Shown: positions 1 through 64,000 of the stretch, in pieces | Layout: each line of letters begins with the position of its first letter | Position numbering within the stretch: position 1 is the first letter of the stretch | NCBI RefSeq assembly: GCF_029428675.1 | Contig: NZ_JAJNEL010000001.1 | Location: 1,302,001-1,366,000 of the forward strand | Direction: 5' to 3' | Source of the DNA: Streptomyces sp. JH14 | Lineage (GTDB): Bacteria > Actinomycetota > Actinomycetes > Streptomycetales > Streptomycetaceae | Length of the DNA stretch: 64,000 nucleotides | Notes under the pieces: model-generated | Told to the model about the DNA's origin: nothing | The model's database searches: none | What the model saw: the letters and a program-made list of their open reading frames with translations, nothing else | Translations under genes and position numbers: made by a program

Positions 1-1043
1 TCGACGAGGACAAGCTCGACGACACGCTGCAGCAGAACAGCGGTGAGGGGGAAGGGGACGACCCGGATCCGGACGGGCCCGGCGGGGGCGGGCGGCCACC
101 GCAGGGGGACGCCCCCGACACGCCGCCGCAGTCCGGGGCGGGGGACCGCGACGCGCCCGGACTCCCCTCGCAGGGCCGTCCGGCCGGGGACGGGGAGCAG
201 CAGCCGGTACGTGCTGCCGAGCCGTACCGTACGAAGATGCTCAGCGTGCCGGGGATCGGCGAGGGCGCGGCGGGGCGACGGTCCCGGGCACGTACCGAAC
301 ACGGTCGCACCACCGGCGCGCGGCGCCCCGAGGGGGCCCTGACCAAGCTGCATCTGGCCGCGACCGTGCAGGCCGCCGCCCCGCACCAGCATGCGCGCGG
401 ACGCACCGGGCGCGGCCTCGTGGTGCGGCGCGACGATCTGCGGCAGGTCACCAGGGAGGGGCGTGAGGGCAACCTGGTGCTCTTCGTGGTGGACGGCTCC
501 GGTTCGATGGCCGCCCGGCAGCGGATGGCCGCGGTGAAGGGCGCGGTGCTGTCGCTGCTGCTGGACGCCTACCAGCGGCGGGACAAGGTCGGTCTGATCA
601 CCTTCCGCGGCAGGACCGCCGAGGTGGCGCTGCCGCCGACGTCGTCCGTGGACGCGGCCGCGGCACGGCTGGAAACCCTGCCGACCGGTGGGCGCACCCC
701 GCTCGCGGCCGGGCTGCTGAAGGCCCATGACGTCCTGCGGGTGGAGCGGCTGCGCGACCCGTCGCGGCGGGCGCTGCTGGTCGTGGTGACGGACGGGCGG
801 GCGACCGGCGGCCCTGAGCCGGTGGCGCTGGCGGCACGGGCCGCGCGGCTGCACGAGGCGCAGGGCACCGCATCCGTGGTGGTGGACTGCGAGTCGGGGC
901 ATGTGCGGCTCGGGCTGGCCACCGCGCTCGCCCGCGATCTCGGCGGCACCGCCGTCACTCTCGACGAGTTGCGCGCCGACTCGATCGCCGGACTGATCAG
1001 GGACGTCCGGGGAACCAACACACCCAGCAGAAGGGCCGCTTGA
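1..1043 (+). CDS. magnesium/cobalt chelatase subunit D-like VWA protein (5' partial)
   Basis: The reading frame is open from the left edge, so the N-terminal AAA+ part lies outside the window. What remains is an acidic, Pro/Gly-rich linker (about 75 residues) followed by a von Willebrand factor A domain. The MIDAS motif D-G-S-G-S-M is near nt 492-509, and a second metal-site region (VVVTDGRATGG) is near nt 781-812. This is the ChlI/ChlD-like ATPase partner found in actinobacterial cobalamin operons, expected to power metal insertion together with CobN. The stop TGA (1041-1043) overlaps the ATG of cobO, which implies translational coupling. Which metal it serves is inferred only from the downstream cobalamin genes. 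Confidence 0.85.
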   Translation, partial: DEDKLDDTLQQNSGEGEGDDPDPDGPGGGGRPPQGDAPDTPPQSGAGDRDAPGLPSQGRPAGDGEQQPVRAAEPYRTKMLSVPGIGEGAAGRRSRARTEHGRTTGARRPEGALTKLHLAATVQAAAPHQHARGRTGRGLVVRRDDLRQVTREGREGNLVLFVVDGSGSMAARQRMAAVKGAVLSLLLDAYQRRDKVGLITFRGRTAEVALPPTSSVDAAAARLETLPTGGRTPLAAGLLKAHDVLRVERLRDPSRRALLVVVTDGRATGGPEPVALAARAARLHEAQGTASVVVDCESGHVRLGLATALARDLGGTAVTLDELRADSIAGLIRDVRGTNTPSRRAA

Positions 1044-1642
1044 TGCCGCAGGGACAGCCGACCAACGTGCCGGACGACGGACTCACCACCCGTCAGCGCC
1101 GCAACCGCCCGCTGCTCTTCGTCCACACCGGCATCGGCAAGGGCAAGTCGACGGCCGCCTTCGGACTCGCGCTGCGTGCCTGGAACCAGGGCTGGCCGAT
1201 CGGGGTGTTCCAGTTCGTCAAGTCGGCGAAGTGGAAGGTCGGCGAGGAGAACGCGCTGAAGGTGCTCGGCGCGAGCGGTGAGGGCGGCACGGTCGCCTGG
1301 CACAAGATGGGCGAGGGCTGGTCGTGGGTGCAGCGGGACAACCAGCTCGACAACGAGGAGAAGGCCCGGGAGGGCTGGGAGCAGGTCAAACGCGACCTGG
1401 CCGCCGAGACGTACAAGCTCTATGTCCTCGACGAGTTCGCGTATCCGATGCACTGGGGCTGGATCGACACCGACGAGGTCGTCGACGTGATGCGCAACCG
1501 CCCCGGCACCCAGCATGTGGTGATCACCGGTCGCCATGCCCCGGAGAAGCTCGTAGAGGCCGCTGATCTGGTGACCGACATGACAAAGGTGAAGCACCCG
1601 ATGGACGCCGGCCAGAAGGGCCAGAGGGGCATCGAGTGGTGA
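1043..1642 (+). CDS. cobO: cob(I)yrinic acid a,c-diamide adenosyltransferase
   Basis: CobO/BtuR family, 199 aa. It transfers the adenosyl group of ATP to cob(I)yrinic acid a,c-diamide or cobinamide. The phosphate-binding loop is visible near residues 29-37 (T-G-I-G-K-G-K-S-T), followed by the family stretch GWPIGVFQFVKSAKW and the acidic LYVLDEF segment. I start at the ATG at 1043, which overlaps the upstream TGA (TGATG). A TTG one codon earlier is also in frame but is less likely. The gene ends in a second TGATG overlap with cobB, so the three genes form one coupled operon. Length and motifs are normal for the family. Confidence 0.95.
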   Translation: MPQGQPTNVPDDGLTTRQRRNRPLLFVHTGIGKGKSTAAFGLALRAWNQGWPIGVFQFVKSAKWKVGEENALKVLGASGEGGTVAWHKMGEGWSWVQRDNQLDNEEKAREGWEQVKRDLAAETYKLYVLDEFAYPMHWGWIDTDEVVDVMRNRPGTQHVVITGRHAPEKLVEAADLVTDMTKVKHPMDAGQKGQRGIEW

Positions 1643-3135
1643 TGATTCCGCGACTGGTGATTGCCGCGCCGGCCTCCGGAAGCGGCAAGACCACCGTGGC
1701 GACGGGGCTCATGGCCGCGTTCGCGCAGCGCGGTCTCGCCGTGTCGCCGCACAAGGTCGGCCCCGACTACATCGACCCCGGCTACCACTCACTGGCCACC
1801 GGGCGGGCGGGGCGCAACCTCGACGCGTACATGTGCGGGCCGGAGTTGATCGCTCCGCTGTTCGCGCACGGGGCCCGGGGCTGCGACCTGGCGATCGTCG
1901 AAGGGGTGATGGGGCTGTACGACGGGGCGTCCGGGGAGGGCGAACTGGCGTCGACCGCGCATGTGGCGAAGCTGCTGCGGGCGCCGGTGGTGCTCGTCGT
2001 GGACGCGTCGTCGCAGTCCCGGTCCGTGGCCGCCCTGGTACACGGCTTCGCCTCGTGGGATCCGGAAGTACGGATCAGCGGGGTGATCCTCAACAAGGTC
2101 GGCTCGGACCGGCACGAGATGCTGCTCCGGGATGCGCTCGACGAGTCCGGCGTACCGGTGATGGGGGTACTGCGGCGGGCCGAGCAGGTGGCCACACCCT
2201 CGCGGCATCTGGGGCTGGTACCGGTGGCCGAACGGCGCGGCGATGCGATGGCAGCCGTCGCGGCGATGGGGGCGCAGGTGGGGGGCGGGTGTGATCTGGA
2301 AGCGTTGATGAGGCTGGCTCGGTCGGCGCCGGGTACGCCTGGGGCGTCGGGGGCGTGGGATCCGGTGGCGGCGTTGCGGGTGGGGGGCGCCCGCGGCGGG
2401 CCTGCTCCCCTGCCCGCGCCCTCCGAGAACCGTGGCTCCGCCGCGGGCCCCGGTCCTCGAGCGCCGGACGGGCCGGGCTTCCGCCCGGGCGGCCCGGGAA
2501 GCACGCCGGGCGGAACTGCGTCGCCACGAGGCGGCGCTCCCGTCGTCGCCGTTGCCGGCGGGCGTGCGTTCACCTTTTCCTACGCCGAGCACACCGAGCT
2601 CCTCGCCGCCGCCGGGGCCGATGTCGTGACGTTCGATCCCCTGCGGGACGAGGCGCTGCCCGAGGGCACCCGTGGGCTCGTCATCGGTGGCGGGTTCCCG
2701 GAGGTGTACGCCCCGGAGCTGTCCGCCAACGAACCGCTCCGCAAGGCCGTTGCCGATCTGGCGGCCACCGGGGCGCCCGTCGCCGCGGAGTGTGCGGGGC
2801 TGCTCTATCTGTCGCGTTCGCTCGACGGACGGCCCATGTGCGGGGTGCTCGACGCCGAGGGCCGGATGTCGGAGCGGCTGACGCTCGGCTACCGGGAGGC
2901 CGTCGCGATCACCGACAGTCCGCTGGCCGCGGTCGGCACCCGGCTGCGCGGGCACGAGTTCCACCGGACGGTGCTGGAGCCGGGTGCCGGTGCCGCTCCC
3001 GCGTGGGGCATGCATCTGCCGGAGCGGCGTGTGGAGGGCTTTGTGCAGCAGGGCGTCCATGCCAGCTATCTGCATACGCACTGGGCTTCGGCACCGGGCA
3101 TCGCCCGGCGGTTCGTGGAGTGGGCCGCGGGGTGA
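1642..3135 (+). CDS. cobB: cobyrinate a,c-diamide synthase (glutamine-hydrolysing)
   Basis: CobB/CbiA family, 497 aa. It amidates the a and c carboxylates of cobyrinate using ATP and glutamine. The N-terminal dethiobiotin-synthetase-like domain has the P-loop A-S-G-S-G-K-T-T (about residues 11-18) and the HKVGPDYIDPGYH motif. The C-terminal type I glutamine amidotransferase domain has the nucleophile in VAAECAGLLYLS and the late His segment SYLHTHWA. Between the domains lies a long Gly/Pro/Arg-rich insert (about residues 228-298) that is not part of the fold and is encoded by a repeat-like DNA element (see the repeat at 2390-2520). The ATG at 1642 overlaps the cobO stop; a GTG at 1636 is possible. 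The stop overlaps the GTG of the next gene. Confidence 0.95.
   Translation: MIPRLVIAAPASGSGKTTVATGLMAAFAQRGLAVSPHKVGPDYIDPGYHSLATGRAGRNLDAYMCGPELIAPLFAHGARGCDLAIVEGVMGLYDGASGEGELASTAHVAKLLRAPVVLVVDASSQSRSVAALVHGFASWDPEVRISGVILNKVGSDRHEMLLRDALDESGVPVMGVLRRAEQVATPSRHLGLVPVAERRGDAMAAVAAMGAQVGGGCDLEALMRLARSAPGTPGASGAWDPVAALRVGGARGGPAPLPAPSENRGSAAGPGPRAPDGPGFRPGGPGSTPGGTASPRGGAPVVAVAGGRAFTFSYAEHTELLAAAGADVVTFDPLRDEALPEGTRGLVIGGGFPEVYAPELSANEPLRKAVADLAATGAPVAAECAGLLYLSRSLDGRPMCGVLDAEGRMSERLTLGYREAVAITDSPLAAVGTRLRGHEFHRTVLEPGAGAAPAWGMHLPERRVEGFVQQGVHASYLHTHWASAPGIARRFVEWAAG
2390..2520. repeat. intergenic-type palindromic repeat embedded in cobB
   Basis: This stretch holds a GGCTCCGCC box, a CTCGAGCGCCGGACGGGC box and a self-complementary GGGCCGGGC-TTCC-GCCCGGGC core. 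From memory it resembles the small palindromic repeats common between Streptomyces genes (tcaaacgccgg type). Here it is translated in frame as low-complexity Gly/Pro/Arg sequence between the two CobB domains. The boundaries are approximate. Its identity as a mobile or intergenic repeat is an inference from base composition and recall, not from comparison. Confidence 0.5.
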
Positions 3136-3611
3136 CGCCGTCGGTCCGCTCGCGCAGGGCGACCCGGCCGCCCGCGGCGCAGTTGGTCGTCGGGGTCGGG
3201 GCGGGCAGCGGCGTGACGGTCGACGAGGTGCTGGAGCTCGTCTCGTGCGTGCTGCGCGAGGCCGGCTTACCGGCGCGCTGCGTCGTGGAGCTGGCGACCG
3301 TCGACGCCAAGGCGGACGAACCCGGCATCGTCGGGGCTGCGGCGCGGCTGAGCGTACCCGTGCGTGCGTACCGCGCGGACGAACTGGCCGCGGTCGCCGT
3401 ACCGAATCCGTCGGACGCCTCGCTGTCGGCGACCGGCACCCCGTCGGTCGCGGAGGCGGCAGCTCTCGTGGGCGCGGAGGAACTGCTCGTGCCGAAGCGG
3501 AAGTCGAGCCCCCGCGGGCGGGTGGGAAAGGTGACGTGTGCGGTGGCCCGGCGGGCGCCGCACGCGCATCCGGATCCGACCGTTGCGTGGAACCCGGTGC
3601 CGGGCACATAG
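3132..3611 (+). CDS. cobE: CobE/GbiG C-terminal family cobalamin biosynthesis protein
   Basis: 159 aa protein starting at GTG 3132, which overlaps the cobB stop (GTGA). It matches the CobE/CbiG C-terminal fold: an N-terminal LVVGVGAGSGVTVDEV turn, a central ELATVDAKADEPGI segment and a late SVAEAAALVGAEELLVPKRKS stretch ending in a CAVAR-type strand. In CbiG the homologous domain is linked to opening of the precorrin lactone ring; the exact role of stand-alone CobE is poorly defined. Tight coupling to cobB and position before cobC support a cobalamin role. The C terminus (about 20 residues rich in His and Pro) looks like an extension. Confidence 0.8.
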   Translation: MTPSVRSRRATRPPAAQLVVGVGAGSGVTVDEVLELVSCVLREAGLPARCVVELATVDAKADEPGIVGAAARLSVPVRAYRADELAAVAVPNPSDASLSATGTPSVAEAAALVGAEELLVPKRKSSPRGRVGKVTCAVARRAPHAHPDPTVAWNPVPGT

Positions 3612-3664
3612 TCGTCCTGCTGTCGCTCCACCCCCGACTCACCCCCCACACCCCCCTGGAAGTC

Positions 3665-4744
3665 ATGCACACTCCTACTGAGAGTCCCGATGTGAACAGC
3701 GCGGGCGGGCACGATCTGCGTCATCACGGTGACGCGGAGGTGCGCGGCCGCAATCTGACCGATCTCGCCGTCAACGTGCGCACGGATACGCCCCCGGGCT
3801 GGTTGAAGGAACGCATAGCCGCCTCTCTCTGCACCCTCGCCGCCTATCCGGACGGGGACCGGGCACGGGCCGCGGTCGCGGAGCGCCACGGACTGCCGGT
3901 GGAGCGGGTGCTGCTGACGGCGGGTGCGGCCGAGGCGTTCGTGCTGCTCGCACGGGCGCTGCCGGCCCGGCGGCCGGTCGTGGTGCATCCGCAGTTCACC
4001 GAGCCCGAGGCGGCGCTGCGCGCGGCCGGGCACGAGGTGGGGCGGGTGCTGCTGCGCCCCGAGGACGGTTTCCGGCTGGATCCGGCCGCCGTGCCCGAGG
4101 AGGCCGATCTGGTGGTGGTCGGCAATCCGACCAACCCGACGTCGGTCCTGCATCCGGCGGCCGCACTGGAGAAACTGGCGCGCCCCGGGCGGACGCTGGT
4201 CGTCGACGAGGCGTTCATGGACGCGGTGCCGGGCGAGCGCGAGGCGCTGTGCGGACGTACCGACATCCCCGGCCTCGTCGTACTGCGCAGCCTCACCAAG
4301 ACGTGGGGGCTGGCAGGTCTGCGGATCGGTTACGTCCTGGCCGCCCCGGAGACCATCGGCACGCTGCAGAAGGCGCAGCCGCTGTGGCCGGTGTCGTCCC
4401 CGGCACTGGCGGCGGCCGAGGCGTGCATGGAGCCGCGGGCGCTGGTGGAGGCGGCCGCGGCGGCGGACCGGATCGCGGTGGACCGGGCCCATTTGATCGC
4501 CGGGCTCACGGAGTTCACCGAGGTGCGGGTGGCGGAACCGGCCGAGGGGCCGTTCGTGCTGGTCCGGTTGGAGCGGGGGGCGCAGGTGCGGGAGCGTCTG
4601 CGGACGCTGGGGTTCGCGGCGCGGCGCGGGGACACGTTCCCGGGGCTCGGCCCCGGGTGGCTGCGGCTGGCCGTGCGCGGCCGGGCGACGACCAACCGTT
4701 TCCTGCAGGCGCTCGATCAGGCGCTGCTGCTCGCCGACCGGTGA
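3665..4744 (+). CDS. cobC: CobC-type PLP-dependent aminotransferase/decarboxylase
   Basis: 359 aa fold-type I PLP enzyme of the CobC/HisC-like group (Rv2231c-type). In cobalamin synthesis such proteins supply the aminopropanol arm (threonine-phosphate decarboxylase-like). Visible elements are NPTNPTS with the cofactor-contact Asn near residue 154, DEAFMD (Asp181), and the Schiff-base lysine in RSLTKTWGLAGLRIGY (Lys212) with Arg220. The ATG follows a GGA ribosome-binding sequence, 53 bp after cobE. A strong hairpin 33 bp downstream probably ends the operon. The substrate is inferred from the operon. Confidence 0.87.
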   Translation: MHTPTESPDVNSAGGHDLRHHGDAEVRGRNLTDLAVNVRTDTPPGWLKERIAASLCTLAAYPDGDRARAAVAERHGLPVERVLLTAGAAEAFVLLARALPARRPVVVHPQFTEPEAALRAAGHEVGRVLLRPEDGFRLDPAAVPEEADLVVVGNPTNPTSVLHPAAALEKLARPGRTLVVDEAFMDAVPGEREALCGRTDIPGLVVLRSLTKTWGLAGLRIGYVLAAPETIGTLQKAQPLWPVSSPALAAAEACMEPRALVEAAAAADRIAVDRAHLIAGLTEFTEVRVAEPAEGPFVLVRLERGAQVRERLRTLGFAARRGDTFPGLGPGWLRLAVRGRATTNRFLQALDQALLLADR

Positions 4745-4776
4745 ACGGCACGGGCACGCCGGCCTGCTGATCCCCC

Positions 4777-4829
4777 GCAGGGGCGGGGAGCGGCGTGCCC
4801 CTGCGGGAACGCCGCTCCCCGCCCCCTGC
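4777..4829 (+). terminator. strong hairpin at end of cobalamin operon, with alternative stem
   Basis: A 20-bp arm at 4777-4796 pairs with 4809-4829 (one bulged C). A second, mutually exclusive 11-bp stem (CCCGCAGGGGC at 4774-4784 with GCCCCTGCGGG at 4797-4807) uses the same left arm. There is no U-run. The hairpin sits between the convergent cobC and SCO1860-like genes, so it may stop transcription from both sides. Confidence 0.7.
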
Positions 4830-4877
4830 CCCCGCTTGCCCCTACGGCCTCCGGCCGCCCCCTCGGGCCGGGTCGGG

Positions 4878-5924
4878 TCAGTCCTGGGCGCCGCGCCTGC
4901 GGGCCACGACCGTCGCGCCCGCGCCGAGGGCCAGCAGCAGGGCCGCACCGCCCGCGATGTACGGGGTCGTGGAACTGCTTCCGGTCTCCGCGAGGCTCGT
5001 GTCGACTGCCGCCGGGGCGTGGCCGGTCCCGGTCTGGGGCTTCACGTCCGTGCCGCCGTCGCCGCTGCCCCCGGTGGTGGTGGTTCCGCCGTCGCCGCCG
5101 CTGGTTCCGCCGTCACCCGAGCCGCCCGTGGTTCCGCCGTCGGCGCTGCCGCCCGTGGCTCCGCCGTCGCCCGAGCCGCCGTCACTGCCTCCCCCCGGCT
5201 TTGTCGGCCTGCCTCCCTTCGGGGTCTCGCAGGCCGCTTCGGCGAGCGTGACCTCGCCCTTGACGTCGGCGACGTTCAGATCGAGCGGGTTGACGGACAC
5301 CCTCAGCCGGAGCGCGACGGCCGCGGCGGCACGCGAGGTGGTCTGCGTCTTCGACAGGTCGAGCGTCACCTCACCCACATGCGGCACACGGATCCGCGTG
5401 GGGCCGCCCGCCGTGAGCGTGACCCGCTTGCCGAGGACCGAGACCCGGCCCAGCACGTTCGATTCGGCCACGGGCCTGCGGCCCACCTCGCAGACCGCCT
5501 TGGACGTGACCTTCTCGACCTGTACGAGCGAGAGGAGCGGCAGTCCGGGCACATGGACGCGGGCCTTGACCAGGTTGCTGCGGCCCTCCGCCCGCTGCTT
5601 GTCCACGGTGGCGTCCGCCGTGGCCACATCGGCACGCAGCACGCTGAACGGCCGCCCGTGGTTCACGCCGTCGAGCCGCACGCTGAGCGCGGTCTCCTCG
5701 GCGCTCGCCGGTGCGTGCACCTCGTTGAGCGAGGCCCGGAGCGGCACATCGACCGTCTTGTTCAGAAGTGAGACATCGAGCGCGGCACGGAGCACGGCCG
5801 CGCTCGCCTTCCCGCCGCCGGTGGTCGTGGTGGCCCCGGTGGCGTGCGCCGGGACGGCGACCAGCAGGGCGACGGGCGCGGCGGCAACCGCCAAGGCGGC
5901 GAGGCGGAAGGTGTTGCTGTTCAA
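4878..5924 (-). CDS. SCO1860-like LAETG-anchored surface protein
   Basis: 348 aa secreted protein. I start at TTG 5924 (NSNTFRLAALAVAAAPVAL), which puts a short, typical Sec signal ending in VPAHA first; a GGGGG run precedes it. In-frame ATGs further upstream (for example 5990) would add an unusual N-terminal extension. A beta-rich extracellular domain (about residues 30-230) is followed by a Gly/Ser/Thr-rich spacer of GGS, GGT and DGG repeats. The C terminus has the sortase E-type motif LAETG, a hydrophobic segment and an Arg tail (VVARRRGAQD). It should be covalently attached to peptidoglycan. Its function is unknown. It converges on the cobalamin operon. Confidence 0.83.
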   Translation of the reverse strand: MNSNTFRLAALAVAAAPVALLVAVPAHATGATTTTGGGKASAAVLRAALDVSLLNKTVDVPLRASLNEVHAPASAEETALSVRLDGVNHGRPFSVLRADVATADATVDKQRAEGRSNLVKARVHVPGLPLLSLVQVEKVTSKAVCEVGRRPVAESNVLGRVSVLGKRVTLTAGGPTRIRVPHVGEVTLDLSKTQTTSRAAAAVALRLRVSVNPLDLNVADVKGEVTLAEAACETPKGGRPTKPGGGSDGGSGDGGATGGSADGGTTGGSGDGGTSGGDGGTTTTGGSGDGGTDVKPQTGTGHAPAAVDTSLAETGSSSTTPYIAGGAALLLALGAGATVVARRRGAQD

Positions 5925-6258
5925 GATGGTGGAACCCCCACAAGAGACATGGAGCCACCGGCGCCGCCCAATGGGGGACATCGCGGGCACCGGTGACCTC
6001 GACTCCGTGAATCTTTACGCACAGAGGGTGAACTGGCGGACAGCTGAGGCGAGTTCACTCCAAAGGGGGGTTTTCGCGCCTGTATTCGAATAACTCGGCA
6101 CGCCTGTTCCTGTGTTGTTCTCCTGCGTCACCCGATCCGTTGAGCGCGTGCGGGGTTTCGGCCGTTAGCGCCGGAGTGTGCGCAAATGTGCTGCAACGAG
6201 CGGGAACGGTGTTCCGTCACGGGCTGTCAACCTGGCCGTGTGCCGGGACGGGGCGGCG
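5925..6258. other. intergenic stretch, promoter region of LAETG protein gene
   Basis: No credible gene. Both flanking genes read leftwards, so this should hold the promoter of the surface-protein gene and the end of the amidohydrolase transcript. The only small structure seen is a 5-bp-arm palindrome, GGAAC-GGT-GTTCC, at 6203-6215. I cannot assign a promoter with confidence. Confidence 0.4.
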
Positions 6259-7359
6259 TCAGCCGATCACGCGCCCGTTCAGCACCACCCGGCGCGGTGC
6301 CGCCAGCACCCGTACGTCCGCCCGCGGGTCCTCGTCGTACACCACCAGGTCCGCCGGGGCGCCCTCCTCGAGCCCCGGCCGCCCCAGCCAGGCGCGCGCG
6401 CCCCAGGCCGTCGCGGACAGCGCCTCGCGCGCCGGGATTCCGGCCTTGACCAGTTCGGCGACCTCCTCCGCCACCAGCCCATGGGCCAGCGAGCCCCCCG
6501 CGTCGGTCCCCACGAAGACCGGCACCCCGGCGTCGTACGCCGCGCGCACGGTGTCGTAGCGACGCTCGTAGAGCTGCCGCATATGCGCCGACCAGCGCGG
6601 GAACTTCGCCTCGCCGCCCGCCGCGAGGTCCGGGAACGTGGCGATGTTGACCAGCGTCGGGACGATCGCGACCCCGCGCTCGGCGAAGAGCGGAATGGTG
6701 TCCTCGGTCAGGCCCGTCGCATGCTCGATGCAGTCGATCCCGGCCTCGACGAGATCGACGAGGGCGGCCGCGGCGAAGCAGTGCGCGGTGACCCGGGCGC
6801 CGAGCCGGTGCGCCTCGGCGATGGCGGCCTCGACCTCGCCGCGCGGCCAGCAGGCGGCCAGGTCGCCGGCGTCGCGATCGATCCAGTCACCCACCAGCTT
6901 CACCCAGCCGTCGCCGCGCCGCGCCTCCTGTGCGACGTACGCGACCAGGTCGCCGGGCTCGATCTCATGGGCGTAGTTCCGGATGTACATGCGGGTCCTG
7001 GCGATGTGGCGGCCGGCCCGGACGATCTTGGGAAGGTCCTCCCGGTCGTCGATCCACCGGGTGTCGGAGGGCGATCCGGCATCCCGGATGAGCAGTGTGC
7101 CGGCCTCCCGGTCGGTCAGCGCCTGCTTCTCGCTGGTGGCGGCGTCGACCGGGCCGTGGTGGTCGAGCCCCACATGGCAGTGGGCGTCGACGAGGCCCGG
7201 CAGCACCCAGCCGGTGACGGTCTCCGCCGCGTCCGCGCCGGGCGGCCGCTCGTACGAGATCCGTCCGCCGACCGCCCACAGCTCGTCCCTGACGTCGTCG
7301 GGACCGACGAGCACCCGCCCCTTCACGTGCAGCACCGGCTGCGCCTTGTGATCGCTCAT
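6259..7359 (-). CDS. metal-dependent amidohydrolase family protein
   Basis: 366 aa cytoplasmic amidohydrolase-superfamily enzyme (imidazolonepropionase/prolidase-like group). The first metal-binding pair is H-C-H in VDAHCHVGLD (His60 and His62). Further ligands are seen in VTAHCF, CIEHATG and the late FVGTDAGGS aspartate. The C-terminal small beta domain ends with LVVYDEDPRADV and VVLNGRVIG, as in the family. The start at ATG 7359 is the first good one, with MSDHKAQPVLHVKGRVLVG forming the N-terminal beta strands. The substrate cannot be told from sequence. It is transcribed divergently from the class V aminotransferase at 7465, and the short intergenic region probably serves both. Confidence 0.85.
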   Translation of the reverse strand: MSDHKAQPVLHVKGRVLVGPDDVRDELWAVGGRISYERPPGADAAETVTGWVLPGLVDAHCHVGLDHHGPVDAATSEKQALTDREAGTLLIRDAGSPSDTRWIDDREDLPKIVRAGRHIARTRMYIRNYAHEIEPGDLVAYVAQEARRGDGWVKLVGDWIDRDAGDLAACWPRGEVEAAIAEAHRLGARVTAHCFAAAALVDLVEAGIDCIEHATGLTEDTIPLFAERGVAIVPTLVNIATFPDLAAGGEAKFPRWSAHMRQLYERRYDTVRAAYDAGVPVFVGTDAGGSLAHGLVAEEVAELVKAGIPAREALSATAWGARAWLGRPGLEEGAPADLVVYDEDPRADVRVLAAPRRVVLNGRVIG

Positions 7360-7464
7360 GGCAGCACTGTACGAGGGGCGGTGTCCGAGGCCGTGGGTAC
7401 TCTCGACGGAAGCACTGTCCGTACGCCGAACCGCAGGCCGACCCGATCCGAAGAGAGCACCACC

Positions 7465-8571
7465 GTGACGCACCCCCTCCTCGACCTCGCCCCGCTCACC
7501 GCCGCGCACTTCGCCGCCATCGAGCGCCGGGTGGCCGGCCTGCTCGCCACCGAGCAGGACGTCGTCATCATGCAGGGCGAGGCGCTGCTTCCCCTGGAAG
7601 GCTGCATCCGGGGCGGCGCCCGGCCCGGTTCGACCGCCTTGAACGTGGTCACGGGGCCGTACGGTCAGACCTTCGGCAACTGGCTGCGGGACTGCGGTGC
7701 CAACGTCATCGATCTCGCGGTGCCGTTCCACACGGCCGTCACCGCCGACCAGGTCGCGCAGGCGCTCGCCGCGCACCCGGAGATCGACTTCGTCTCGCTG
7801 GTCCACGCGGAGGCGGCGACCGGCAACACCAACCCGGTCGCCGAGATCGGCGAGGTCGTCCGGGCGCACGGAGCGCTCTTCATGCTGGACGCGGTCGCCT
7901 CGGTGGGCGCCGAGCCGCTGCTGCCGGACGTGTGGGGCGTCGACCTGTGCGTGATCGGTGCGCAGAAGGCGATGGGCGGCCCGGCCGGGGTGTCGGCGGT
8001 GTCGGTGAGCGAGCGCGCCTGGGAGCGGATCGCCGCCAACCCCGAGGCCCCGCGCCACTCGTACCTCTCGCTGCTGGACTGGAAGGAGCGCTGGATCGAC
8101 GGCGGCCGCCAGGCGCTCCTGCACGCCCCCGCACAGCTGGAGATGCTGGCGCTGGAGGCGTGCCTGGAGCGGATCGAGGCGGAGGGCCTCCAGCCGCTGA
8201 TGGCGCGGCACGCCGCGGCCGCAGCGGCGACGCGGGCAGGCGCCGTGGCGCTCGGCGGCGGTCTGGCGCCGTATGTGCACGAGGCGAAGGACGCGGCGCC
8301 CGTCGCCACGACGCTGCGCGCCCCGGCCGGAGCCGACGCCTCCGGGCTGGTCGCCAAGGCGCTCGCCGCCGACCCGTCGCTGCCGCTGATCGCGGGCGGC
8401 GGGGCGCTGTCCAAGGAGATGATCCGGGTCAATCACTACGGTGTGGACGCGACCCGGGGCGCGGTGCAGTCCTCGATCGCCGCGCTGGGGGCGGCGCTGG
8501 CCGACGAGGGCCGGGAGGTCGACTTCGAGGCCGCCCGCAAGGCCGTGTCGGAGGCCTGGCCGAGCGTGTAG
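7465..8571 (+). CDS. class V PLP-dependent aminotransferase (alanine-glyoxylate/ureidoglycine type)
   Basis: 368 aa fold-type I enzyme beginning at GTG 7465 behind an AAGAGAG ribosome-binding sequence. The PLP contacts HAEAATGN, FMLDAVAS (Asp142) and the Schiff-base lysine VIGAQKAMGGPAG (Lys168) are clear. MQGEALLPLEGCIRGG near residue 36 resembles the serine-pyruvate / (S)-ureidoglycine-glyoxylate aminotransferase group, so a role in glyoxylate or purine-nitrogen metabolism is possible. A clear intrinsic terminator follows. The specific substrate is not determined. Confidence 0.83.
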   Translation: MTHPLLDLAPLTAAHFAAIERRVAGLLATEQDVVIMQGEALLPLEGCIRGGARPGSTALNVVTGPYGQTFGNWLRDCGANVIDLAVPFHTAVTADQVAQALAAHPEIDFVSLVHAEAATGNTNPVAEIGEVVRAHGALFMLDAVASVGAEPLLPDVWGVDLCVIGAQKAMGGPAGVSAVSVSERAWERIAANPEAPRHSYLSLLDWKERWIDGGRQALLHAPAQLEMLALEACLERIEAEGLQPLMARHAAAAAATRAGAVALGGGLAPYVHEAKDAAPVATTLRAPAGADASGLVAKALAADPSLPLIAGGGALSKEMIRVNHYGVDATRGAVQSSIAALGAALADEGREVDFEAARKAVSEAWPSV

Positions 8572-8617
8572 TTCAGGCCGGTCCGGCGACGGGCCGGGCG
8601 TAGTCGGTCTCTTCGGT

Positions 8618-8653
8618 GCGGGGAGCTGCCTCAGGGCGGCTCCCCGCATTTTT
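8618..8653 (+). terminator. intrinsic terminator after class V aminotransferase
   Basis: GCGGGGAGCTGCC pairs with GGCGGCTCCCCGC (13 bp, one G-T pair, 4-base loop) and is followed by ATTTTT. It is one of the few hairpins in the window with a U-run. Confidence 0.85.
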
Positions 8654-8741
8654 CTGTCCACCCGGCACGATGGCCGGAACCTCACGGCGCACGCCGCCCC
8701 GTGCCACGCTCCCTGGCGGGTGTCCGGCCCGGGCACCTACT

Positions 8742-8760
8742 ATGTGAGACCTGATCACAT
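8742..8760. promoter_or_regulatory. operator-like palindrome upstream of methyltransferase operon
   Basis: ATGTGA and TCACAT arms surround a 7-base spacer, within the 8654-9004 non-coding stretch before the methyltransferase gene. It is similar in kind to GntR- or Crp-type sites but with non-standard spacing. The rest of 8654-9004 shows no gene I trust; a short GTG frame at 8787 behind a GGGGGAGA sequence is noted and rejected elsewhere. Confidence 0.35.
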
Positions 8761-9004
8761 CCGCTGGCGATCTCGGGGGAGACCATGTGCCGGACGGTCT
8801 CGGCATCACCCTCACCCGCCGGCTCCATCCTGCCGGGCCTGCCGCATACGGCCTGCCCGCCCCCTCGTCGCCCCTCGCCCGCACCGTTCCCGTGCGGTCC
8901 GCCGCGACGTGTCAAAGACACTCCCCCGGGGCGCAGTTGACGAGCCGTCCGGCGCGACCGTGGCTCACGGGACAACACACCCATGATCTCTGGAGTACGC
9001 AGCA

Positions 9005-9850
9005 ATGCACCGTGGAGTTGAGCTGACCGCATTTCTCGTCAACGAGTCCCGGGCCCGACAGCCCGATCTCGCCGAAGACCCGCTGGCAGCGGCGTGGATC
9101 CCGGACAACGACCGGCCGGCGGTGCGCGCGCTGTGGGACGAGTTCGCCGATGTCGTGTATCCGCACGACGACCTGGTCGTGTCGCTGCGCGGACGGTACA
9201 TCATGGACACCCTCGCAGCCGCGCTGCGCAAGGATCCCGACACGGTGCTCGTGGTGTGCGGTGCCGGCTTCTCCTCGTACCCGTGGCTGCTCCCCTTCAA
9301 GGTGGCGCTGGAGGTGGACCTGCCGGACATGATCGAGGCCAAGCAGCGGCGCGTGGCGAAGCTGGTGGCGTCCGGAGTCCTGCCGGAGCGCGATGTCCGG
9401 CATCTGCCGGTGGATCTCGGCAGCCGGGCCGGACGGGACGAACTCTCGTCGCTGGTACGCGAACTGGCCGACGGCCGACCGGTGGCCTACGTGGCCGAAG
9501 GGCTGGTCTTCTATCTGTCGCCGGAGGCCGCGCGCGCCGTGGTCAGCCTCGGCGCGGGCTTCGACTCGTGTGCGGTCACCGCCGTCAGCTACTGGCCGGC
9601 GGCGGCCGCGGGCAGCCGGGTGCTCGCCGATCAGCGGGACTGGTTCCGGAGCCGTTCGGTCCCCGAGGAGGCCGCCTACCTCACCCATGACGAGCTGACC
9701 TCGCTGCTCGGCACGGAGATCGAGGACCGTGGACCCGAGGACCTGCAACGCCGGTATCTCGACCGGGTGATCGTGCCCGAGTGCGACCTGATTCCCGAGT
9801 ACGTCGCCGTGTCGTGGAACGTTCCCGAAGAGGTCGGGGCAGCCGGATGA
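9005..9850 (+). CDS. PPM/LCM-type class I SAM-dependent methyltransferase
   Basis: 281 aa. The layout fits the leucine carboxyl methyltransferase (PPM1/LCM) family: substrate-binding N-terminal helices, the SAM-binding loop VLVVCGAGFSSYPW (about residues 79-92), the acidic strand end ALEVDLPDMIEAKQ, and the family motif VAYVAEGLVFYLSPE (about 159-173). Actinobacterial members usually methylate carboxyl or hydroxyl groups of small molecules. The substrate here is unknown. The TGA overlaps the ATG of the membrane-protein gene, so the two are coupled and likely work together. Confidence 0.8.
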   Translation: MHRGVELTAFLVNESRARQPDLAEDPLAAAWIPDNDRPAVRALWDEFADVVYPHDDLVVSLRGRYIMDTLAAALRKDPDTVLVVCGAGFSSYPWLLPFKVALEVDLPDMIEAKQRRVAKLVASGVLPERDVRHLPVDLGSRAGRDELSSLVRELADGRPVAYVAEGLVFYLSPEAARAVVSLGAGFDSCAVTAVSYWPAAAAGSRVLADQRDWFRSRSVPEEAAYLTHDELTSLLGTEIEDRGPEDLQRRYLDRVIVPECDLIPEYVAVSWNVPEEVGAAG

Positions 9851-11190
9851 CCGACGTGCTCCATCTCCAGAGCCGGGCGTACCCGCTCCACCACAGCCTG
9901 CCCGTCCTCGCTCTGGAGTCCGTCACCGTGCCGGGTCACGGTGAACTGCGGCCGTTCACCGGAGAGCTCGGAACGCTCGCGTACAACCCGGACTTCACGG
10001 TCGAGTTGGACCTCACCGGGCTGATCGCCACGAAGATCACCCTGCCCGGAACCGAGATCGTCGGCTGTCATGCGCGGATCCTGAGCGCGGGCAGCATCCT
10101 GGTGGCCTACGCCCTGCGCCATGACGTGGACCTCCGGCAACTGTCCCTCCACGACCTCGACGCCTTCGATGCGCGGATCAACCGGCAGCTGCGCGAGGCG
10201 GACTCCTCCCTGCTCACGGCGGTGCTCACCGCCGCGGTACGCAGCGGTCTGATCAAGGACCTCGTCCTGCGGCCGGATCTCGCCCTCAGCGGCGAGCAGG
10301 CACCGGTGGACCGCCGGTCGGCGCGGTACAACTGCCATTTCGTCACCCAGGAGCCGCCCTGGCAGCCCGATCCACGCGTTCCTGTGCTCAGCTCGGGACC
10401 GGCCTGCCGTGTGCTCCTGCCGTACACCTACGCCTGGGACGCCGATCCCGGGACCGAGCTGCTCGATCTGCTGACCATGACGGAACCCACGGATATCGCG
10501 GTGGCCCAGCAGTCACTGCTCGTCGGTGCCCTGGTGGGCGGCCGCCGGATACTCGCGGACCTGGCCGCCGCCCAGGCCAGGAGCGTCGACGTCCATGCGT
10601 TCCGCCGGTTCCTCGACGGCGTCTGGTCCGACTACCACCATCTCGACAGCTACCGCATAGAGTCCACTCAGAACCACCGGTCCACCTATCTGGCCGCCCG
10701 CGAGTCCATCGGACTGGACGGCACCCACGAACGAGCCGACAAACTGCTCGGCTATGTCGGCAGTTCGCTGCTGGCCGCGTCGTCGCAGCGCGCCGAGGCC
10801 CTGGACACCCGCCTCAACCGCGTCGCCGCCTCACTGGCCATGGTCACCGCGGCGGCCTTCGGTCTCGATGCCGTGGGGTTCCTTCTGCCCAATGTCTCCT
10901 TAGGGATCCGGATCTCGGCCGTCGCCGGTCTGATCACGCTGACCGCGGCCGGGATACTCGCCGTCGTCTTCCCGCGCCGCCCCCGCAGGGCCCCCACGGA
11001 TCCGGAACCCGAGCCCGCGGAACCGCCGCCGGGCCGCCCGCCCGCCGGAGGACCACGCCCCGGCCCACGGCATCGCACCGTGCTTCCTGCACCTCGCCCG
11101 TCCCCTCTCGTTCTCCCCTTCTCAGACGACCACCCGGACGGTGCCCCTCCGCATCCGTCCGGGGCCGGCAGCGGACCGCCGGGGCTCTGA
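9847..11190 (+). CDS. hypothetical protein with two C-terminal transmembrane helices
   Basis: 447 aa, not recognised. About residues 1-300 are soluble, with strand-rich and helical parts (LLPYTYAWDADPG near 190; YHHLDSYRIESTQNHRSTYLAARE near 263). A helix then leads into two hydrophobic segments at about 328-348 and 355-376. The tail is Pro/Arg-rich and disordered. Helical body, paired C-terminal membrane helices and short loop resemble the layout of CorA-like or RMD1/DUF155-like proteins, but I see no GMN motif. The ATG overlaps the stop of the upstream methyltransferase (ATGA), pointing to a two-gene functional unit. The soluble part should face the cytoplasm. Confidence 0.75.
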   Translation: MTDVLHLQSRAYPLHHSLPVLALESVTVPGHGELRPFTGELGTLAYNPDFTVELDLTGLIATKITLPGTEIVGCHARILSAGSILVAYALRHDVDLRQLSLHDLDAFDARINRQLREADSSLLTAVLTAAVRSGLIKDLVLRPDLALSGEQAPVDRRSARYNCHFVTQEPPWQPDPRVPVLSSGPACRVLLPYTYAWDADPGTELLDLLTMTEPTDIAVAQQSLLVGALVGGRRILADLAAAQARSVDVHAFRRFLDGVWSDYHHLDSYRIESTQNHRSTYLAARESIGLDGTHERADKLLGYVGSSLLAASSQRAEALDTRLNRVAASLAMVTAAAFGLDAVGFLLPNVSLGIRISAVAGLITLTAAGILAVVFPRRPRRAPTDPEPEPAEPPPGRPPAGGPRPGPRHRTVLPAPRPSPLVLPFSDDHPDGAPPHPSGAGSGPPGL

Positions 11191-11267
11191 GCGGAGGCTG
11201 CGCCGCCGCGGTCCCCGCCTCCGGAAACCGGCTGGACCGGCCGCCCGTCAACAGCGAGAGTGACCGC

Positions 11268-12284
11268 ATGACTTCACTCGTACGCCACATCACCATCGAC
11301 TGTGCCGATGCCTACAAGCTCGGCAGTTTCTGGGCCGAGGTGCTCGGTTCCCGGTTGCACGACGACGATGCGCCCGGTGATCCCCAGGCGCTCGTCGCGA
11401 CCCCCGGTGCCGCGCTGCTGTTCATTGCGGTACCCGAGCCGAAGAGCGTCAAGAACAGGGTCCATCTGGACATCCAGCCGCAGGACCGCACCCGGGACGA
11501 GGAGGTCGAGCGGCTGCTCGCCCTCGGTGCCACGCTCGTCGGCGACCATCGCAAGCCCAACGGCCGGGGCTGGGCGACGCTCGCCGACCCCGAGGGCAAT
11601 GAGTTCTGCGTGGAGTGCAGCGCCGTCGAACGGGCGGCGCTGACCGCGACGCGGCTGCCCGTCACCGCCGATGATGTGACCACCGCCGTCCACCTCGCGC
11701 TCGCCGCGCTCCGCCGGGTTCCTGAGGACCATTGGCGGGCGCCCGCCGGGACGCTGGAGTGGGACTCCTGGGAGACGGTGGAGCACCTGAACGACGATCT
11801 CTTCGCGTACGCGGCCCAGTTGGGCCCGAAGAAGCCGTCGCTGGACCGCGAGGTGCCGTACCGCTGGGGAGCCGACCGCAAGGGCGGCCCGGCGAATTCG
11901 ATCTTCGCGAACCCCGACGCAGGGCCGATCGGCCTGCTCCAGACCCTGGAAGCGAGCGGCGCCCTGCTGACGGCGATGGTACGGACGACCGCGGCGGACG
12001 TCCGCTCCTACCACTCGTACGGGGTGTCCGACCCGGAGGGCTTCGCGGCCATGGGAATCGTGGAGACCCTGGTCCACGCCCACGATGTGGTCCAGGGCCT
12101 GGACATCCCCTGGGCGCCGCCCGCGGACCTGTGCGACCGCGCGCTGGCCCGGCTGTTCCCGGACGCCCCGGACGACGCCGACCGGTGGACCGTCCTGCTC
12201 TGGTCCACCGGCCGGGCCGAGCTGCCCGGGCGCGAGCGCGTCACCTCGTGGAAGTGGCGCAGCGCGCCGCTCGATGCCGTCTAG
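11268..12284 (+). CDS. VOC (glyoxalase-like) and DinB/maleylpyruvate-isomerase-like fusion protein
   Basis: 338 aa with two domains. Residues 1-120 form a VOC/glyoxalase-bleomycin-resistance fold (VRHITIDCADAYKLGSFWAEVLG at the start, WATLADPEGNEFCVE at the end). Residues about 128-338 look like a DinB/mycothiol-dependent maleylpyruvate isomerase domain: an N-terminal helix with LRRVPEDHW, WDSWETVEHLNDDLF with its typical His, and METLVHAHDVVQGL-type second His (here VETLVHAHDVV). Actinobacterial fusions of this kind are thought to act on mycothiol adducts or as detoxification enzymes; that is inference. Monocistronic by spacing. Confidence 0.8.
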   Translation: MTSLVRHITIDCADAYKLGSFWAEVLGSRLHDDDAPGDPQALVATPGAALLFIAVPEPKSVKNRVHLDIQPQDRTRDEEVERLLALGATLVGDHRKPNGRGWATLADPEGNEFCVECSAVERAALTATRLPVTADDVTTAVHLALAALRRVPEDHWRAPAGTLEWDSWETVEHLNDDLFAYAAQLGPKKPSLDREVPYRWGADRKGGPANSIFANPDAGPIGLLQTLEASGALLTAMVRTTAADVRSYHSYGVSDPEGFAAMGIVETLVHAHDVVQGLDIPWAPPADLCDRALARLFPDAPDDADRWTVLLWSTGRAELPGRERVTSWKWRSAPLDAV

Positions 12285-12295
12285 GCTGCGCGGAC

Positions 12296-12480
12296 TCCCC
12301 GGTTCCCACCGGTGGGAGAACCAGCTCGCCGCCGGGAGCAGCGTCGCGTTGTGGTCGAACAGCGCCTGGTTCTCCCACGCGTTGCCGGAGGCCGGATCTG
12401 CCGGGTCCCGTCCGCCGGCGCCGACGGCGGTCCAGGCGGGCTCCCCGTACACGGCGCCGGGACCGCGACGGTTCGGGACG
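12296..12480 (-). pseudogene. C-terminal remnant of a GH53 arabinogalactan endo-beta-1,4-galactanase
   Basis: Read leftwards in one frame, this non-coding stretch gives RRGPGAVYGEPAWTAV, then DPADPASGNAWENQALFD and LLPAASWFSHRW. From memory this is the conserved C-terminal end of GH53 galactanases (G-V-F-Y-W-E-P-A-W, W-E-N-Q-A-L-F-D, L-P-S/A). There is no start, no signal peptide and no catalytic Glu region, because the frame runs straight into the 3' end of the beta-galactosidase gene. The neighbours are GH42 and a sugar ABC importer, exactly where a galactanase gene is expected. I read it as the leftover of a deleted gene. Boundaries are approximate. Confidence 0.65.
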
Positions 12481-12492
12481 AGGGTGGGCAGC

Positions 12493-14538
12493 TCAGCCGT
12501 CGAGGCGTACGACCCTGACCGCGCCCGCCGGAACGGCGAGGTGGCCCACAGCGTGCTCGCCGGTGAGAAGTTCGGTGCCGGGGCCGTCGAGCGGCAGCTT
12601 CGCGTCGTCCCCGGTGTGATTGATCGCGAAGAGGTACGTGCCGCTGTCGCCGGTGCGGCGTACGACCTCGACGTCGTGCGGGAGGCCGGTGCGCGGCGCG
12701 ATCCGGGCGTCTTCACAGGCCCGTTCGAGGACGGCGTCGAGATGGGATCCGGACAGCCGGGTGGAGATGTACCAGGCGGTGCCCCTGCCCAGACGGTGCC
12801 GGGTGACGGCGGGGCGGCCGGCGGGCATGCCGTCGGCGTAGGACCAGACGGTCTCGGCGCCGCGCGGGATCACCACGTCCGACCACAGGTCGCCGGTCAG
12901 CTCCGGGCCCTCGGGGGCGCCCTCGGGCGTGATCAGGCGGACCGTCCCGCCCTCTCCGAGCGGTGAGAACTCCTCGATCGTCAGCCCGAGTACGTCCCGC
13001 AGGGCGCCCGGGTACGGCCCGGGGTGCACGGAGTCATGGGTGTCGACGATGCCGGAGAAGTACGAGACGACGAGCGTGCCGCCGTTCTCGACGTAGCGCC
13101 GGAGGTTCCGGCCGGTCTCCTCGGTGGCGAGATAGAGGGCCGGGACGACGACCAGCGGATACCCGGAAAGATCGGCGTCCGGGTGGGCGAAGTCGACGGT
13201 GAGATGACGGTCGTACATCGAGGCGTAGAAGGTGTCGGCACGCTCGCGGGCGTCGTGGTCCTCGCTCGGCCGCCACTCCAGCTTCTGCGCCCACCAGGAC
13301 TGCCAGTCCCAGAGCATGGCCGCGTCGGCGACGGTCCGGGTGGAGCGGACGCCGCTCAGCAGGCCGAGGCCGGCACCGAGCGCGGCAACCTCGCGCCACA
13401 CCCGGGAGTCCGTACCGGCGTGCGGCACCATCGCCGAGTGGAACTTCTCCGCACCGCTGCGTGACTGCCTCCACTGAAAGAACATGGCCCCGTCGGAGCC
13501 GCGCGCGACATGCGCGAGGCTGTTGCGGGCCATCTCACCCGGGCGCTTGGCGGGGTTGCGGGGCTGCCAGCTGACGCCGCTGGTGGAGTGTTCCAGAAGC
13601 AGCCAGGGTGCGCCGCCCGCGACGGAGCGGGTGAGGTCGGCGGCCATCGCGAGGTTGACATGGGTGCGGCGGCCGTCGGTGATCAGATAGTGGTCGTTGG
13701 TGACGAGGTCGGTCTCGCGGCCCCAGGCCCAGTAGTCGACGGAGTCGCACTGGCTGAGGGCGGTCATGAAGTTGGTGGTGACCGGGATACCGGGAGCGAA
13801 GCGGTGCAGGATGTCCCGTTCGCTGCAGAAGTTCTCGCGCATCGTGACATCGGCGAAGCGGGCGTAGTCCAGACGCTGGGCCGGGTTGGCGACGGTCGGG
13901 GTGGCGCGGGGCGGGTCGATCTCGTCGAGGCTGCGGTAGCGCTGCCCCCAGAAGGCGGTGCCCCAGGCCTCGTTGACGGCGTCGACGCTGCCGTGGCGGG
14001 TGGCCAGCCAGCGGCGGAAGTGGGCGGCGCAGTTGTCGCAGTAGCAGGCGCTGACCGGAACGCCGTACTCGTTGTGGACGTGCCACATCGCGAGCGCCGG
14101 GTGGTGTGCGTACCGGCGGGCGAGCTGTTCGGTGATGTTCGCCGCAGCCGACCGGTACGCGGGGTTGCTGTGGCAGATCGCGCCGCGTGACCCGAAGGCG
14201 TACCGGACCCCCTCCCGGCTGACCGGGAGGGCCTCGGGGTGGGCGCGGTAGAACCAGGCGGGCGGGGCGACGGTGGGCGTGCCGAGGTCGACCCGGATGC
14301 CGGCCCCGTGCAGCAGGTCGAGGACCCGGTCGAGCCAGCCGAAGTCGTAACCGCCGGGCTCGGGTTCGAGGAGTGTCCAGGAGAAGATCCCGACGCTGAC
14401 CATGGTCACGCCGGCCTCCCGCATCAGGGCCACGTCCTCGCGCCAGACCTCTTCCGGCCACTGCTCGGGGTTGTAGTCGCCGCCGAAGGCGAGCCTGCGC
14501 AGACCGTGCGGGGCGGGCTCGGGCGCGGGGTGCGGCAT
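12493..14538 (-). CDS. GH42 beta-galactosidase
   Basis: 681 aa, normal for GH42, with no signal peptide, so intracellular. It hydrolyses beta-galactosides, here most likely galacto-oligosaccharides from galactan. The TIM barrel opens with FGGDYNPEQWPEEVW. The acid/base Glu is in WHVHNEYG (Glu157) and the nucleophile in LLLEHSTSG (Glu315). Cys122, Cys164, Cys166 and Cys169 (CYCDNC) match the structural zinc site of the family. An A4/trimerisation-like middle domain and a C-terminal beta domain follow. ATG 14538 has a GGAG ribosome-binding sequence. It is divergent from the importer operon and shares its operator region. Confidence 0.93.
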   Translation of the reverse strand: MPHPAPEPAPHGLRRLAFGGDYNPEQWPEEVWREDVALMREAGVTMVSVGIFSWTLLEPEPGGYDFGWLDRVLDLLHGAGIRVDLGTPTVAPPAWFYRAHPEALPVSREGVRYAFGSRGAICHSNPAYRSAAANITEQLARRYAHHPALAMWHVHNEYGVPVSACYCDNCAAHFRRWLATRHGSVDAVNEAWGTAFWGQRYRSLDEIDPPRATPTVANPAQRLDYARFADVTMRENFCSERDILHRFAPGIPVTTNFMTALSQCDSVDYWAWGRETDLVTNDHYLITDGRRTHVNLAMAADLTRSVAGGAPWLLLEHSTSGVSWQPRNPAKRPGEMARNSLAHVARGSDGAMFFQWRQSRSGAEKFHSAMVPHAGTDSRVWREVAALGAGLGLLSGVRSTRTVADAAMLWDWQSWWAQKLEWRPSEDHDARERADTFYASMYDRHLTVDFAHPDADLSGYPLVVVPALYLATEETGRNLRRYVENGGTLVVSYFSGIVDTHDSVHPGPYPGALRDVLGLTIEEFSPLGEGGTVRLITPEGAPEGPELTGDLWSDVVIPRGAETVWSYADGMPAGRPAVTRHRLGRGTAWYISTRLSGSHLDAVLERACEDARIAPRTGLPHDVEVVRRTGDSGTYLFAINHTGDDAKLPLDGPGTELLTGEHAVGHLAVPAGAVRVVRLDG

Positions 14539-14631
14539 GGGTATCTCCTGGGCTCTTCGGTACCAACTTCTGGGAACGTGCACACACATGGTCGGTGGCG
14601 CAGAGCCCACATAACCGCACAGCATCAACCA

Positions 14632-14674
14632 TTGACAAGTGTCGGATTGGTTTCTCTACTGTGAACGCTCACAG
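14632..14674 (+). promoter_or_regulatory. sigma70-type promoter with LacI-type operator before the galactan importer operon
   Basis: TTGACA (14632-14637), a 17-base spacer and TCTACT (14655-14660) form a housekeeping-type promoter. The palindrome CTGTGAACGCTCACAG (14659-14674, centre CG) overlaps the -10 end and start site. TGTGA-n4-TCACA with a central CG is typical for LacI-family repressors, and a LacI gene ends the same operon at 17869. I infer repression of the importer, and possibly of the divergent GH42 gene. Confidence 0.72.
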
Positions 14675-14719
14675 CGCAGTTCGGCGCTGCACCCTCGCTT
14701 CTCGTCAGGGGAGAAACCC

Positions 14720-16039
14720 ATGAAGTACCGCATCGTCGCGGTGTCCACAGCCGCTGCACTCGCCGCCACCGGCCTGCTCTCGGGCTGCGGCTCGTCGGAC
14801 GACGACGGCGGGGACGGCCCGGCCGCATCCGGTCCCGTCTCGCTCACCTACTGGGCCTGGGCACCCGGCCTGGACAAGGTCGCGGACATCTGGAACGCAG
14901 GCGAGGGCAAGAAGACCGGCATCACCGTCACGGTGAAGAAGCAAGCATCGGGCGACGACCTGGTCACCAAGATCATCACGGCGGCCAAGGCCCATAAGGC
15001 CCCCGACCTGGTACAGGCGGAGTACCAGGCCATCCCCACCCTGGTCTCCAACGATGTGCTCGCCGACATATCCAAGGAGGCGGGCGACGCCAAGGGCAAA
15101 TTCGCCGACGGCATCTGGCAGCAGACGACTCTCGGATCGGACGCTCTGTACGCCGTGCCACAGGACTCCGGCCCGCTGATGTTCTACTACCGCCAGGACC
15201 TGTTCAAGCAGTACGGCCTGTCCGTGCCCACCACCTGGAACGAGTTCGCCGAGACGGCCCGCGCACTGAAGAAGAAGGCTCCGGACAAGGACCTCACCAC
15301 GTTCTCCTCGAACGACTCCGGTCTCTTCGCGGGCCTCGCCCAGCAGGCCGGGGCGAAGTGGTGGACCACCGGCGGCGACAAGTGGAAGGTCGCCATCGAC
15401 GACGCCGCCACGCAGAAGGTCGCGGACTTCTGGGGCGGTCTGGTCAAGGAAGGCGCCGTCGACAACCAGCCGATGTACACCCCGGCCTGGAACAAGGCGC
15501 TCAACACCGGCAAGCAGATCGCCTGGGTCAGTGCGGTCTGGGCGCCCGGGACCCTCACCACGGCGGCGCCCGACACCAAGGGCAAGTGGGCCATGGCCCC
15601 GCTCCCCCAGTGGACGGCCGGCCAGAACATCACCGGCAGCTGGGGCGGCTCCTCCACCGCCGTCACCAACGACTCCAAGAACAAGGCCGCCGCCGCGACC
15701 TTCGCGAAGTGGCTGAACACGGACTCGGAGGCGCTGGCCGCACTGGTCAAGGAGAGCGGCATCTACCCCGCCGCCACGGCCGCCCAGACCGGCGGCGCGC
15801 TCGCCCAGGCCCCGGACTACTTCTCCAACCAGCCCGACTTCTACACGAAGGCCGCCGAGATCGCGCAGGGCACCGCGCCCGCCGCCTGGGGCCCGAACGT
15901 GAACGTCGCGTACACCGCCTTCAAGGACAACTTCGCCAAGGCCGCCAAGAGCAAGTCGGACTTCGGGCCCGCCCTGACCGCGATGCAGGACGCCACCGTC
16001 GCCGACCTCAAGAAGCAGGGCTTCGGGGTCTCCGAGTGA
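14720..16039 (+). CDS. ABC sugar importer, substrate-binding lipoprotein
   Basis: 439 aa extracellular solute-binding protein, family 1 (MalE-like). The lipobox LLSGC puts the lipidated Cys at residue 23, followed by an Asp/Gly-rich tether. LTYWAWAPGLDKVADIWN starts the mature fold, and SGPLMFYYRQDLFKQYG and GSWGGSSTAVT are family segments. ATG 14720 follows AGGGGAGAAA. It is the first gene of an operon with two permeases and a LacI regulator, next to a GH42 beta-galactosidase, so galactan-derived oligosaccharides are the likely ligand. The stop overlaps the GTG of the first permease. No ATPase is encoded; the shared MsiK-type ATPase of streptomycetes is expected to serve it. Confidence 0.9.
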   Translation: MKYRIVAVSTAAALAATGLLSGCGSSDDDGGDGPAASGPVSLTYWAWAPGLDKVADIWNAGEGKKTGITVTVKKQASGDDLVTKIITAAKAHKAPDLVQAEYQAIPTLVSNDVLADISKEAGDAKGKFADGIWQQTTLGSDALYAVPQDSGPLMFYYRQDLFKQYGLSVPTTWNEFAETARALKKKAPDKDLTTFSSNDSGLFAGLAQQAGAKWWTTGGDKWKVAIDDAATQKVADFWGGLVKEGAVDNQPMYTPAWNKALNTGKQIAWVSAVWAPGTLTTAAPDTKGKWAMAPLPQWTAGQNITGSWGGSSTAVTNDSKNKAAAATFAKWLNTDSEALAALVKESGIYPAATAAQTGGALAQAPDYFSNQPDFYTKAAEIAQGTAPAAWGPNVNVAYTAFKDNFAKAAKSKSDFGPALTAMQDATVADLKKQGFGVSE

Positions 16040-16962
16040 CACGCGCACGCCGCAGGAGTGCGTACGGGGTCGAGAGCGCCCCGTACGCCTTCCTGGCCCC
16101 CGCCACCGTGCTCTTCCTGCTCTTCTTCGCCCTTCCCATCGGGTACGCGCTCTACCTCAGCTTCCGCCGGACCGAGGTCAAGGGGCTCGGCCTGGGCAAG
16201 GGCGCCCGCGCGGAGATCTGGGCGGGCTTCGCCAATTACACATCCGCGCTCTCCGACTCGGAGCTGCTGCACGGCGCCCTGCGCATCCTCGGCTACGGCG
16301 TGATCGTCGTCCCTGTGATGCTCGGCCTCGCCCTGCTGTTCGCGCTGCTCCTCGACACCGACCGGCTCCGGCTGCGGGCCTTCTCCCGGCTCGCGATCTT
16401 CCTGCCGTACGCGATCCCGGGCGTCGTCGCCGCACTGATGTGGGGCTTCCTCTATCTCCCGGACGTCAGCCCCTTCTCCTACCTCCTCGACAAGGCCGGT
16501 CTGCCGCGGCCCGATCTGCTCGACGGCGGCCCGTTGTATCTCGCCCTGGCCAACATCGCGGTCTGGGGCGGCACCGGCTTCAACATGATCGTGATCTACA
16601 CCTCGCTGCGGGCGATCCCGGCCGAGGTGTTCGAGGCGGCCCGGCTGGACGGCTGCTCGCAGCTGCAGGTCGCGCTCCGGATCAAGATCCCGATGGTGGC
16701 GCCGTCCCTGGTCCTGACGTTCTTCTTCTCGATCATCGCGACGCTCCAGGTGTTCAGTGAGCCGACGACGCTGAAGCCGCTCACCAACTCGCTGTCCACC
16801 ACCTGGAGTCCGCTGATGAAGGTCTACCAGGACGCTTTCGTCAACAACGACATCTATGCGGCGGCCGCTCAGGCGGTCATCATCGCCGTCGCCACCCTCG
16901 CCCTGTCCTTCGGCTTCCTCAGGGCGGCCAACTCCCGTACCCAGAAGGGAGATTCCCGATGA
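16036..16962 (+). CDS. ABC sugar importer permease (MalF-type)
   Basis: 308 aa inner-membrane permease of the binding-protein-dependent sugar family with six predicted helices. The first is APYAFLAPATVLFLLFFALPIG (about residues 15-37). The cytoplasmic EAA loop that contacts the ATPase is visible as EVFEAARLDGCSQLQVALRIKIP. The GTG start at 16036 overlaps the binding-protein stop, and the gene ends in an ATGA overlap with the second permease. Partner of the MalG-type gene downstream. Confidence 0.92.
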   Translation: MTRARRRSAYGVESAPYAFLAPATVLFLLFFALPIGYALYLSFRRTEVKGLGLGKGARAEIWAGFANYTSALSDSELLHGALRILGYGVIVVPVMLGLALLFALLLDTDRLRLRAFSRLAIFLPYAIPGVVAALMWGFLYLPDVSPFSYLLDKAGLPRPDLLDGGPLYLALANIAVWGGTGFNMIVIYTSLRAIPAEVFEAARLDGCSQLQVALRIKIPMVAPSLVLTFFFSIIATLQVFSEPTTLKPLTNSLSTTWSPLMKVYQDAFVNNDIYAAAAQAVIIAVATLALSFGFLRAANSRTQKGDSR

Positions 16963-17825
16963 GTACGCCGCACCTCGCATCCACCCCCGCAAGTCCGCGC
17001 CGGTTCGCGCTCGTGCCGACAGCCGCGCTGCTGCTCGGCGCGCTCTACTGCCTGCTGCCGGTCGTCTGGGTACTGGTCGCCTCGACCAAGTCCGGCCGCG
17101 AGCTGTTCTCCACCTTCACCTTCCTGCCGGGCACCGGTTTCACCCGCAACGTCGCCGACCTGTCGGCGTACCGCGACGGTGTGTACTGGAAGTGGATGGC
17201 CAACTCGGCGTTCTATGCCGGCGCCGGCGCCCTGCTGTCCACGGCCGTCTCCGCGCTATCGGGGTACGCCCTGGCCATGTACCGGTTCCGCGGGCAGGAG
17301 GGCATCTTCAACATCCTGCTGGCCGGGGTGCTGATGCCGCCGGTGATCCTCGCCGTGCCGCAGTATCTGCTGCTGGCGAAGGCCGACCTGACGGACTCGT
17401 ACCTCTCGGTCCTGCTGCCGGTGATCCTCTCCCCGTACGGGGTGTATCTCGCGCGGATCTACGCGACGGCCGCCGTACCGGGCGATGTGATCGAGGCCGG
17501 GCGGATGGACGGCGGCAGTGAGTGGCGGATCTTCCGCACCCTCGCGCTGCCGATGATGGTGCCGGGCCTGGTGACCGTCTTCCTGTTCCAGTTCGTCGCG
17601 ATCTGGAACAACTTTCTGCTGCCGTACATCATGCTCGGCGACGACGAGAAGTTCCCGGTCACCCTGGGCCTGTACACCCTGCTCCAGCAGGGCTCCAACA
17701 CCCCCGCCCTCTATACCCTGGTGATCACGGGGGCGCTGCTGGCGATCGTCCCGCTGATCGCGCTGTTCCTGGTCATCCAGCGCTTCTGGAGCCTCGACCT
17801 GCTCTCCGGCGCCGTAAAGTCCTGA
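16959..17825 (+). CDS. ABC sugar importer permease (MalG-type)
   Basis: 288 aa, six-helix permease. It has the usual large periplasmic loop after helix 1 (LYCLLPVVWVLVASTKSGREL) and an EAA loop seen as GDVIEAGRMDGGSEWRIFRTLALP. It ends in the short cytoplasmic tail SLDLLSGAVKS that is typical of MalG-type subunits. ATG overlaps the upstream stop (ATGA). Completes the importer with 16036-16962. Confidence 0.92.
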   Translation: MSTPHLASTPASPRRFALVPTAALLLGALYCLLPVVWVLVASTKSGRELFSTFTFLPGTGFTRNVADLSAYRDGVYWKWMANSAFYAGAGALLSTAVSALSGYALAMYRFRGQEGIFNILLAGVLMPPVILAVPQYLLLAKADLTDSYLSVLLPVILSPYGVYLARIYATAAVPGDVIEAGRMDGGSEWRIFRTLALPMMVPGLVTVFLFQFVAIWNNFLLPYIMLGDDEKFPVTLGLYTLLQQGSNTPALYTLVITGALLAIVPLIALFLVIQRFWSLDLLSGAVKS

Positions 17826-17868
17826 CCGGGGCCCCACCAGGGCTTCCATTGATGAAAGATCATGCACC

Positions 17869-18921
17869 ATGAGCCGCACAGAACAGCCCGGACAGCCCGG
17901 ACCGTCCGGCACGGGACGCCGCAGGCCGCCGACCATTCACGACGTGGCACGGGAGGCCGGGGTCTCCCGCGGCACCGTCTCCCGGGTGCTCAACGGCGGC
18001 CACAATGTCAGCGCGACGGCGCTCGACGCCGTCAACTCCGCAATCCGCAAGACCGGTTACACGGTGAACCGGCACGCCAGATCGCTGATCACCGGGCGCT
18101 CGGACTCGGTGGCGTTCCTGCTCACCGAGCCGCAGGAGCGGTTCTTCGAGGACCCCAACTTCAATGTGCTGCTGCGGGGCTGCACCACCGCACTCGCCGC
18201 GCACGACATCCCGCTGCTGCTGATGATCGCGGGGACGGAGGCCGAACGGCGCCGGAACATGCGGTACATCGCCGGTCATGTGGACGGGGTCCTGCTGGTC
18301 TCCAGCCACTCCGGCGACCCGGTCGCCGCCCAGCTGCACGAGGCCGGGGTCCCGCTCGTCGCCTGCGGCAAACCGCTCGGGCAGGGCTCGAAGGTCAGTT
18401 ATGTGGCGGCCGACGACCGGGACGGTGCCCGCGACATGGTGCGTTACCTGTACGAATCGGGGCGTCGCCGGATCGGAACGGTCAGCGGCCCCCTCGACAC
18501 CCCGGGCGGCGTCGAGCGGCTGGCGGGGTACCGCGAGATGCTCGCCGACTGCGGGCTGCCGGCGGACGAGGCGCTGATCGTCCCGGGCGATTACAGCAGG
18601 GCGAGCGGCGAGGCGGCGGCCACACTGCTGCTGGAGCGGGCCCCCGGCCTCGACGCGGTATTCGTCGCCTCCGACCTGATGGCGCAGGGCGTGCTCGCCG
18701 CGCTGGAGAAGGCTGGACGGCGGGTGCCGGAGGACGTCGCGGTCGGCGGCTTCGACGACTCGCCCGCAGCGCTGGCGTCCCGACCGGAGCTGACCACGAT
18801 CCGGCAGCCGTGGGACCGGATCAGTGCCGAGATGGTACGGGTGCTGCTGGCCCAGATCGGCGGAGAGGACCCGGCCGCGGTGATCCTCCCCACCGAACTG
18901 GTGCGCCGCGATTCGGCGTGA
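17869..18921 (+). CDS. LacI-family transcriptional regulator of the galactan operon
   Basis: 350 aa. The N-terminal helix-turn-helix and hinge are clear: PTIHDVAREAGVSRGTVSRV at about residues 21-40, followed by the GYTVNRHARSL hinge helix. The periplasmic-binding-protein-like effector domain ends in AVGGFDDSPAAL and LTTIRQPWDRI, standard for LacI/GalR. It sits 43 bp after the permease gene, so it is probably both operon member and autoregulator. The palindrome at 14659-14674 is the likely binding site. The effector is probably a galactose oligosaccharide (inference). Confidence 0.9.
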   Translation: MSRTEQPGQPGPSGTGRRRPPTIHDVAREAGVSRGTVSRVLNGGHNVSATALDAVNSAIRKTGYTVNRHARSLITGRSDSVAFLLTEPQERFFEDPNFNVLLRGCTTALAAHDIPLLLMIAGTEAERRRNMRYIAGHVDGVLLVSSHSGDPVAAQLHEAGVPLVACGKPLGQGSKVSYVAADDRDGARDMVRYLYESGRRRIGTVSGPLDTPGGVERLAGYREMLADCGLPADEALIVPGDYSRASGEAAATLLLERAPGLDAVFVASDLMAQGVLAALEKAGRRVPEDVAVGGFDDSPAALASRPELTTIRQPWDRISAEMVRVLLAQIGGEDPAAVILPTELVRRDSA

Positions 18922-18930
18922 CCGCCGCGG

Positions 18931-20001
18931 CTACACGGCGTCCAGTGCCGGGTAGTCGACGTACCCCTTCGCGTCACCGCCGAAGAAGGTGGACGGGTCG
19001 GGGGTGTTGAACGGGCCGCCGGCCTTCAGCCGGGCGGGCAGGTCGGGGTTGGCGATGAACAGGGCACCGTACGAGATGATGTCGGCGATCCCGTCGTCGA
19101 TCACCGAGTGGTCGTCCGGTCCGGTCGGTCCGTCCGTCAGCGCGTTGATGACGAAGGCACCGGAGAACTGCTTGCGCAGCGCGAGGGTCAGCTCGCGGAT
19201 CTCCACTGCCTCCATGACGTGCAGGTAGGCCAGTCCGAGCGGCTCGATCTCCTGTACCAGCGCGGTGTAGACGGCGTCCGGCGCGGGCTCGTCGATGTCG
19301 TTGTACGGGTTTCCGGGCGAGAGGCGCAGCCCGGTCCGCTCCGCGCCGATCTCGGCGGCGACCGCCTTGACCACTTCCACGGCGAACCGGATGCGTGCCT
19401 CCTCGGAGCCGCCCCACCCGTCGGTGCGCCGGTTGGTGTTGGGTGCGAGGAACTGGTGGATGAGGTAGCCGTTGGCGCCGTGCAGCTCGACACCGTCGAA
19501 GCCCGCGTCGACGGCGTTGCGGGCCGCGGTGGCGAAGTCGGCCACGGTCTGCCGGATCTCGGCGTCGGTCAGCTCATGCGGCTCGACGAAGTCCTTCGGC
19601 CCCTCGTGGGTGAAGACCTGGCCGGCGGCCTTGACCGGGGAGGCGCTGACCGGGGTCAGCCCGTCCGGCAGCAGGACCGGGTGGCCGATCCGGCCCGCGT
19701 GCATGATCTGGGCGAAGATCCGGCCGCCCGCGGCGTGCACCGCGTCGGTGACCTTGCGCCAGGACGCGACCTGCTCCGCGCTGTGCAGTCCCGGGGTGAA
19801 GGGGTAGCCCTGACCCACCGCGGACGGCTGGACGCCCTCGGTGATGATGAGCCCGGCCGAGGCGCGCTGGGCGTAGTACTCGACGGTGAGATCGGTGGCG
19901 GTTCCGCCCTCACCGGCCCGGGAGCGGGTCATCGGGGCCATCGCGATCCGGTTGGCGAGCCGGGTGCCGGACAGGTCGATGGGGTCGAATGCGGTGGTCA
20001 T
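18931..20001 (-). CDS. old yellow enzyme family ene-reductase (alkene reductase)
   Basis: 356 aa FMN-dependent TIM barrel of the NADH:flavin oxidoreductase/OYE family. Signatures are NRIAMAPMTRSRA, IFAQIMHAGRIGH, the substrate-anion site H-G-A-N at residues 174-177 followed by GYLIHQFL, and YGALFIANPDLPARL near the C terminus. It should reduce activated C=C bonds of electrophilic compounds with NAD(P)H. ATG 20001 is preferred to an upstream in-frame start because GGGGGC lies just before it. It is divergent from a MarR gene with two operator-like sites between, so it is likely a MarR-controlled stress enzyme. Confidence 0.92.
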   Translation of the reverse strand: MTTAFDPIDLSGTRLANRIAMAPMTRSRAGEGGTATDLTVEYYAQRASAGLIITEGVQPSAVGQGYPFTPGLHSAEQVASWRKVTDAVHAAGGRIFAQIMHAGRIGHPVLLPDGLTPVSASPVKAAGQVFTHEGPKDFVEPHELTDAEIRQTVADFATAARNAVDAGFDGVELHGANGYLIHQFLAPNTNRRTDGWGGSEEARIRFAVEVVKAVAAEIGAERTGLRLSPGNPYNDIDEPAPDAVYTALVQEIEPLGLAYLHVMEAVEIRELTLALRKQFSGAFVINALTDGPTGPDDHSVIDDGIADIISYGALFIANPDLPARLKAGGPFNTPDPSTFFGGDAKGYVDYPALDAV

Positions 20002-20024
20002 GGGAGCCCCCAAAGAAAATTATG

Positions 20025-20080
20025 TGGTCGGCCAATTATTTACGTCGTGCGCCACTGTAACCCATTACTTGGCCGACCAA
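20025..20080. promoter_or_regulatory. paired MarR-type operators between ene-reductase and marR
   Basis: TGGTCGGCCAA (20025-20035) and TTGGCCGACCAA (20069-20080) are two near-palindromic copies of the same site (TTGGYCGRCCAA), 44 bases apart. Palindromic sites in a shared divergent promoter are the usual arrangement for MarR-family control of both genes. The AT-rich stretch around 20014-20042 probably contains the ene-reductase promoter. Confidence 0.7.
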
Positions 20081-20148
20081 GGTAAAGTTCGCAGAAAGCG
20101 CCGGACCCGGTCCCCGACCGGCCGGAGCACCGCCCCGAGGGAGTCCCC

Positions 20149-20643
20149 ATGAAGGCCGAATCCGTCGACCCCGTCTGTACCGAGCTGCCCAGCGCCGCCC
20201 GCGGCGGCCCGGTCAGCCATGCCGTCTCACGGGTCGCCCGGCTGCACCGGATCGCCGCCGGCAAGGCACTCAGGTGCGCCGGGCTCTACCCCGGCCAGGA
20301 GTTCCTGATGATGTATCTGTGGGACGCGGGCGCGGCACGCCAGTCGGAGCTGATCAAGGCGGTCGACCTCGATCCGTCGACCGTCACCAAGATGCTCCAG
20401 CGGCTCGAACAGGCCGGTCACGTCCGCCGCCGCCCCGACCCGGACGACCGGCGGGCCGTCCTGGTCGAGGCCAGCTCGGACAGCTGCGCCCTGCACTCGG
20501 ATGTGAAGCGGGCCTGGACGAATCTGGAGGAGCGCACGCTCGCCGGCCTGGACGCGACGGAGCGCACCGAGCTGGCCCGGCTGCTGGCCAGGGTCGAGGA
20601 GAACCTCTCCCGCGAGGCCGAGAGCTGCCCGGAAGGCCGCTGA
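20149..20643 (+). CDS. MarR-family transcriptional regulator
   Basis: 164 aa winged helix-turn-helix protein. The DNA-binding core is ARQSELIKAVDLDPSTVTKML (recognition helix), and the wing is HVRRRPDPDDRRAVLVE, a textbook MarR D-x-R-D-R-R motif. The flanking helices dimerise. The extra N-terminal segment contains a few Cys residues (two in the first 45 aa and one near the middle), which could allow redox sensing; this is speculation. Divergent from the ene-reductase, with two matching palindromes in the spacer. The stop lies only 4 bp from the stop of the convergent aminotransferase gene. Confidence 0.9.
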   Translation: MKAESVDPVCTELPSAARGGPVSHAVSRVARLHRIAAGKALRCAGLYPGQEFLMMYLWDAGAARQSELIKAVDLDPSTVTKMLQRLEQAGHVRRRPDPDDRRAVLVEASSDSCALHSDVKRAWTNLEERTLAGLDATERTELARLLARVEENLSREAESCPEGR

Positions 20644-20647
20644 CCGG

Positions 20648-21709
20648 TCAGCCCGCGAGCACCTCCAGCGCGTGGTCCACATCGGCCTGCGTGTTGTAGA
20701 GATGGAAGGCCGCCCGCAGATTCCCGGCCCGGACCGACACCGCGATACCGGCCCGGGCCAGCGCCGACTCATGGCTTCCCAGTCCCGGCACGGCGACTAC
20801 CGCGGACCGGCCGGGCACCGGCTCGTGGCCGATCCCGGCCAGCGCGCTACGGAACCGGGCGGCGAGCGCGGTGTTGTGGGCGTGCACGGTGTCGATGCCG
20901 ATCTCGGCCATCAGCGCGAGGGAGCGCTCGGCACCGTGGTACGCGAGGAAGGCGGGCGCCTCGTCGAAGCGGCGCGCGGTGGCGGCGAGCCGGCCGACGG
21001 GTCCGTACGTGCTGTTCCAGCGGTCCTCGCCGGCCACCCAGCTCGCGTACAGCGGCGACAGGGTCTGCTGCGCCTCCTCGGTGACGGTGAGGAACGACGT
21101 ACCGCGCGGGCAGAGCAGGAACTTGAAGCCGCCCGTGACCGTGTAGTCGTACGCTCCGGCGTCCAGCGGCAGCCAGCCTGCGGACTGGGTGGCGTCGAGG
21201 AGAACCCGGGCGCCGTGCGCGGCGGCCGCCGCACGAACCGCGTCGAGGTCGGCGATCCGGCCGTCGGCGGACTGTACGGAGGAGAGGGCGACCAGCGCGG
21301 TCGTGGGCCGCACCGCCTCGGCCATGCCGTCCAGCGGGGCGTACCGCATCCGCAGATCCCCACGGACCGAGAGGGGTCCGACGACCGAGCTGAACTCCCC
21401 CTCGGGCACCAGCACTTCGGCACCGGGCTTCAGCGATGCCGCGATCAGACCGACATGGACGGCGACCGAGCTGCCGGTGGCGACCCGGTCGGGACCGACA
21501 CCGACGAGCCCGGCGAACCGGGTCCGTGCGGCGTCCACGGCGTCGAAGCTGCCCGCGCCCGCACCGGTGCCCGCGGCGTTCTCGTCGGCGAGCGTCTTCA
21601 CCGCCTCGACGGTTCGGCGGGGCAGCAGCCCGCAGCTGGAGGTGTTGAGATACGTGGACTTGGGCGCAAACTCGGCGGCTACGGCCTGGGTGAGCGAGGA
21701 GATCTCCAT
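20648..21709 (-). CDS. class V PLP-dependent aminotransferase (cysteine desulfurase/isopenicillin epimerase-like)
   Basis: 353 aa fold-type I PLP enzyme. [11 protein letters not shown] at the start and the Schiff-base lysine in [15 protein letters not shown] (Lys196), with [15 protein letters not shown] (Asp172), place it with class V enzymes of the EgtE/isopenicillin-epimerase type. There is no mobile-loop catalytic Cys of NifS type that I can identify. ATG 21709 is followed directly by [13 protein letters not shown]. The inverted repeat at 21725-21763 lies right upstream. Substrate unknown. Confidence 0.83.
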
Positions 21710-21724
21710 GCGTCCAGCCTGAAC

Positions 21725-21763
21725 GCCCCTCAACTCATCGTCAATCACGAAGAATTGAGGGGC
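21725..21763. promoter_or_regulatory. inverted repeat upstream of class V aminotransferase
   Basis: GCCCCTCAA (21725-21733) and TTGAGGGGC (21755-21763) are perfect 9-bp arms with a 21-base AT-richer spacer, 16-54 bases upstream of the aminotransferase ATG. The position suits an operator; a transcript hairpin is also possible. No regulator gene adjoins it apart from the MarR gene on the other side. Confidence 0.45.
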
Positions 21764-21818
21764 ACCCCCAAGCAATGCTTATCGATGCGGTGGAGCGGCC
21801 GGCCGGGGCGGCGCAGGG

Positions 21819-22538
21819 TCAGCCCTGGCTGCCGGCCTGCGGAACCTCGCAGGCCCCGTCGGCGTCGCAGGCCGCCCCGTCCGAGCCGATGGCGGTCAGC
21901 GGGCGGTCCTTCCACGCCTGCTCCAGCGCCTGCGCGAAGACCTCAGCGGGCTGGCCGCCGGAGATCCCGTACCGCCGGTCGAGCACGAAGAACGGCACGG
22001 CGTTGGCACCCAGCGCGGACGCCTCCTGCTCGTCGGCCCGCACCTCGGCCGCGTAGGCCTGCGGATCGGCGAGCACGGCGCGCGCCTCGTCCCCGTCGAG
22101 ACCGGCCTCGACGGCGAGCTCGACCAGTACGTCGTCGTCGAAGACGGACCGCTCCTCGGCGAAATTCGCCCGGTAGGCGAGCGTCAGCAGCTCGTCCTGG
22201 CGGCCGCGGGCCTTGGCGAGGTGGAGCAGCCGGTGGATGTCGAAGGTGCTGCCGTGGTCGCGCCCCTCGGTCCGGTAGCCGAGCCCTTCGGCCTGTGCGT
22301 TGGCCGCGACGTTGGCCTCCATGGACCGGGCTTCCTCACGCGTACGCCCGTACTTCTGCGCCAGCATGTCGATCACCTGCGCGGTGTCGCCCTTGGCGCG
22401 CCCCGGGTCGAGCTCGAAGGAACGGTGCACGACCTCGACCTCGTCGCGATGGGCGAACCCCGCCAGGCCCTTCTCGAAGCGGGCCTTGCCGATGTAGCAC
22501 CAGGGGCAGGCGATGTCGCTCCAGATCTCGACGCGCAT
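21819..22538 (-). CDS. DsbA-family (FrnE-like) oxidoreductase
   Basis: 239 aa cytoplasmic thioredoxin-fold protein with a helical insert. The active site is C-P-W-C (Cys11 and Cys14) in the opening strand VEIWSDIACPWCYIGK. The cis-Pro is in GANAVPFFVLD. The C-terminal tail has two more Cys (ACDADGACEVP), as in FrnE-type proteins. It is usually a protein-disulfide isomerase-like or polyketide-related oxidoreductase; its role here is not defined. ATG 22538 has an AGAAGAAGAG ribosome-binding sequence. Probably monocistronic. Confidence 0.88.
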   Translation of the reverse strand: MRVEIWSDIACPWCYIGKARFEKGLAGFAHRDEVEVVHRSFELDPGRAKGDTAQVIDMLAQKYGRTREEARSMEANVAANAQAEGLGYRTEGRDHGSTFDIHRLLHLAKARGRQDELLTLAYRANFAEERSVFDDDVLVELAVEAGLDGDEARAVLADPQAYAAEVRADEQEASALGANAVPFFVLDRRYGISGGQPAEVFAQALEQAWKDRPLTAIGSDGAACDADGACEVPQAGSQG

Positions 22539-22688
22539 GACTCTTCTTCTCTCCAGGCTGTTGCAGACGGATCGTGCGGCTGTCCCGGCACGGTTGCGCG
22601 AGGGCAGCGCGGAGGCACCCTCCGCTCCCCTGATCAACGCGCGCCCGGACCCTGTCATTCCCCGACCGGGCCGGAGGTTCGTCGGCCG

Positions 22689-23216
22689 CTAATCCTCCAG
22701 CTCGACGATCGGGCGGTCGCTGACGAGGGCCACGATGATCATCGGGGCGTCGCCGTCGCACTGGTTGACGGAGGTCGCGACCCACACGTCCGCGGCGTCG
22801 GGACCGGCGGCCACCGGCCCCCACGCCGACAGATCGCCGCGGCAGTCGTTGTCGCACAGCGCCTGGAAGAGCGGCGGCATGGGCTCGTCCGCGATGCTCC
22901 GGAAGATCGGCACCCGCATGCCCACCTTCCGGTGCGCACCCCACCGGCGGTCCAACTCCGCCACGATGTCGTCCAGATGCCCGCGGGCGGCTTCCTCCGC
23001 GTCATTCCACTCGGGCGCGTACACGCCGACGAGGCTGCCGCTCTCCCAGAGCGGCAGGAACCGGAAGCCCTCGCCGGAGGTCACGGTCCACTCCCCCGTG
23101 ACCGGGTCGCCCTCGCTCTCCGTCGGACCGGCCGCCGGTACGGGCCCGGCGAGCAGCGCCTCGACGTCGCGGACGGCGCGGCCGAGCTCGAACGTCTCGC
23201 CGCTGCGGGCCGTCAC
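22689..23216 (-). CDS. hypothetical protein, last gene of toxin-immunity operon
   Basis: 175 aa, not recognised, starting at GTG 23216, which overlaps the TGA of the probable Imm52 gene (GTGA), so its translation is coupled. It is soluble, acidic and strand/helix mixed, with no signal peptide. FRFLPLWESGSLVGVYAPEWND and MRVPIFRSIADEPMPPLFQALCDNDC stand out; the CDNDC segment could bind metal. The last strand is PMIIVALVSDRPIVELED. Given the location, a second immunity or accessory protein of the toxin is plausible, but nothing in its sequence proves it. Confidence 0.72.
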   Translation of the reverse strand: MTARSGETFELGRAVRDVEALLAGPVPAAGPTESEGDPVTGEWTVTSGEGFRFLPLWESGSLVGVYAPEWNDAEEAARGHLDDIVAELDRRWGAHRKVGMRVPIFRSIADEPMPPLFQALCDNDCRGDLSAWGPVAAGPDAADVWVATSVNQCDGDAPMIIVALVSDRPIVELED

Positions 23217-23911
23217 AGCGCGGGCCGGTCCATCGGGCGCGGCAGCGGCTCCAGCGCACCGGCGTCCCGTAGCTGTACGCAGGCCCGGACCACGGCCCCG
23301 GCGTCGCCTCGCGGCGCGATGTCGAGGAGGACGCCTCCGCCGGCGAGCTCCTTGAGGGCGGAGGTGAGGCCGTCCGGCAGCAGGGCCGCGCGTCCCGGGG
23401 AGAGATAGCCGACCCAGCCGACGGCGGGCGCTCCGACACCGAACCCGTTGTCCCCCAGTGCGTCGAGCACGTCGTCGTCGGTCACATCCCCGAAGTCCGG
23501 CCCCCACACCTCGGCGACCGCCCTGAGGAGCTCGGCGTCGGGGACATCCACGCCCTCCGGCGACTTGATACCGATCACCATCGAGTTGAACAGGAACTCC
23601 GAGGCGCCGCCCGCCAGGCCCCTGGCCTCGATCTCCCAGCCCTGCCCGTCCTTGGTGACGAGATACAGTCCGGCGCCGTCCGAGCCGTACCTGGCCTCCT
23701 GCTGCTGCACCTTCAGAGCGGCGAGCAGGGACGCCTCGTCCGTGCCGAGGCCGGTGGCGGGCCCGGACTCGCGGACCTGGCTCCACGTCCCGCCCGCCCC
23801 GGGGGCCGGCAGAAGCCCGGCGAGCCGGTCCAGCATCAGTTTCCAGCGTCCGGCCACCGCCTCGACCGACTCTTCCCGGGGACCCCAGAAGCCCCGCACC
23901 ACACGCCGCAT
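23213..23911 (-). CDS. probable Imm52-type immunity protein
   Basis: 232 aa, soluble. The N-terminal MRRVVRGFWGPREESVEAVAG with a conserved Gly-Phe-Trp-Gly, a later VWGPDFGDVTDDDVLDAL and the VGYLSPGRAALLP tail resemble the Imm52 family, which from memory is commonly found beside Tox-REase-5 toxins. The gene lies 80 bp after a toxin gene ending in a REase-like domain, which fits. ATG 23911 has GGAG upstream. The stop overlaps the next gene. The Imm52 assignment is by pattern memory; a profile search would decide it. Confidence 0.65.
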   Translation of the reverse strand: MRRVVRGFWGPREESVEAVAGRWKLMLDRLAGLLPAPGAGGTWSQVRESGPATGLGTDEASLLAALKVQQQEARYGSDGAGLYLVTKDGQGWEIEARGLAGGASEFLFNSMVIGIKSPEGVDVPDAELLRAVAEVWGPDFGDVTDDDVLDALGDNGFGVGAPAVGWVGYLSPGRAALLPDGLTSALKELAGGGVLLDIAPRGDAGAVVRACVQLRDAGALEPLPRPMDRPAL

Positions 23912-23991
23912 GTCCTGTCTCCGTCTTCTGTCGTCCACCGGTCCGGCCAGAGTCACCGCCCGAGCCAGGCTAGTGCCTGTCGCGCGGGGCA

Positions 23992-26553
23992 TCAGTCGAA
24001 CGCCCCGGGCTTCCTGGTGCTGTTGCTCGGGAGCTGCTTGGTGGGGACGACCGTGATCGGCAGACCCTCCTCCCGGAACGCCTTGGCGGCGGCCTCGGCC
24101 ACGTCCGGATCGGAGAAGTGCCATTCGATGGCCTTGCCGCCGGCCGCCTCGACCTGAGCCCGGGCCTCCGTGACGAACTCGTTCTTGCCGGACGCGGTGA
24201 GGCTGCCCTTCTCGGTCTGCGAGAGGTACCCCTTGTAGCCGTTCTTCGCCTCCAGGAACGTCTGCCTGCTGGAGTCCCAGCCGTCGTACTCCACCGCCGG
24301 CTTGCCCTCCTTGGGGTGCGGCACGACGTACTCCCGGCCGCGCACGGTGCCGGTGACCTGCTCCTGGTAGCGGAGCCACGACTCGTTCTTCCAGTTGGGC
24401 GGGGGATTGCGGTCGCGGCTGGCCCAGTAGCCGGCGCCGTTGTCGGCGGATCCGTAGTCCGGCTTCTTGAGGTCCGCGGCCCAGTCCGGCGGGTTGTAGT
24501 TGCGCGGGTCGGAGGTGTCGTTGCGCCGGGGCTCGGGCCACTGCTTCTTGGCCAGCTCCGCCTTGGCCGCGCGGTCGGGCTCCTCGGCCCGCTTCTGCTC
24601 CAGGTGAGCCGCCCGCTCCTGTTCCCGGGCCTCCTTCGCCTTGGCCTCGGCGTCCTTGTCGCAGCCGTCGTCGGCGAGGATCACATGGCTCGGGGGTCCT
24701 GCGGCGAGCACCCCGGTTCCGGACCCGGATATCCCACCGGTGCCGCCGTAGCGCACCCGGGGGCCGAGAGCGATGCTGCAACCGGTCTTGCGTGCCGCGT
24801 CCTCGGCTTCGTCCGCCGCCTCGTCGGCCTCCTTGGCAGCCTTGCGGACACCGTCGATGTCCCCGACTTCGGCGGCCTTACGGGCCCGGCGTGCGGCGTT
24901 GCCCGCGTTCTCCGCGGCTTCGGCCACCTTCGCGGCGACCTTGCCGAGCTTGCCGAGCTTGCTGGCCTTGCCGACGACCTTCGCGACGTCGTAGCCGGGG
25001 ATGAAGAGCGATCCGACGTTCCAGACGACGTCGGTGACGGCCCGCGTCTTCTCCCCGTTGTTCCAGCGGTCCCGTACCTCGTCGCCGACGAACATGTCGT
25101 CGCCGACCTTCACCACGGTGTTGAACGACGCCTTGCCCCAGTCGCCGAGCGCACCGAGGTAGTCGCCCTTGCCCCACTTGCTCCCGGCGTCCTTGGAGTC
25201 CTGCATCCACGTGCTGCCCAGCTGCTTGCCGTAATCGGCCAGGCCGGACCAGGTCTCGGGCTTGAACAGGTCGATGATGCCGGTGACATCACCCCAGACA
25301 CCGTCGACGGCCAGGCCCTTGGCGACCTGGGTGGTGCGGTCCCATGCGCAGCCGAAGAAGCCCCAGCCGCCGCAGTCCTCCTTCTCGTCCCCGCCGTTCC
25401 CGGAGTCTCCGGAGTCGTCGGAGTCCGCGTCCGAGACGGGGGTGTCGTACGTGGCCTCGGGCTCGGTGCTGGTCTCGGGATAGGTGTCGGTGCCCGGTCC
25501 ATCGGGTCCGCCCGTGCCGCCACCGTCCGCGGTACCGCCGGTTGCGGTACCCCCACCGGAAGCGGTACCGCCCGTTCCGTTCGTACCGCCGGGTCCGTTC
25601 GCGCCGCCTGTTCCGTTCGTGCCGCCGCCGTCGGAGCCGCCGCTGCTGTTGGTCCCACCGGAAGCCGCGCCGCCTCCGCCGGCGCCGCCCGAGTCCGGAC
25701 CACCGGTGCCCGAGCCACCGGTGCCCGAGCCACCGGTCACGGCGCCGCCCGAGTCCGAACCACCGGTGTTCGAACCACCGGTGTTCGAACCACCGCCCAC
25801 AGCGCCGCCCGAGCCGGCGCCGCCCGCGACCGCGCTGCCACCCGCGGCGGAACCGCCGCCGGCCGAACCGCCCTTGTCGTCACCGGCCCCGACGGTGTCG
25901 CTGCCGGTACCCGCCGCCGGGCACGAGCTGCCGGTGAGGGAGCAGATCGCGGCCTGCAGGCGATCGGTGATCTGTCCGCCGACGCCGCTCAGCACGAGCG
26001 CCCCGATGAGCGCCACGACGATCAGGACGAGGCCCAGGTACTCCAGGGCCGTCTGCCCCCGGTCACGACGCCAGGTGATCATGTGGGCGAAGGAGAAGTC
26101 GGGCTTGTCCGCCCGCTCCTGCGTCGCGAGCCGGAACCACGCCCGGCTCTCCTTCCGGGTGAGGAACACCAGGATCAATGTGGGCACGAACAGCTGGGTG
26201 AAGCCGTGCACCGATCCGTCCGCGATGTTGCCCAGGCCGCCGAGGATCAGCCACACCTGCACGGCGATCAGGCCGCCCCATACACCTCGGCCACCGGTCC
26301 AGACGCGTCGCGACAGCAGCCAGCCGACGACTCCGGGCACTGCCGCGTACAGCGCGAGGCCGATGACGACGCCGCTCATCGCGTCCACGGCGAGGGCGGA
26401 GCCGAACAGGCCGAGACCGCCCAGCAGCGTTGCTCCGAGCAGGACATGGAGCAGAATCCGTGCCGAGCGAAGCGCCCGCGGCAGCTCCCGCCGCCCCTCG
26501 CCCGGCGCCGGGGCGCCGCCTCCGTACACGGGTATGCCACCGATCGCCGACAT
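23992..26553 (-). CDS. polymorphic toxin: membrane and pilin-like N terminus, Gly-rich linker, Tox-REase-5-like C terminus
   Basis: 853 aa multidomain protein. Residues 30-132 hold about four hydrophobic helices. Residues 160-205 resemble a TadE/Flp-type class III signal and helix (RRDRGQTALEYLGLVLIVV). Residues 225-360 are a GGS/GGT-repeat linker. Residues 395-540 look like a pre-toxin region (WGDVTGIIDLF, GKGDYLGALGDWGKASF, LFIPGYDVAK). Residues 540-670 are Ala/Glu/Lys-rich and helical. Residues 722-840 fit a Tox-REase-5 nuclease: WLRYQEQVTG, REYVV, VEYDGWD and FLEAKNGYKGYL with Glu768, Ala, Lys770 as the PD-(D/E)xK-like core. Predicted to be exported or surface-displayed and to cut nucleic acid. 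ATG 26553 has GGGGGAA before it. An immunity-like gene follows. Confidence 0.82.
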   Translation of the reverse strand: MSAIGGIPVYGGGAPAPGEGRRELPRALRSARILLHVLLGATLLGGLGLFGSALAVDAMSGVVIGLALYAAVPGVVGWLLSRRVWTGGRGVWGGLIAVQVWLILGGLGNIADGSVHGFTQLFVPTLILVFLTRKESRAWFRLATQERADKPDFSFAHMITWRRDRGQTALEYLGLVLIVVALIGALVLSGVGGQITDRLQAAICSLTGSSCPAAGTGSDTVGAGDDKGGSAGGGSAAGGSAVAGGAGSGGAVGGGSNTGGSNTGGSDSGGAVTGGSGTGGSGTGGPDSGGAGGGGAASGGTNSSGGSDGGGTNGTGGANGPGGTNGTGGTASGGGTATGGTADGGGTGGPDGPGTDTYPETSTEPEATYDTPVSDADSDDSGDSGNGGDEKEDCGGWGFFGCAWDRTTQVAKGLAVDGVWGDVTGIIDLFKPETWSGLADYGKQLGSTWMQDSKDAGSKWGKGDYLGALGDWGKASFNTVVKVGDDMFVGDEVRDRWNNGEKTRAVTDVVWNVGSLFIPGYDVAKVVGKASKLGKLGKVAAKVAEAAENAGNAARRARKAAEVGDIDGVRKAAKEADEAADEAEDAARKTGCSIALGPRVRYGGTGGISGSGTGVLAAGPPSHVILADDGCDKDAEAKAKEAREQERAAHLEQKRAEEPDRAAKAELAKKQWPEPRRNDTSDPRNYNPPDWAADLKKPDYGSADNGAGYWASRDRNPPPNWKNESWLRYQEQVTGTVRGREYVVPHPKEGKPAVEYDGWDSSRQTFLEAKNGYKGYLSQTEKGSLTASGKNEFVTEARAQVEAAGGKAIEWHFSDPDVAEAAAKAFREEGLPITVVPTKQLPSNSTRKPGAFD

Positions 26554-26706
26554 GCCTTGTTCCCCCAACCAGACCTGCCCACCAACGGGTTGATGACCAC
26601 TCAGGCTAGGGGCGGGACCGGGGGGACGTCTTGGGCCCCAGGGCCCAACTGCGGTCCCAAGGCGCCTCGGCAGGGCTCCGGTACGGCGGCGGCAGCGCCT
26701 CGGCCG

Positions 26707-27177
26707 TCAGCTCAGCACGAGGCGCAGCACGAGGTGGGTGCCGGTGCGCGGGTGGCCGGGATCCGGGGTCCAGCCCCGGTCGGTGTAGAAGGCCTGGGCG
26801 CGGGTGTTGTGCACGAAGACCTCCAGCCACGCGCTGTCCACTCCGGCCTGCCGCCAGGCGTCGACGCAGGCGGTGTGGAGTTCGGTGCCGACTCCCGAAC
26901 GCCAGCGGGACGGCGACACATGGAGCTGGGTGAGGTGCATGGCGCCGTCGCGTACGGCGTAGGCCGCGACGCCGGCCAGGGTTCCGTCCCGTTCGGCACA
27001 GAGCACGGTGGCGTCCGGGTGGCCGATCGCACGGGACCAGCCGGCGCGGCTGCGGCCGACTTCGGCGGACCCCGCGTACTCCTGCTCCGGGAGGTGGCCC
27101 CGGTAGTAGGTGGCGCGGGCCTCGGTGTGCAGCTCGACCACGGCGTCGAGATCGGCGGGCGTCGCAGTTCTGATCAT
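26707..27177 (-). CDS. GNAT-family N-acetyltransferase
   Basis: 156 aa, a single GNAT fold. MIRTATPADLDAVVELH opens the fold, LTQLHVSPSRWRSGVGTELH holds the acetyl-CoA pyrophosphate loop (R-x-x-G-V-G), and LEVFVHNTRAQAFYTDRGW is the usual motif B. Substrate unknown. No good ribosome-binding sequence precedes ATG 27177, so it may be leaderless. It is separated from the next minus-strand gene by a strong hairpin, hence probably has its own promoter. Confidence 0.87.
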   Translation of the reverse strand: MIRTATPADLDAVVELHTEARATYYRGHLPEQEYAGSAEVGRSRAGWSRAIGHPDATVLCAERDGTLAGVAAYAVRDGAMHLTQLHVSPSRWRSGVGTELHTACVDAWRQAGVDSAWLEVFVHNTRAQAFYTDRGWTPDPGHPRTGTHLVLRLVLS

Positions 27178-27263
27178 GCGGGGAGGGACGCGACAGGCCT
27201 GCCCGCGGTTGCGCCGGCCGGGTGGGCCGCGTGGGGCCGTCCGCTGCTGCGACGCGGGGAAAC

Positions 27264-27318
27264 GCATGCGGCCCGTCCGGCACTCCGGTCGGTACCGGAG
27301 TGCCGGACGGGCCGATGC
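27264..27318 (-). terminator. 21-bp stem hairpin after the DUF1349/aldehyde dehydrogenase operon
   Basis: The 21-base arm 27269-27289 pairs perfectly with 27294-27314 around a 4-base loop, with a further GCAT/ATGC extension after a bulge. It lies 60-115 bases past the stop of the minus-strand operon, so it is the probable end of that transcript. No U-run is present. Confidence 0.75.
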
Positions 27319-27379
27319 CCGGGTCCCGCCGCCTTGCCGCGCCCGGGCTCGGCGGCCGGGCGCGCGTGTGCGAGGCGGC

Positions 27380-27988
27380 TCAGCTGCCGTCGCGCAGGTC
27401 GTCGAGCCCGGCCGGCCGGAACGCGATCCGGTCGAACGACGCCTCGCAGCCCTCTCCGGTCGGCGACTGGACGAGGAAGCCGATCGACGCCTTCGCCCCG
27501 TCAGCGTCGCCGAGGGCGAAGACGCGGACGAAGGTCCACTTCTCGCCGTCGGCCGAGGCGTGGAAGGCATACGCGCTGCCGGTGCGGCTGAGCCGCAGCC
27601 AGAAGCTGTCGCCGTCCACGACGAAGGAGTTGACGTCGTCGGAGCGGCCGCGGGTGACCACGGTGCAGATGGTGGGGTCGGCCGGGGAGAGCTCCAGGCA
27701 GAGCTTCGCCCACTCCCGTTCCCCGACGTGCAGATAGAGCACCCCGGCGTCGAAGGCCGCGGCGAAGCCGACCTTCACCCGGGCGATCAGCTGGAAGTCG
27801 CCGTCCGGCGCGGCGCCGAGCAGGCGCGGAGCGTCGCTCGCCGGGTCGAGGGAGTGGCCACCGGGCGGTACGAACCGGTCCTGCCGGGCGCCCGCCCGTC
27901 CGGTCAGTACGCCGTCCTCGTACGTCCACTGCCCCTCGGGGCCGAACGGCCGCAGCTCGAAGGGGAGTTCCGGAACGGCCGCCGTCAT
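27380..27988 (-). CDS. DUF1349 concanavalin-like domain protein
   Basis: 202 aa, one beta-sandwich domain of the DUF1349 (regulation of phosphate/YdeN-like lectin fold) family. Recognisable strands are DFQLIARVKVGFAAAFDAGVLYLHVGE, VVTRGRSDDVNSFVVDGDSFWLRLSRTG and ASIGFLVQSPTGEGCEASF. There is no signal peptide, so it is cytoplasmic. The ATG overlaps the stop of the aldehyde dehydrogenase (ATGA), which implies co-expression. The same fold appears as a C-terminal domain in GH43 enzymes, including the one at 38613 in this window, so carbohydrate binding is a reasonable guess. Confidence 0.83.
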   Translation of the reverse strand: MTAAVPELPFELRPFGPEGQWTYEDGVLTGRAGARQDRFVPPGGHSLDPASDAPRLLGAAPDGDFQLIARVKVGFAAAFDAGVLYLHVGEREWAKLCLELSPADPTICTVVTRGRSDDVNSFVVDGDSFWLRLSRTGSAYAFHASADGEKWTFVRVFALGDADGAKASIGFLVQSPTGEGCEASFDRIAFRPAGLDDLRDGS

Positions 27989-29505
27989 GCCCGACGCCCG
28001 TCGACGCGGCGCGGCAGGCCCAGCGGGTTGTCCTCACGCAGCTCCGGCGGGAGCAGGGCCTCCGGCGTCGTCTGGTAGCTGACCGGGCGCAGCCAGCGCT
28101 CGATCGCGGTGGCGCCGACCGAGGTGGAGGTGGAGGTGGTGGCCGGGTAGGGGCCGCCGTGGTGCTGGGCGGGCGCGACCGCGACGCCGGTCGGCCAGCC
28201 GTTGACGAGGAGCCGGCCGGCCAGCGGGGTGAGGGCCTCGAGGAGGCCGGGGGCGTCGGTGTCGGCACCCTCGGTGGCGATCTGGAGGGTGGCGGTGAGG
28301 TTGCCGGGGAGCCGGGAGAGCACGGCGGTGATCTCGTCCTCGGAGGCGTACCGGGCGACGACGGTGACCGGGCCGAAGCACTCCTCCAGGAGCGCGTCGT
28401 GCGGGCCCTCGGTGGCCAGCAGGTGCGCCGGTACCGTCAGGAAGCCCGCGGACACGGTGTGGTCGCCGCCGGCGCCGGGGGTGACGGGCGCGTCCACCTC
28501 CGGGAGTTCGGCCCGGGCCCGTACCCCCGCGACGAAGGCGTCCCGCATCCGGTGGTCGAGCATGACCGCGGCCTCGCTGTCGCTGACCGCCGCGGTCAGC
28601 GACTTCAGCAGCCGGTCGCCGGTCTCGCCCGTCGGGGCCAGGACGAAGCCGGGCTTCGTGCAGAACTGGCCCACGCCCATGGTCATCGAGCCCGCCAGCC
28701 CGGCACCGATCTGCTCGCCGCGCTCGGCGGCGGCCGCCTCGGTGACCACGACGGGGTTGAGGGAGCCGAGCTCGCCGTGGAAGGGGATCGGGGCGGGCCG
28801 GGCGGCCGCCGCGTCGAACAGCGCCCTCCCGCCACGGATCGAGCCGGTGAATCCGGCGGCGGCCACGAGCGGGTGCTTGACCAGCTCGATGCCCGCCTCG
28901 AAGCCGTGGACCAGGATCAGTACGTCCTCGGGCAGGCCGACCTGGGCGGCGGCCCGGCGCAGCACGGAGGCGCACAGCTCGGAGGTGGCGGGGTGGTCGG
29001 GGTGCGCCTTGACGACGACCGGGCAGCCGGCCGCCAGGGCGCTGGCGGTGTCGCCGCCGGGCACCGAGAAGGCGAGCGGGAAGTTGCTGGCCGCGTAGAC
29101 AGCGACGACGCCGAGCGGGATCTTGTAGCGGCGCAGGTCGGGCCACGGCGGGGTCCGGGTGTCGTCCGCGTGGTCGATGTGGATGTCGAGGAAGGCGCCC
29201 TCGTCGACGACCTCCGCGAAGGCCCGCAGCTGGGCCGCGGTGCGGGCGAGTTCACCGGTGAGGCGGGCCGGGCCGAGCGCGGTCTCCGCGTCGGCGGCCT
29301 CGATGACGTGCTCCCCGGCCTCGGTGAGCAGATCGGCCGCGGTACGCAGGAAAGCGGCCCGTACGGTCCGGTCGGCGAGCGAGTTCCGTACAGCATGTGC
29401 TGCCCGGACGGCGCGGTCGACCTCCTCCGCTGTAGCCTCCACCGCAACCTGCTCACGCGGGTTCCCGGTGCGGGGGTCGACGCTCCAGACTGGTGCTGCT
29501 GCCAC
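27985..29505 (-). CDS. 2,5-dioxovalerate (alpha-ketoglutarate semialdehyde)-type aldehyde dehydrogenase
   Basis: 506 aa NAD(P)-dependent aldehyde dehydrogenase. The catalytic Cys282 lies in GVGQFCTKPGFVLAP, with general-base Glu245 in PFHGELGSLNP and Asn141 in YAASNFPLAFS. The GQFCTxPG signature is the one I associate with ketoglutarate-semialdehyde dehydrogenases that end oxidative pentose and uronate pathways. GTG 29505 has GGAAGG eight bases upstream and gives the normal N terminus. Divergent from an IclR gene over a nested palindrome. It would accept the product of the kdgD or DapA-type dehydratases at 50948 and 46011 (inference). Confidence 0.85.
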   Translation of the reverse strand: MAAAPVWSVDPRTGNPREQVAVEATAEEVDRAVRAAHAVRNSLADRTVRAAFLRTAADLLTEAGEHVIEAADAETALGPARLTGELARTAAQLRAFAEVVDEGAFLDIHIDHADDTRTPPWPDLRRYKIPLGVVAVYAASNFPLAFSVPGGDTASALAAGCPVVVKAHPDHPATSELCASVLRRAAAQVGLPEDVLILVHGFEAGIELVKHPLVAAAGFTGSIRGGRALFDAAAARPAPIPFHGELGSLNPVVVTEAAAAERGEQIGAGLAGSMTMGVGQFCTKPGFVLAPTGETGDRLLKSLTAAVSDSEAAVMLDHRMRDAFVAGVRARAELPEVDAPVTPGAGGDHTVSAGFLTVPAHLLATEGPHDALLEECFGPVTVVARYASEDEITAVLSRLPGNLTATLQIATEGADTDAPGLLEALTPLAGRLLVNGWPTGVAVAPAQHHGGPYPATTSTSTSVGATAIERWLRPVSYQTTPEALLPPELREDNPLGLPRRVDGRRA

Positions 29506-29532
29506 CGTGTTTCCTTCCGCTCCACTGCCACA

Positions 29533-29573
29533 GATCAGGAAGTTGTTCGGTATTCTGAACAGAGTTCCTGATC
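29533..29573. promoter_or_regulatory. nested palindromic operator between aldehyde dehydrogenase and iclR
   Basis: The outer arms GATCAGGAA (29533-29541) and TTCCTGATC (29565-29573) enclose inner arms GTTC (29545-29548) and GAAC (29557-29560) around an AT-rich centre. It lies 28 bases upstream of the dehydrogenase GTG and in the divergent spacer, so it is the probable IclR binding site. Confidence 0.7.
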
Positions 29574-29661
29574 GTGAATATGTAGGGACTCTATTTCCGG
29601 GCGTTCCGTGTTGGCAAGAAGTCGCAGGGATTCGCAAGTGGGCTGGAAGGGGCATAGGGCG

Positions 29662-30432
29662 ATGTCGGTTGCCGAGTCAGGTGGGGCACAGGTCAAGTCC
29701 GCGGTACGGACGGTGGAGCTGCTCGAGTACTTCGCCGGACGGCCCGGCATGCATTCGCTGGCGGCCGTGCAGGAAGCCGTCGGCTACCCCAAGTCGAGCC
29801 TCTACATGCTGCTGCGCACCCTGGTCGAGCTGGGCTGGGTGGAGACCGACGCGACGGGGACGCGGTACGGCATCGGCGTACGCGCCCTGCTGGTCGGCAC
29901 GTCGTACATCGACGGCGACGAGGTCGTCGCGGCCGCCCGCCCGACACTCGACCGGCTCTCCGACGACACCACGGAGACCATCCACCTGGCCCGCCTCGAC
30001 GGCACGAACGTGGTCTACCTCGCCACCCGCCAGTCCCAGCACTATCTGCGCCCCTTCACCCGCGTGGGCCGCCGGCTGCCCGCCCACTCCACCTCGCTCG
30101 GCAAGGCGCTGCTGGCCACCCACAGCGACGAGCAGGTCCGCAAGATGCTGCCAGAGACGCTGCCCGCGCTGACCGAGCACACCCTCACCGACCGCGAGAA
30201 GCTCATCGAGGAGCTGCACGTCATCCGCGAGCAGGGGTACGCCGTGGACCGCGAGGAGAACACCCTGGGGCTGCGCTGCTTCGGCATCGCGATCCCGTAC
30301 CGGACGCCGGCCCGCGACGCGATCAGCTGCTCGGTCCCGGTCGCCCGGCTCACCCCCGCGCACGAGCAGATGGTCAAGGACGCGCTGTTCGACGCGCGGG
30401 ACCGGCTGACGCTCGCCACCCGGAGGCTCTGA
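29662..30432 (+). CDS. IclR-family transcriptional regulator
   Basis: 256 aa. The N-terminal winged helix (KSAVRTVELLEYFAGRPGMHSLAAVQEAVGYPKSSLYMLLRTLVELGWVE) is followed by the IclR effector domain with DTTETIHLARLDGTNVVYLA, LPAHSTSLGKALLA and YAVDREENTLGLRCFGIAIP. ATG 29662 follows an AGGG sequence. The effector is probably an acidic sugar or semialdehyde related to the divergent dehydrogenase; that is inference. A GNAT gene follows 3 bp after the stop. Confidence 0.9.
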   Translation: MSVAESGGAQVKSAVRTVELLEYFAGRPGMHSLAAVQEAVGYPKSSLYMLLRTLVELGWVETDATGTRYGIGVRALLVGTSYIDGDEVVAAARPTLDRLSDDTTETIHLARLDGTNVVYLATRQSQHYLRPFTRVGRRLPAHSTSLGKALLATHSDEQVRKMLPETLPALTEHTLTDREKLIEELHVIREQGYAVDREENTLGLRCFGIAIPYRTPARDAISCSVPVARLTPAHEQMVKDALFDARDRLTLATRRL

Positions 30433-30435
30433 CCC

Positions 30436-30927
30436 ATGGGCACGGCCGAGGTGACGCTGCGCGAGGTGCGCGCCGGCGATCTGCCGCTCTTCTACGCGTA
30501 CATGTGCGACCCGGAGGCGGTCCGCACGGCCGCGTTCACGAGCGAGAACCCCGCGGACCGGGACGCGTTCGACGCCCACTGGGCGCGGCTGCTGGCCGAC
30601 AGCTCGATCGTGCTGCGTACGGTGCTGGCCGACGGTGCGGTGGTCGGCAGCGCCGGGGTGTACGGGCCCGCGGGCGACCGCCAGGTCACGTACTGGATCG
30701 ACCGGGCCCACTGGGGCCGCGGGCTCGCGACCGCCGCGCTGCGGGCGCTGCTCGACGTCGTACCGGAACGTCCGCTGCACGCGCGGGCGGCGGCTGACAA
30801 CACCGGATCGCGCCGGGTGCTGGAGAAGTGCGGCTTCACCGTCACGGGCGAGGACCGGGGCTTCGCGCACGCCCGCGGTGAACTGACCGACGAACTGCTC
30901 TTCACGCTGACGGCCCCGGCCGGCTGA
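30436..30927 (+). CDS. GNAT-family (RimJ/RimL-type) acetyltransferase
   Basis: 163 aa. VTLREVRAGDLPLFYAYMCDPEAVRTAAF is the typical RimJ/RimL opening. QVTYWIDRAHWGRGLATAALRALL carries the acetyl-CoA loop, and ARAAADNTGSRRVLEKCGF is the second motif. Starts 3 bp after iclR, so it is probably co-transcribed with it, although a functional link is not evident. It may acetylate a protein N terminus or a small amine. Confidence 0.87.
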   Translation: MGTAEVTLREVRAGDLPLFYAYMCDPEAVRTAAFTSENPADRDAFDAHWARLLADSSIVLRTVLADGAVVGSAGVYGPAGDRQVTYWIDRAHWGRGLATAALRALLDVVPERPLHARAAADNTGSRRVLEKCGFTVTGEDRGFAHARGELTDELLFTLTAPAG

Positions 30928-31018
30928 GAACCGGGGCCGGCCCGGGCCGTCTGAGAAAACGGTGAGAACCGGCACGGACGGGAACGCACCGGACCTCTCC
31001 GCGCGTCCCTCCAGCGGG

Positions 31019-32470
31019 ATGAACAGAACAATCAGGCGCGCTTCGGTCTTCTGTCTGCTCCTGGTCCTCGCCCTGCTGGGGCGGGCGACCTGGGTGCAGG
31101 CGTACCAGGCCCGAGCCCTCGCGGACGAGACACACAACCGGCGGAACACGATCGCGCAGTACGCGCAGCCGCTCGGCAACATCATCGTGGCCGGGTCACC
31201 GGTCACCGGATCGAAGAGGACCCGGGGCGGCGATCTCGCGTACAGACGCACGTACACCGAGGGCGAGCTCTACGCCGCCGTCACCGGGTACAGCTCGCAG
31301 GCGTACGGCGCGACCCAGCTGGAGGGGATCTACAGCCATGTGCTCGACGGCACCGACGACCGGCTGAAGAACCCGCTCGACGTGGTGACCGGCAAGCAGA
31401 CGGCGCCCGGCAACGTGCTGACGACGATCGACCCGGACGTACAGAAGGCGGCGTACGAGGCGCTCGGCGACGACAAGGGCGCGGCGGTCGCGATCGACCC
31501 GCGGACCGGGCAGATCCTGGGCATGGTCTCCACCCCTTCGTACGACCCCACCGGGATCAGCGGGACGTCGGACGGCGAGACATGGCAGAAGCTGCTCGCC
31601 GACCCGGACAAGCCCCTGGTCAACCGCGCGCTGCGGCAGCCGCTGGCGCCCGGTTCGACGTTCAAACTGGTGGTGGCGTCGGCGGCGCTGGAGAACGGCC
31701 TCTACAGCTCGGTCGACGAGCGCACGGAGAGCCCCGACCCTTACACACTGCCCGGCACGTCCAGGGTCCTGAAGAACGAGAGCGCCTCCGCACCCTGCGA
31801 GAACGCCACCCTGCGCACCGCGCTCCAGTACTCCTGCAACAACGTCTTCGCGAAGGTCGCCGCCGATCTCGGCGAGGACAAGGTGCGGGCGATGGCGGAG
31901 AAGTTCGGCTTCAACACGGAGAAGCTGGATGTGCCGGTGCGCGCCTCGACGAGCGTCTACCCGACCGGCATGGACAAGTCGTCGACGGCGCTGACGGGCA
32001 TCGGCCAGTTCGAGGTCACGGCGACCCCGCTGCAGATGGCGATGGTCTCCGCGGCCCTCGCCAACGGCGGTGAGCTGGCGGCGCCGCACATGGTGTCCGG
32101 GGTGACGGACGCGAAGGGCAACACCCTGCAGGACTTCACGGACGGCGACACCCGGCGGGTCGTCTCGGCCTCGACCGCCGAGCAGCTGCGCAGCGCGATG
32201 GTCACCGTCGTGGAGCAGGGCACCGGCACCAATGCCCGGATCGACGGGGCCGAGGTCGGCGGCAAGACGGGCACCGCGCAGAACGGCGTGGGCAACAGCA
32301 ACACCCCGTACGCCTGGTTCACCTCGTACGCCAAGGACGGGTCCACCGGCAAGGAGGTCGCGGTCGCCGTCGTCGTCGAGGACTCGGGCTCGGCACGCTC
32401 CGAGGTCAGCGGCAACGGGCTGGCTGCGCCGGTCGCGCAGAAGATGATGAGGGCGGCGCTCAAGGCGTGA
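31019..32470 (+). CDS. penicillin-binding protein (class B-like transpeptidase)
   Basis: 483 aa with one N-terminal membrane anchor (VFCLLLVLALLGRATWV). After a dimerisation-type region come the three penicilloyl-serine transferase motifs: S-T-F-K (Ser213, Lys216), S-C-N (Ser272 to Asn274) and K-T-G (Lys416). It is shorter than PBP2/PBP3 and has no transglycosylase or PASTA domain, like actinobacterial PbpA. It cross-links peptidoglycan on the outside of the membrane. I start at ATG 31019 because the anchor then begins a few residues in; a GTG at 30962 would add 19 residues without a better ribosome-binding sequence. No FtsW/RodA gene adjoins it, unlike the classic pbpA locus. Confidence 0.9.
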   Translation: MNRTIRRASVFCLLLVLALLGRATWVQAYQARALADETHNRRNTIAQYAQPLGNIIVAGSPVTGSKRTRGGDLAYRRTYTEGELYAAVTGYSSQAYGATQLEGIYSHVLDGTDDRLKNPLDVVTGKQTAPGNVLTTIDPDVQKAAYEALGDDKGAAVAIDPRTGQILGMVSTPSYDPTGISGTSDGETWQKLLADPDKPLVNRALRQPLAPGSTFKLVVASAALENGLYSSVDERTESPDPYTLPGTSRVLKNESASAPCENATLRTALQYSCNNVFAKVAADLGEDKVRAMAEKFGFNTEKLDVPVRASTSVYPTGMDKSSTALTGIGQFEVTATPLQMAMVSAALANGGELAAPHMVSGVTDAKGNTLQDFTDGDTRRVVSASTAEQLRSAMVTVVEQGTGTNARIDGAEVGGKTGTAQNGVGNSNTPYAWFTSYAKDGSTGKEVAVAVVVEDSGSARSEVSGNGLAAPVAQKMMRAALKA

Positions 32471-32478
32471 GAAGAGGC

Positions 32479-32521
32479 GTCCGGTCCGGCACGGTGGCCG
32501 GGGCCCCGTGCCGGACCGGAC
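32479..32521. terminator. bidirectional hairpin between PBP and NCS2 permease genes
   Basis: GTCCGGTCCGGCACGG (32479-32494) pairs perfectly with 32506-32521 over an 11-base loop. It lies between two convergent stops (32470 and 32555), so it can serve both transcripts. Confidence 0.78.
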
Positions 32522-32554
32522 GACGCGGCTGTGACGACGAGCTGCGCGGGGCGG

Positions 32555-34030
32555 TTACTTCACACCGAGCAGCTGCTCGATCGGGTCGATCGCGAAGTAC
32601 ACGGCGAACAGCGCCGAGGTGCCCCAGAGCAGCCAGTGCACCTCGCGCGCTCTGCCGAGGACGGTCTTGATGACGACGTACGCGAGGAAGCCCGCCCCGA
32701 TGCCGTTGGTGATCGAGTACGTGAACGGCATGACGGCGATCGTGAGGAAGGCCGGGATGGCGATCTCGTACTTCTCCCAGTCGATGTGCCGGACCTGGGC
32801 CATCAGCAGAAAGCCGACGGCGATCAGGGCGGGAGCGGCCGCCTGGGCGGGGACGACCGTGGCGAGCGGGGTGAGGAACAGGGCGACGGCGAACAGCGCG
32901 CCGGTGACCAGGGAGGCGAAGCCGGTGCGGGCGCCCTCGCCGACGCCCGCCGCGGACTCGATGTAGGACGTGTTGGACGAGGCGGAGGCCGCGCCGCCCG
33001 CCACGGCCGCGGCGCCGTCGATGAGCAGGACCCGGCCGAGGTTCGGGACCTTGCCGTCCTCGTCGAGGAGCCCGGCCTCGTTCGAGATGCCGACGACGGT
33101 GCCCATGGTGTCGAAGAAGTCGCTGAGGATCAGGGTGAAGACCAGCAGGACGATGGTGAGGACGCCGGTCTGCTGGAACGCGCCGAAGAGGCTGAAGGAG
33201 CCGACGAGCCCGAAGTCCGGTGTGGCCACGATGTCGTCGGGGACGGACGGGACGGTCAGCCCCCAGGCGGCCGGGACGATGTCGGCGATCTCGTTGATGA
33301 CGATCGCGACGGCCGTCATCACGACGATGCTGATGAGGATGGCGCCCTTCACCTTCCGGGCCAGCAGCGCGACGGTCAGCAGCACACCGAGGCAGAAGAC
33401 CAGGACCGGCCAGCCCGAGAGCTGCCCGGTGGCACCGAGCTGGACGGGTACGGACCCGGTGTCCCCGGGGATGCGGGTGGCGAAGCCCGCGTCGATGAAG
33501 CCGATGAACGCGATGAAGAGCCCGATGCCGACACTGATCGCCTGCTTGAGGGCGGGCGGGATGGCCTGCATGACGGCCTCGCGCAGCCCGGTGACGACCA
33601 GGACGCAGATCAGCAGCCCCTCGATGACGATCAGGCCCATGGCGTCGGGCCAGCTCATCAGCGGTGCGATCTGGAACGCGACGACGGCGTTGAGGCCGAG
33701 ACCGGCGGCGACGGCGAGCGGCAGATTGCCGCCGAGCCCCATGATCGCGGTCATCACGGCGGCCACCAGGGCGGTGGCGGTGACGAGTTGGGGGCCAGAG
33801 AGGTGGGCGCCGAACTTGTCCTCGGCCGAGCCGAGGATGATCGGGTTGAGGACCAGGATGTAGGCCATCGTGAAGAACGTGGCGAAGCCGCCGCGTATCT
33901 CGCGCCCGAAACTGGAGCCGCGGGCAGTGATCGAGAAGAAGCGGTCCACGGCATTGTGCGCGGGAACGGCCGTAGTGGGGGCTGGTGGTGCGTCGGGGCT
34001 GTCGGTCTTGTCCACGGTGCTGTCCGGCAT
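32555..34030 (-). CDS. NCS2/AzgA-type purine permease
   Basis: 491 aa integral membrane protein with about 12-14 hydrophobic helices. The AzgA-like opening is RFFSITARGSSFGREIRGGFATFFTMAYILVLNP. Other family segments are GLGGNLPLAVAAGLGLNAVVAF and LSDFFDTMGTVVGISNEAGLLD, with SSNTSYIESAAGVGEGARTG near residue 355. Members import hypoxanthine, adenine or guanine with protons. ATG 34030 follows GAGGGA. Monocistronic, convergent with the penicillin-binding protein gene. Confidence 0.92.
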   Translation of the reverse strand: MPDSTVDKTDSPDAPPAPTTAVPAHNAVDRFFSITARGSSFGREIRGGFATFFTMAYILVLNPIILGSAEDKFGAHLSGPQLVTATALVAAVMTAIMGLGGNLPLAVAAGLGLNAVVAFQIAPLMSWPDAMGLIVIEGLLICVLVVTGLREAVMQAIPPALKQAISVGIGLFIAFIGFIDAGFATRIPGDTGSVPVQLGATGQLSGWPVLVFCLGVLLTVALLARKVKGAILISIVVMTAVAIVINEIADIVPAAWGLTVPSVPDDIVATPDFGLVGSFSLFGAFQQTGVLTIVLLVFTLILSDFFDTMGTVVGISNEAGLLDEDGKVPNLGRVLLIDGAAAVAGGAASASSNTSYIESAAGVGEGARTGFASLVTGALFAVALFLTPLATVVPAQAAAPALIAVGFLLMAQVRHIDWEKYEIAIPAFLTIAVMPFTYSITNGIGAGFLAYVVIKTVLGRAREVHWLLWGTSALFAVYFAIDPIEQLLGVK

Positions 34031-34259
34031 GGCACTCCCTCGGTAGGTGAAGATCTCTCGGCGGGTAGCTGGATTGTTCCTTCGAGCACAGGGTCTTCAG
34101 GTTTTCGCCGTGTTACGCCTTACTGGGATCGCACACCCGTGTCGAAGCGCTTCCGGGGTGCGCTGGTACGCTCCCCGCCCGCACCCCGCGGACGGTACCG
34201 GGGAACGTACACAGCGGGACTACGCGCGTACAGGGAATCGAGTGCACAGAGAGGTACCC

Positions 34260-34832
34260 GTGGGCCCAGTCGACGACGATGCCGCTGCCGCCGAGTTCCA
34301 TGAGTTCTTCGAGGCCCATTACGCCGAACTCGCCCGCTTCGCCCATCTCCTGACCGGTGAGGCGGAGGGCGCGGACGATCTCGCGGCCGATGCGCTGCTG
34401 GCGCTCTGGCACCGCTGGGACCGGGTCCGCGGCGCCGACCATCCCGTCGCGTACGCGCGGGGTGTCGTCACCAACCTCGCCCGGACCAGGATCCGCAGCG
34501 CCGTGCGCGAGCGCCGCAGGATCGCCCTTTTCTGGGCGCCGCGCGGGGGCGGCGACGGGTACGCGGTGGACGATCCGGATGTGTCGGCGGTGGTCGACGT
34601 CCAATGGGCGCTGCGCAAGCTTCCGTTCCGCAAGCGGGCGTGCGTGGTGCTGCGGCACGCCTTCGACCTGTCGGAGCGGGACACCTCGCTGGTTCTCGGG
34701 ATATCGGTGGGCACGGTGAAGAGCCAGACCTCGCGTGCCGTGACGGAGCTGCAGCGCCTGCTCGGCCCCGATACGCCCGCCGCGCAGGTGCAGGTGGCGG
34801 TGGCGGTGCAGCACGCGGGAGGAAGCCAGTGA
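34260..34832 (+). CDS. SigE-family ECF RNA polymerase sigma factor
   Basis: 190 aa. Region 2 is EFFEAHYAELARFAHLLTGEAEGADDLAADALLALWHRWDRVRG; region 4 is WALRKLPFRKRACVVLRHAFDLSERDTSLVLGISVGTVKSQTSRAVTEL with its helix-turn-helix. GTG 34260 has GAGAGG seven bases before it; a GTG at 34242 is also in frame. The stop overlaps the GTG of a membrane-protein gene, the standard place for an anti-sigma factor. The upstream gap 34031-34259 contains GGGAAC at 34201-34206, a possible ECF -35 element, but I could not place a -10 at normal distance. Confidence 0.88.
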   Translation: MGPVDDDAAAAEFHEFFEAHYAELARFAHLLTGEAEGADDLAADALLALWHRWDRVRGADHPVAYARGVVTNLARTRIRSAVRERRRIALFWAPRGGGDGYAVDDPDVSAVVDVQWALRKLPFRKRACVVLRHAFDLSERDTSLVLGISVGTVKSQTSRAVTELQRLLGPDTPAAQVQVAVAVQHAGGSQ

Positions 34833-35572
34833 GGGACCACGAGGTGCGTGAGCGGCTGCGCAAGGCTGCCGAGGCTCACCGCCCCGACCGGGAGCGGATG
34901 CTGGCGCGCGTCGAACGCGGGATGGCGGACGGCCGCCGCACCGCCGCTCCACGCGCGCCGCGGGGCGCGCTGCCCTGGCTGCGGGTCACCGGGGCGGCTG
35001 CGGCGGTCTGCAGTGTGCTGGCCGCCGGGGCGTTCGTCGCCACCTCGGCGGGCGGCGGCGAGACTCGGGGCGGCCGGACGGCGGCTCCCCCGGTCCCGTC
35101 CGCCTCGGCCCCGTCCGCGGCTCCGACGGCTCCGGCAGCCCCGACGGCTCCGGGGCACGTACCGGAACTGCGCGCCGAGGACGGGCCGCTGCGGGTGGAC
35201 GGCGTCATCGACCCGCACAGCAACCCGTACTGGGCGCAGAGCAATGTGACGCTCAGGACGACGCAGCCGCTCTCCTCGCTCACGGTCGAGCTGCGCGTCG
35301 CCCTGACCGGCGGCGTCCGCACCACCGGTTCGTGGCGCTCGCTGCCGGTGGAGAACTTCGCCGCCTCGACGCGGGAGGAGGACGGATTCCTCGTCTACCG
35401 GTGGACGCTGAAGCCCGGACGGACGGTGCCGGCCGGCACGCACATGTTCGCCGGCCAGTACAACCACGCGGAGGGCGAACGGGACGCGAGCGGCGACTAC
35501 TTCACCGCGGTCGCAGCCCGAACCACCGGACGGGGCGTCTCCGTGAGCGACGGCTTCGCGGTGGGCGGCTGA
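34829..35572 (+). CDS. single-pass membrane protein coupled to the ECF sigma factor
   Basis: 247 aa. A short basic cytoplasmic part (about 48 residues, RERLRKAAEAHRPDRERML) precedes one transmembrane helix (LPWLRVTGAAAAVCSVLAAGAFVATSAGG, about 49-75). A Pro/Ala/Ser spacer follows, then an extracellular beta domain (about 110-247) with YWAQSNVTLRTTQPLSSLTVELRVAL and MFAGQYNHAEGERDASGDYF. GTG overlaps the sigma stop. Position and topology suggest an anti-sigma or sensor protein, but there is no zinc-binding anti-sigma motif, so that role is unproven. Confidence 0.8.
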   Translation: MRDHEVRERLRKAAEAHRPDRERMLARVERGMADGRRTAAPRAPRGALPWLRVTGAAAAVCSVLAAGAFVATSAGGGETRGGRTAAPPVPSASAPSAAPTAPAAPTAPGHVPELRAEDGPLRVDGVIDPHSNPYWAQSNVTLRTTQPLSSLTVELRVALTGGVRTTGSWRSLPVENFAASTREEDGFLVYRWTLKPGRTVPAGTHMFAGQYNHAEGERDASGDYFTAVAARTTGRGVSVSDGFAVGG

Positions 35573-35648
35573 CAGCACCACGGGGAGCCCCTCGACCGGT
35601 GCGGTGGGGGACCGAGGGGATCCGCGTGCTGCGCCGGCGGGCCGCCGG

Positions 35649-36992
35649 TCAGCAGCCCTTTCCGGCTCCCGCGCCGTGGTCGACGATGCCCGGCACGGCG
35701 CGCGGGTTGTCGATCCTGGTGCGCAGGGTCGGGGTCCAGCCGGCGCCGGAGACGAGCTGCTCGGCGGGAACACCCGCGTTGTGAACGGCGATGAGGTCGG
35801 TCCTGCGGCCGTTGACGTAGTTGTCTCCGGCGGTGATCGGGGCCTCCTTCCACTTCTTCAGGATGGTCGCCGGGTCGACCTGCGACGCGAGGGTGAAGGC
35901 GTTGTGCTCGGCGACGATCCGGGACTCCATGCCCACGCCGTAGCTGTAGCCGTACGGGGCGTCCGCCGTGGCGACGAAGTGGTTGTTGTACGAGTCGACA
36001 GCGCCGAACCGGACGCGCGGCGCGCGTTCCTTGAGGTCCTGGAAGAGGTTGTGGTGCAGGGTGACGCGGAGCTTTCCGCGGTCGATCGCCGCGGTGGCGG
36101 CGCTGTCGCTGTTGCCGATCAGCATGGTCTTGTCGTGGTTCTTCAGCACGTTCCAGGAGACGGTGACCAGGTCGGCGCCGCGGACGATGTCGAAGAGTCC
36201 GTCGTGCTGCTGGAAGACGTCGCCGTAGTAGAACGGCTGGTCCGCGTCGGGACGGTCGCCGTCGCTGAAGGTGTTGTGGTCGACCCAGACATGGTCGGAA
36301 CCGGTGACGACGAGGTTGTCGTACTCGGAGTTCCAGGCACCGGTCTCACCGTCGGTGGGGTCCCACTGCGGGAAGCAGTCGTAGGTGTCCTCGAAGGTGA
36401 TGTTGCGGACGATGACGTTCGAGACGTCCATCACCTGGAGGCTCGCGCCGATGACGGTGGCGTCGTCGCCGACACCGATCAGGGTCGTGTTGGAGGGGAC
36501 CTCCACCTCGACCGATTCCTTCTGCAGGGCGGCGGACGCGGCGCGGGCATCCTCCAGCGGTCCGGACGGCAGCGTCTTGCCCCAGGTCTGCGGGTCGTAC
36601 GCGGCGAGGTACTTGTCCAGGGTGTAGCCGTCGGTCTGGTAGTCCTCGCAGCCGATCGGACTGCCGGCGGCGTCCGCGTTGCCGTGGATGGTTCCGTCGA
36701 TCCTGACGATCTTCGGGGCGTCGCCCGCGTCCTTGAAGGCCGCGATCAGTTCGGCCCGGTTGGCCACGGTGTAGACGTGGTCGGGGGTCGCCGCGGAACC
36801 GCCGGTGGTGGAGCCGTCGGCGGCGGCCCAGCCGTCACCGGCCGGGAGTACGGCGCGCTCGATCCCCCGGTGACCGGGCGCCTGGTGTCCCTTCTGGGAG
36901 GCGGCCTGGGCGGGGACGGTCACGGCAAGTGCGAGCGAGGCGCAGCCCATCACCAGGGCGATGGCGCGTGCATGAGACATGCGTGCAGACAT
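35649..36992 (-). CDS. secreted pectate lyase, polysaccharide lyase family 1
   Basis: 447 aa. The signal peptide ends at about residue 30 (SLALAVTVPAQAA). The parallel beta-helix core includes VPSNTTLIGVGDDATVIGASLQV, VIVRNITFEDTYDCFPQWDPTDG, EYDNLVVTGSDHVWVDHNTFSDGD (calcium-binding Asp cluster), KTMLIGNSDS and the catalytic-Arg region KERAPRVRFGAVDSYNNHF. It cleaves polygalacturonate by beta-elimination outside the cell. ATG 36992 has GAAGGA upstream. It stands after a large sugar-catabolic operon on the same strand, separated by a terminator, and probably has its own promoter near 37000-37190. Confidence 0.93.
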   Translation of the reverse strand: MSARMSHARAIALVMGCASLALAVTVPAQAASQKGHQAPGHRGIERAVLPAGDGWAAADGSTTGGSAATPDHVYTVANRAELIAAFKDAGDAPKIVRIDGTIHGNADAAGSPIGCEDYQTDGYTLDKYLAAYDPQTWGKTLPSGPLEDARAASAALQKESVEVEVPSNTTLIGVGDDATVIGASLQVMDVSNVIVRNITFEDTYDCFPQWDPTDGETGAWNSEYDNLVVTGSDHVWVDHNTFSDGDRPDADQPFYYGDVFQQHDGLFDIVRGADLVTVSWNVLKNHDKTMLIGNSDSAATAAIDRGKLRVTLHHNLFQDLKERAPRVRFGAVDSYNNHFVATADAPYGYSYGVGMESRIVAEHNAFTLASQVDPATILKKWKEAPITAGDNYVNGRRTDLIAVHNAGVPAEQLVSGAGWTPTLRTRIDNPRAVPGIVDHGAGAGKGC

Positions 36993-37075
36993 GGCGGATC
37001 CTTCGACGGTGAGTGGTGAAGTGACGAAGCGGTGCGGTGACGTACGGAGCGCTGTGTGCGCCGGGCCCGGATCCG

Positions 37076-37118
37076 GGTGATCCGGTCCGCCGGGACCGGT
37101 GCGCCGGGGCGGATCACC
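37076..37118. promoter_or_regulatory. nested inverted repeat upstream of pectate lyase gene
   Basis: GGTGATCCG (37076-37084) and CGGATCACC (37110-37118) enclose a second GGTCC/GGACC pair. It lies 84-126 bases upstream of the lyase ATG. It could be an operator or an RNA hairpin; I see no other strong signal in the 37000-37190 stretch. Confidence 0.4.
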
Positions 37119-37190
37119 TCGCATGGTGCAGGGACGCCCTCGCCCAGCAGCGTGCGAGCGGTCGGGATGTTCCCGTCGTGCGGGAGGAGA

Positions 37191-37229
37191 GGACCGGCGG
37201 CGGGGCGCGACCCGTACCGCCGCCGGTCC
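37191..37229 (-). terminator. hairpin after the GH43/binding-protein operon
   Basis: GGACCGGCGGCGG (37191-37203) pairs perfectly with CCGCCGCCGGTCC (37217-37229) over a 13-base loop, 44-82 bases past the binding-protein stop. There is no U-run, as usual for streptomycetes. Confidence 0.75.
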
Positions 37230-37272
37230 CCGGTCACCGGGGGCGCCGGCCGTGGGAGAGCGGTCGGTCGGA

Positions 37273-38616
37273 TCAGCTCTTCTTCTGGTCCTTCCACTCC
37301 GCCTGGGCCTTGTTCAGCTCGTCGGCCATCTTGTCCAGGAAGGCCTTCGCGGTGGTCTTGCCGAGAAGCACCTTCTGGAACTCGGGCTCGTTGTCGGCCT
37401 TGCTGACGGTGTTCCAGTCCGGCAGGTAGTACGGGAGCTGGACGATGGTGGTGGAACCGTCGTTGAGGGTCTGGGCCGCGAGCTTGGTCGGCTCGGTCTT
37501 GGAGATCCAGGCGTCCGTGGCGGCCTCCGTGTTGGCCGGGATCAGGCCCGCCGACTCGTTGAACTTCGAGTTCGCCTCGTGGGAGGCGGCGAACTCGATG
37601 AACTTCCAGGCGGCCTCCTTGTTCTTGGAGGACTTGAACAGGCCGAGGCCGTCGACCGGGTTGGAGACCTGTACCCGCTTGCCGCCGGGGCCGATGGGCT
37701 GCGGAATGCCGCGGAACTTGTCGGCACCGAGGGCCTTCACGTGGTCCTGGTAGGAGCCCAGGTTGTGGTTCAGCATGCCGATGGTGCCGGAGTCCCACTG
37801 GGCGACCATCTTGATGAAGTCGTTGTTGAGGTCGGCGGACGGGGTGACCTTCTTGAAGAGGCCCGTGTACTTCTCCAGCGCAGCGACGTTCTTCGGGTCG
37901 TTGAGCGTGGTCTTGTCACCGCTCGCGTCCCAGAAGGACGTGATGCCGGACTGTCCGTACATCGCGTCCATCGCCTGTGCGATGGAGCCGGCGCCGCCGC
38001 GGATGGTGTAGCCGAACTCGTTCTTCTTGGCGGCGGTGAGCTTGTCGGCCGCCTGGTAGAACGTGTCCCAGGTGGTCGGTTCGGCCAGGTTCGCCTTCTT
38101 GAAGAGGTCGGTGCGGTAGTACAGGACGCCGTTGTTGGCGGAGATCGGCACGTTGTACATGTGCTCGTCGGAGCCGCCGGCGTTCTTCACCGACGCGACC
38201 ATGCCCTTGTTCAGCTTGCCTTCGAGGGAGGACTTGGCGATCCGTCCCTCCAGCGGCTCCAGCGCGTCCTGCGCGGCGATCCCGGCGAGCATCGCCGCGC
38301 CGACACCGCCGACGTCCGGCAGGCCGCCGCCCTGGATGGCGTTGTCGTACTTGGACTGGGCCTCGGGGGCGGCCACCCCGACGTACTGGACCTCGATCTT
38401 CGGGTACTTCTTCTCGAAGTCGGCGATGATCTGCTTCCAGATGTCGGTACGGACACCTCCGTTGTTGTCCCAGAAGACGATCTTGCCCTTGCCGCTCCCC
38501 TCGGCACCCGTCGCCCCGCTGCCGTCGTCACCGCAGGCGGTGGCGGTGAGGGCGAGCACCGTCGCGAGGGACATCGCTGCCGCGGCACGTCCCCGCTGTG
38601 TCTTCGAGATGTTCAT
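37273..38616 (-). CDS. ABC sugar importer, substrate-binding lipoprotein
   Basis: 447 aa, family 1 extracellular solute-binding protein. The signal ends with LTATACGDD, putting the lipidated Cys at residue 28 (a somewhat non-standard lipobox with Ala at -3). KIVFWDNNGGVRTDIWKQIIADFEKKYP starts the mature fold; NNGVLYYRTDLFKKANL and NPVDGLGLFKSSKNKEAAWKFIEF are family segments. ATG 38616 overlaps the GH43 stop (ATGA). It partners with the permeases at 42303 and 43211. The ligand is probably a pectin- or arabinan-derived sugar. No ATPase is present. Confidence 0.9.
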   Translation of the reverse strand: MNISKTQRGRAAAAMSLATVLALTATACGDDGSGATGAEGSGKGKIVFWDNNGGVRTDIWKQIIADFEKKYPKIEVQYVGVAAPEAQSKYDNAIQGGGLPDVGGVGAAMLAGIAAQDALEPLEGRIAKSSLEGKLNKGMVASVKNAGGSDEHMYNVPISANNGVLYYRTDLFKKANLAEPTTWDTFYQAADKLTAAKKNEFGYTIRGGAGSIAQAMDAMYGQSGITSFWDASGDKTTLNDPKNVAALEKYTGLFKKVTPSADLNNDFIKMVAQWDSGTIGMLNHNLGSYQDHVKALGADKFRGIPQPIGPGGKRVQVSNPVDGLGLFKSSKNKEAAWKFIEFAASHEANSKFNESAGLIPANTEAATDAWISKTEPTKLAAQTLNDGSTTIVQLPYYLPDWNTVSKADNEPEFQKVLLGKTTAKAFLDKMADELNKAQAEWKDQKKS

Positions 38617-40193
38617 GGTCGGCTCTTCTCTCTGAGGTCTGTCGTTTCTGGTGCGGTTCGGTCGGTGATGCGAAAACCGGTGAAGGCGGCCGTCCCGGCC
38701 GGTCCCGTCCCGGCCGGTGCGGTGGCGAAAAGGCCGAGCAGTGCGCCGACCCAACGCCAGGGAGTCGCGGCGAACGGCTGCCCCGAAGCCCGGAACCCGG
38801 TCCCGTCGCCGGTGTCGGCGAAGAAGCGGCAGCGGGCGCCCGCGGTGACCTCGATCCGGAGCCGGGCCCGCCCGTCTGGAGCCGGGCGGCTGTGCTCGGC
38901 ATCCCGTTCGTGCTCGGCAACCGTCTCGGCGTACCGGTGCACGAGGCGGACGCCGCCGTCCTCTGCGCGTTCGAGGCCGATCCAGCCGAAGGCGTCGCCG
39001 AGCACGGCCAGCCCCGTCTTGGCCCCGGTCTCGTCGCTGCCGAGGGCAACCTCGACCTCGACGGTGAACGTCTCGGCCGGCAACCGCTGGACCAGGACGT
39101 TGGGCAGGGCCCGCAGGTCGTGCGCGTACGCGGTCCGTACGCAGCTGAGCCGCAGCCCGTCCCCCGAGTGCTCGACGGTCCAGCCGGGTCGCTGGTTCGC
39201 CATCCACTGCCACTGTCTGCCGTACCGGCCGCCGGGGAAGTCGTCGCTGGTCGCCGGGGCTTCGACAGGCTGCTCGGGGGCGACCGGCTTGGGGTGCACG
39301 CACACGGGTTCGCCGTGGTCGCCGAGGACCGGCCAGCCGTCCGCGCCCCAGCGCATGGGCTGGAGATGCACCACCCGCCCGTACGCCCCGCGGTCCTGGA
39401 AGTGCAGGAACCAGTCCTCGTTCGCCGTGGTCCGGACCCAGCCGCCCTGGTGCGGTCCGTTGACATCGGTGCGGCCCTGGGCGAGGACGACGCGCTCCTC
39501 GTACGGTCCGAAGAACTCGCGCGACCGGAACGCCCCCTGCCAGCCGGTGGTGACGCCGCCGGCCGGGGCGAAGATCCAGAACTCGCCGTCGTGCCGGTAG
39601 AGCTTGGGGCCTTCGAGGGTGAACCAGCCGGGGATCAGATCGGCGTCGATCAGGGTCTTGCCCTCGTCGAGGAGTTCACGTCCGTCGGGGCTCATCCGGT
39701 GGCCGGTGATCCGGTTCTTGATGCCGGAGCGGGACTTCGCCCAGGCGTGCACGAGGTAGGCCTCACCGGTCTCCTCGTCCCAGAGCGGGCAGGGGTCGAT
39801 CAGTCCCTTCCCCGCCTTGACGAGATGCGGGGCGCTCCACGGGCCGCGCACCGATTCGGCGTTGATCTGCTGGATACCGTGGTCGGGATCGCCCCAGAAG
39901 ATCCAGAACCGGCCGGCGTGGTACCGGAAGGACGGCGCCCACACCCCGCAGTCGTGGCGGGGCACGGCGAAGTCGGCGGCGGGTTCGAGGCGGTCCAGGG
40001 CGTGGCCGACGAGTGTCCAGTTGACCAGGTCGCGGGAGTGCAGCAGCGGCAGTCCGGGGACCCGGCCGAAGCTGGACGCGGTGAGGTAGTAGTCGTCGCC
40101 GACCCGGACGACGTCGGGGTCGGACCAGTCCGCGTTCAGGACCGGGTTGCGGTAGGTGCCGTCACCGAGGTCGGCGGTCCAGGGACGACTCAC
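38613..40193 (-). CDS. GH43-family glycoside hydrolase with C-terminal beta-sandwich domain
   Basis: 526 aa, no signal peptide, so cytoplasmic. A five-bladed beta-propeller carries the GH43 triad: base Asp25 in ADWSDPDVVRVGD, pKa-tuning Asp133 in GLIDPCPLWD and acid Glu194 in GWFTLEGPKLYR. Residues about 320-526 form the beta-xylosidase C-terminal, concanavalin-like domain (FPGGRYGRQWQWMANQ, ALPNVLVQRLPAETFTVEVEV). Acts on alpha-arabinofuranosides, beta-xylosides or galactan/arabinan fragments. The GTG start overlaps the upstream stop and its own stop overlaps the binding-protein ATG, so it is fully coupled inside the operon. Confidence 0.88.
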   Translation of the reverse strand: MSRPWTADLGDGTYRNPVLNADWSDPDVVRVGDDYYLTASSFGRVPGLPLLHSRDLVNWTLVGHALDRLEPAADFAVPRHDCGVWAPSFRYHAGRFWIFWGDPDHGIQQINAESVRGPWSAPHLVKAGKGLIDPCPLWDEETGEAYLVHAWAKSRSGIKNRITGHRMSPDGRELLDEGKTLIDADLIPGWFTLEGPKLYRHDGEFWIFAPAGGVTTGWQGAFRSREFFGPYEERVVLAQGRTDVNGPHQGGWVRTTANEDWFLHFQDRGAYGRVVHLQPMRWGADGWPVLGDHGEPVCVHPKPVAPEQPVEAPATSDDFPGGRYGRQWQWMANQRPGWTVEHSGDGLRLSCVRTAYAHDLRALPNVLVQRLPAETFTVEVEVALGSDETGAKTGLAVLGDAFGWIGLERAEDGGVRLVHRYAETVAEHERDAEHSRPAPDGRARLRIEVTAGARCRFFADTGDGTGFRASGQPFAATPWRWVGALLGLFATAPAGTGPAGTAAFTGFRITDRTAPETTDLREKSRP

Positions 40194-41020
40194 GCGGTCA
40201 CCGCCCGGCGGACGTATGCGGCCGCCGTGGCCCGGTCGAGCCGGCCGTCGGCGATGACGGTGACCACGCGGCGTACGACGGTCGCACCGGCCGGCACCGG
40301 CAGCCGCTCGGCGGCGGCGAGCGAAGAACCGACGCCCGGGTACGAGGCGCTCCGGACGAACCACGGGTCGCGCCGGGTCTCCTCGGTCGCGCCGGCGAAG
40401 ACGAGGGTCCAGCCGTCGCCCGTCATGGCCACCCAGTCGGCGACCCGCCCGTGGACCGCATCCTCGCCGTCGCCGAAGCCGCTGAACACGGCGGGCGCGG
40501 CCGGTTCCTTCGGAGCGCGCCAGAAGAAGCCGCCGTATCCGGCGCCGGGGCGGCCGTTGGTGGCGGGGCTGCCTATGGAGAGGTCGTCGGTGCCACGGTT
40601 GGTGAGCGAGAAGGAGAAGTCCAGCGCCCAGGCGGTGTCGGAGAGTTCGGCGACGGCGACGGTGCGGTGCTCGCGCAGCAGCTCGGTGTCGTCCGCCACC
40701 CAGCTCAGCTCCTCGACGAAACCGTCCGGGTCGCAGAGCTTCCAGCCGAGGTGGCGCTGAACGCCGTGGTTGTCGAGTGCGGTGGGGCCCTGGCCGCGTA
40801 CGAAGGTTCGGCCGCCCCAGAAGTTGTGCCCGGCGACGTCCGGGACGGCGACCGAGGTGCCCAGGTGGTGGAGATGGTCGGCCGGGCGTTCCTCGGTGAC
40901 CGGGACACCCGCGAAGGTGGTGACGGGGTGGAAGTAGGGGCGCCCCTCGTCCGCGGGCATATAGGTGTAGCGGCCGACGGGGCGTCCGGCGCAGCTCAGC
41001 AGTGCGGATGTCGGGGTCAC
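40190..41020 (-). CDS. DUF6807/PmoA-family protein
   Basis: 276 aa, soluble. It has the recognisable HLHHLGTSVAVPDVAGHNFWGGRTFV segment with clustered His, and a beta-rich body ending in VPAGATVVRRVVTVIADGRLDRATAAAYV. These match the DUF6807 (methane-oxygenase-PmoA-named) family that accompanies Gfo/Idh oxidoreductases in sugar clusters. The enzymatic role is unknown; the His cluster could bind metal. GTG 41020 overlaps the oxidoreductase stop (GTGA), and the stop overlaps the GH43 GTG. Confidence 0.78.
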   Translation of the reverse strand: MTPTSALLSCAGRPVGRYTYMPADEGRPYFHPVTTFAGVPVTEERPADHLHHLGTSVAVPDVAGHNFWGGRTFVRGQGPTALDNHGVQRHLGWKLCDPDGFVEELSWVADDTELLREHRTVAVAELSDTAWALDFSFSLTNRGTDDLSIGSPATNGRPGAGYGGFFWRAPKEPAAPAVFSGFGDGEDAVHGRVADWVAMTGDGWTLVFAGATEETRRDPWFVRSASYPGVGSSLAAAERLPVPAGATVVRRVVTVIADGRLDRATAAAYVRRAVTA

Positions 41021-42192
41021 GATGACCTCACCTCGGTGGGGAGCGCCCAGGAGGCGCCGAGTTCGGAGAAGAGCGTGAGGGTGTCGGCGCCCGCCGCCAC
41101 CAGGGCGTCGATGCCGTGAACCACCCGGCGGGTCCCGGTAGAGGCTGTTGCGGGTTCGGTGTGCCAGGCGTCGGAGGGCAGGGCGACGGGCTCCGGGGCG
41201 GTCCGTACGGCTTCGACGACCCGCATGAACGCGCCGGTGCGCTGCGGCGGTACGAGAAGGGCGGCGCGGCCGGCGAGGTGTTCGACGAGGTTCTCCAGGA
41301 GGTCGGTCCGCCCGTGCACGGCCTCCTCGGGACCGTGCCCGGCGCGCTGGACCAGGACCCGGTCCTGCTTGTACCAGAACGTGATCCGGCCGCGGTCGCC
41401 GTGGACGACGACGTAGGGCTCGCCTGCCTCTTCGGCGCAGAGAGTGACGGCGACGGTGACGGGCAACCCGCGCGTGGTGGTGATGCGTACGCAGGAGGTG
41501 TCGTCGGCCTCGATGTCATGGGCGCGGAACAGCTCGGTCTCGATGGACGCCACATCCTCGGCCGTCCCGCTGCCGGCGAGTTCGAGTGCGGTGGCGACGG
41601 CGTGGGCGAGGGGGTTGGTGAGGACGCCGTCGACGACGTCGGCCGTGCCGATCCTGCGCCGCCCGGCCCAGGGCGCCCGGTGGTAGTAGGCGTCGTCCCG
41701 GACCCAGGCGCCCGCGGCGCCGACGCCTTGCACGGCGCCGATGGCACCGGAGCCGATGAGTTCCCGGATCGCCGGCACGGCGTGCGAACCGAAGGACTGG
41801 AAGCCGACCTGGCAGGAGACGCCGGCCGCCCGCACGCCGGTGACCATCCGCTCGAAGTCGGCGTATGTCGCGGCGGGCGGCTTCTCCAGCAGGAGGTGGA
41901 CGGAGCGGGCCGCAGCGGTCAAAGCCAATGCGGTGTGCGTCTGGATCGGGGTACAGATGATGGCGACGCGGGCTCCGGTGGAGTCGAGGAGGTCACCGAA
42001 GTCGCTGGACTGTGCCGGAAGTTCACCGGCGAAGGGGGCGAGTTCGGTCTCGGTCAGCGGAGTCAGCTCGCAGATGCCGACCAGACGGACGAGACCCTGG
42101 TCCTGAAGGCGGCGGATGTTGGCGAGATGCCAGCGTCCGTGGCCGCGTGCGCCGGCGAGGACGACCGGGAGGGGCGTCTGGACCGTGTTCAT
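41017..42192 (-). CDS. Gfo/Idh/MocA-family oxidoreductase
   Basis: 391 aa NAD(P)-dependent sugar oxidoreductase. The nucleotide-binding motif lies in VVLAGARGHGRWHLANI, with the usual acidic-strand continuation GICELTPL. The cofactor/substrate lysine is in HLLLEKPPAATYADFERM, and the C-terminal beta-sheet domain includes QVGFQSFGSHAVPAIRELIGSGAIG. It probably oxidises or epimerises the imported sugar or its derivative. First of four overlapping genes (this, DUF6807, GH43, binding protein). About 110 bp separate it from the upstream permease gene. Confidence 0.88.
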   Translation of the reverse strand: MNTVQTPLPVVLAGARGHGRWHLANIRRLQDQGLVRLVGICELTPLTETELAPFAGELPAQSSDFGDLLDSTGARVAIICTPIQTHTALALTAAARSVHLLLEKPPAATYADFERMVTGVRAAGVSCQVGFQSFGSHAVPAIRELIGSGAIGAVQGVGAAGAWVRDDAYYHRAPWAGRRRIGTADVVDGVLTNPLAHAVATALELAGSGTAEDVASIETELFRAHDIEADDTSCVRITTTRGLPVTVAVTLCAEEAGEPYVVVHGDRGRITFWYKQDRVLVQRAGHGPEEAVHGRTDLLENLVEHLAGRAALLVPPQRTGAFMRVVEAVRTAPEPVALPSDAWHTEPATASTGTRRVVHGIDALVAAGADTLTLFSELGASWALPTEVRSS

Positions 42193-42302
42193 CCGGCCCT
42201 CCGTATGCGTCCCTCGGATGTGAGTGGGTGTGCGGTCATCGTGGAGTCCTCCTCGACCGGGCGGCGTGCGGGGGGTGGGGACAGCGCCTCACTGAGCGGC
42301 TG

Positions 42303-43214
42303 TCAGCCCTTCACGGCACCGGCGCTGAAGCCGGTGATCAGCCATTTCTGGATGAAGGCGAAGACGATCACCACGGGAATCGCGGCGATCACCCCGCCCG
42401 CGGCGAGCGCGCCCAGATCGACGCTGTCCGCGCCGATGAGGGTGTTCAGGCCGACCGGGATCGTCTGCTTGTCCTGCTCGCTGAGGAACATCAGGGCGAA
42501 CAGGAAGTGGTTCCAGCTGTGCACGAAGGCGAAGGAGCCGACGGCGATCAGTCCGGGACGCAGCAGCGGCAGCACCACCGCGCAGAAGGCCCGGAAGCGC
42601 GAACAGCCGTCCACCCAGGCGGCCTCTTCCAGACTGACCGGCACGTTCTTGATGAAGCCGCTGATCAGGATGATGGAGAGCGGCAGCTGGAAGACCGTCT
42701 CGGCGATGACGACGCTCCCGAGAGAGTTGATCATCTGCAGGTTCTTGAAGATCTCGAAGAGCGGTACGAGCATCAGCGCGCCGGGGATGAACTGCGAGCA
42801 GAGCAACGCGAGCATGAAGCCGTTCTTGATCCGGAAGTCGAACCGGGCGAGGGCGTAGCCGCCGCACAGCGCGACGAGCGTCGTGGCGACCAGGGTGCAG
42901 ACGCCGACGATCATGCTGTTCTGGAAGAAGACGGCGAAACTCCGCTCGTTCCAGACCTTGGAGAAGTGCTCCGCCGTCATCGGCCACGGCACAAGTGAGG
43001 TGGATCCGGTGGGCCGAACGGCGAAGAGGAACATCCAGTAGAACGGGACGAGGGTGAAGAGCAGATAGATGCCGAGCGGCACATAGATCTGCCATCGCGG
43101 TACGTCGTCGAAGGCGCGCTCACGTCCGCGGCGGCGGTGTTCGGTGGGCGGCGGGGTGGGGCGTACCGTCCCCGGGACGGTGCCGGTGTGCTTCTCGGCG
43201 AGTGCGGCAGTCAC
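42303..43214 (-). CDS. ABC sugar importer permease (MalG-type)
   Basis: 303 aa. A Pro/Arg-rich cytoplasmic N terminus of about 40 residues is followed by six helices, starting with IYVPLGIYLLFTLVPFYWMFLF. The EAA loop is VSLEEAAWVDGCSRFRAFCAVVLP. The C-terminal GFSAGAVKG tail is standard. GTG 43214 overlaps the upstream permease stop (GTGA). Partner of the 43211-44140 permease and of the binding protein at 37273. Confidence 0.91.
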   Translation of the reverse strand: MTAALAEKHTGTVPGTVRPTPPPTEHRRRGRERAFDDVPRWQIYVPLGIYLLFTLVPFYWMFLFAVRPTGSTSLVPWPMTAEHFSKVWNERSFAVFFQNSMIVGVCTLVATTLVALCGGYALARFDFRIKNGFMLALLCSQFIPGALMLVPLFEIFKNLQMINSLGSVVIAETVFQLPLSIILISGFIKNVPVSLEEAAWVDGCSRFRAFCAVVLPLLRPGLIAVGSFAFVHSWNHFLFALMFLSEQDKQTIPVGLNTLIGADSVDLGALAAGGVIAAIPVVIVFAFIQKWLITGFSAGAVKG

Positions 43215-44140
43215 TTGTGGTCGCCTCCGAACTTGCTCAGGCGCAGATAGACGATCGAGCAGAAGAGGAGGATCACGAAAGCGACGGTGGTGAGCGCGGA
43301 GGCATAGCCGAAGTCGTGGCCCTCGATGCCGGTGTTGGCGACATAGAGCGGCAGGGTGGTGGTCTCGCCGGCCGGTCCGCCGCCGGTGAGGGTGTAGAGC
43401 AGGTCGACGTTGTTGAACTCCCAGACGCCGCGCAGCAGCGTGGAGAGGATGATCGCGTCGCGCAGGTGGGGCAGGGTGATGTGGAAGAACTGCCGCAGTC
43501 GTCCGGCGCCGTCGACCGCTGCCGCCTCGTACAGCTCCTTGGAGACGGACTGCAGGTCGGCGAGGATGAGGATGGCGAAGAAGGGGACCCCGCGCCAGAG
43601 TTCGGCGACGGTTGCAGCCCAGAAGACGGTGCCGGTGTCGGAGAGCACGGAGGTGCCGTAGTCGCCGATCCCGGCGTCCGCCAGGTAACGGCTGAAGCCC
43701 GTCGACGAGTTGTACAGCAGGATCCAGATGGTGCTGGTCAGCACCCCGGAGACGGCCCACGGCGAGAAGACCATGGCGCGGGAGATGCCCCGGCCGATGA
43801 AGGTCTGGTTGACGATCAGAGCGAGCGCTAGGCCGAGCGTGAGCTGGAGCGCGACCTGGGTGACGACCCACTGGGCGCTGAAGCCGAGCGTCGCCCAGAA
43901 CTGGTCGTCCTCGGTGAAGATTCGGGTGAAGTTGTCGAAGCCGGCGAAGCCGTTCCGCCACGGCTTGGTGACGTTGTAGTTCTGCAGGCTGTAGTAGAAG
44001 ACGCTGACCATCGGGTAGGCGATGAAGCCCAGCATCAGCAGCCCCGCGGGGGCGACCAGCAGATAGGGCAGTCGGCGGGGGTTCGCGGAGCGGCGCCGGG
44101 GCACCTTGGGCGGTGTGGCCACAGTGGCGGCTTGGGCCAT
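43211..44140 (-). CDS. ABC sugar importer permease (MalF-type)
   Basis: 309 aa, six-helix permease. The basic N terminus (KVPRRRSANPRR) precedes LPYLLVAPAGLLMLGFIAYPMV. The EAA loop is SKELYEAAAVDGAGRLRQFFHITLP. First gene after a 137-bp gap that carries two operator-like palindromes, so transcription of the permease-to-binding-protein segment may start here independently of the GntR operon. Confidence 0.91.
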   Translation of the reverse strand: MAQAATVATPPKVPRRRSANPRRLPYLLVAPAGLLMLGFIAYPMVSVFYYSLQNYNVTKPWRNGFAGFDNFTRIFTEDDQFWATLGFSAQWVVTQVALQLTLGLALALIVNQTFIGRGISRAMVFSPWAVSGVLTSTIWILLYNSSTGFSRYLADAGIGDYGTSVLSDTGTVFWAATVAELWRGVPFFAILILADLQSVSKELYEAAAVDGAGRLRQFFHITLPHLRDAIILSTLLRGVWEFNNVDLLYTLTGGGPAGETTTLPLYVANTGIEGHDFGYASALTTVAFVILLFCSIVYLRLSKFGGDHK

Positions 44141-44211
44141 GACACGTCTCCGTTCCTTGGGAAGTGCGAGTTTCGGTGGTGCGTGTGCAGACAGCGGTGA
44201 CGCGTGGGTGG

Positions 44212-44248
44212 TGCAAGCGCTTACCGCGTGCCGTTCGGCGTGCCGAAC
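44212..44248 (-). promoter_or_regulatory. two operator-like palindromes before the permease operon
   Basis: TGCAAGCGCTTACC (44212-44225) contains the AAGCGCTT core typical of LacI-family/CRE-like operators. Five bases downstream GTTCGGC-GT-GCCGAAC (44233-44248) is a perfect 16-bp palindrome. Both lie in the gap 44141-44277. The nearest regulator gene is GntR-type, so a LacI-family regulator encoded elsewhere may act here. Confidence 0.6.
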
Positions 44249-44277
44249 AGCCGGGGCGCAGGAAATCCGGTGGGCGG

Positions 44278-46014
44278 TCAGCCCGCGTACGGTTCGGGCA
44301 CTTCGCCCTGCCGTGCCAGGAAGGCGAAGTCGCAGCCCTGGTCGGCCTGGGTGATCTGGTCCTGGTAGAGCGCGCCGTAACCGCGCTGGTACCGGGCGGG
44401 CGGCGGCGTCCAGGCGGCCCGCCGCCGCGCCAACTCCTCGTCCGGCACGTCGAGATGGAGCAGCCGCGCTTCGACGTCCAGGGTGATCAGGTCACCGGTG
44501 CGGACGAGGGCGAGCGGTCCGCCGACGTACGACTCGGGCGCGATGTGCAGGACGCACGCCCCGTAACTGGTGCCGCTCATCCGGGCGTCGGAGAGCCGCA
44601 CCATGTCCCGTACGCCCTGCTTCAGCAGATAGTCGGGGATCGGCAGCATGCCGTACTCGGGCATCCCGGGACCGCCCTTGGGGCCGGCGTTGCGCAGCAC
44701 CAGCACATGGTCCGGCGTGAGGGCCAGGGCCGGGTCGTTGATGGTGCGCTGCATCTCCTGGTAGTTCTCGAAGACGACCGCGGGTCCGGTGTGCCGCAGC
44801 AGTTCCGGCTCGGCGGCGATGTGCTTGATCACCGCGCCGTCCGGGCAGAGGTTGCCGCGCAGGACCGCCACGCCGCCCTCCTCGGCAAGGGGGTTGTCGC
44901 GTCCCCGGATGACGTCGCGGTTGTGCACGAGTGCACCGTCGAGCTGCTCGCGCAGGGTGTCGTGCGAGACGGTGGGCCGGTCCAGGTGCAGTACATCGGT
45001 GAGCCCGGCCAGGAACCCGGGCAGCCCGCCGGCGAAGTGGAAGTCCTCCATCAGATACTTCCCGCCGGGGCGGAGGTTGGCGAGCACGGGGACGGTGCGG
45101 GCGATCCGGTCGAAGTCGTCGAGGCCGAGCTTCACCCCGGAACGGCCCGCCATGGCGATCAGGTGGATGACCGCGTTGGTGGAGCCGCCGAGCGCGAGAA
45201 CGGTGGCGACCGCGTCCTCGTACGCCTCCGCCGTGAGGATCGACGACAGCTTCCGCTGCTGCCACACCAGCTCGACGATCCGCAGTCCGGACTGCGCCGC
45301 CATCCGGTCGTGCCCGGAGTCCACGGCCGGGATAGACGAGGCTCCCGGCACCGTGACACCGAGCGCCTCGGCCGCGGCCGTCAGGGTGGACGCCGTCCCC
45401 ATCGTCATGCAGTGGCCGGGCGAGCGCGCGAGCCCGTTCTCCAGCTCGCCCATCTCGCAGTCGCCGATGAGCCCGGCCCGCTTGTCGTCCCAGTACTTCC
45501 ACATGTCCGTGCCGGAGCCGAGGACCTCGTTGCGCCAGTGTCCCGGCAGCATCGGCCCGGCCGGCACGAAGACGGTCGGCAGGTCGACCGATGCGGCGCC
45601 CATCAAAAGCGCGGGCGTCGACTTGTCGCAGCCGCCCATCAGCACGGCGCCGTCGACCGGGTAGGAGCGCAGCAGCTCCTCCGTCTCCATCGCCAGCATG
45701 TTGCGGTAGAGCATCGGGGTCGGCTTCTGGAACGTCTCCGAGAGGGTGGAGACCGGGAATTCGAGCGGGAAGCCGCCCGCCTGCCAGACGCCCCGCTTGA
45801 CCGCCTGCGCGCGGTCACGCAGATGGACATGACAGGGGTTGATGTCGGACCAGGTGTTGAGGATCGCGATGACCGGCTTGCCGAGGTGCTCCTCGGGGAG
45901 GTAGCCGAGCTGCCGGGTGCGGGCCCGGTGGCTGAACGACCGGAGCCCGTCCGTCCCGTACCACTGGTGACTGCGCAGCTCCTCGGAGCCGATCCTTCCG
46001 TCCTCGCGCGTCAT
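44278..46014 (-). CDS. IlvD/Edd-family sugar-acid dehydratase (arabinonate/xylonate dehydratase-like)
   Basis: 578 aa iron-sulfur dehydratase. The three cluster ligands are visible at Cys61 (SDINPCHVH), Cys129 (LMGGCDKSTPA) and Cys202 (SPGHCMTMG), the spacing of the [2Fe-2S] L-arabinonate/D-xylonate dehydratases rather than of amino-acid IlvD. GLIGDCEMGELENG and DARMSGTSYGACVLHI are further family landmarks. It would convert an aldonate to a 2-keto-3-deoxy acid. ATG 46014 overlaps the stop of the DapA-family gene. Coupled with the DapA-type enzyme and GntR, it fits a non-phosphorylative pentose or uronate route. Confidence 0.88.
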   Translation of the reverse strand: MTREDGRIGSEELRSHQWYGTDGLRSFSHRARTRQLGYLPEEHLGKPVIAILNTWSDINPCHVHLRDRAQAVKRGVWQAGGFPLEFPVSTLSETFQKPTPMLYRNMLAMETEELLRSYPVDGAVLMGGCDKSTPALLMGAASVDLPTVFVPAGPMLPGHWRNEVLGSGTDMWKYWDDKRAGLIGDCEMGELENGLARSPGHCMTMGTASTLTAAAEALGVTVPGASSIPAVDSGHDRMAAQSGLRIVELVWQQRKLSSILTAEAYEDAVATVLALGGSTNAVIHLIAMAGRSGVKLGLDDFDRIARTVPVLANLRPGGKYLMEDFHFAGGLPGFLAGLTDVLHLDRPTVSHDTLREQLDGALVHNRDVIRGRDNPLAEEGGVAVLRGNLCPDGAVIKHIAAEPELLRHTGPAVVFENYQEMQRTINDPALALTPDHVLVLRNAGPKGGPGMPEYGMLPIPDYLLKQGVRDMVRLSDARMSGTSYGACVLHIAPESYVGGPLALVRTGDLITLDVEARLLHLDVPDEELARRRAAWTPPPARYQRGYGALYQDQITQADQGCDFAFLARQGEVPEPYAG

Positions 46015-46949
46015 ATCGACCACCCGGCGACCTCGGCGGCGACCTCGGCGCGCTGCCCCTCGGGCAGCACCCGGCTGGGCGGGCGGACCTCGCGGCGGCA
46101 GAGACCGAGCGCGGCCAGGGCCTCCTTGACGACCGTCACGTTGTTGGCGGACTGCTGGTCGGCACGCAGCTCCTCGAAACGGCGGATCTGCTCCCAGACC
46201 TTCATCGCCGAGGAGTGGTCGCCGGCCCGCAGCGCCTCCAGCATGGCGAGCGAGACACCGGGGGCGACGTTGACGAGTCCGGAGGTGAAGCCGGTCGCCC
46301 CGGCGGAGAAGTAGGCGGGGGCGTACAGCTCGGCGAGGCCGGCGATCCAGACGAACCGGTCGAGGCCCGCGTCCCGGGCGAACGCGGCGAACCGCGCGGC
46401 GTCCGGCACCGCGTACTTCACGCCGATGACGTTGGGGCAGATTTCGGCGAGCTCGGCGAGGCGCTCCCCGCCGAGCTGCGGGTTGCGGATGTACGGGACG
46501 ACACCGAGCCCGGGGACGGCCTCGGCGATGGCCCGGTGGTAGTCGACCCAGCCGTCCTGCGAGACGTACGGGTGCACGGGCTGGTGGACCATCACCATCT
46601 CGGCACCTGCGTCACGGGCGTGCTCGGCTGCGGCCACCGCGGTCGGTACGTCGTGCCCGACCCCGACCAGGATCGTGGCGCGTCCGCCCACCTCGTCGAT
46701 GGTCAGCTCGGTGACGGTGCGCCGCTCCTCGGGGGTGAGCGCGTAGAACTCCCCGGTGTTGCCGTTCGGGGTGAGGATGCGTACGCCGCCGTCGAGGAGC
46801 CGCCGCAGCAGTCCGCGGTGAGCCGCCGTGTCGATGGTCCCGTCCTCGGCGAACGGGGTCACCGGGATCGCGACGACATCTGCGAGGGCCGCCTTCAGCG
46901 GGGTGAGGTCCATGCGGACAGGCCTTTCGTCGGTGTGCTGGTGGTTCAT
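46011..46949 (-). CDS. DapA-family aldolase/dehydratase (2-keto-3-deoxy acid type)
   Basis: 312 aa TIM barrel of the DHDPS/NAL superfamily. The Schiff-base lysine is Lys178 in NVIGVKYAVPDAARF and the partner Tyr153 is in VVPYIRNPQLG. LTPNGNTGEFYALTPEERRTV is the substrate-carboxylate loop, closer to keto-deoxy-sugar-acid enzymes than to DapA. It probably dehydrates or cleaves the product of the IlvD-family enzyme downstream. I start at ATG 46949, which overlaps the GntR stop; an internal ATG at 46913 with its own AAAGG is an alternative. Confidence 0.87.
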   Translation of the reverse strand: MNHQHTDERPVRMDLTPLKAALADVVAIPVTPFAEDGTIDTAAHRGLLRRLLDGGVRILTPNGNTGEFYALTPEERRTVTELTIDEVGGRATILVGVGHDVPTAVAAAEHARDAGAEMVMVHQPVHPYVSQDGWVDYHRAIAEAVPGLGVVPYIRNPQLGGERLAELAEICPNVIGVKYAVPDAARFAAFARDAGLDRFVWIAGLAELYAPAYFSAGATGFTSGLVNVAPGVSLAMLEALRAGDHSSAMKVWEQIRRFEELRADQQSANNVTVVKEALAALGLCRREVRPPSRVLPEGQRAEVAAEVAGWSI

Positions 46950-47605
46950 GCCCCGCCTTCCTCGGTCTGTGCTTCCTCGGGGAAGGCGCGGCGGACGAAC
47001 GACGCGATGTGGTCGTGCAGGGCTCCGGCCGCGGCGTCCGCGTCGTCGGCGAGCGCGAGCCGCAGGATCTCCCGGTGCTCGGCCGCCTCCCGCTCCCAGG
47101 ACGGGATGGTCGCCCAGGCGACGGTCGACACGAGTGCGGCCTGGTCGCGGACCTCGTCGAGCATCCGGGCCAGCAGCGGGTTGCCGCAGGGCAGGTACAG
47201 CGCCCGGTGGAAGTCCCGGTTGGCGAGCGACCGGTCGGCCTTGTCACCGGCCGAGTCGGCCCGCTCCAGGGCTTCCTGGGCCGCGTCGAGCGAGGCCCTG
47301 CGGGTGATGGAGCGACGCAGCGCCTCCGGCTCGAGGAGCAGTCGCACGTCGTACACCTCGCGGGCCATCGCCGCGTCGACCAGTCGCACGGTGACGCCCT
47401 TGTACTGGCTCATGACGACGAGGCCGGTACCGGCGAGGGTCTTGAGCGCCTCGCGCACCGGGGTCTTGGAGACCCCGAACTGTGCGGCGAGTTCGGTCTC
47501 GACGAGCGCCTGCCCCGGTCTCAGCTGCGCCGTGAGGATCGCGTGCTTGATCGCCTCCAGCACGTACTGGGTGCGGGACGGAATCGGGGTGGGCGCAAAG
47601 GTCAT
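46946..47605 (-). CDS. GntR-family (FadR subgroup) transcriptional regulator
   Basis: 219 aa. The winged helix-turn-helix is YVLEAIKHAILTAQLRPGQALVETELAAQFGVSKTPVREALKTLAGTGLVV (residues about 14-64). The all-helical FCD effector domain follows with DVRLLLEPEALRR, NRDFHRALY and the metal-binding-type EHREILRLAL. First gene of the operon leading into the DapA and IlvD enzymes (ATGA overlap), so it probably controls itself and them. Candidate promoter and operators lie at 47640-47700. The effector is likely a sugar acid. Confidence 0.9.
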   Translation of the reverse strand: MTFAPTPIPSRTQYVLEAIKHAILTAQLRPGQALVETELAAQFGVSKTPVREALKTLAGTGLVVMSQYKGVTVRLVDAAMAREVYDVRLLLEPEALRRSITRRASLDAAQEALERADSAGDKADRSLANRDFHRALYLPCGNPLLARMLDEVRDQAALVSTVAWATIPSWEREAAEHREILRLALADDADAAAGALHDHIASFVRRAFPEEAQTEEGGA

Positions 47606-47639
47606 GGGTGAAGGGCTCTCGCATCTCGCGTATCGCGTC

Positions 47640-47700
47640 TCATATATGACGTACGAAGTACGACGCGTTGAAGCTAGAGGTGGTGCAAATGTTTCGTCAA
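47640..47700 (-). promoter_or_regulatory. promoter and FadR-type operators upstream of gntR
   Basis: On the minus strand TTGACG (47700-47695), an 18-base spacer and TAGCTT (47676-47671) form a sigma70-like promoter. Just downstream are CGTAC-GAA-GTACG (47650-47662) and TCATATATGA (47640-47649), two small palindromes placed around the transcription start, suiting GntR autorepression. Confidence 0.55.
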
Positions 47701-47869
47701 CGCTTCCGGCAAAAGAAGTTCCGGAGAATCACGCCCTTCGGCGGGCGACCGCCCCGAGACGTCTCCCGGCACGACAGGCCGGAGAAGATGCCGGGCATAC
47801 GAACGGATAGGCTGATCGCCCCCGGGACCCCCGCCGGGACGCGACAGCCACCGAGGAGACCGTTGCCTG

Positions 47870-48433
47870 ATGGCCCGCCAGATACCTTCCTGGGCAGCAG
47901 TGACGGGCCTCACCGCAGCCGCGCTCGCCGCCGTCACCGCGCTCGCCCTCCAGGCCGGCGGAGCCGCCCCGCAGACCGCCGCCACCGGCAGGCCGGCGGC
48001 CGGCCCCAGCCCGTCGGCCACCGCGGACGAGACTCCCGCCGCACCCCGGCCTCCCGCGGTCCCCGCGGACTCGGGCAACGGGAAGCGGGTGGTCTACTCA
48101 CTGGGCCAGGACCGCGCCTGGCTGGTCGACGAGGCGGGCAAGGCGCTCGGCACGTTCCCGGTGTGGCCCGGCACGGTGGACCCCGCTCCGGGTGGCCACG
48201 CGGTCACCGGCCGCCTCCCCGGAACCACCGGAAGCGACGGCGTTCCCGTCGAGCACGTCGTCTACTTCGCGTTGTCCGGGACCACCACGATCGCCTTCTC
48301 GGCGGCGGTGGACAACTCCTCCCCGAAACCGGCCCCCGGACAGCGGCTCGGCGCCATACGCCTGCGGACCGAGGACGGCAAGCGGCTCTGGGACTTCGCC
48401 ACCACCGGGACCCGGATCCACGTCGTGCGCTGA
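47870..48433 (+). CDS. hypothetical membrane-anchored protein with L,D-transpeptidase-like fragment
   Basis: 187 aa. One N-terminal helix (WAAVTGLTAAALAAVTALALQAGG) acts as signal or anchor, followed by a Pro/Ala/Thr spacer (about 30-65). The extracellular part KRVVYSLGQDRAWLVDEAGKALGTFPVWPGT resembles the first strands of YkuD L,D-transpeptidase domains, but no catalytic His/Cys motif follows and the protein contains no cysteine in that region, so I do not expect transpeptidase activity. ATG 47870 has GAGGAG 11 bases upstream. Function unknown. Confidence 0.72.
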   Translation: MARQIPSWAAVTGLTAAALAAVTALALQAGGAAPQTAATGRPAAGPSPSATADETPAAPRPPAVPADSGNGKRVVYSLGQDRAWLVDEAGKALGTFPVWPGTVDPAPGGHAVTGRLPGTTGSDGVPVEHVVYFALSGTTTIAFSAAVDNSSPKPAPGQRLGAIRLRTEDGKRLWDFATTGTRIHVVR

Positions 48434-48554
48434 GCCCGGAGCGGTCGCCCCGGGCCGGCCGGACAGGGCATCTGCCCGATGCCCGGGTGCCTCCTTACTC
48501 GCCAGCATGAGTCGCATCCGCGGACATGCGGGCGGACGAGGTTCGGGGAGCGCG

Positions 48555-49787
48555 ATGACAGGGTCGGCGGCGGGCAAGGTACTGAGGGACCGCGACGCAG
48601 GGCTGTATCTGGTGGCCGTCGTCGTCACGGGGTTCGGGACGTCGGCGATGTGGCTCACGTCCGGGATCTGGGTCAAGTCCCTGACCGGGTCGGACAGTCT
48701 GGCGGCGCTCGCCGTGTTCGCCATGTGGCTGCCCTCGCTGACCGGTCCCGCGCTCGGCGCCCTCGCCGACCGTATGCGCCGCAAACCTCTGCTGATCGGG
48801 GCGAACCTCACGATGGCGGGGCTGCTCACCACGCTGCTCGCGGTCGATTCGGCGGGCCGGATCTGGATCCTCTTCGCCGTTCTGGTCCTCTACGGGGCGA
48901 GCGGGGTCGTGATGGACGCGGCCGAGTCGGCACTCGTCGCGCACACCGTCGACACCCGGCTGCTCGGCGACTTCAACGGGCTCCGGATGACGGCGGCCGA
49001 GGGCACGAAACTTCTCGCCCCGCTGGCCGGCGCAGGGCTGTACGCCCGGTTCGGGGGCGGCGCGGTCGCGCTGCTCGACGCGGCGTCGTTCGCGCTGGCC
49101 GCCGGGGTCTGCGCGCTCCTGCGGGTGCGCGAACCGGCCCGGCCGCCCCGCACCGGCCTGCGGGACGGACCGGCTGCGGGGATCGGGCAGGTGTGGGCAT
49201 CGCCGGTGCTGCGGCCGCTCGTGCTCACGGGCTCGGTGACGATGTTGTGCGCCGGCCTCAACGGCGCGGCGCTCTACGCCGTGGTGGACGGTCGGCTCGG
49301 GCACTCCCCCACGTACGCGGGCGTGCTGTACACGGCGCAGGGCGCCGGGTCGCTCACGATCGGGCTGCTGGCCGGTCCGTTGCTGCGGCGGCTGCCGGAG
49401 CGGGTGTTCACGGCGGCCGGGACCGGACTGTTCGCGGTGGCGGTCGGGGTGCGGGCGCTGCCGTACGACGCGGTGGCACTCGTCGCGAGCGCCGCCATCG
49501 GGGCCGGGCTGCCGTGTGTGCTGATCGCCGCGATGACGGCAGTGCAGCGGGAGACGCCGGACGCCGTGCTGGGCCGTACGGCGGCGGCCGCCAACTCGCT
49601 GATGATGGTGCCGAACGCGGTGGCCCTGGCGCTCGGCGCGGGGCTGATCGCGGTACTGGACATCCGGGTGCTGCTGCCGCTGACCGGCGCGGTGGGGCTG
49701 CTGACCGCGGCCTGGCTGGTCACGGACCGGTGGGGGCGGGCGCCTGCCGCCCCCACCGGTCCGGTTCCGTCATCGACCGAGACGTGA
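48555..49787 (+). CDS. MFS transporter
   Basis: 410 aa, about 12 transmembrane helices. The A-motif-like loop is GALADRMRRKPLLIGANLTMAGLL between helices 2 and 3. It resembles the MFS-3/enterobactin-exporter-like group (helices AVVVTGFGTSAMWLTSGIW to FAMWLPSLTGPALGALAD). I prefer ATG 48555, preceded by GGGGAG, over ATG 48507. Substrate unknown. Its last 18 bases overlap the 3' end of the convergent gene at 49770. Confidence 0.87.
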   Translation: MTGSAAGKVLRDRDAGLYLVAVVVTGFGTSAMWLTSGIWVKSLTGSDSLAALAVFAMWLPSLTGPALGALADRMRRKPLLIGANLTMAGLLTTLLAVDSAGRIWILFAVLVLYGASGVVMDAAESALVAHTVDTRLLGDFNGLRMTAAEGTKLLAPLAGAGLYARFGGGAVALLDAASFALAAGVCALLRVREPARPPRTGLRDGPAAGIGQVWASPVLRPLVLTGSVTMLCAGLNGAALYAVVDGRLGHSPTYAGVLYTAQGAGSLTIGLLAGPLLRRLPERVFTAAGTGLFAVAVGVRALPYDAVALVASAAIGAGLPCVLIAAMTAVQRETPDAVLGRTAAAANSLMMVPNAVALALGAGLIAVLDIRVLLPLTGAVGLLTAAWLVTDRWGRAPAAPTGPVPSSTET

Positions 49788-50951
49788 CAGCGCTCCGGCG
49801 ACCGTCCGCAGGTCCGGGCCGGAAGCCAGCCCGGCGTGGTACAGGCGCAGTTGGTCCGCGCCCAGCGAGGCCGCGTGCGCGGCGTCGTGCTCCAGCGTGG
49901 CGGGGCTGCCGCCCATGCCGGTGACCACGGTGAAGTTGGCGGCGAGCACCCGGTCGGACCGGCCGGCGAACGGCCCGAGGACCGCCTCGCGCGCCGCGTC
50001 ACCACCGGTGCAGGGCAGCACCACACCGTCGGCCACGGACAGGATGTGCTGCGGGTCGACGCCCACGTTCGCACCCGTGCGGTACGGGGCGGGGTCGGCG
50101 TGCAGCAGCACCTGGAAGCCCTCCGCGGCCGCCGCCCGCACAGCGGCGACGGCGGACTCCTGGAGCGTGCGGGCCATCTTCCCGCGGAACTCCAGGGTGG
50201 CGGCGGCGAGATCGGCGCCGAGAAGCTTCTCGACACCCGTCCAGCCGGCCTCCGAGGAACCGGCCCCGGCCCAGACCGGCGCCAGAGCCGCGCGCACGGC
50301 GAGGACCAGATCATCGGCGTCCACGCCGTGCGCACCGTATCCGGCCCGGCAGTCGGGGCAGAAGCAGAGCGACATCAGGTACTGCGCCGCGTCCCCGAGA
50401 CCGACGCCCGCGATCTTGTCGTGGGCGTGCAGATGCGCGAAGCCGTACCAGCCGCAGGACTCCAGCTCGGTGCCGCGCGTGCCGCCGCGCACCGCCGCCT
50501 CGCGCGCCAGCTCCACAAGGTAGGCGCGGACCGCGGGCTGAGCGATGCAGGGCGCCCAGGGGTACCGGTCGCCGTACGCGTTGACCACCGAGGTGTCCGG
50601 ATGCTCCGCGCCCAGCCGGGAGTTGTGCGCGAGGACCACCCAGCTGTGCACCTCGAGACCGGCGTCGGCGAGCGCCTGCACGGCCTCGGCGTACGGATCG
50701 TCCGAGGCCACCCAGGACTGCTCGTACGGGCGCAGCTCATGCCCCGCCCACCGTCCGGCGTCCGGCGGGTACAGCACCGCGGCGTGCTCGGCGGTGACGA
50801 TGCGGCGGCCGGGATGACGCGGGGTCAGCGCCCGGGTCGAATGGTAGGCGGCGGCGAGCGTCACCTGCTGGACACCGAGGTCCGCGACGCGGGCGGCCGC
50901 GTCCGGATCCCCGACGATGTCCCAGGGGTAGAGGAAGGCCGAGGTCTTCAC
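49770..50951 (-). CDS. unidentified TIM-barrel-like protein coupled to kdgD
   Basis: 393 aa, soluble, no signal peptide. Not firmly recognised. It has the alternating strand/helix pattern of a TIM barrel: AFLYPWDIVGD, VQQVTLAAAYHSTRAL, EVHSWVVLAHNSRLG, VVNAYGDRYPWAPC, SCGWYGFAHLHAHDKIAG, LHADPAPYRTG and FTVVTGMGG. A C-F-C-P-D-C segment near residue 197 could form a metal site. Overall it recalls glycoside-hydrolase-like barrels of unknown activity. ATG 50951 overlaps the kdgD stop (ATGA), so it is translated with a uronate-pathway enzyme. It may supply a missing step such as lactone opening or isomerisation; this is speculation. Confidence 0.75.
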   Translation of the reverse strand: MKTSAFLYPWDIVGDPDAAARVADLGVQQVTLAAAYHSTRALTPRHPGRRIVTAEHAAVLYPPDAGRWAGHELRPYEQSWVASDDPYAEAVQALADAGLEVHSWVVLAHNSRLGAEHPDTSVVNAYGDRYPWAPCIAQPAVRAYLVELAREAAVRGGTRGTELESCGWYGFAHLHAHDKIAGVGLGDAAQYLMSLCFCPDCRAGYGAHGVDADDLVLAVRAALAPVWAGAGSSEAGWTGVEKLLGADLAAATLEFRGKMARTLQESAVAAVRAAAAEGFQVLLHADPAPYRTGANVGVDPQHILSVADGVVLPCTGGDAAREAVLGPFAGRSDRVLAANFTVVTGMGGSPATLEHDAAHAASLGADQLRLYHAGLASGPDLRTVAGALSRLGR

Positions 50952-51937
50952 CCGCGCTCCTGCGCCGCGGGCTCGTCGGAGGTGCTCTTCGTCTGCCCGT
51001 ACTTCTCCAGCAGGGCGCGGCCGCGCTCGATGATCGCGGTCAGCTCCTCGATGTGCGCGGCGGCCGGCTCGCTGAGCGGGGTGCGGACCTCGCCGACCGG
51101 CTGGCCCTCCAGCCGGACGGCTGCCTTGACCAGAGAGACGGCGTAGCCGCGGCCCTTGGCCCGCAGTTCGACGAGCGGCCGGTAGAAGTGGTCGAGCAGC
51201 GCGTTGGCGAACTCGTCGTCGCCCGACTCCAGCGCCCGGTGGAAGGCGAGGGCGATGTCGGGAGCGAAGGCGAACACGGCGGAGGAGTAGAGCGTGACGC
51301 CGATGCCGCGGTAGGCCAGGCCGGTGAGCTCGGCGGTGGGCAGCCCGTTGAAGTACAGGAAGTCCTCGCCGGGCCGTTCGGTACGGACGGCGCTGACGAT
51401 GCGCTGCATCAGATCGAGGTCGCCGTAGCCGTCCTTGAGACCGATGATGCCCGGTGTCCCGGCCAGGGCGACGACGGTCTCCGGGGTGAAGACGGCGTTG
51501 TCGCGCTGGTAGACGATCGTCTCGAGGGAGGTCGCGGCGGCCAGCGCCGTGTAGTGGGCAAGCAGCCCCTCCTGGTCCGCGAAGACCAGGTACGGGGGCA
51601 TGGCGAGGAGCCCGTCCGCGCCCGCCTCCTCGGCGAGCTTCGCGTACTGGACCGCAAGAGCCGTGCCGTATCCGGCGCCCGCGACGACGGGAACCTCCCC
51701 GGCGGTCTCCTCGACCGCGGCGGCGACGACGAGCCGGAACTCCTCCGGCGTCAGCGCGTGGAACTCGCCCGTGCCGCAGCAGGCGAAGACGGCCGCCGCA
51801 CCGGCGTCGATGCCGCTGCGCACGTGCGCGCGGAAGGCGCCGAGGTCGACGGCGCCGTCCGGTCCGTACGCGGTGACGGGGAAGAAGAGCGGCCCGGCGA
51901 CATGGGTGAGTCGGGCGGCAAGGGGGGCTGAGGTCAC
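50948..51937 (-). CDS. kdgD: 5-dehydro-4-deoxyglucarate dehydratase
   Basis: 329 aa DapA-superfamily TIM barrel. Family-specific sequence includes VAGPLFFPVTAYGPDGAVDL and the loop AVFACCGTGEFHALTPEEF. The Schiff-base lysine is Lys168 in GIIGLKDGYGDLDLMQR and the catalytic Tyr is in IVYQRDNAVF (Tyr143). It converts 5-keto-4-deoxyglucarate to 2,5-dioxopentanoate with loss of water and CO2, the last step before ketoglutarate-semialdehyde dehydrogenase. GTG 51937 has AGGGAG seven bases upstream and is better than the in-frame GTG at 51970. Divergent from uronate dehydrogenase. Confidence 0.9.
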   Translation of the reverse strand: MTSAPLAARLTHVAGPLFFPVTAYGPDGAVDLGAFRAHVRSGIDAGAAAVFACCGTGEFHALTPEEFRLVVAAAVEETAGEVPVVAGAGYGTALAVQYAKLAEEAGADGLLAMPPYLVFADQEGLLAHYTALAAATSLETIVYQRDNAVFTPETVVALAGTPGIIGLKDGYGDLDLMQRIVSAVRTERPGEDFLYFNGLPTAELTGLAYRGIGVTLYSSAVFAFAPDIALAFHRALESGDDEFANALLDHFYRPLVELRAKGRGYAVSLVKAAVRLEGQPVGEVRTPLSEPAAAHIEELTAIIERGRALLEKYGQTKSTSDEPAAQERG

Positions 51938-51981
51938 GGGCGCTCCCTGAGCAGGTTCAGGCGTGCACAATTCTGATCGGT

Positions 51982-52199
51982 GTCCATATTTATGAACGAC
52001 TCCAAGTTAAGGCAGCCGCGCGGCACAGGTCAAGGCGGGAATCCCCCGGCACGGCGACGGAGTTGGGCCGGAGTCCGGGCGGATCGGGAGCACAATCGAC
52101 GCACCCCCCTCCCGCCGCACGCGCGACGGACGCACCACTTGACGCGCCACGCGCTTGCTTCCTAAGTTGTCCATGGATGTGAATGTCGTCCATGAACTT
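51982..52199. promoter_or_regulatory. divergent regulatory region of kdgD and uronate dehydrogenase with related palindromes
   Basis: GTCCATATTTATGAAC (51982-51997) lies on the kdgD side. GTCCATGGAT (52169-52178) and GTCCATGAAC (52188-52197) lie on the udh side, the last being palindromic of type GTYCATGRAC and enclosed by AAGTT/AACTT arms. Shared half-sites at both promoters suggest one regulator for both directions. The stretch 52000-52150 between them shows nothing else. No regulator gene adjoins. Confidence 0.55.
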
Positions 52200-52232
52200 G
52201 ATGTGTCGCGCATGTACCGAGGAGATCAGCGA

Positions 52233-53042
52233 ATGCCCGCTCCCCGCACCGTCCTGCTCACCGGCGCCGCCGGCGGCCTCGGCACCCTGATGCGCGGCCT
52301 GCTGCCCGCGTACGGCTACGAACTCCGCCTCTTCGACCTCACCCCCATCGAGGGCGAGCCGGACGCGATCACGGCCGACCTGGGCGACAAGGAGGCACTG
52401 CGCGAGGCGGTGCGCGGCGTCGACGCGATCATCCACCTCGCGGGCATCTCGCTGGAAGCCTCCTTCGACAAAATTCTGCGGGCCAACATCGAGGGGACCT
52501 ACAACCTCTACGAGGCCGCGCGCGAGGAGGGTGTCCGGCGCATCGTGTTCGCCTCCTCCAACCACGCCATCGGCTACACCCCGCGCCCGCTCCCGGGCGA
52601 CCCGATGATCCCGATCGGCACACCGCGCCGCCCCGACACGTACTACGGCCTCTCCAAGGCGTTCGGCGAGGACCTCGCCCAGCTCTACTGGGACAAGCAC
52701 GGCATCGAAACCGTGTCCGTACGCATCGGCTCCTGCTTCATGGAGCCGGCGTCCGTACGGATGCTGTCCGTCTGGATGAGCCCCGGCGACGGCGCCCGGC
52801 TCTTCCACGCGGCGCTCACCGCCGAGGAGGTCGGCCACACCGTGGTCTACGGCTCCTCCGACAACACCCGTCTGTGGTGGGACCTGACGACGGCCCGATC
52901 GCTCGGATACGAACCTCAGGACGACTCCGAGCAGTACGCGGAGAAGCTCGTCGCCGAACAGGGCGAACTCGACCCGGACAACCCGGACCACGCGAACATC
53001 GGTGGCCACTTCGTCACCAACCCGCCGATCTGGCCCTACTAG
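52233..53042 (+). CDS. udh: uronate dehydrogenase
   Basis: 269 aa extended short-chain dehydrogenase of the uronate dehydrogenase type. The NAD-binding motif is LLTGAAGGLGTLMRGLL (residues 8-24), the catalytic Ser is in FASSNHAIGYTP, and the Tyr-Lys pair is Y138-G-L-S-K142 in DTYYGLSKAFGEDLA. VRIGSCFMEP and WMSPGD are also typical. It oxidises galacturonate or glucuronate to the aldaro-lactone with NAD. ATG 52233 follows a GAGGAG sequence. Its position opposite kdgD makes the oxidative uronate pathway the natural reading. Confidence 0.9.
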   Translation: MPAPRTVLLTGAAGGLGTLMRGLLPAYGYELRLFDLTPIEGEPDAITADLGDKEALREAVRGVDAIIHLAGISLEASFDKILRANIEGTYNLYEAAREEGVRRIVFASSNHAIGYTPRPLPGDPMIPIGTPRRPDTYYGLSKAFGEDLAQLYWDKHGIETVSVRIGSCFMEPASVRMLSVWMSPGDGARLFHAALTAEEVGHTVVYGSSDNTRLWWDLTTARSLGYEPQDDSEQYAEKLVAEQGELDPDNPDHANIGGHFVTNPPIWPY

Positions 53043-53107
53043 TCCGGAAACTCGCCGGTCCGGAAACTCGCGCGACGGCATCCGGTGCGGGCGGGCACCA
53101 TACGGCC

Positions 53108-53341
53108 ATGCCGAGACCTTCCGGATTCCAGTACGAGCAGCACGGCGACGCGAGCGTCACGATCACCCACCACGGCCGCCCTGCGGGCACTCTGCGCGGC
53201 GGCCGGGCGGAGAAGTTCCTGGCCGAAGCGGCGTCCGGCGACGCCCAGCTCGTCATGGCGCGCTGGACGGGCGCGTACAAGCACGGCAACGAACGCACCG
53301 CCCGCGACCACCCCCGCAACCGGGCACGCGGCGGACGCTGA
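53108..53341 (+). CDS. small conserved-looking hypothetical protein
   Basis: 77 aa starting at ATG 53108. The sequence FQYEQHGDASVTITHHGRP, then GGRAEKFLAEAASGDAQLVMARWTG and a basic tail (YKHGNERTARDHPRNRARGGR) has the strand-helix layout of a small folded domain with a nucleic-acid-friendly end. Codon use matches neighbouring genes. Family not named by me; function unknown. Lies between udh and the TerD gene, same strand, 66 bp after udh. Confidence 0.65.
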   Translation: MPRPSGFQYEQHGDASVTITHHGRPAGTLRGGRAEKFLAEAASGDAQLVMARWTGAYKHGNERTARDHPRNRARGGR

Positions 53342-53405
53342 TCCGTACGGAGCAAGTCCGCGAAGGTAAGGGAACGGCAAAGCCGGGTCGTTCGTTACCC
53401 GGGAC

Positions 53406-54620
53406 ATGACCGCAATGACCCCCGGCTCGAACATCCCTCTCTCCGCCGCCCGCGTGGCGGTGGACGTCGCCGCCCCGGTGCGGCTCGACGTCTCGGGCCT
53501 GCTGCTCACCGCCGACGGCAAGGTACGCTCCGACGACGACTTCATCTTCTACAACCAGCCCGCGGGTCCCGGAGTGACCTACCGCTCCGGCGGCGGCACG
53601 GCTCCGGACGCGATCGTGGTGGACACCACGGCGGTGCCGCCCGGCATCGAGAAGATCGTCGTCACGGCCAGCCCGGACGCCGCGGGGCAGACCTTCCAGG
53701 GCATCGAACCCACCGCCACGGTGCGCAACGCGGACGACGGCAGCGTGCTCGCCACCTTCACCCCGCCGCGGCTGGGCGCCGAGACGGCGCTGGTGGTCAT
53801 CGAGGTCTATCTCCGCAACGGCGCCTGGAAGGCCCGCGCGGTCGGCCAGGGCTACGCCAACGGGCTGGCGGGCATCGCCACGGACTTCGGTGTCTCGGTC
53901 GAGGAGGAGCCCGCCGCGCCGCCCGCCCCCGTCGCACCCCCGATGCCCGCCGCCGCACCCGTGGACCCGCGGATCGCCGCTCCCCCGGTCCCGGCAGCCC
54001 CGCCGGCCCCGCCCGCCGCCGCTCCGGCGCCCGCCGGCTCGGGAAAGATCAATCTCGACAAGGGCCGGGTCAGCCTCCAGAAGAACCAGACGGTGTCCCT
54101 GGTCAAGGGCGGCCGCCCGCTGCTCTCCCAGGTCAAGATGGGTCTCGGCTGGGAGCCCGCGTTCCGCGGCAAGGACATCGACCTCGACGCCTCGGTGATC
54201 GCCTACGGACCCAACCGCAATCACCTGGACAGCTGCTACTTCGGCAAGCTCTCGATCCTCAACGGCGCGATCAAGCACTCCGGCGACAACCTCACGGGCG
54301 AGGGCGCGGGGGACGACGAGGTGATCGTCGTGGACCTGGGCCGGATCCCCCCGGAGGCGACGGGGCTGGTCTTCACGGTGAACTCGTTCACCGGCCAGAA
54401 GTTCACCGAGGTCGCCAAGGCCTACTGCCGGCTGATCGACGCGGCCACCGGTGAGGAACTGGTCCGCTTCGACCTGACCGGCGCCGAGCCGCAGACCGGC
54501 GTGATGATGGCGAAGCTGATCAAGCAGTTCTCCGGCGAGTGGGAGATGACGGCGATGGGTGACTTCGTGAAGTCGCGCACCGTCCGCGGCATGGTCAAGC
54601 CCGCCGCCCAGGCGCTGTAG
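53406..54620 (+). CDS. double TerD-domain protein
   Basis: 404 aa with two TerD-type domains. The first spans about residues 5-165, with SDDDFIFYNQPAGPGVTYR, DAIVVDTTAVPPGIEKIVVTAS and LVVIEVYLRNGAWKARAVGQGY. A Pro/Ala linker covers about 168-213. The second spans about 216-404, with LGWEPAFRGKDIDLDASVIAYG, SCYFGKLSILNGAIKHSGDNLTG, DDEVIVVDLGRIPPEATGLVFTVNSFTGQKF and GVMMAKLIKQFSGEWEMTAMG. TerD domains bind calcium and are linked to tellurite and general stress resistance and to differentiation. ATG 53406 or the ATG three codons on. A clear hairpin follows. Confidence 0.9.
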   Translation: MTAMTPGSNIPLSAARVAVDVAAPVRLDVSGLLLTADGKVRSDDDFIFYNQPAGPGVTYRSGGGTAPDAIVVDTTAVPPGIEKIVVTASPDAAGQTFQGIEPTATVRNADDGSVLATFTPPRLGAETALVVIEVYLRNGAWKARAVGQGYANGLAGIATDFGVSVEEEPAAPPAPVAPPMPAAAPVDPRIAAPPVPAAPPAPPAAAPAPAGSGKINLDKGRVSLQKNQTVSLVKGGRPLLSQVKMGLGWEPAFRGKDIDLDASVIAYGPNRNHLDSCYFGKLSILNGAIKHSGDNLTGEGAGDDEVIVVDLGRIPPEATGLVFTVNSFTGQKFTEVAKAYCRLIDAATGEELVRFDLTGAEPQTGVMMAKLIKQFSGEWEMTAMGDFVKSRTVRGMVKPAAQAL

Positions 54621-54648
54621 CCCGGGCGCCGCACCGCTCCGGGAACGG

Positions 54649-54687
54649 CTTCCGGGGCACCCGCTCGATGCGCGGGTGCCCCGGAAG
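54649..54687 (+). terminator. hairpin after double-TerD gene
   Basis: CTTCCGGGGCACCCGC (54649-54664) pairs perfectly with GCGGGTGCCCCGGAAG (54672-54687) around a 7-base loop. It also lies downstream of the convergent Tudor-domain gene. Confidence 0.78.
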
Positions 54688-54728
54688 GGGAGAGCGGGAC
54701 GGGCGTACGCAGGCCCTCGCAGGCCCTC

Positions 54729-54959
54729 TCAGAGCTTGGTCAGCTTGGAGTACGGGCTCAGGATCCTCCCCTGTCGCCCCGAGAAGTCGATGAGCACTGC
54801 GTCGTTGTCGCCCTCGACAGCGAGGACTCGACCGAGTCCGAACTGGTCATGCGACACCCTGTCGCCCACATCGAAGCATTCGACCGGTGGGGCCGCCTGG
54901 GCCGGGCGGTTGAAGGGACTGGAAGGCAGGTGACGCCGGGATCCGGCTGACTGTTTCAT
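54729..54959 (-). CDS. small protein with UvrD/PcrA-type Tudor (KOW-like) domain
   Basis: 76 aa. After about 28 flexible residues the sequence CFDVGDRVSHDQFGLGRVLAVEG, then AVLIDFSGRQGRILSPYSKLTKL matches the small SH3/Tudor-like barrel found at the C terminus of UvrD/PcrA helicases and in CarD-like proteins. In UvrD this domain contacts RNA polymerase or nucleic acid. Here it stands alone. It starts 78 bp after the Ro60 stop on the same strand, so it may be read from the same transcript. ATG 54959. Confidence 0.78.
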   Translation of the reverse strand: MKQSAGSRRHLPSSPFNRPAQAAPPVECFDVGDRVSHDQFGLGRVLAVEGDNDAVLIDFSGRQGRILSPYSKLTKL

Positions 54960-55037
54960 TACGTTGAGTATGCGCCTCCGGGACGCCCGACGCCATGCCC
55001 GACCACTCCTGGGAGCCCACTGATGCCGGATTCGTAA

Positions 55038-56618
55038 TCAGCGGTTCCAGGGCCAGTCGGCGTCCCGACCCGCCTCCAGCAGGGGCACCATGCGGAATGC
55101 GGCGTCCGAAAGACCCCCGAAGGTGTGGCGGTTCTCGCATCCGGACGAGGCGTGCCCGACCCGGTATCCGGCCAGATTCCAGGTGTACACGGGCACACGC
55201 GCGGGGACCGCCTCGGTGGCATCCCCGTAGTACGTGAAGGACGCCTGCTCGTCCGTGACGATCAGCACCCGGTCGTGGCCGCGGTAGTGCCGACGGACCG
55301 CCTCCGCGGTGTTGGTGCCGCCGAGACTGCCGAACCGGTCCAGGATCTTCAGCACGGACTCGCCCCTGCGAAAGGTCACCGGCGCGCTGTTCGTACCGAA
55401 TTCCACCAGATCTGCATCGGCGGCCCGCAGAGCCAGCGCCGCACCGAAGATCGCGGCGGCGTCGGCCCGGTTCAGCTGCGACCGGTCCGAGAGCGGCGAC
55501 CACATCGACCCCGAGCGGTCGACCAGGATCAGCGTGCGCCCGCGCAGCTCCGGAACATGCGCGAGGGAGTGGCCGAGCGCCTGCTCCAGCGGATACGCCC
55601 AGCGCAGCGACGGAGCGTGCCGGTACGCGGCGAGGTAGCGGAACGGGAACTGCCGCGATGCGGCGACCACGGCCGGATCGGAGATCTTCGCCGCCACCTG
55701 CGCGGCGACCTCGTCCGAGACACCCGCCGCATCGAAGTTCCGCAGATTGCGGACGAGTGCCATCGCCCCCATCGAGGGTATGACCGCCTCCCATGCCGCG
55801 GCGTCCATCGGACCCTGAAGCCAGCCCGCGAGGGCCTCCCAGGTCATGCCGGCCGCGGCCAGCCGGTCCGCCCCGCCGGGTGCGGTGACCACGGCCCGCC
55901 GCTCCTCGACCGGCAGCTCCATCAGCGCCCGGTGGGCGGTGAGGGTGCGGTTCGAGGCCGGCGGCACCGCCGCGTCCGGGTGATGCCGGCGGTCGAGGGC
56001 GTAGCGGAACAGCTCTCCCTGCCAGGTCTTCTCCGGGTCGGGCGCGGCGTGCACCAGGTTCAGGATGTCGCCGAAGCGGTAGCCCTTGGACACGGTGTCG
56101 TACTTCAGCAGCGAGTTGCCGTTGTAGAGGCGGCGCACGGCGTCCGCTATCCCGCGCTTGACGGGCTTGGACACGCTGCGGCCGTACTGCGAGGTCCAGT
56201 ACCCCAGCAGCTCACCCGGCTCGTCGGCGCGCAGCAGGACGGAGTCGACGACCTGCCGGTTGGACGGTCCGTCCTCGGCACCCGCGTCGAGCCGGGCCTT
56301 CACGTACTCGGCGGCGCCGACGATCGCCGCGGTACGCATCCCGCCGTCGCGGCGCAGCCATCCCAGCAGCCCGGCGGTCCAGTCGGGGTCGCCCACCGCA
56401 AGGATGCGCACCAGCGTGGCGAATCGGCTGTCGCGCTGCTCGGCATTCTCGTAAAAGGTCTGCTGCGAGACGAAATTGGCGACAGCAAGCAGGAAAAGTT
56501 CCGAACGGTTGTCCCGGAGATATCCTCGGCCACCCTGACCGGTGAGTGTGGTGCGCCCGGTCGACTTCACGGGCGATGTCGCTTTTGCCTTGACGATGCG
56601 GGTGTTGAAGCGTGCCAT
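55038..56618 (-). CDS. TROVE-domain Ro60 ortholog (Rsr-like)
   Basis: 526 aa, close to other bacterial Ro proteins. Residues about 20-350 form the TROVE HEAT-repeat ring (GRGYLRDNRSELFLLAVANFVSQQTFYE, GMRTAAIVGAAEYVKARL, RFGDILNLVHAAPD, AMALVRNLRNFDAAGV). Residues about 360-526 form a VWA-like domain with MIDAS D-R-S-G-S (Asp367, Ser369, Ser371) and IVTDEQASF. Ro proteins bind Y RNAs on the outer surface and misfolded RNA ends in the ring, acting in RNA quality control with PNPase. ATG 56618 follows GGGGGAA. Three Y-RNA-like units lie directly upstream on the same strand. Confidence 0.93.
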   Translation of the reverse strand: MARFNTRIVKAKATSPVKSTGRTTLTGQGGRGYLRDNRSELFLLAVANFVSQQTFYENAEQRDSRFATLVRILAVGDPDWTAGLLGWLRRDGGMRTAAIVGAAEYVKARLDAGAEDGPSNRQVVDSVLLRADEPGELLGYWTSQYGRSVSKPVKRGIADAVRRLYNGNSLLKYDTVSKGYRFGDILNLVHAAPDPEKTWQGELFRYALDRRHHPDAAVPPASNRTLTAHRALMELPVEERRAVVTAPGGADRLAAAGMTWEALAGWLQGPMDAAAWEAVIPSMGAMALVRNLRNFDAAGVSDEVAAQVAAKISDPAVVAASRQFPFRYLAAYRHAPSLRWAYPLEQALGHSLAHVPELRGRTLILVDRSGSMWSPLSDRSQLNRADAAAIFGAALALRAADADLVEFGTNSAPVTFRRGESVLKILDRFGSLGGTNTAEAVRRHYRGHDRVLIVTDEQASFTYYGDATEAVPARVPVYTWNLAGYRVGHASSGCENRHTFGGLSDAAFRMVPLLEAGRDADWPWNR

Positions 56619-56655
56619 GCTGAATTCCCCCGAATTCGTTGGGGGAAGACACAGC

Positions 56656-56799
56656 GCATGAGTGCCCGAGATCAGGAGTCGGCGACGGGCTTGCCTGATG
56701 CTCTGCCCATTGAGCTACCGGCCGTGGCCGGGCGGGACTCGAACCCGCAACCGTCAGATCCGAGAAGTATCCGTCACCTGCGCACCGGGCACCCGATGC
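56656..56799 (-). ncRNA. Y RNA-like unit 3 with permuted tRNA-like module (YrlA type)
   Basis: About 144 nt. The closing stem is GTGCCCG with CGGGCAC. The conserved 5' box GGTGCGCAGG (56786-56777) and 3' box CTGATCTCGG face each other in an internal loop; GGTGACGG pairs with CCGTCGCC above it. The tip is a tRNA mimic read in permuted order (56757-56695): CTGA half-stem, T arm with loop TTCGAGT (56748-56732), acceptor-like stem CCGGC/GCCGG closed by loop CACG, D arm GCTC/GAGC with a GG-containing loop (56715-56700), then TCAG closing the anticodon-like stem. There is no CCA and no free ends, so it is not a tRNA gene. It lies 38 bp upstream of Ro60. Confidence 0.85.
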
Positions 56800-56800
56800 T

Positions 56801-56877
56801 GTGCCTCCCGAGATCAAGGTCGGCGACGGCAGAACTTGTTTCGAAGAAGTAGCCGTAACCTGCGCACCGGGAGGTGC
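56801..56877 (-). ncRNA. Y RNA-like unit 2, minimal, without tRNA-like module
   Basis: About 77 nt. It has the same GGTGCGCAGG box (56868-56859) and GATCTCGG box as units 1 and 3, closed by CCTCCCG/CGGGAGG. Above the internal loop GGTTACGGC pairs with GCCGTCGCC (one mismatch). The tip is only a small hairpin (ACTT/AAGT), so this copy is the Ro-binding-like module alone. It sits between the two long units with almost no spacer. Boundaries are from pairing only. Confidence 0.72.
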
Positions 56878-56893
56878 GTGCAATTTCTTGAAG

Positions 56894-57046
56894 CTGTACG
56901 TGCCCAGAGATCACAGTCGGCGGAACCGACGAAGGTGCTCTACCCACTGAGCTACACCGGCTCGAAAGCCGATGGCGGGACTCGAACCCGCGACATCCCC
57001 ATGAAGAGTGGAAGTAGGTCCTGCCTGCGCACCTGGGCACAGACAG
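56894..57046 (-). ncRNA. Y RNA-like unit 1 with permuted tRNA-like module closed by UUCG
   Basis: About 150 nt. The closing stem is CTGT..GTGCCCAG with CTGGGCAC..ACAG. It has the GGTGCGCAGG box (57033-57024) and GTGATCTC box, and GGCAGGACC pairs with GGTTCCGCC above. The tRNA-like module (57000-56931) is permuted: T arm with loop TTCGAGT (56991-56975), an 8-bp acceptor-like stem CATCGGCT/AGCCGGTG closed by a TTCG tetraloop (56974-56955), and D arm GCTC/GAGC (56952-56937) with GG in its loop. TAGGGT at 57053-57048 is a possible -10 element for this first unit. It could be mis-annotated as a tRNA or tRNA fragment. Confidence 0.85.
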
Positions 57047-57064
57047 GACCCTAGAAGACCGGAC

Positions 57065-57098
57065 TCCGGACGCGCGACGGGTTTTCCGCGCGTCCGGA
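57065..57098 (-). terminator. hairpin after PhoX-like gene, before Y RNA array
   Basis: TCCGGACGCGCG (57065-57076) pairs perfectly with CGCGCGTCCGGA (57087-57098) around a 10-base loop, 8 bases past the PhoX-like stop. It should insulate the Y RNA array from upstream transcription. Confidence 0.75.
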
Positions 57099-57105
57099 CG
57101 GTGCG

Positions 57106-58572
57106 TCAGTGCCGGTTCGGCTGGCGCTTCCACGGGCCGGTGATGGCGAGCATGATGCCGGGCGTCTGGATGTTGGCGAACAGCGTCTTCCCGTCGGGCG
57201 AGAAGGTGACTCCGGTGAACTCGCTGTACTCCGGCTCCTCGGCCGTGCCCGCGTTCAGCTCGTTGCGCGCGATCGGGTACGTGCGGCCGCTCTCCGTGGC
57301 CCCGAAGAGGTGCTGGACGCCCTCGCCGTCCTCGGCGATGACCAGACCGCCGTACGGCGAGACGGTGATGTTGTCCGGGCCGTCGAAGGCACCGTCCTTC
57401 GACGGGTCGGCGTTGACGCCGAGAAGCACCTTCAGCGTCAGCGTGCGGCGCTTCGGGTCGTAGAACCAGACCTGGCCGTCGTGCTGGACGGGGCTCTCCT
57501 CGCGGGCGAACGAGGAGACGATGTAGACGCCGCCGTCGCCCCACCACATGCCTTCGAGCTTGCGGGCGCGGGTGACGTCCTGGTCGCCGAACTGCTTGCG
57601 CACGGAGACGGTCTTGGCGTCACGGTCGACGACGTCGACCCAGTCCACGCCGTACACCGTGCCGATCTTCGTGGCGCGGGACAGGTCGTCGACGAACTTG
57701 CCACTGCTGTCGAAGCACTTGGTGGCCTGCAGGACACCGGCGTCGTCGGCGAGCGTGCGGAGCTTGCCGCGGCCGTGCTTGAAGCCGTGCGGCGGAACCC
57801 AGCGGTAGAGCAGTCCGTTGGGGCCGGCCGCGTCCTCGGTCAGGTAGGCGTGGCCGAGCTTGGGGTCGATGACGACGGCCTCGTGGGCGTACCGCCCGAA
57901 CGCCTTGATCGGGCGCGGGTCGCGGTTGGCGCGCTTGTCGTACGGGTCGACCTCAAAGACGTAGCCGTGGTCCTTGAGCAGACCGTTCTTGCCGGCCTTG
58001 TCCTCGGTCTCCTCACAGGTGAGCCAGGTGTTCCACGGGGTGGCGCCGCCGGCGCAGTTGGTGGACGTGCCGGCGATGCCGACCCACTCGGCGGTGCGGC
58101 CGTCGCGGCGGGTCTCGACGACGGTGCAGCCACCGGCGGCGATCGGGTCGTAGACGAGGCCCTCGGTGAGCGGGACGGGGTGCTCCCAGCCGGCCCGGGT
58201 ACCGCTCAGCTCGTGGTTGTTCACGAGCAGAGTGACGCCGCGCGGGCCCTCGAAAGCGGCCGTGCCGTCGTGGTTGGAGGGGGTGGACTCGCCGGACTCC
58301 AGTGTGGTGACACCGCTGTGCGTGATGATGCGGTACGAGAATCCGGCGGGCAGCGCGAGTATGCCCTTCGGGTCGGAGACGAGCGGCCCGTAGCCGGGCT
58401 CGTCGCTGTGACCGTGCCCGTGGTCACCGTGGTGGTCGTCGTGGCCGTGGCCGGACTCCTGCGCGGCGAGGGCACCAGGGGCGGTGGCCAGCGCGGCGAC
58501 GGTACCGGTCAGGGCAATGCCGGCGCCGGTGAGGGCGGACTGCTTGGTGAATTCCCTGCGCGTGAAGGGCAT
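57106..58572 (-). CDS. Tat-exported PhoX-like (DUF839) protein
   Basis: 488 aa. The twin-arginine signal is TRREFTKQSALTGAG at the N terminus, followed by a His/Gly/Asp-rich stretch (GHGHDDHHGDHGHGH) that may bind metal. The DUF839 beta-propeller includes GVTLLVNNHELSG, PWNTWLTCEET, YGVDWVDVVDRDAK, GVYIVSSFAREESP, GPDNITVSPYGGLVIAEDGEG and FTGVTFSPDGKTLFANIQTPG. It belongs with PhoX-type calcium-dependent alkaline phosphatases or their relatives. ATG 58572 has AGGAG upstream. The 58573-58700 region has weak TTCA-type repeats but no PHO box I would defend. Confidence 0.88.
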   Translation of the reverse strand: MPFTRREFTKQSALTGAGIALTGTVAALATAPGALAAQESGHGHDDHHGDHGHGHSDEPGYGPLVSDPKGILALPAGFSYRIITHSGVTTLESGESTPSNHDGTAAFEGPRGVTLLVNNHELSGTRAGWEHPVPLTEGLVYDPIAAGGCTVVETRRDGRTAEWVGIAGTSTNCAGGATPWNTWLTCEETEDKAGKNGLLKDHGYVFEVDPYDKRANRDPRPIKAFGRYAHEAVVIDPKLGHAYLTEDAAGPNGLLYRWVPPHGFKHGRGKLRTLADDAGVLQATKCFDSSGKFVDDLSRATKIGTVYGVDWVDVVDRDAKTVSVRKQFGDQDVTRARKLEGMWWGDGGVYIVSSFAREESPVQHDGQVWFYDPKRRTLTLKVLLGVNADPSKDGAFDGPDNITVSPYGGLVIAEDGEGVQHLFGATESGRTYPIARNELNAGTAEEPEYSEFTGVTFSPDGKTLFANIQTPGIMLAITGPWKRQPNRH

Positions 58573-58753
58573 CACGAAACTCCTGGAGCTTCTCGGACGG
58601 GTGTTTGCGGCCTCACGCTCCCGTCCCTGCACCAACACCAGTTGAACTCCGGGCGACTTCGAGCGGCATCCTTCCTGTGAACCTTCACAGAGTTGCTACC
58701 GCCGCTGCCGCCCGGCTGCCCGCAGGGCCCGCAGGACTGCCCGGCAGCCCCGC

Positions 58754-60223
58754 TCAGCCGCCCGAGCGCGACCGCGCCTTGAACGCCGCCTTCCGCGCTT
58801 CCTTCGCCTTGCTCTTGTCGCTGTGCAGCCGCCCCATCGCTTCCAGGACGTCCGCCGTCGCCGGGTGGGCCACGCGCCACGCCTCGTCGAAGAACCCGCT
58901 GTGCTGGCCGGCGAGTCCCTCGACCAGCCCCTGGAGTTCGTCGAGGTCGCCGTCCGCCTCCAGTTGGGCGGCGATCGTGTCGATGGCCAGCCAGAAGATC
59001 ATCGACTCCGGCGGCGGGGGCACGTCCGCCGCGCCGCGCTCCGCGAGCCAGACCCGGGCGAGGCCGCCCAGCTGTGCGTCGTCGAGCACCGTGCGGACCG
59101 CGGGTTCCGCCTCGGCGCCGACCAGGGCGAGCGCCTGCTGGCAGTGCAGCCGGCGCAGCGGGGCCTGCTGGTCCGCGCCGCGTGCCGCGTCCAGCAGTTC
59201 GGCCGCGGCCCCGTCGCCCCCGCGCCGGGCGAGCCACTGCTCGACCTCGCTGCGGGCCGCCGCCTCGGGGTAGTACGCGATGCCGCCGAGAAGCGCGTCC
59301 GCGCCCTTGTCCACGAGGTCACCGACGGCGGGGGCGTCGACACCGGCTTCCAGCATCCGGGCCCGGATGCCATACAGGCCGAGGGGGGTCAGCCTCACCA
59401 TGCCGTACCGGCTGACGTCCTCGTCGTCGGCGGGCGGCCTGTCCCCCACGCCCTCCGCGCCCTGCTCCGCCTCCTCGACGAGCAGCGCCTCGTCCACCGG
59501 ACGGTAGGAGACGAGCCCGATCGGTTCGAGAAGCCGGAACTGGTCGTCGAGACGCATCATCGCTTCCGACACCTGCTCCAGGATGTCGTCGGTGGGCTCG
59601 CCCATGTCGTCGGGCACGATCACCGATGCGGCGAGCGCCGGCAGCGGTACGGGTGCCTCACCGCCGTCGCCGACCGTGAGCAGATAGAGGTTGCCGAGCA
59701 CGCCGTCGAGGAAATCGGCTTCCGCCTCCGGGTCCCAGTCGAGGGCGTCGAGGTCGATCGCGCCGTCCTCGCCGATGAGATCGGCGAAGTCGTCGAAGAC
59801 GGGTGCGGTGGCGTCGGCGTGCACGGCTTCCAGGCCGTCGAGCCAGATCGCGAGGACGTCCTGCGGGGAGCCGCCGGTCAGCAGCCGCAGGTTCTCGCCC
59901 GCGGTGACGGTCCCTTCGGCGTCGTCCCCGGCCTCGTCCGCGTCCGGGTCGTGCACGTCGAGGAGCCCGGTGTCGACCGCGAGCCGCCATGCCTCGCTGG
60001 CCTCGGCCGCGCCGTCCTCGTCCCCGGTCAGCCCGAGGTGTTCGGCCGCCTCGGGCAGCTGCGCATCGACGAGCTCGCCGCCGGCGCCGACCCGGGTCCC
60101 CGGTCCGGCCCAGCGGGCGAGCCGGACGGCACGGGCGAGCAGCGGCGCGGCGAGCGCGTCCCGTGCCAGCTCCGCCTCGGTGTGCAGCCGTACCGGCGGC
60201 AGGGTGGGGCGCTCTGCGGACAT
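58754..60223 (-). CDS. conserved-looking hypothetical protein, acidic, helical
   Basis: 489 aa, soluble, no signal peptide, not recognised. The first third has helical segments with long acidic loops (DVHDPDADEAGDDAEG; EDGAIDLDALDWDPEAEADFLDG). A middle region with YGMVRLTPLGLYGIRARMLEAGVDAP looks like a winged-helix fragment. The last third (AYYPEAAARSEVEQWLARRGG onward) is a run of short helical repeats of HEAT/ARM type. The C terminus is basic (DKSKAKEARKAAFKARSRSGG). It probably acts as a scaffold; function unknown. Confidence 0.78.
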   Translation of the reverse strand: MSAERPTLPPVRLHTEAELARDALAAPLLARAVRLARWAGPGTRVGAGGELVDAQLPEAAEHLGLTGDEDGAAEASEAWRLAVDTGLLDVHDPDADEAGDDAEGTVTAGENLRLLTGGSPQDVLAIWLDGLEAVHADATAPVFDDFADLIGEDGAIDLDALDWDPEAEADFLDGVLGNLYLLTVGDGGEAPVPLPALAASVIVPDDMGEPTDDILEQVSEAMMRLDDQFRLLEPIGLVSYRPVDEALLVEEAEQGAEGVGDRPPADDEDVSRYGMVRLTPLGLYGIRARMLEAGVDAPAVGDLVDKGADALLGGIAYYPEAAARSEVEQWLARRGGDGAAAELLDAARGADQQAPLRRLHCQQALALVGAEAEPAVRTVLDDAQLGGLARVWLAERGAADVPPPPESMIFWLAIDTIAAQLEADGDLDELQGLVEGLAGQHSGFFDEAWRVAHPATADVLEAMGRLHSDKSKAKEARKAAFKARSRSGG

Positions 60224-60577
60224 CAGGATTCTCCTCGGGCGTACGGCGGTCAGTCCGGCCGCTCAAGCGTAGACGCATTTCGCCCGGTGCCACCTGGTTC
60301 GCGCGACGGACGACGTCCCGCCGCGCGGCAGACCTCGGCAACTCCCATGCACATCCGTGGGGTTGATGCGCATCCGCCGCTCGTCCCGCTCACACACCCG
60401 CCCGCGGACGGAGCGCGGGCGTGCAGTGGTGCACGCCGCCGCCGGTCACCCCCGGACACGGCCGCACCCGTTCCCCCTGCGACGTCCTCGACCTTGCTCC
60501 GCCGCAGGGACGGTGAGCGCGTCGACGTATGCCCGCGCACTCACCCGGCAGCCTTCGCCCGAGGCGCTACCGGGGCG
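60224..60577. other. intergenic stretch without recognised features
   Basis: 354 bases between two minus-strand genes. The possible reading frames are Arg/Pro-rich shadows with poor start context. I see only a short tandem CGCTACCGGGG repeat at its right end (60566-60588). It presumably holds the promoter of the 489-residue protein gene. Confidence 0.45.
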
Positions 60578-61273
60578 CTACCGGGGCGGATCGGGGCGCC
60601 AGGCGGTCATGTTCAGCTCGTCGAGCAGCCGCACGTCGCTCCCCTCCAGGGGGAACGTGCGCGCCTCCAGCCCCGGGGCCGGCGCGATCTCCAGTGCGTC
60701 GCCCTCGATGAGGTCGCCGCCGGTCGGGGTGGACACCCAGGCGAGCAGCGCGGTGAGCGTCTTCCCCGGCTTCAGCATGACCTCCTTCGGCCCCCGGTCG
60801 GTCCCCATGTACGACGAGGCCGGGTTCACCGGGACCGGCAGCGGTTCGCCCTGGTCGTCCAGAGCGCGTACGGACGGGTAGCCGTTCACCCGGAACGGCT
60901 TCGTGCCGCAGTTGGTGAGGGTGAGCGACACGGCCCGGTGGCCGAGCGCCGCCTGCACCTCGCCCATGTCCACGACGACGCCGGAGGACGGGCAGGCGCC
61001 GGTGGCGACCGCGCCCGGAGTGGGCCTGGCACTGGGGGTGCGTCCCGCGGGGGGCCGGCCGGACGGCGTGGGAAGGCCGGACAGATCCAGCTCGTCCGCG
61101 TGCACGCCCAGTGAGTACGACCCGCTCGGTGTCGGCTCCGGCTCCCCCTCGCCCGCCGGTACGAGAAATCCGGCGCATCCCGACAGCATCAGGGTCAGCG
61201 CCCCGGCCAGGCAGGCGCCCGCCGCCCCCCGCCGCGCTCCGGTACCCGCTCCCGCACCCACCGGTCCCCGCAT
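60578..61273 (-). CDS. DUF4232-domain lipoprotein
   Basis: 231 aa. The signal and lipobox LMLSGC give a lipidated Cys near residue 33. A Pro/Ser/Gly-rich spacer follows (about 40-90). The DUF4232 beta-sandwich starts at CPSSGVVVDMGEVQAALGHRAVSLTLTNCGTKPFRVNGYPSV, with two Cys likely disulfide-bonded, and continues through VMLKPGKTLTALLAWVS. Extracellular and membrane-anchored; function unknown. ATG 61273. Confidence 0.83.
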   Translation of the reverse strand: MRGPVGAGAGTGARRGAAGACLAGALTLMLSGCAGFLVPAGEGEPEPTPSGSYSLGVHADELDLSGLPTPSGRPPAGRTPSARPTPGAVATGACPSSGVVVDMGEVQAALGHRAVSLTLTNCGTKPFRVNGYPSVRALDDQGEPLPVPVNPASSYMGTDRGPKEVMLKPGKTLTALLAWVSTPTGGDLIEGDALEIAPAPGLEARTFPLEGSDVRLLDELNMTAWRPDPPR

Positions 61274-61424
61274 GATCGTGCACCCGCCCCCGTGTCGGCC
61301 CGCCGCATGGTTGTTCGATCATGCCAGAGGGCTTGCCTCCCCCATCGATCATTGAGCATTCGTTGACCTTCACCTCAAGAAAATCTAAGTGGACCTTCAC
61401 GGTCGGCGGGCGGACACTTCGGAC

Positions 61425-62327
61425 ATGACAGCCCATGAAGTCCTCACAGCCCCCACCGCCCCCTTCGGCCGCGCTCTCTGCGCCATGATCACGCCGTTCA
61501 CCGCCGGCGGCGAGCTGGACCTGGACGCCGCCGGGAAGCATGCCGCCGGTCTCGTCGCCGACGGCTGCGACGGTCTGGTGCTCAGCGGCACCACCGGCGA
61601 GTCCCCGACGACCACCGACGCCGAGAAGACCGCGCTGCTGCGCGCGGTCCGGGAGGCGGTCGGCGACGGGGTGCCACTGGTCGCCGGGGTCGGCAGTGCG
61701 GACACCCGGCACACCGTGGAGCTGGCCCGGCAGGCCGAACGGGCGGGTGCGGACGGCCTGTTGGTCGTGACCCCGTACTACAGCAGGCCGCCGCAGGCCG
61801 CCGTCGAGGCACACTTCCGGCGCGTCGCCGACGCGACCGGTGTTCCGCTGATGCTGTACGACATCCCCGGCCGCACCGGCACCCGGATCGAGCCCGCCAC
61901 CCTGCTCCGGCTCGCCGGGCACCCGCACATCGTGGCGGTGAAGGACTGCGCGTACGACCTGCTCGGCTCGACGAAGGTGATCGGCGCGACCTCGCTCGCG
62001 TACTACTCGGGCTGCGAGGAGCTGAACCTGCCGCTGTACGCGGTGGGCGCGGCAGGCTATGTCAGCACGGTCGCGAATGTGGCGCCCCGGCAACTGCGGG
62101 CGGTCCTGGACGCGTTCGACGCCGGGGACACCGCCGGCGCCGCCCGGCTCAATCGGCTGACCCTGCCGCTGGCCGAGTTGATGATGGCGTCGGGCCTGCC
62201 CGGCACCGTGACGGCCAAGGCGCTGCTCGGCGCCGGACCGGTTCGCGAACCACTGCAGCCCGCCGGGCGCGAGGCGACCGACGGGCTGCGGAGGGCGTAC
62301 GAGGAACTCCTCGCCGCTACACGTTAG
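61425..62327 (+). CDS. dapA: 4-hydroxy-tetrahydrodipicolinate synthase
   Basis: 300 aa DHDPS. The active-site set is complete: Thr56-Thr57 in [12 protein letters not shown], Tyr119 region in [11 protein letters not shown], Tyr145 and Arg150 in [13 protein letters not shown], and Schiff-base Lys173 in [11 protein letters not shown]. It condenses pyruvate with aspartate semialdehyde in lysine/diaminopimelate synthesis. ATG 61425 is chosen over a GTG 36 bases earlier because the normal N terminus begins there. Convergent with dapD; the two stop codons overlap by a few bases. Confidence 0.88.
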
Positions 62328-63310
62328 TTGTGGCTGTGCAGGATTTCGTTGAGGCCGTCCCACACCGCGTTGTTCGGACGGGCCTCGACGGCGCCGGTGA
62401 CCGAGTTGCGGCGGAAGAGGATGTTCGAGGCACCGGAGAGTTCCCGCGCCTTGACGATCTGGCCGTCCGGCAGCGTGACCCGCGTGCCGGCGGTGACGTA
62501 CAGGCCGGCCTCGACGACGCACTCGTCGCCGAGCGCGATCCCGACGCCCGCCTCGGCACCGATCAGGCAGCGCTCACCGATGACGATGCGCTCCTTGCCG
62601 CCGCCGGAAAGGGTGCCCATCGTGGAGGCGCCGCCACCGATGTCGGAGCCGTCGCCGACGACGACGCCCGCGGAGATACGGCCCTCGACCATCGATGTGC
62701 CGAGCGTGCCGGCGTTGAAGTTGACGAAGCCCTCGTGCATGACGGTCGTACCGGCGGCGAGGTGCGCACCGAGCCTGACCCGGTCGGCGTCGGCGATACG
62801 GACGCCCTTCGGCGCGACGTAGTCCGTCATCCGGGGGAACTTGTCGACGGAGCCGACCTGGAGGTGCAGGCCGTCGGCGCGGGCGTTCAGCCGCACCTTC
62901 TCGAGATCGTCGACGGCGACCGGACCGAGAGACGTCCAGGCGACGTTGGCGAGGAGGCCGAAGAGGCCGTCCAGGTTCTGGCCGTGCGGCTGCACGAGGC
63001 GGTGGGAGAGGAGGTGCAGACGCAGGTACGCGTCGTGCGCGTCGAGGGGCTTGTCGTCGAGCGAGGCGATGACCGTACGGACGGCGACGACCTCGACTCC
63101 GCGACGGGCGTCCACACCGATGGCCTTGGCCGCGCCCTCGCCGAGGAGGTTCACGGCGCGGTCGGGGGTGAGCCGCTCGGTTCCGGCCGGGCCGGGCTCG
63201 GCGCTGAGCTCGGGGGCGGGGAACCAGGTGTCGAGAACGGAACCGTCGCCGGCGATGGTGGCGAGGCCGGCGGCGACGGCGCCGGTGGTGCGGGAAGTCG
63301 TGTCGGTCAT
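62324..63310 (-). CDS. dapD: 2,3,4,5-tetrahydropyridine-2,6-dicarboxylate N-succinyltransferase
   Basis: 328 aa, the long actinobacterial DapD type. A helical N-terminal domain (residues about 1-160) is followed by a left-handed beta-helix of hexapeptide repeats ([68 protein letters not shown]). It succinylates tetrahydrodipicolinate in the diaminopimelate route, so it works two steps after dapA on the opposite strand. ATG 63310. The stop TAA overlaps the dapA stop. Confidence 0.93.
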
Positions 63311-63390
63311 GACACAGAACCTAACCGGCCGGGCACCGCCGGAGCCAACCGGTCCCGCCGGATGGTCGCGGCGCGGCCCCGCCCGCCCGG

Positions 63391-64000
63391 TCAGCCGGAC
63401 TGTGCCTGCCGTTCGGGCGCCGGAGCCGGCGCGGGGACCACCGCGCGCACCGGCCCCCGCAGCCGCCGCGCCGCCAGCACGGCCGCCCCCGCACCGCCCG
63501 CCAGGACCGCGCACACCGGCCAGAGCAGCCCGGGCGCCGCGGCATAGAGCGCGCCGCCCAACGGTGGCGCCAGCACCTGCCCGCTGATGGAGGCACCCCC
63601 GTACAGGCTCTGGAAGCGGCCCTGCGCATGGGCGGGCGCCTGGTCGGCGACGTAGGCCGTGGCGGTGGTCTTGTAGAGGATCTCGCCCGCGGTCACCGAC
63701 GCCATCATGGTGACGGCGAACATGGCCCCGGCCCCCGGGACCAGCGCGGCGAATCCCAGTCCCACCAGCAGCAGACCGGAACCGACGATGCTCAGCGGCG
63801 CCCGCCGGCGCAGCGCATGCGTCACGGGGAGCTCGAGACAGAGGATGACGCCGCCGTTGATGGCGAGCAGCCAGCCGTAGAACTGGGTGCTGCGGCCATG
63901 ATCGGCGAGGAAGACGGGCAGGGTCGTGTACTGCTGCCGGTAGACGAGGTCGACACAGAGGATCGCGGCGAGCAGGACCAGGACGGCGGGCCTGGCCCGC
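63391..64000 (-). CDS. MFS transporter (5' end outside window)
   Basis: The frame stays open to the right edge, giving the C-terminal 202 residues. About six hydrophobic helices are seen ([112 protein letters not shown]), fitting the second half of a major facilitator. The tail is Pro/Ala-rich. Substrate unknown. Confidence 0.8.

Follow-up and report, generated by a model that had tools for sequence, protein, structure and literature searches.

Three tandem units (A, B and C) precede the Ro60 gene of Streptomyces sp. JH14 and, judged by their sequence, they are probably Ro60-partner (Y-type) RNAs which share a Ro60-binding stem, differ in their tips and are co-transcribed with ro60. Unit A would carry a permuted tRNA with a predicted anticodon arm and unit C the usual YrlA tip, and unit B has neither.

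Organisation of the array and its Ro60 gene

On the minus strand of the window (the whole 64-kb stretch of DNA analysed here), a TAGGGT hexamer, units A, B and C, a palindromic leader and ro60 follow one another in this order (Table 1). The 526-aa gene product has the TROVE domain of Ro60/TROVE proteins (Pfam PF05731, E 6.5e-12, 45.8 bits against a cut-off of 23), finds matches in two distinct TROVE-domain sequences of solved structure and shares 94% identity with a protein of Streptomyces sp. NBC_00154; NCBIfam models gave no match to it or to the gene upstream. The gene starts 44 nt past unit C on the same strand, which gives the array the position beside a Ro60/Rsr gene by which bacterial Y RNAs are recognised. 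The array and ro60 are flanked by a PhoX-family gene upstream (same strand) and a TerD-family gene downstream (opposite strand).

Table 1. Features of the array in the window, and tRNA genes annotated beside phage Ro-like genes (positions of the respective phage loci)
Feature	Positions	Strand	Basis or remark
Promoter-like hexamer TAGGGT, 7 nt before unit A	57048..57053	minus	read from sequence
Unit A, Y-type stem with permuted tRNA tip including anticodon-arm-like hairpin	56900..57040	minus	box-to-box span 57033-56907
Unit A anticodon-arm-like hairpin TTCCA-CTCTTCA-TGGGG (tRNA positions 27-43)	56997..57013	minus	
Unit A variable-loop equivalent ATGTC (positions 44-48)	56992..56996	minus	
Unit A T arm	56975..56991	minus	
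Unit A acceptor-like stem, 7 bp, closed by 6-nt loop TTTCGA	56955..56974	minus	
Unit A U8-A9, D arm and A26	56936..56954	minus	
Unit B, short Y-type unit without tRNA part	56804..56876	minus	box-to-box span 56868-56810
Unit C, YrlA-type unit without anticodon arm	56662..56792	minus	Rfam YrlA over 56777-56676; box-to-box span 56786-56668
Unit C T arm	56748-56732	minus	
Unit C acceptor-like stem	56731-56718	minus	
Unit C D arm	56717-56699	minus	
Ro60 leader, TTCCCCC then GAATTCGGGGGAATTC around Shine-Dalgarno run	56622..56647	minus	sequence and relatives
Ro60 (TROVE-domain) gene, 526 aa	55038..56618	minus	Pfam, solved-protein matches, relative identity
Phage tRNA gene, L284 (Ser gct)	1274-1347		GenBank
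Phage tRNA gene, L286 (Arg cct)	1269-1343		GenBank
Phage tRNA gene, L287 (Arg tct)	1204-1275		GenBank
Phage tRNA gene, L289 (Pro tgg)	1245-1335		GenBank

All three units are built alike, from a closing helix (7/7 pairs), GGTGCGCAGG, an inner helix, TACTTC, the tip and GATCTC, with an internal loop flanked by the boxes GGTGCG and GATCTC. The paired ends and conserved stem of a bacterial Y RNA are thus seen in each of them, with covariation for A. The original prediction had named three minus-strand units with two shared boxes, two tRNA-like tips and almost no spacers, lying upstream of a Ro60 gene, and both the sequence and the scan described below bear this out; the spacers measure 23 nt (A-B) and 11 nt (B-C). 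Its view of the two boxes as the common module was right as to the presence of both and incomplete, since TACTTC, a third shared box, belongs to the module together with the inner helix.

The YrlA-type identity proposed at the outset is backed by the Rfam YrlA model (RF02553), which matched unit C at 53.1 bits (E 4.3e-11) and unit A at 38.7 bits (E 6.2e-7, over 56998-56934), both significantly and both under its gathering score of 69 bits. By such a match the YrlA tRNA-like module is present in A and C; unit B gave none, and the gathering score was reached in 0/296 genomes of the class. The inner helix and TACTTC align with the conserved stem of the model, which stops short of the outer boxes. 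A third YrlA match in the same genome (C1:2028591) was rejected as false, being an overlap with two tRNA genes 6 nt apart. No similar array was found in plasmid records.

The scan for units (closing stem, GNTGCG, a TACTTC-like box and GNNCTC) was applied to 80 Streptomyces Ro60 loci. Upstream of Ro60 it found 198 units; 1,165,650 strand-bases elsewhere in the loci held 38, and 2.8 Mb of shuffled upstream sequence held 40. Elsewhere in the window it gave four matches, each with only 6/7 pairs. Permuted-tRNA modules numbered 114 in the arrays of these loci and 0 elsewhere in them, with 0 in 2.8 Mb of shuffles and 2 around 30 real tRNA loci. Since the counts upstream of Ro60 are far above those elsewhere and in the shuffles, the units cannot be put down to chance.

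Conservation was followed in 81 rows, that is the window and 80 Streptomyces Ro60 loci (the best 80 of 223 relatives), which confirms the expected synteny upstream of TROVE genes in other streptomycetes. Unit A occurs in 59 rows, B in 75 and C in 71; all three stand together in 47, B+C in 20, A+B in 6, A+C in 4, A alone in 2 and B alone in 2. By the unit scan, counted separately, 43 of the 80 loci have three units, 32 have two and 5 have a single one. The mixture of long and short copies in a triplicate, at first regarded as unusual, is therefore the commonest state of the locus in Streptomyces. Unit B is reduced to its closing hairpin in four rows (L050, L055, L071 and L075), and similar remnants of unit C are found in L006 and L067. 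Selection keeping the hairpin-only B units was considered and dropped, as deletion between inverted closing stems explains them equally well.

In 54/59 A-first rows unit A is preceded, at a distance of exactly 7 nt, by a TANNGT-type hexamer, as judged by a pattern tuned by hand and with the window row too short for the script; of the rows without A, 16/22 have a promoter-like hexamer 9 or 16 nt ahead of B. A generic sigma-70 scan found no promoter at the array, and no terminator-like site was found on the minus strand between the array and ro60. The fixed distance of the hexamer from A, together with the lack of a terminator-like site before the gene, suggests that the array and ro60 form one transcript. 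Ahead of the Ro60 start, GAATTC-G(4-7)-GAATTC or a near form is present in 77/81 rows, and the G run is paired in 72/78 predicted folds, with a modest mean z of -1.25; this palindrome possibly serves translational control of Ro60. In other clades different hairpins were seen by eye around the Shine-Dalgarno run, e.g., CCCCTC..GAGGGG.

Permuted tRNA tip of unit A

Unit A contains all tRNA arms, permuted between positions 26 and 27, and its T arm is preceded by a 17-nt anticodon-arm-like hairpin with a 7-nt loop and by a 5-nt variable loop. The original prediction let this unit open at the anticodon stem, which is not the case, as the hairpin at 57013-56997 comes before the T arm. Of the two units for which it assumed the usual YrlA topology, unit C has it (T arm, acceptor-like stem and D arm without anticodon arm, the known YrlA form), and unit A departs from it by the additional hairpin. 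A tRNA-like domain of D, T and acceptor arms only thus describes C and not A.

The distance from TAC to the T stem is exactly 22 nt in 58/59 A units (units chosen by their flanks), and in these 58 the first 17 nt form an arm (5/5 pairs, 7-nt loop) that leaves 5 nt before the T stem; the remaining unit, in L002, is without the hairpin. In the arm loop of the 58 units C32, U33 and A38 are invariant, U36 is found in 57, A37 in 51 and C37 in 7, and positions 34-35 are variable. Among 73 distinct modules, other families included, C32/U33/A38 occur in all, A37 in 63 and U36 in 68. The loop of the window unit reads CUCUUCA, with C at position 37. The loop may be kept for a modification at position 37; the window has C37 and Pro-like units have G37. 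The triplet 34-36 is CAU in 20 of the 58 A units, GAU in 13, CUU in 11, GUU in 6, GCU in 4, and four others once each, i.e. nine different triplets in place of the constant anticodon of a permuted tRNA gene. Since the triplet drifts among species while the loop frame stays, the arm is likely to be read as tRNA shape and not for decoding; as it reads as many anticodons among these units, decoding by unit A seems unlikely.

Missing covariation of the stems and tRNA-like arms had been named as grounds for giving up the original prediction, and covariation was found both in unit A rows and in modules. For the whole unit A (alignment A4, 40 of the A units, chosen by flanks) 99.7% of positions were paired and covariation was 0.132 vs 0.081 (0/500 shuffles), with the number of further pair types reached by 40/500 shuffles. 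The 73 modules (A1), picked by a script that required paired arms, had 99.7% of cells paired and covariation of 0.218 vs 0.092 (0/500 shuffles). A set of 40 distinct arms from several families and two phages (A3) was 97.0% paired, with covariation of 0.608 vs 0.203 (0/500 shuffles); the arms were listed by hand from arm-bearing units, leaving out arm-less units and, except for Alone3, those phage arms that had fewer pairs or a loop of another length. On two other measures for the same arms, shuffles reached the observed value in 28/500 and 278/500. Alignment A2 contains one wrongly cut row (L130), and A5, with 46/71 C units, was inspected by eye without counts.

RNAalifold predicted the same four arms on the 73 modules, most of which have U-G pairs at the arm base. 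The arm is absent from the minimum-energy fold of the window unit A, which is 13 kcal/mol more stable than the proposed fold. Across the 58 A units the median pairing probability is 0.23 for the three inner pairs of the arm and 0.78 for the T stem; in the window these inner pairs reach 0.11. The single-sequence fold of unit C was no better than shuffles (z -0.99). We also tried ARAGORN, which called a tRNA in 58/59 de-permuted A units and in 978/1180 controls with the 22-nt segment shuffled. Because the shuffled controls pass as well, it says nothing about the arm and was dropped as evidence for it.

In each of the 59 A rows a loop of 4-7 nt closes the acceptor stem. Compared with the tRNAs of the same genome, de-permuted unit A agreed at 54/75 positions with Thr-CGU, 52/76 with Arg-CCU and 55/78 with His-GUG, and a genome search with it returned tRNA-Met and tRNA-His at 75% identity over 68 and 61 nt. 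No clear donor was found among the genome's own tRNA genes.

Units in other actinobacterial families and in phages

A Ro60 match at E <= 1e-30 is present in 51/394 genomes of the class. At 28 further loci, which come from other families or are divergent copies, the scan found 51 units in forward and 1 in reverse orientation, with 40 different closing stems; 9 of these loci had no unit by scan. Three scan-negative loci (L205-L207) hold permuted modules with the arm under changed boxes. The largest arrays have five units (L196 and L198). Several units resemble particular tRNAs, namely Asn-like permuted tRNAs with GUU (L194, L196 and L197; 61/76 in L197), Glu-like ones with CUC (L193 and L213) and Pro-like ones with G37 (L193, L196 and L198), where the likeness is moderate (about 64-80% identity) and measured against 42 tRNA sequences of the window's genome only. 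In the Glu-like units of L194 and L198 the CUC loop was found by eye with 4/5 pairs, and the script chose another frame with equal pairing.

Simpler tips were noted as well. By eye, one short unit without T arm stands at the loci of a divergent Ro60 group (61-71% identity; L114-L120, L125 and L129), and a short unit without T arm at six loci of family f3 (L136, L137, L139, L140, L142 and L143). We rejected the idea that family f3 is without tRNA-like Y RNA, for in three of its genomes (L274, L278 and L281) YrlA-type units with the same boxes lie on contigs apart from the Ro60 matches. Short units with a T-arm-like hairpin and no evident D arm occur at L132, L134, L135, L138, L141 and L188 (its fourth unit), and look like intermediates between tRNA-like and plain tips. 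Near a distant TROVE relative (27% identity), at about position 1286 of L133 (genome G017), lies a permuted tRNA-like module whose D arm is built differently.

Searching with tblastn, we found Ro-like proteins in 79 phage records, and 8 of the 79 were inspected for arrays. Unit cores (GNTGC..TTACTTC variants) stand upstream of the Ro gene in 7/7 phages searched by pattern, and were seen there by eye in Atuin. Gordonia phage VanLee has an arm UUCGC-CUUCUAA-GCGGG with 5/5 pairs, and the best arm frame in phages Alone3, BRock, GiJojo and pSt2308 has 4/5. An annotated tRNA gene by the Ro gene overlaps a Y-like unit in 4/8 phages (Alone3, GiJojo, VanLee and Frankenweenie). Read as normal tRNAs, they form at best 3, 3, 6 and 4 of 7 end pairs, respectively, and the tRNA genes beside phage Ro-like genes may thus be misannotated; with its 6/7 end pairs the annotation in VanLee appears the least doubtful of the four.

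Possible role of the tips and comparison with known systems

Sequence, linkage, conservation and covariation are observed directly, and from transcription onward we infer each step. Transcription would start at the 5' base of unit A, and the transcript would be cut into separate RNAs, each held by Ro60 through the closing helix, the GGTGCG/GATCTC internal loop, the inner helix and TACTTC. Y RNAs bind Ro60 by a stem-borne site, according to PMC4726728, and PMC8394870 has the tRNA-like tip link Ro60 to PNPase and serve as a substrate of tRNA-modifying enzymes. By analogy, the tips would act as exchangeable adaptors that decide the partner of Ro60: a tRNA-like tip would bring PNPase or tRNA-modifying or tRNA-processing enzymes to it, as in the bacterial Ro60-Y RNA-PNPase model, and the short unit B RNA would serve simply as a cover or a tether. 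The tip of unit A would probably let Ro60 engage tRNA-handling proteins. More tentatively, and with a chance we put at a little below even, the Ro60 loci of actinobacteria and phages carry cassettes of permuted tRNA replicas (Asn-, Glu- and Pro-like), anticodon arm included, as swappable adaptors. The common Ro60-binding stem would then mount each replica and reach enzymes that modify, cut, repair or degrade tRNAs. Our estimate for this extension came down slightly on account of two Glu-like readings whose frame has 4/5 pairs.

It is unlikely, in our estimate, that these are ordinary YrlA-type Y RNAs in which a local hairpin, the additional one of unit A, takes the place of the upper helix without anticodon mimicry. 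Such a replacement would agree with the weak thermodynamic support for the arm, the U-G pairs at its base in most rows and the loss of the arm in L002, and the arm does carry the TTC of TACTTC, which is conserved also in units without a tRNA part. It would not account for the exact 22-nt spacing, the 7-nt loop with C32, U33 and A38 in 58/58, the 5-nt variable loop and the covarying stems, nor for the Asn-like bodies with GUU and the Glu-like bodies with CUC loops in other families. That unit A is a working permuted tRNA gene, cut and rejoined into a decoding tRNA, is very improbable despite its tRNA arms and its 75% match to own tRNA genes. Permuted tRNA genes that work occur in some algae and archaea. 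In unit A, however, the acceptor stem is closed by a loop in 59/59 rows, the nearest own tRNA is ambiguous, and the triplet would stand for several amino acids within one genus. The flanking Y stem would also need to be spliced out, and such splicing is not known in bacteria.

The array might also be a cis-acting leader of the ro60 mRNA, with Ro60 binding its own transcript and controlling translation via the Shine-Dalgarno hairpin. The same strand, the lack of a terminator-like site before the gene and the widely kept palindrome with its paired run fit this well; we still hold it improbable in view of the modest fold z-scores, the loss of single units while the gene stays, and the YrlA-type units on contigs without Ro60 in three family f3 genomes. 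Such control is compatible with the Y-type RNA explanation and does not exclude it. A further proposal, to which we would give perhaps one chance in a handful, is that anticodon nucleases, or the enzymes that modify anticodon loops, take the tips as decoys or substrates, and that Ro60 acts as a carrier by which tRNAs are protected under stress. Unit A does present a whole anticodon loop; a decoy role has been put forward for the Salmonella YrlA tip, itself uncut (PMC7790460), and PMC8628891 cites cleavage of tRNAs in Streptomyces coelicolor. Against it, unit C is without the loop. One specific anticodon nuclease is disfavoured, because the triplet varies among near relatives.

Tandem Y-type RNAs on one Ro60-binding stem thus remain our preferred explanation. 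In part they are of a kind already known, as regards the Ro60 linkage, the presence of more than one Y RNA at a locus, and the YrlA tip. The primary literature on bacterial Y RNAs comprises Chen 2013 and 2014, Sim and Wolin 2018, Wang 2018, Sim 2020, and Boccitto and Wolin 2019. A literature search excluding these primary papers found neither an anticodon arm in a Y RNA nor sets of different tRNA types on one stem; owing to this exclusion, the novelty of a permuted tRNA with anticodon arm and of mixed tRNA sets on one stem is provisional. Further sources are PMC9569102, PMC7824862 and PMC11208441.

If the reading of unit A is true, an RNA with every tRNA arm and a drifting triplet separates tRNA shape from decoding and gives a direct handle on the purpose of the Y RNA tRNA-like tip. 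The array has its own comparison built in, with a full mimic, a partial one and no mimic on the same Ro60 stem, and the genus is tractable. For annotation, it is of practical weight that the actinobacterial branch escapes the Rfam cut-off and that parts of units are annotated as tRNA genes in 4/8 phage records.

Among known systems, the array is closest to YrlA (RF02553) of Salmonella and Mycobacterium smegmatis, with which it shares the linkage to Ro60, the permuted T arm, loop-closed acceptor-like stem and D arm, the conserved inner stem and significant model matches; unit C is of YrlA form. It differs by scores under the gathering score, by the outer boxes GGTGCG/GATCTC beyond the Rfam model, by the anticodon-arm-like hairpin and variable loop added in unit A, and by unit B without a tRNA part. 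Bacterial Y RNAs have been described as mimics of three tRNA arms, and YrlA is given with D, T and acceptor arms in PMC8394870. With the Y RNAs of Deinococcus radiodurans and vertebrates the units have in common the Ro60 partner, a stem-borne binding site (here predicted) and a variable tip (PMC4726728). Unlike vertebrate Y RNAs, they are not matched by the vertebrate Y RNA family of Rfam, which was absent among 13 matches up to E 10. The pair GGUGCGAAGG/CUUGAUCUC presumably resembles the vertebrate Y RNA lower stem.

Tandem tRNA-Asn genes 4 nt apart (L275 and L276) score as YrlA because two tandem tRNAs read as one permuted tRNA, and tandem tRNAs are a possible route to permuted tips. Permuted rRNA and tmRNA have been proposed to derive from a tandem duplication whose outer segments were lost (PMC3978253). 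The swapped order of the halves is a feature that the window shares with the permuted tRNA genes of algae and archaea and with two-piece tmRNA. The algal and archaeal permuted tRNAs and two-piece tmRNA are processed to working products, whereas the permuted tRNA of the window is enclosed by a Y stem and has a drifting triplet.
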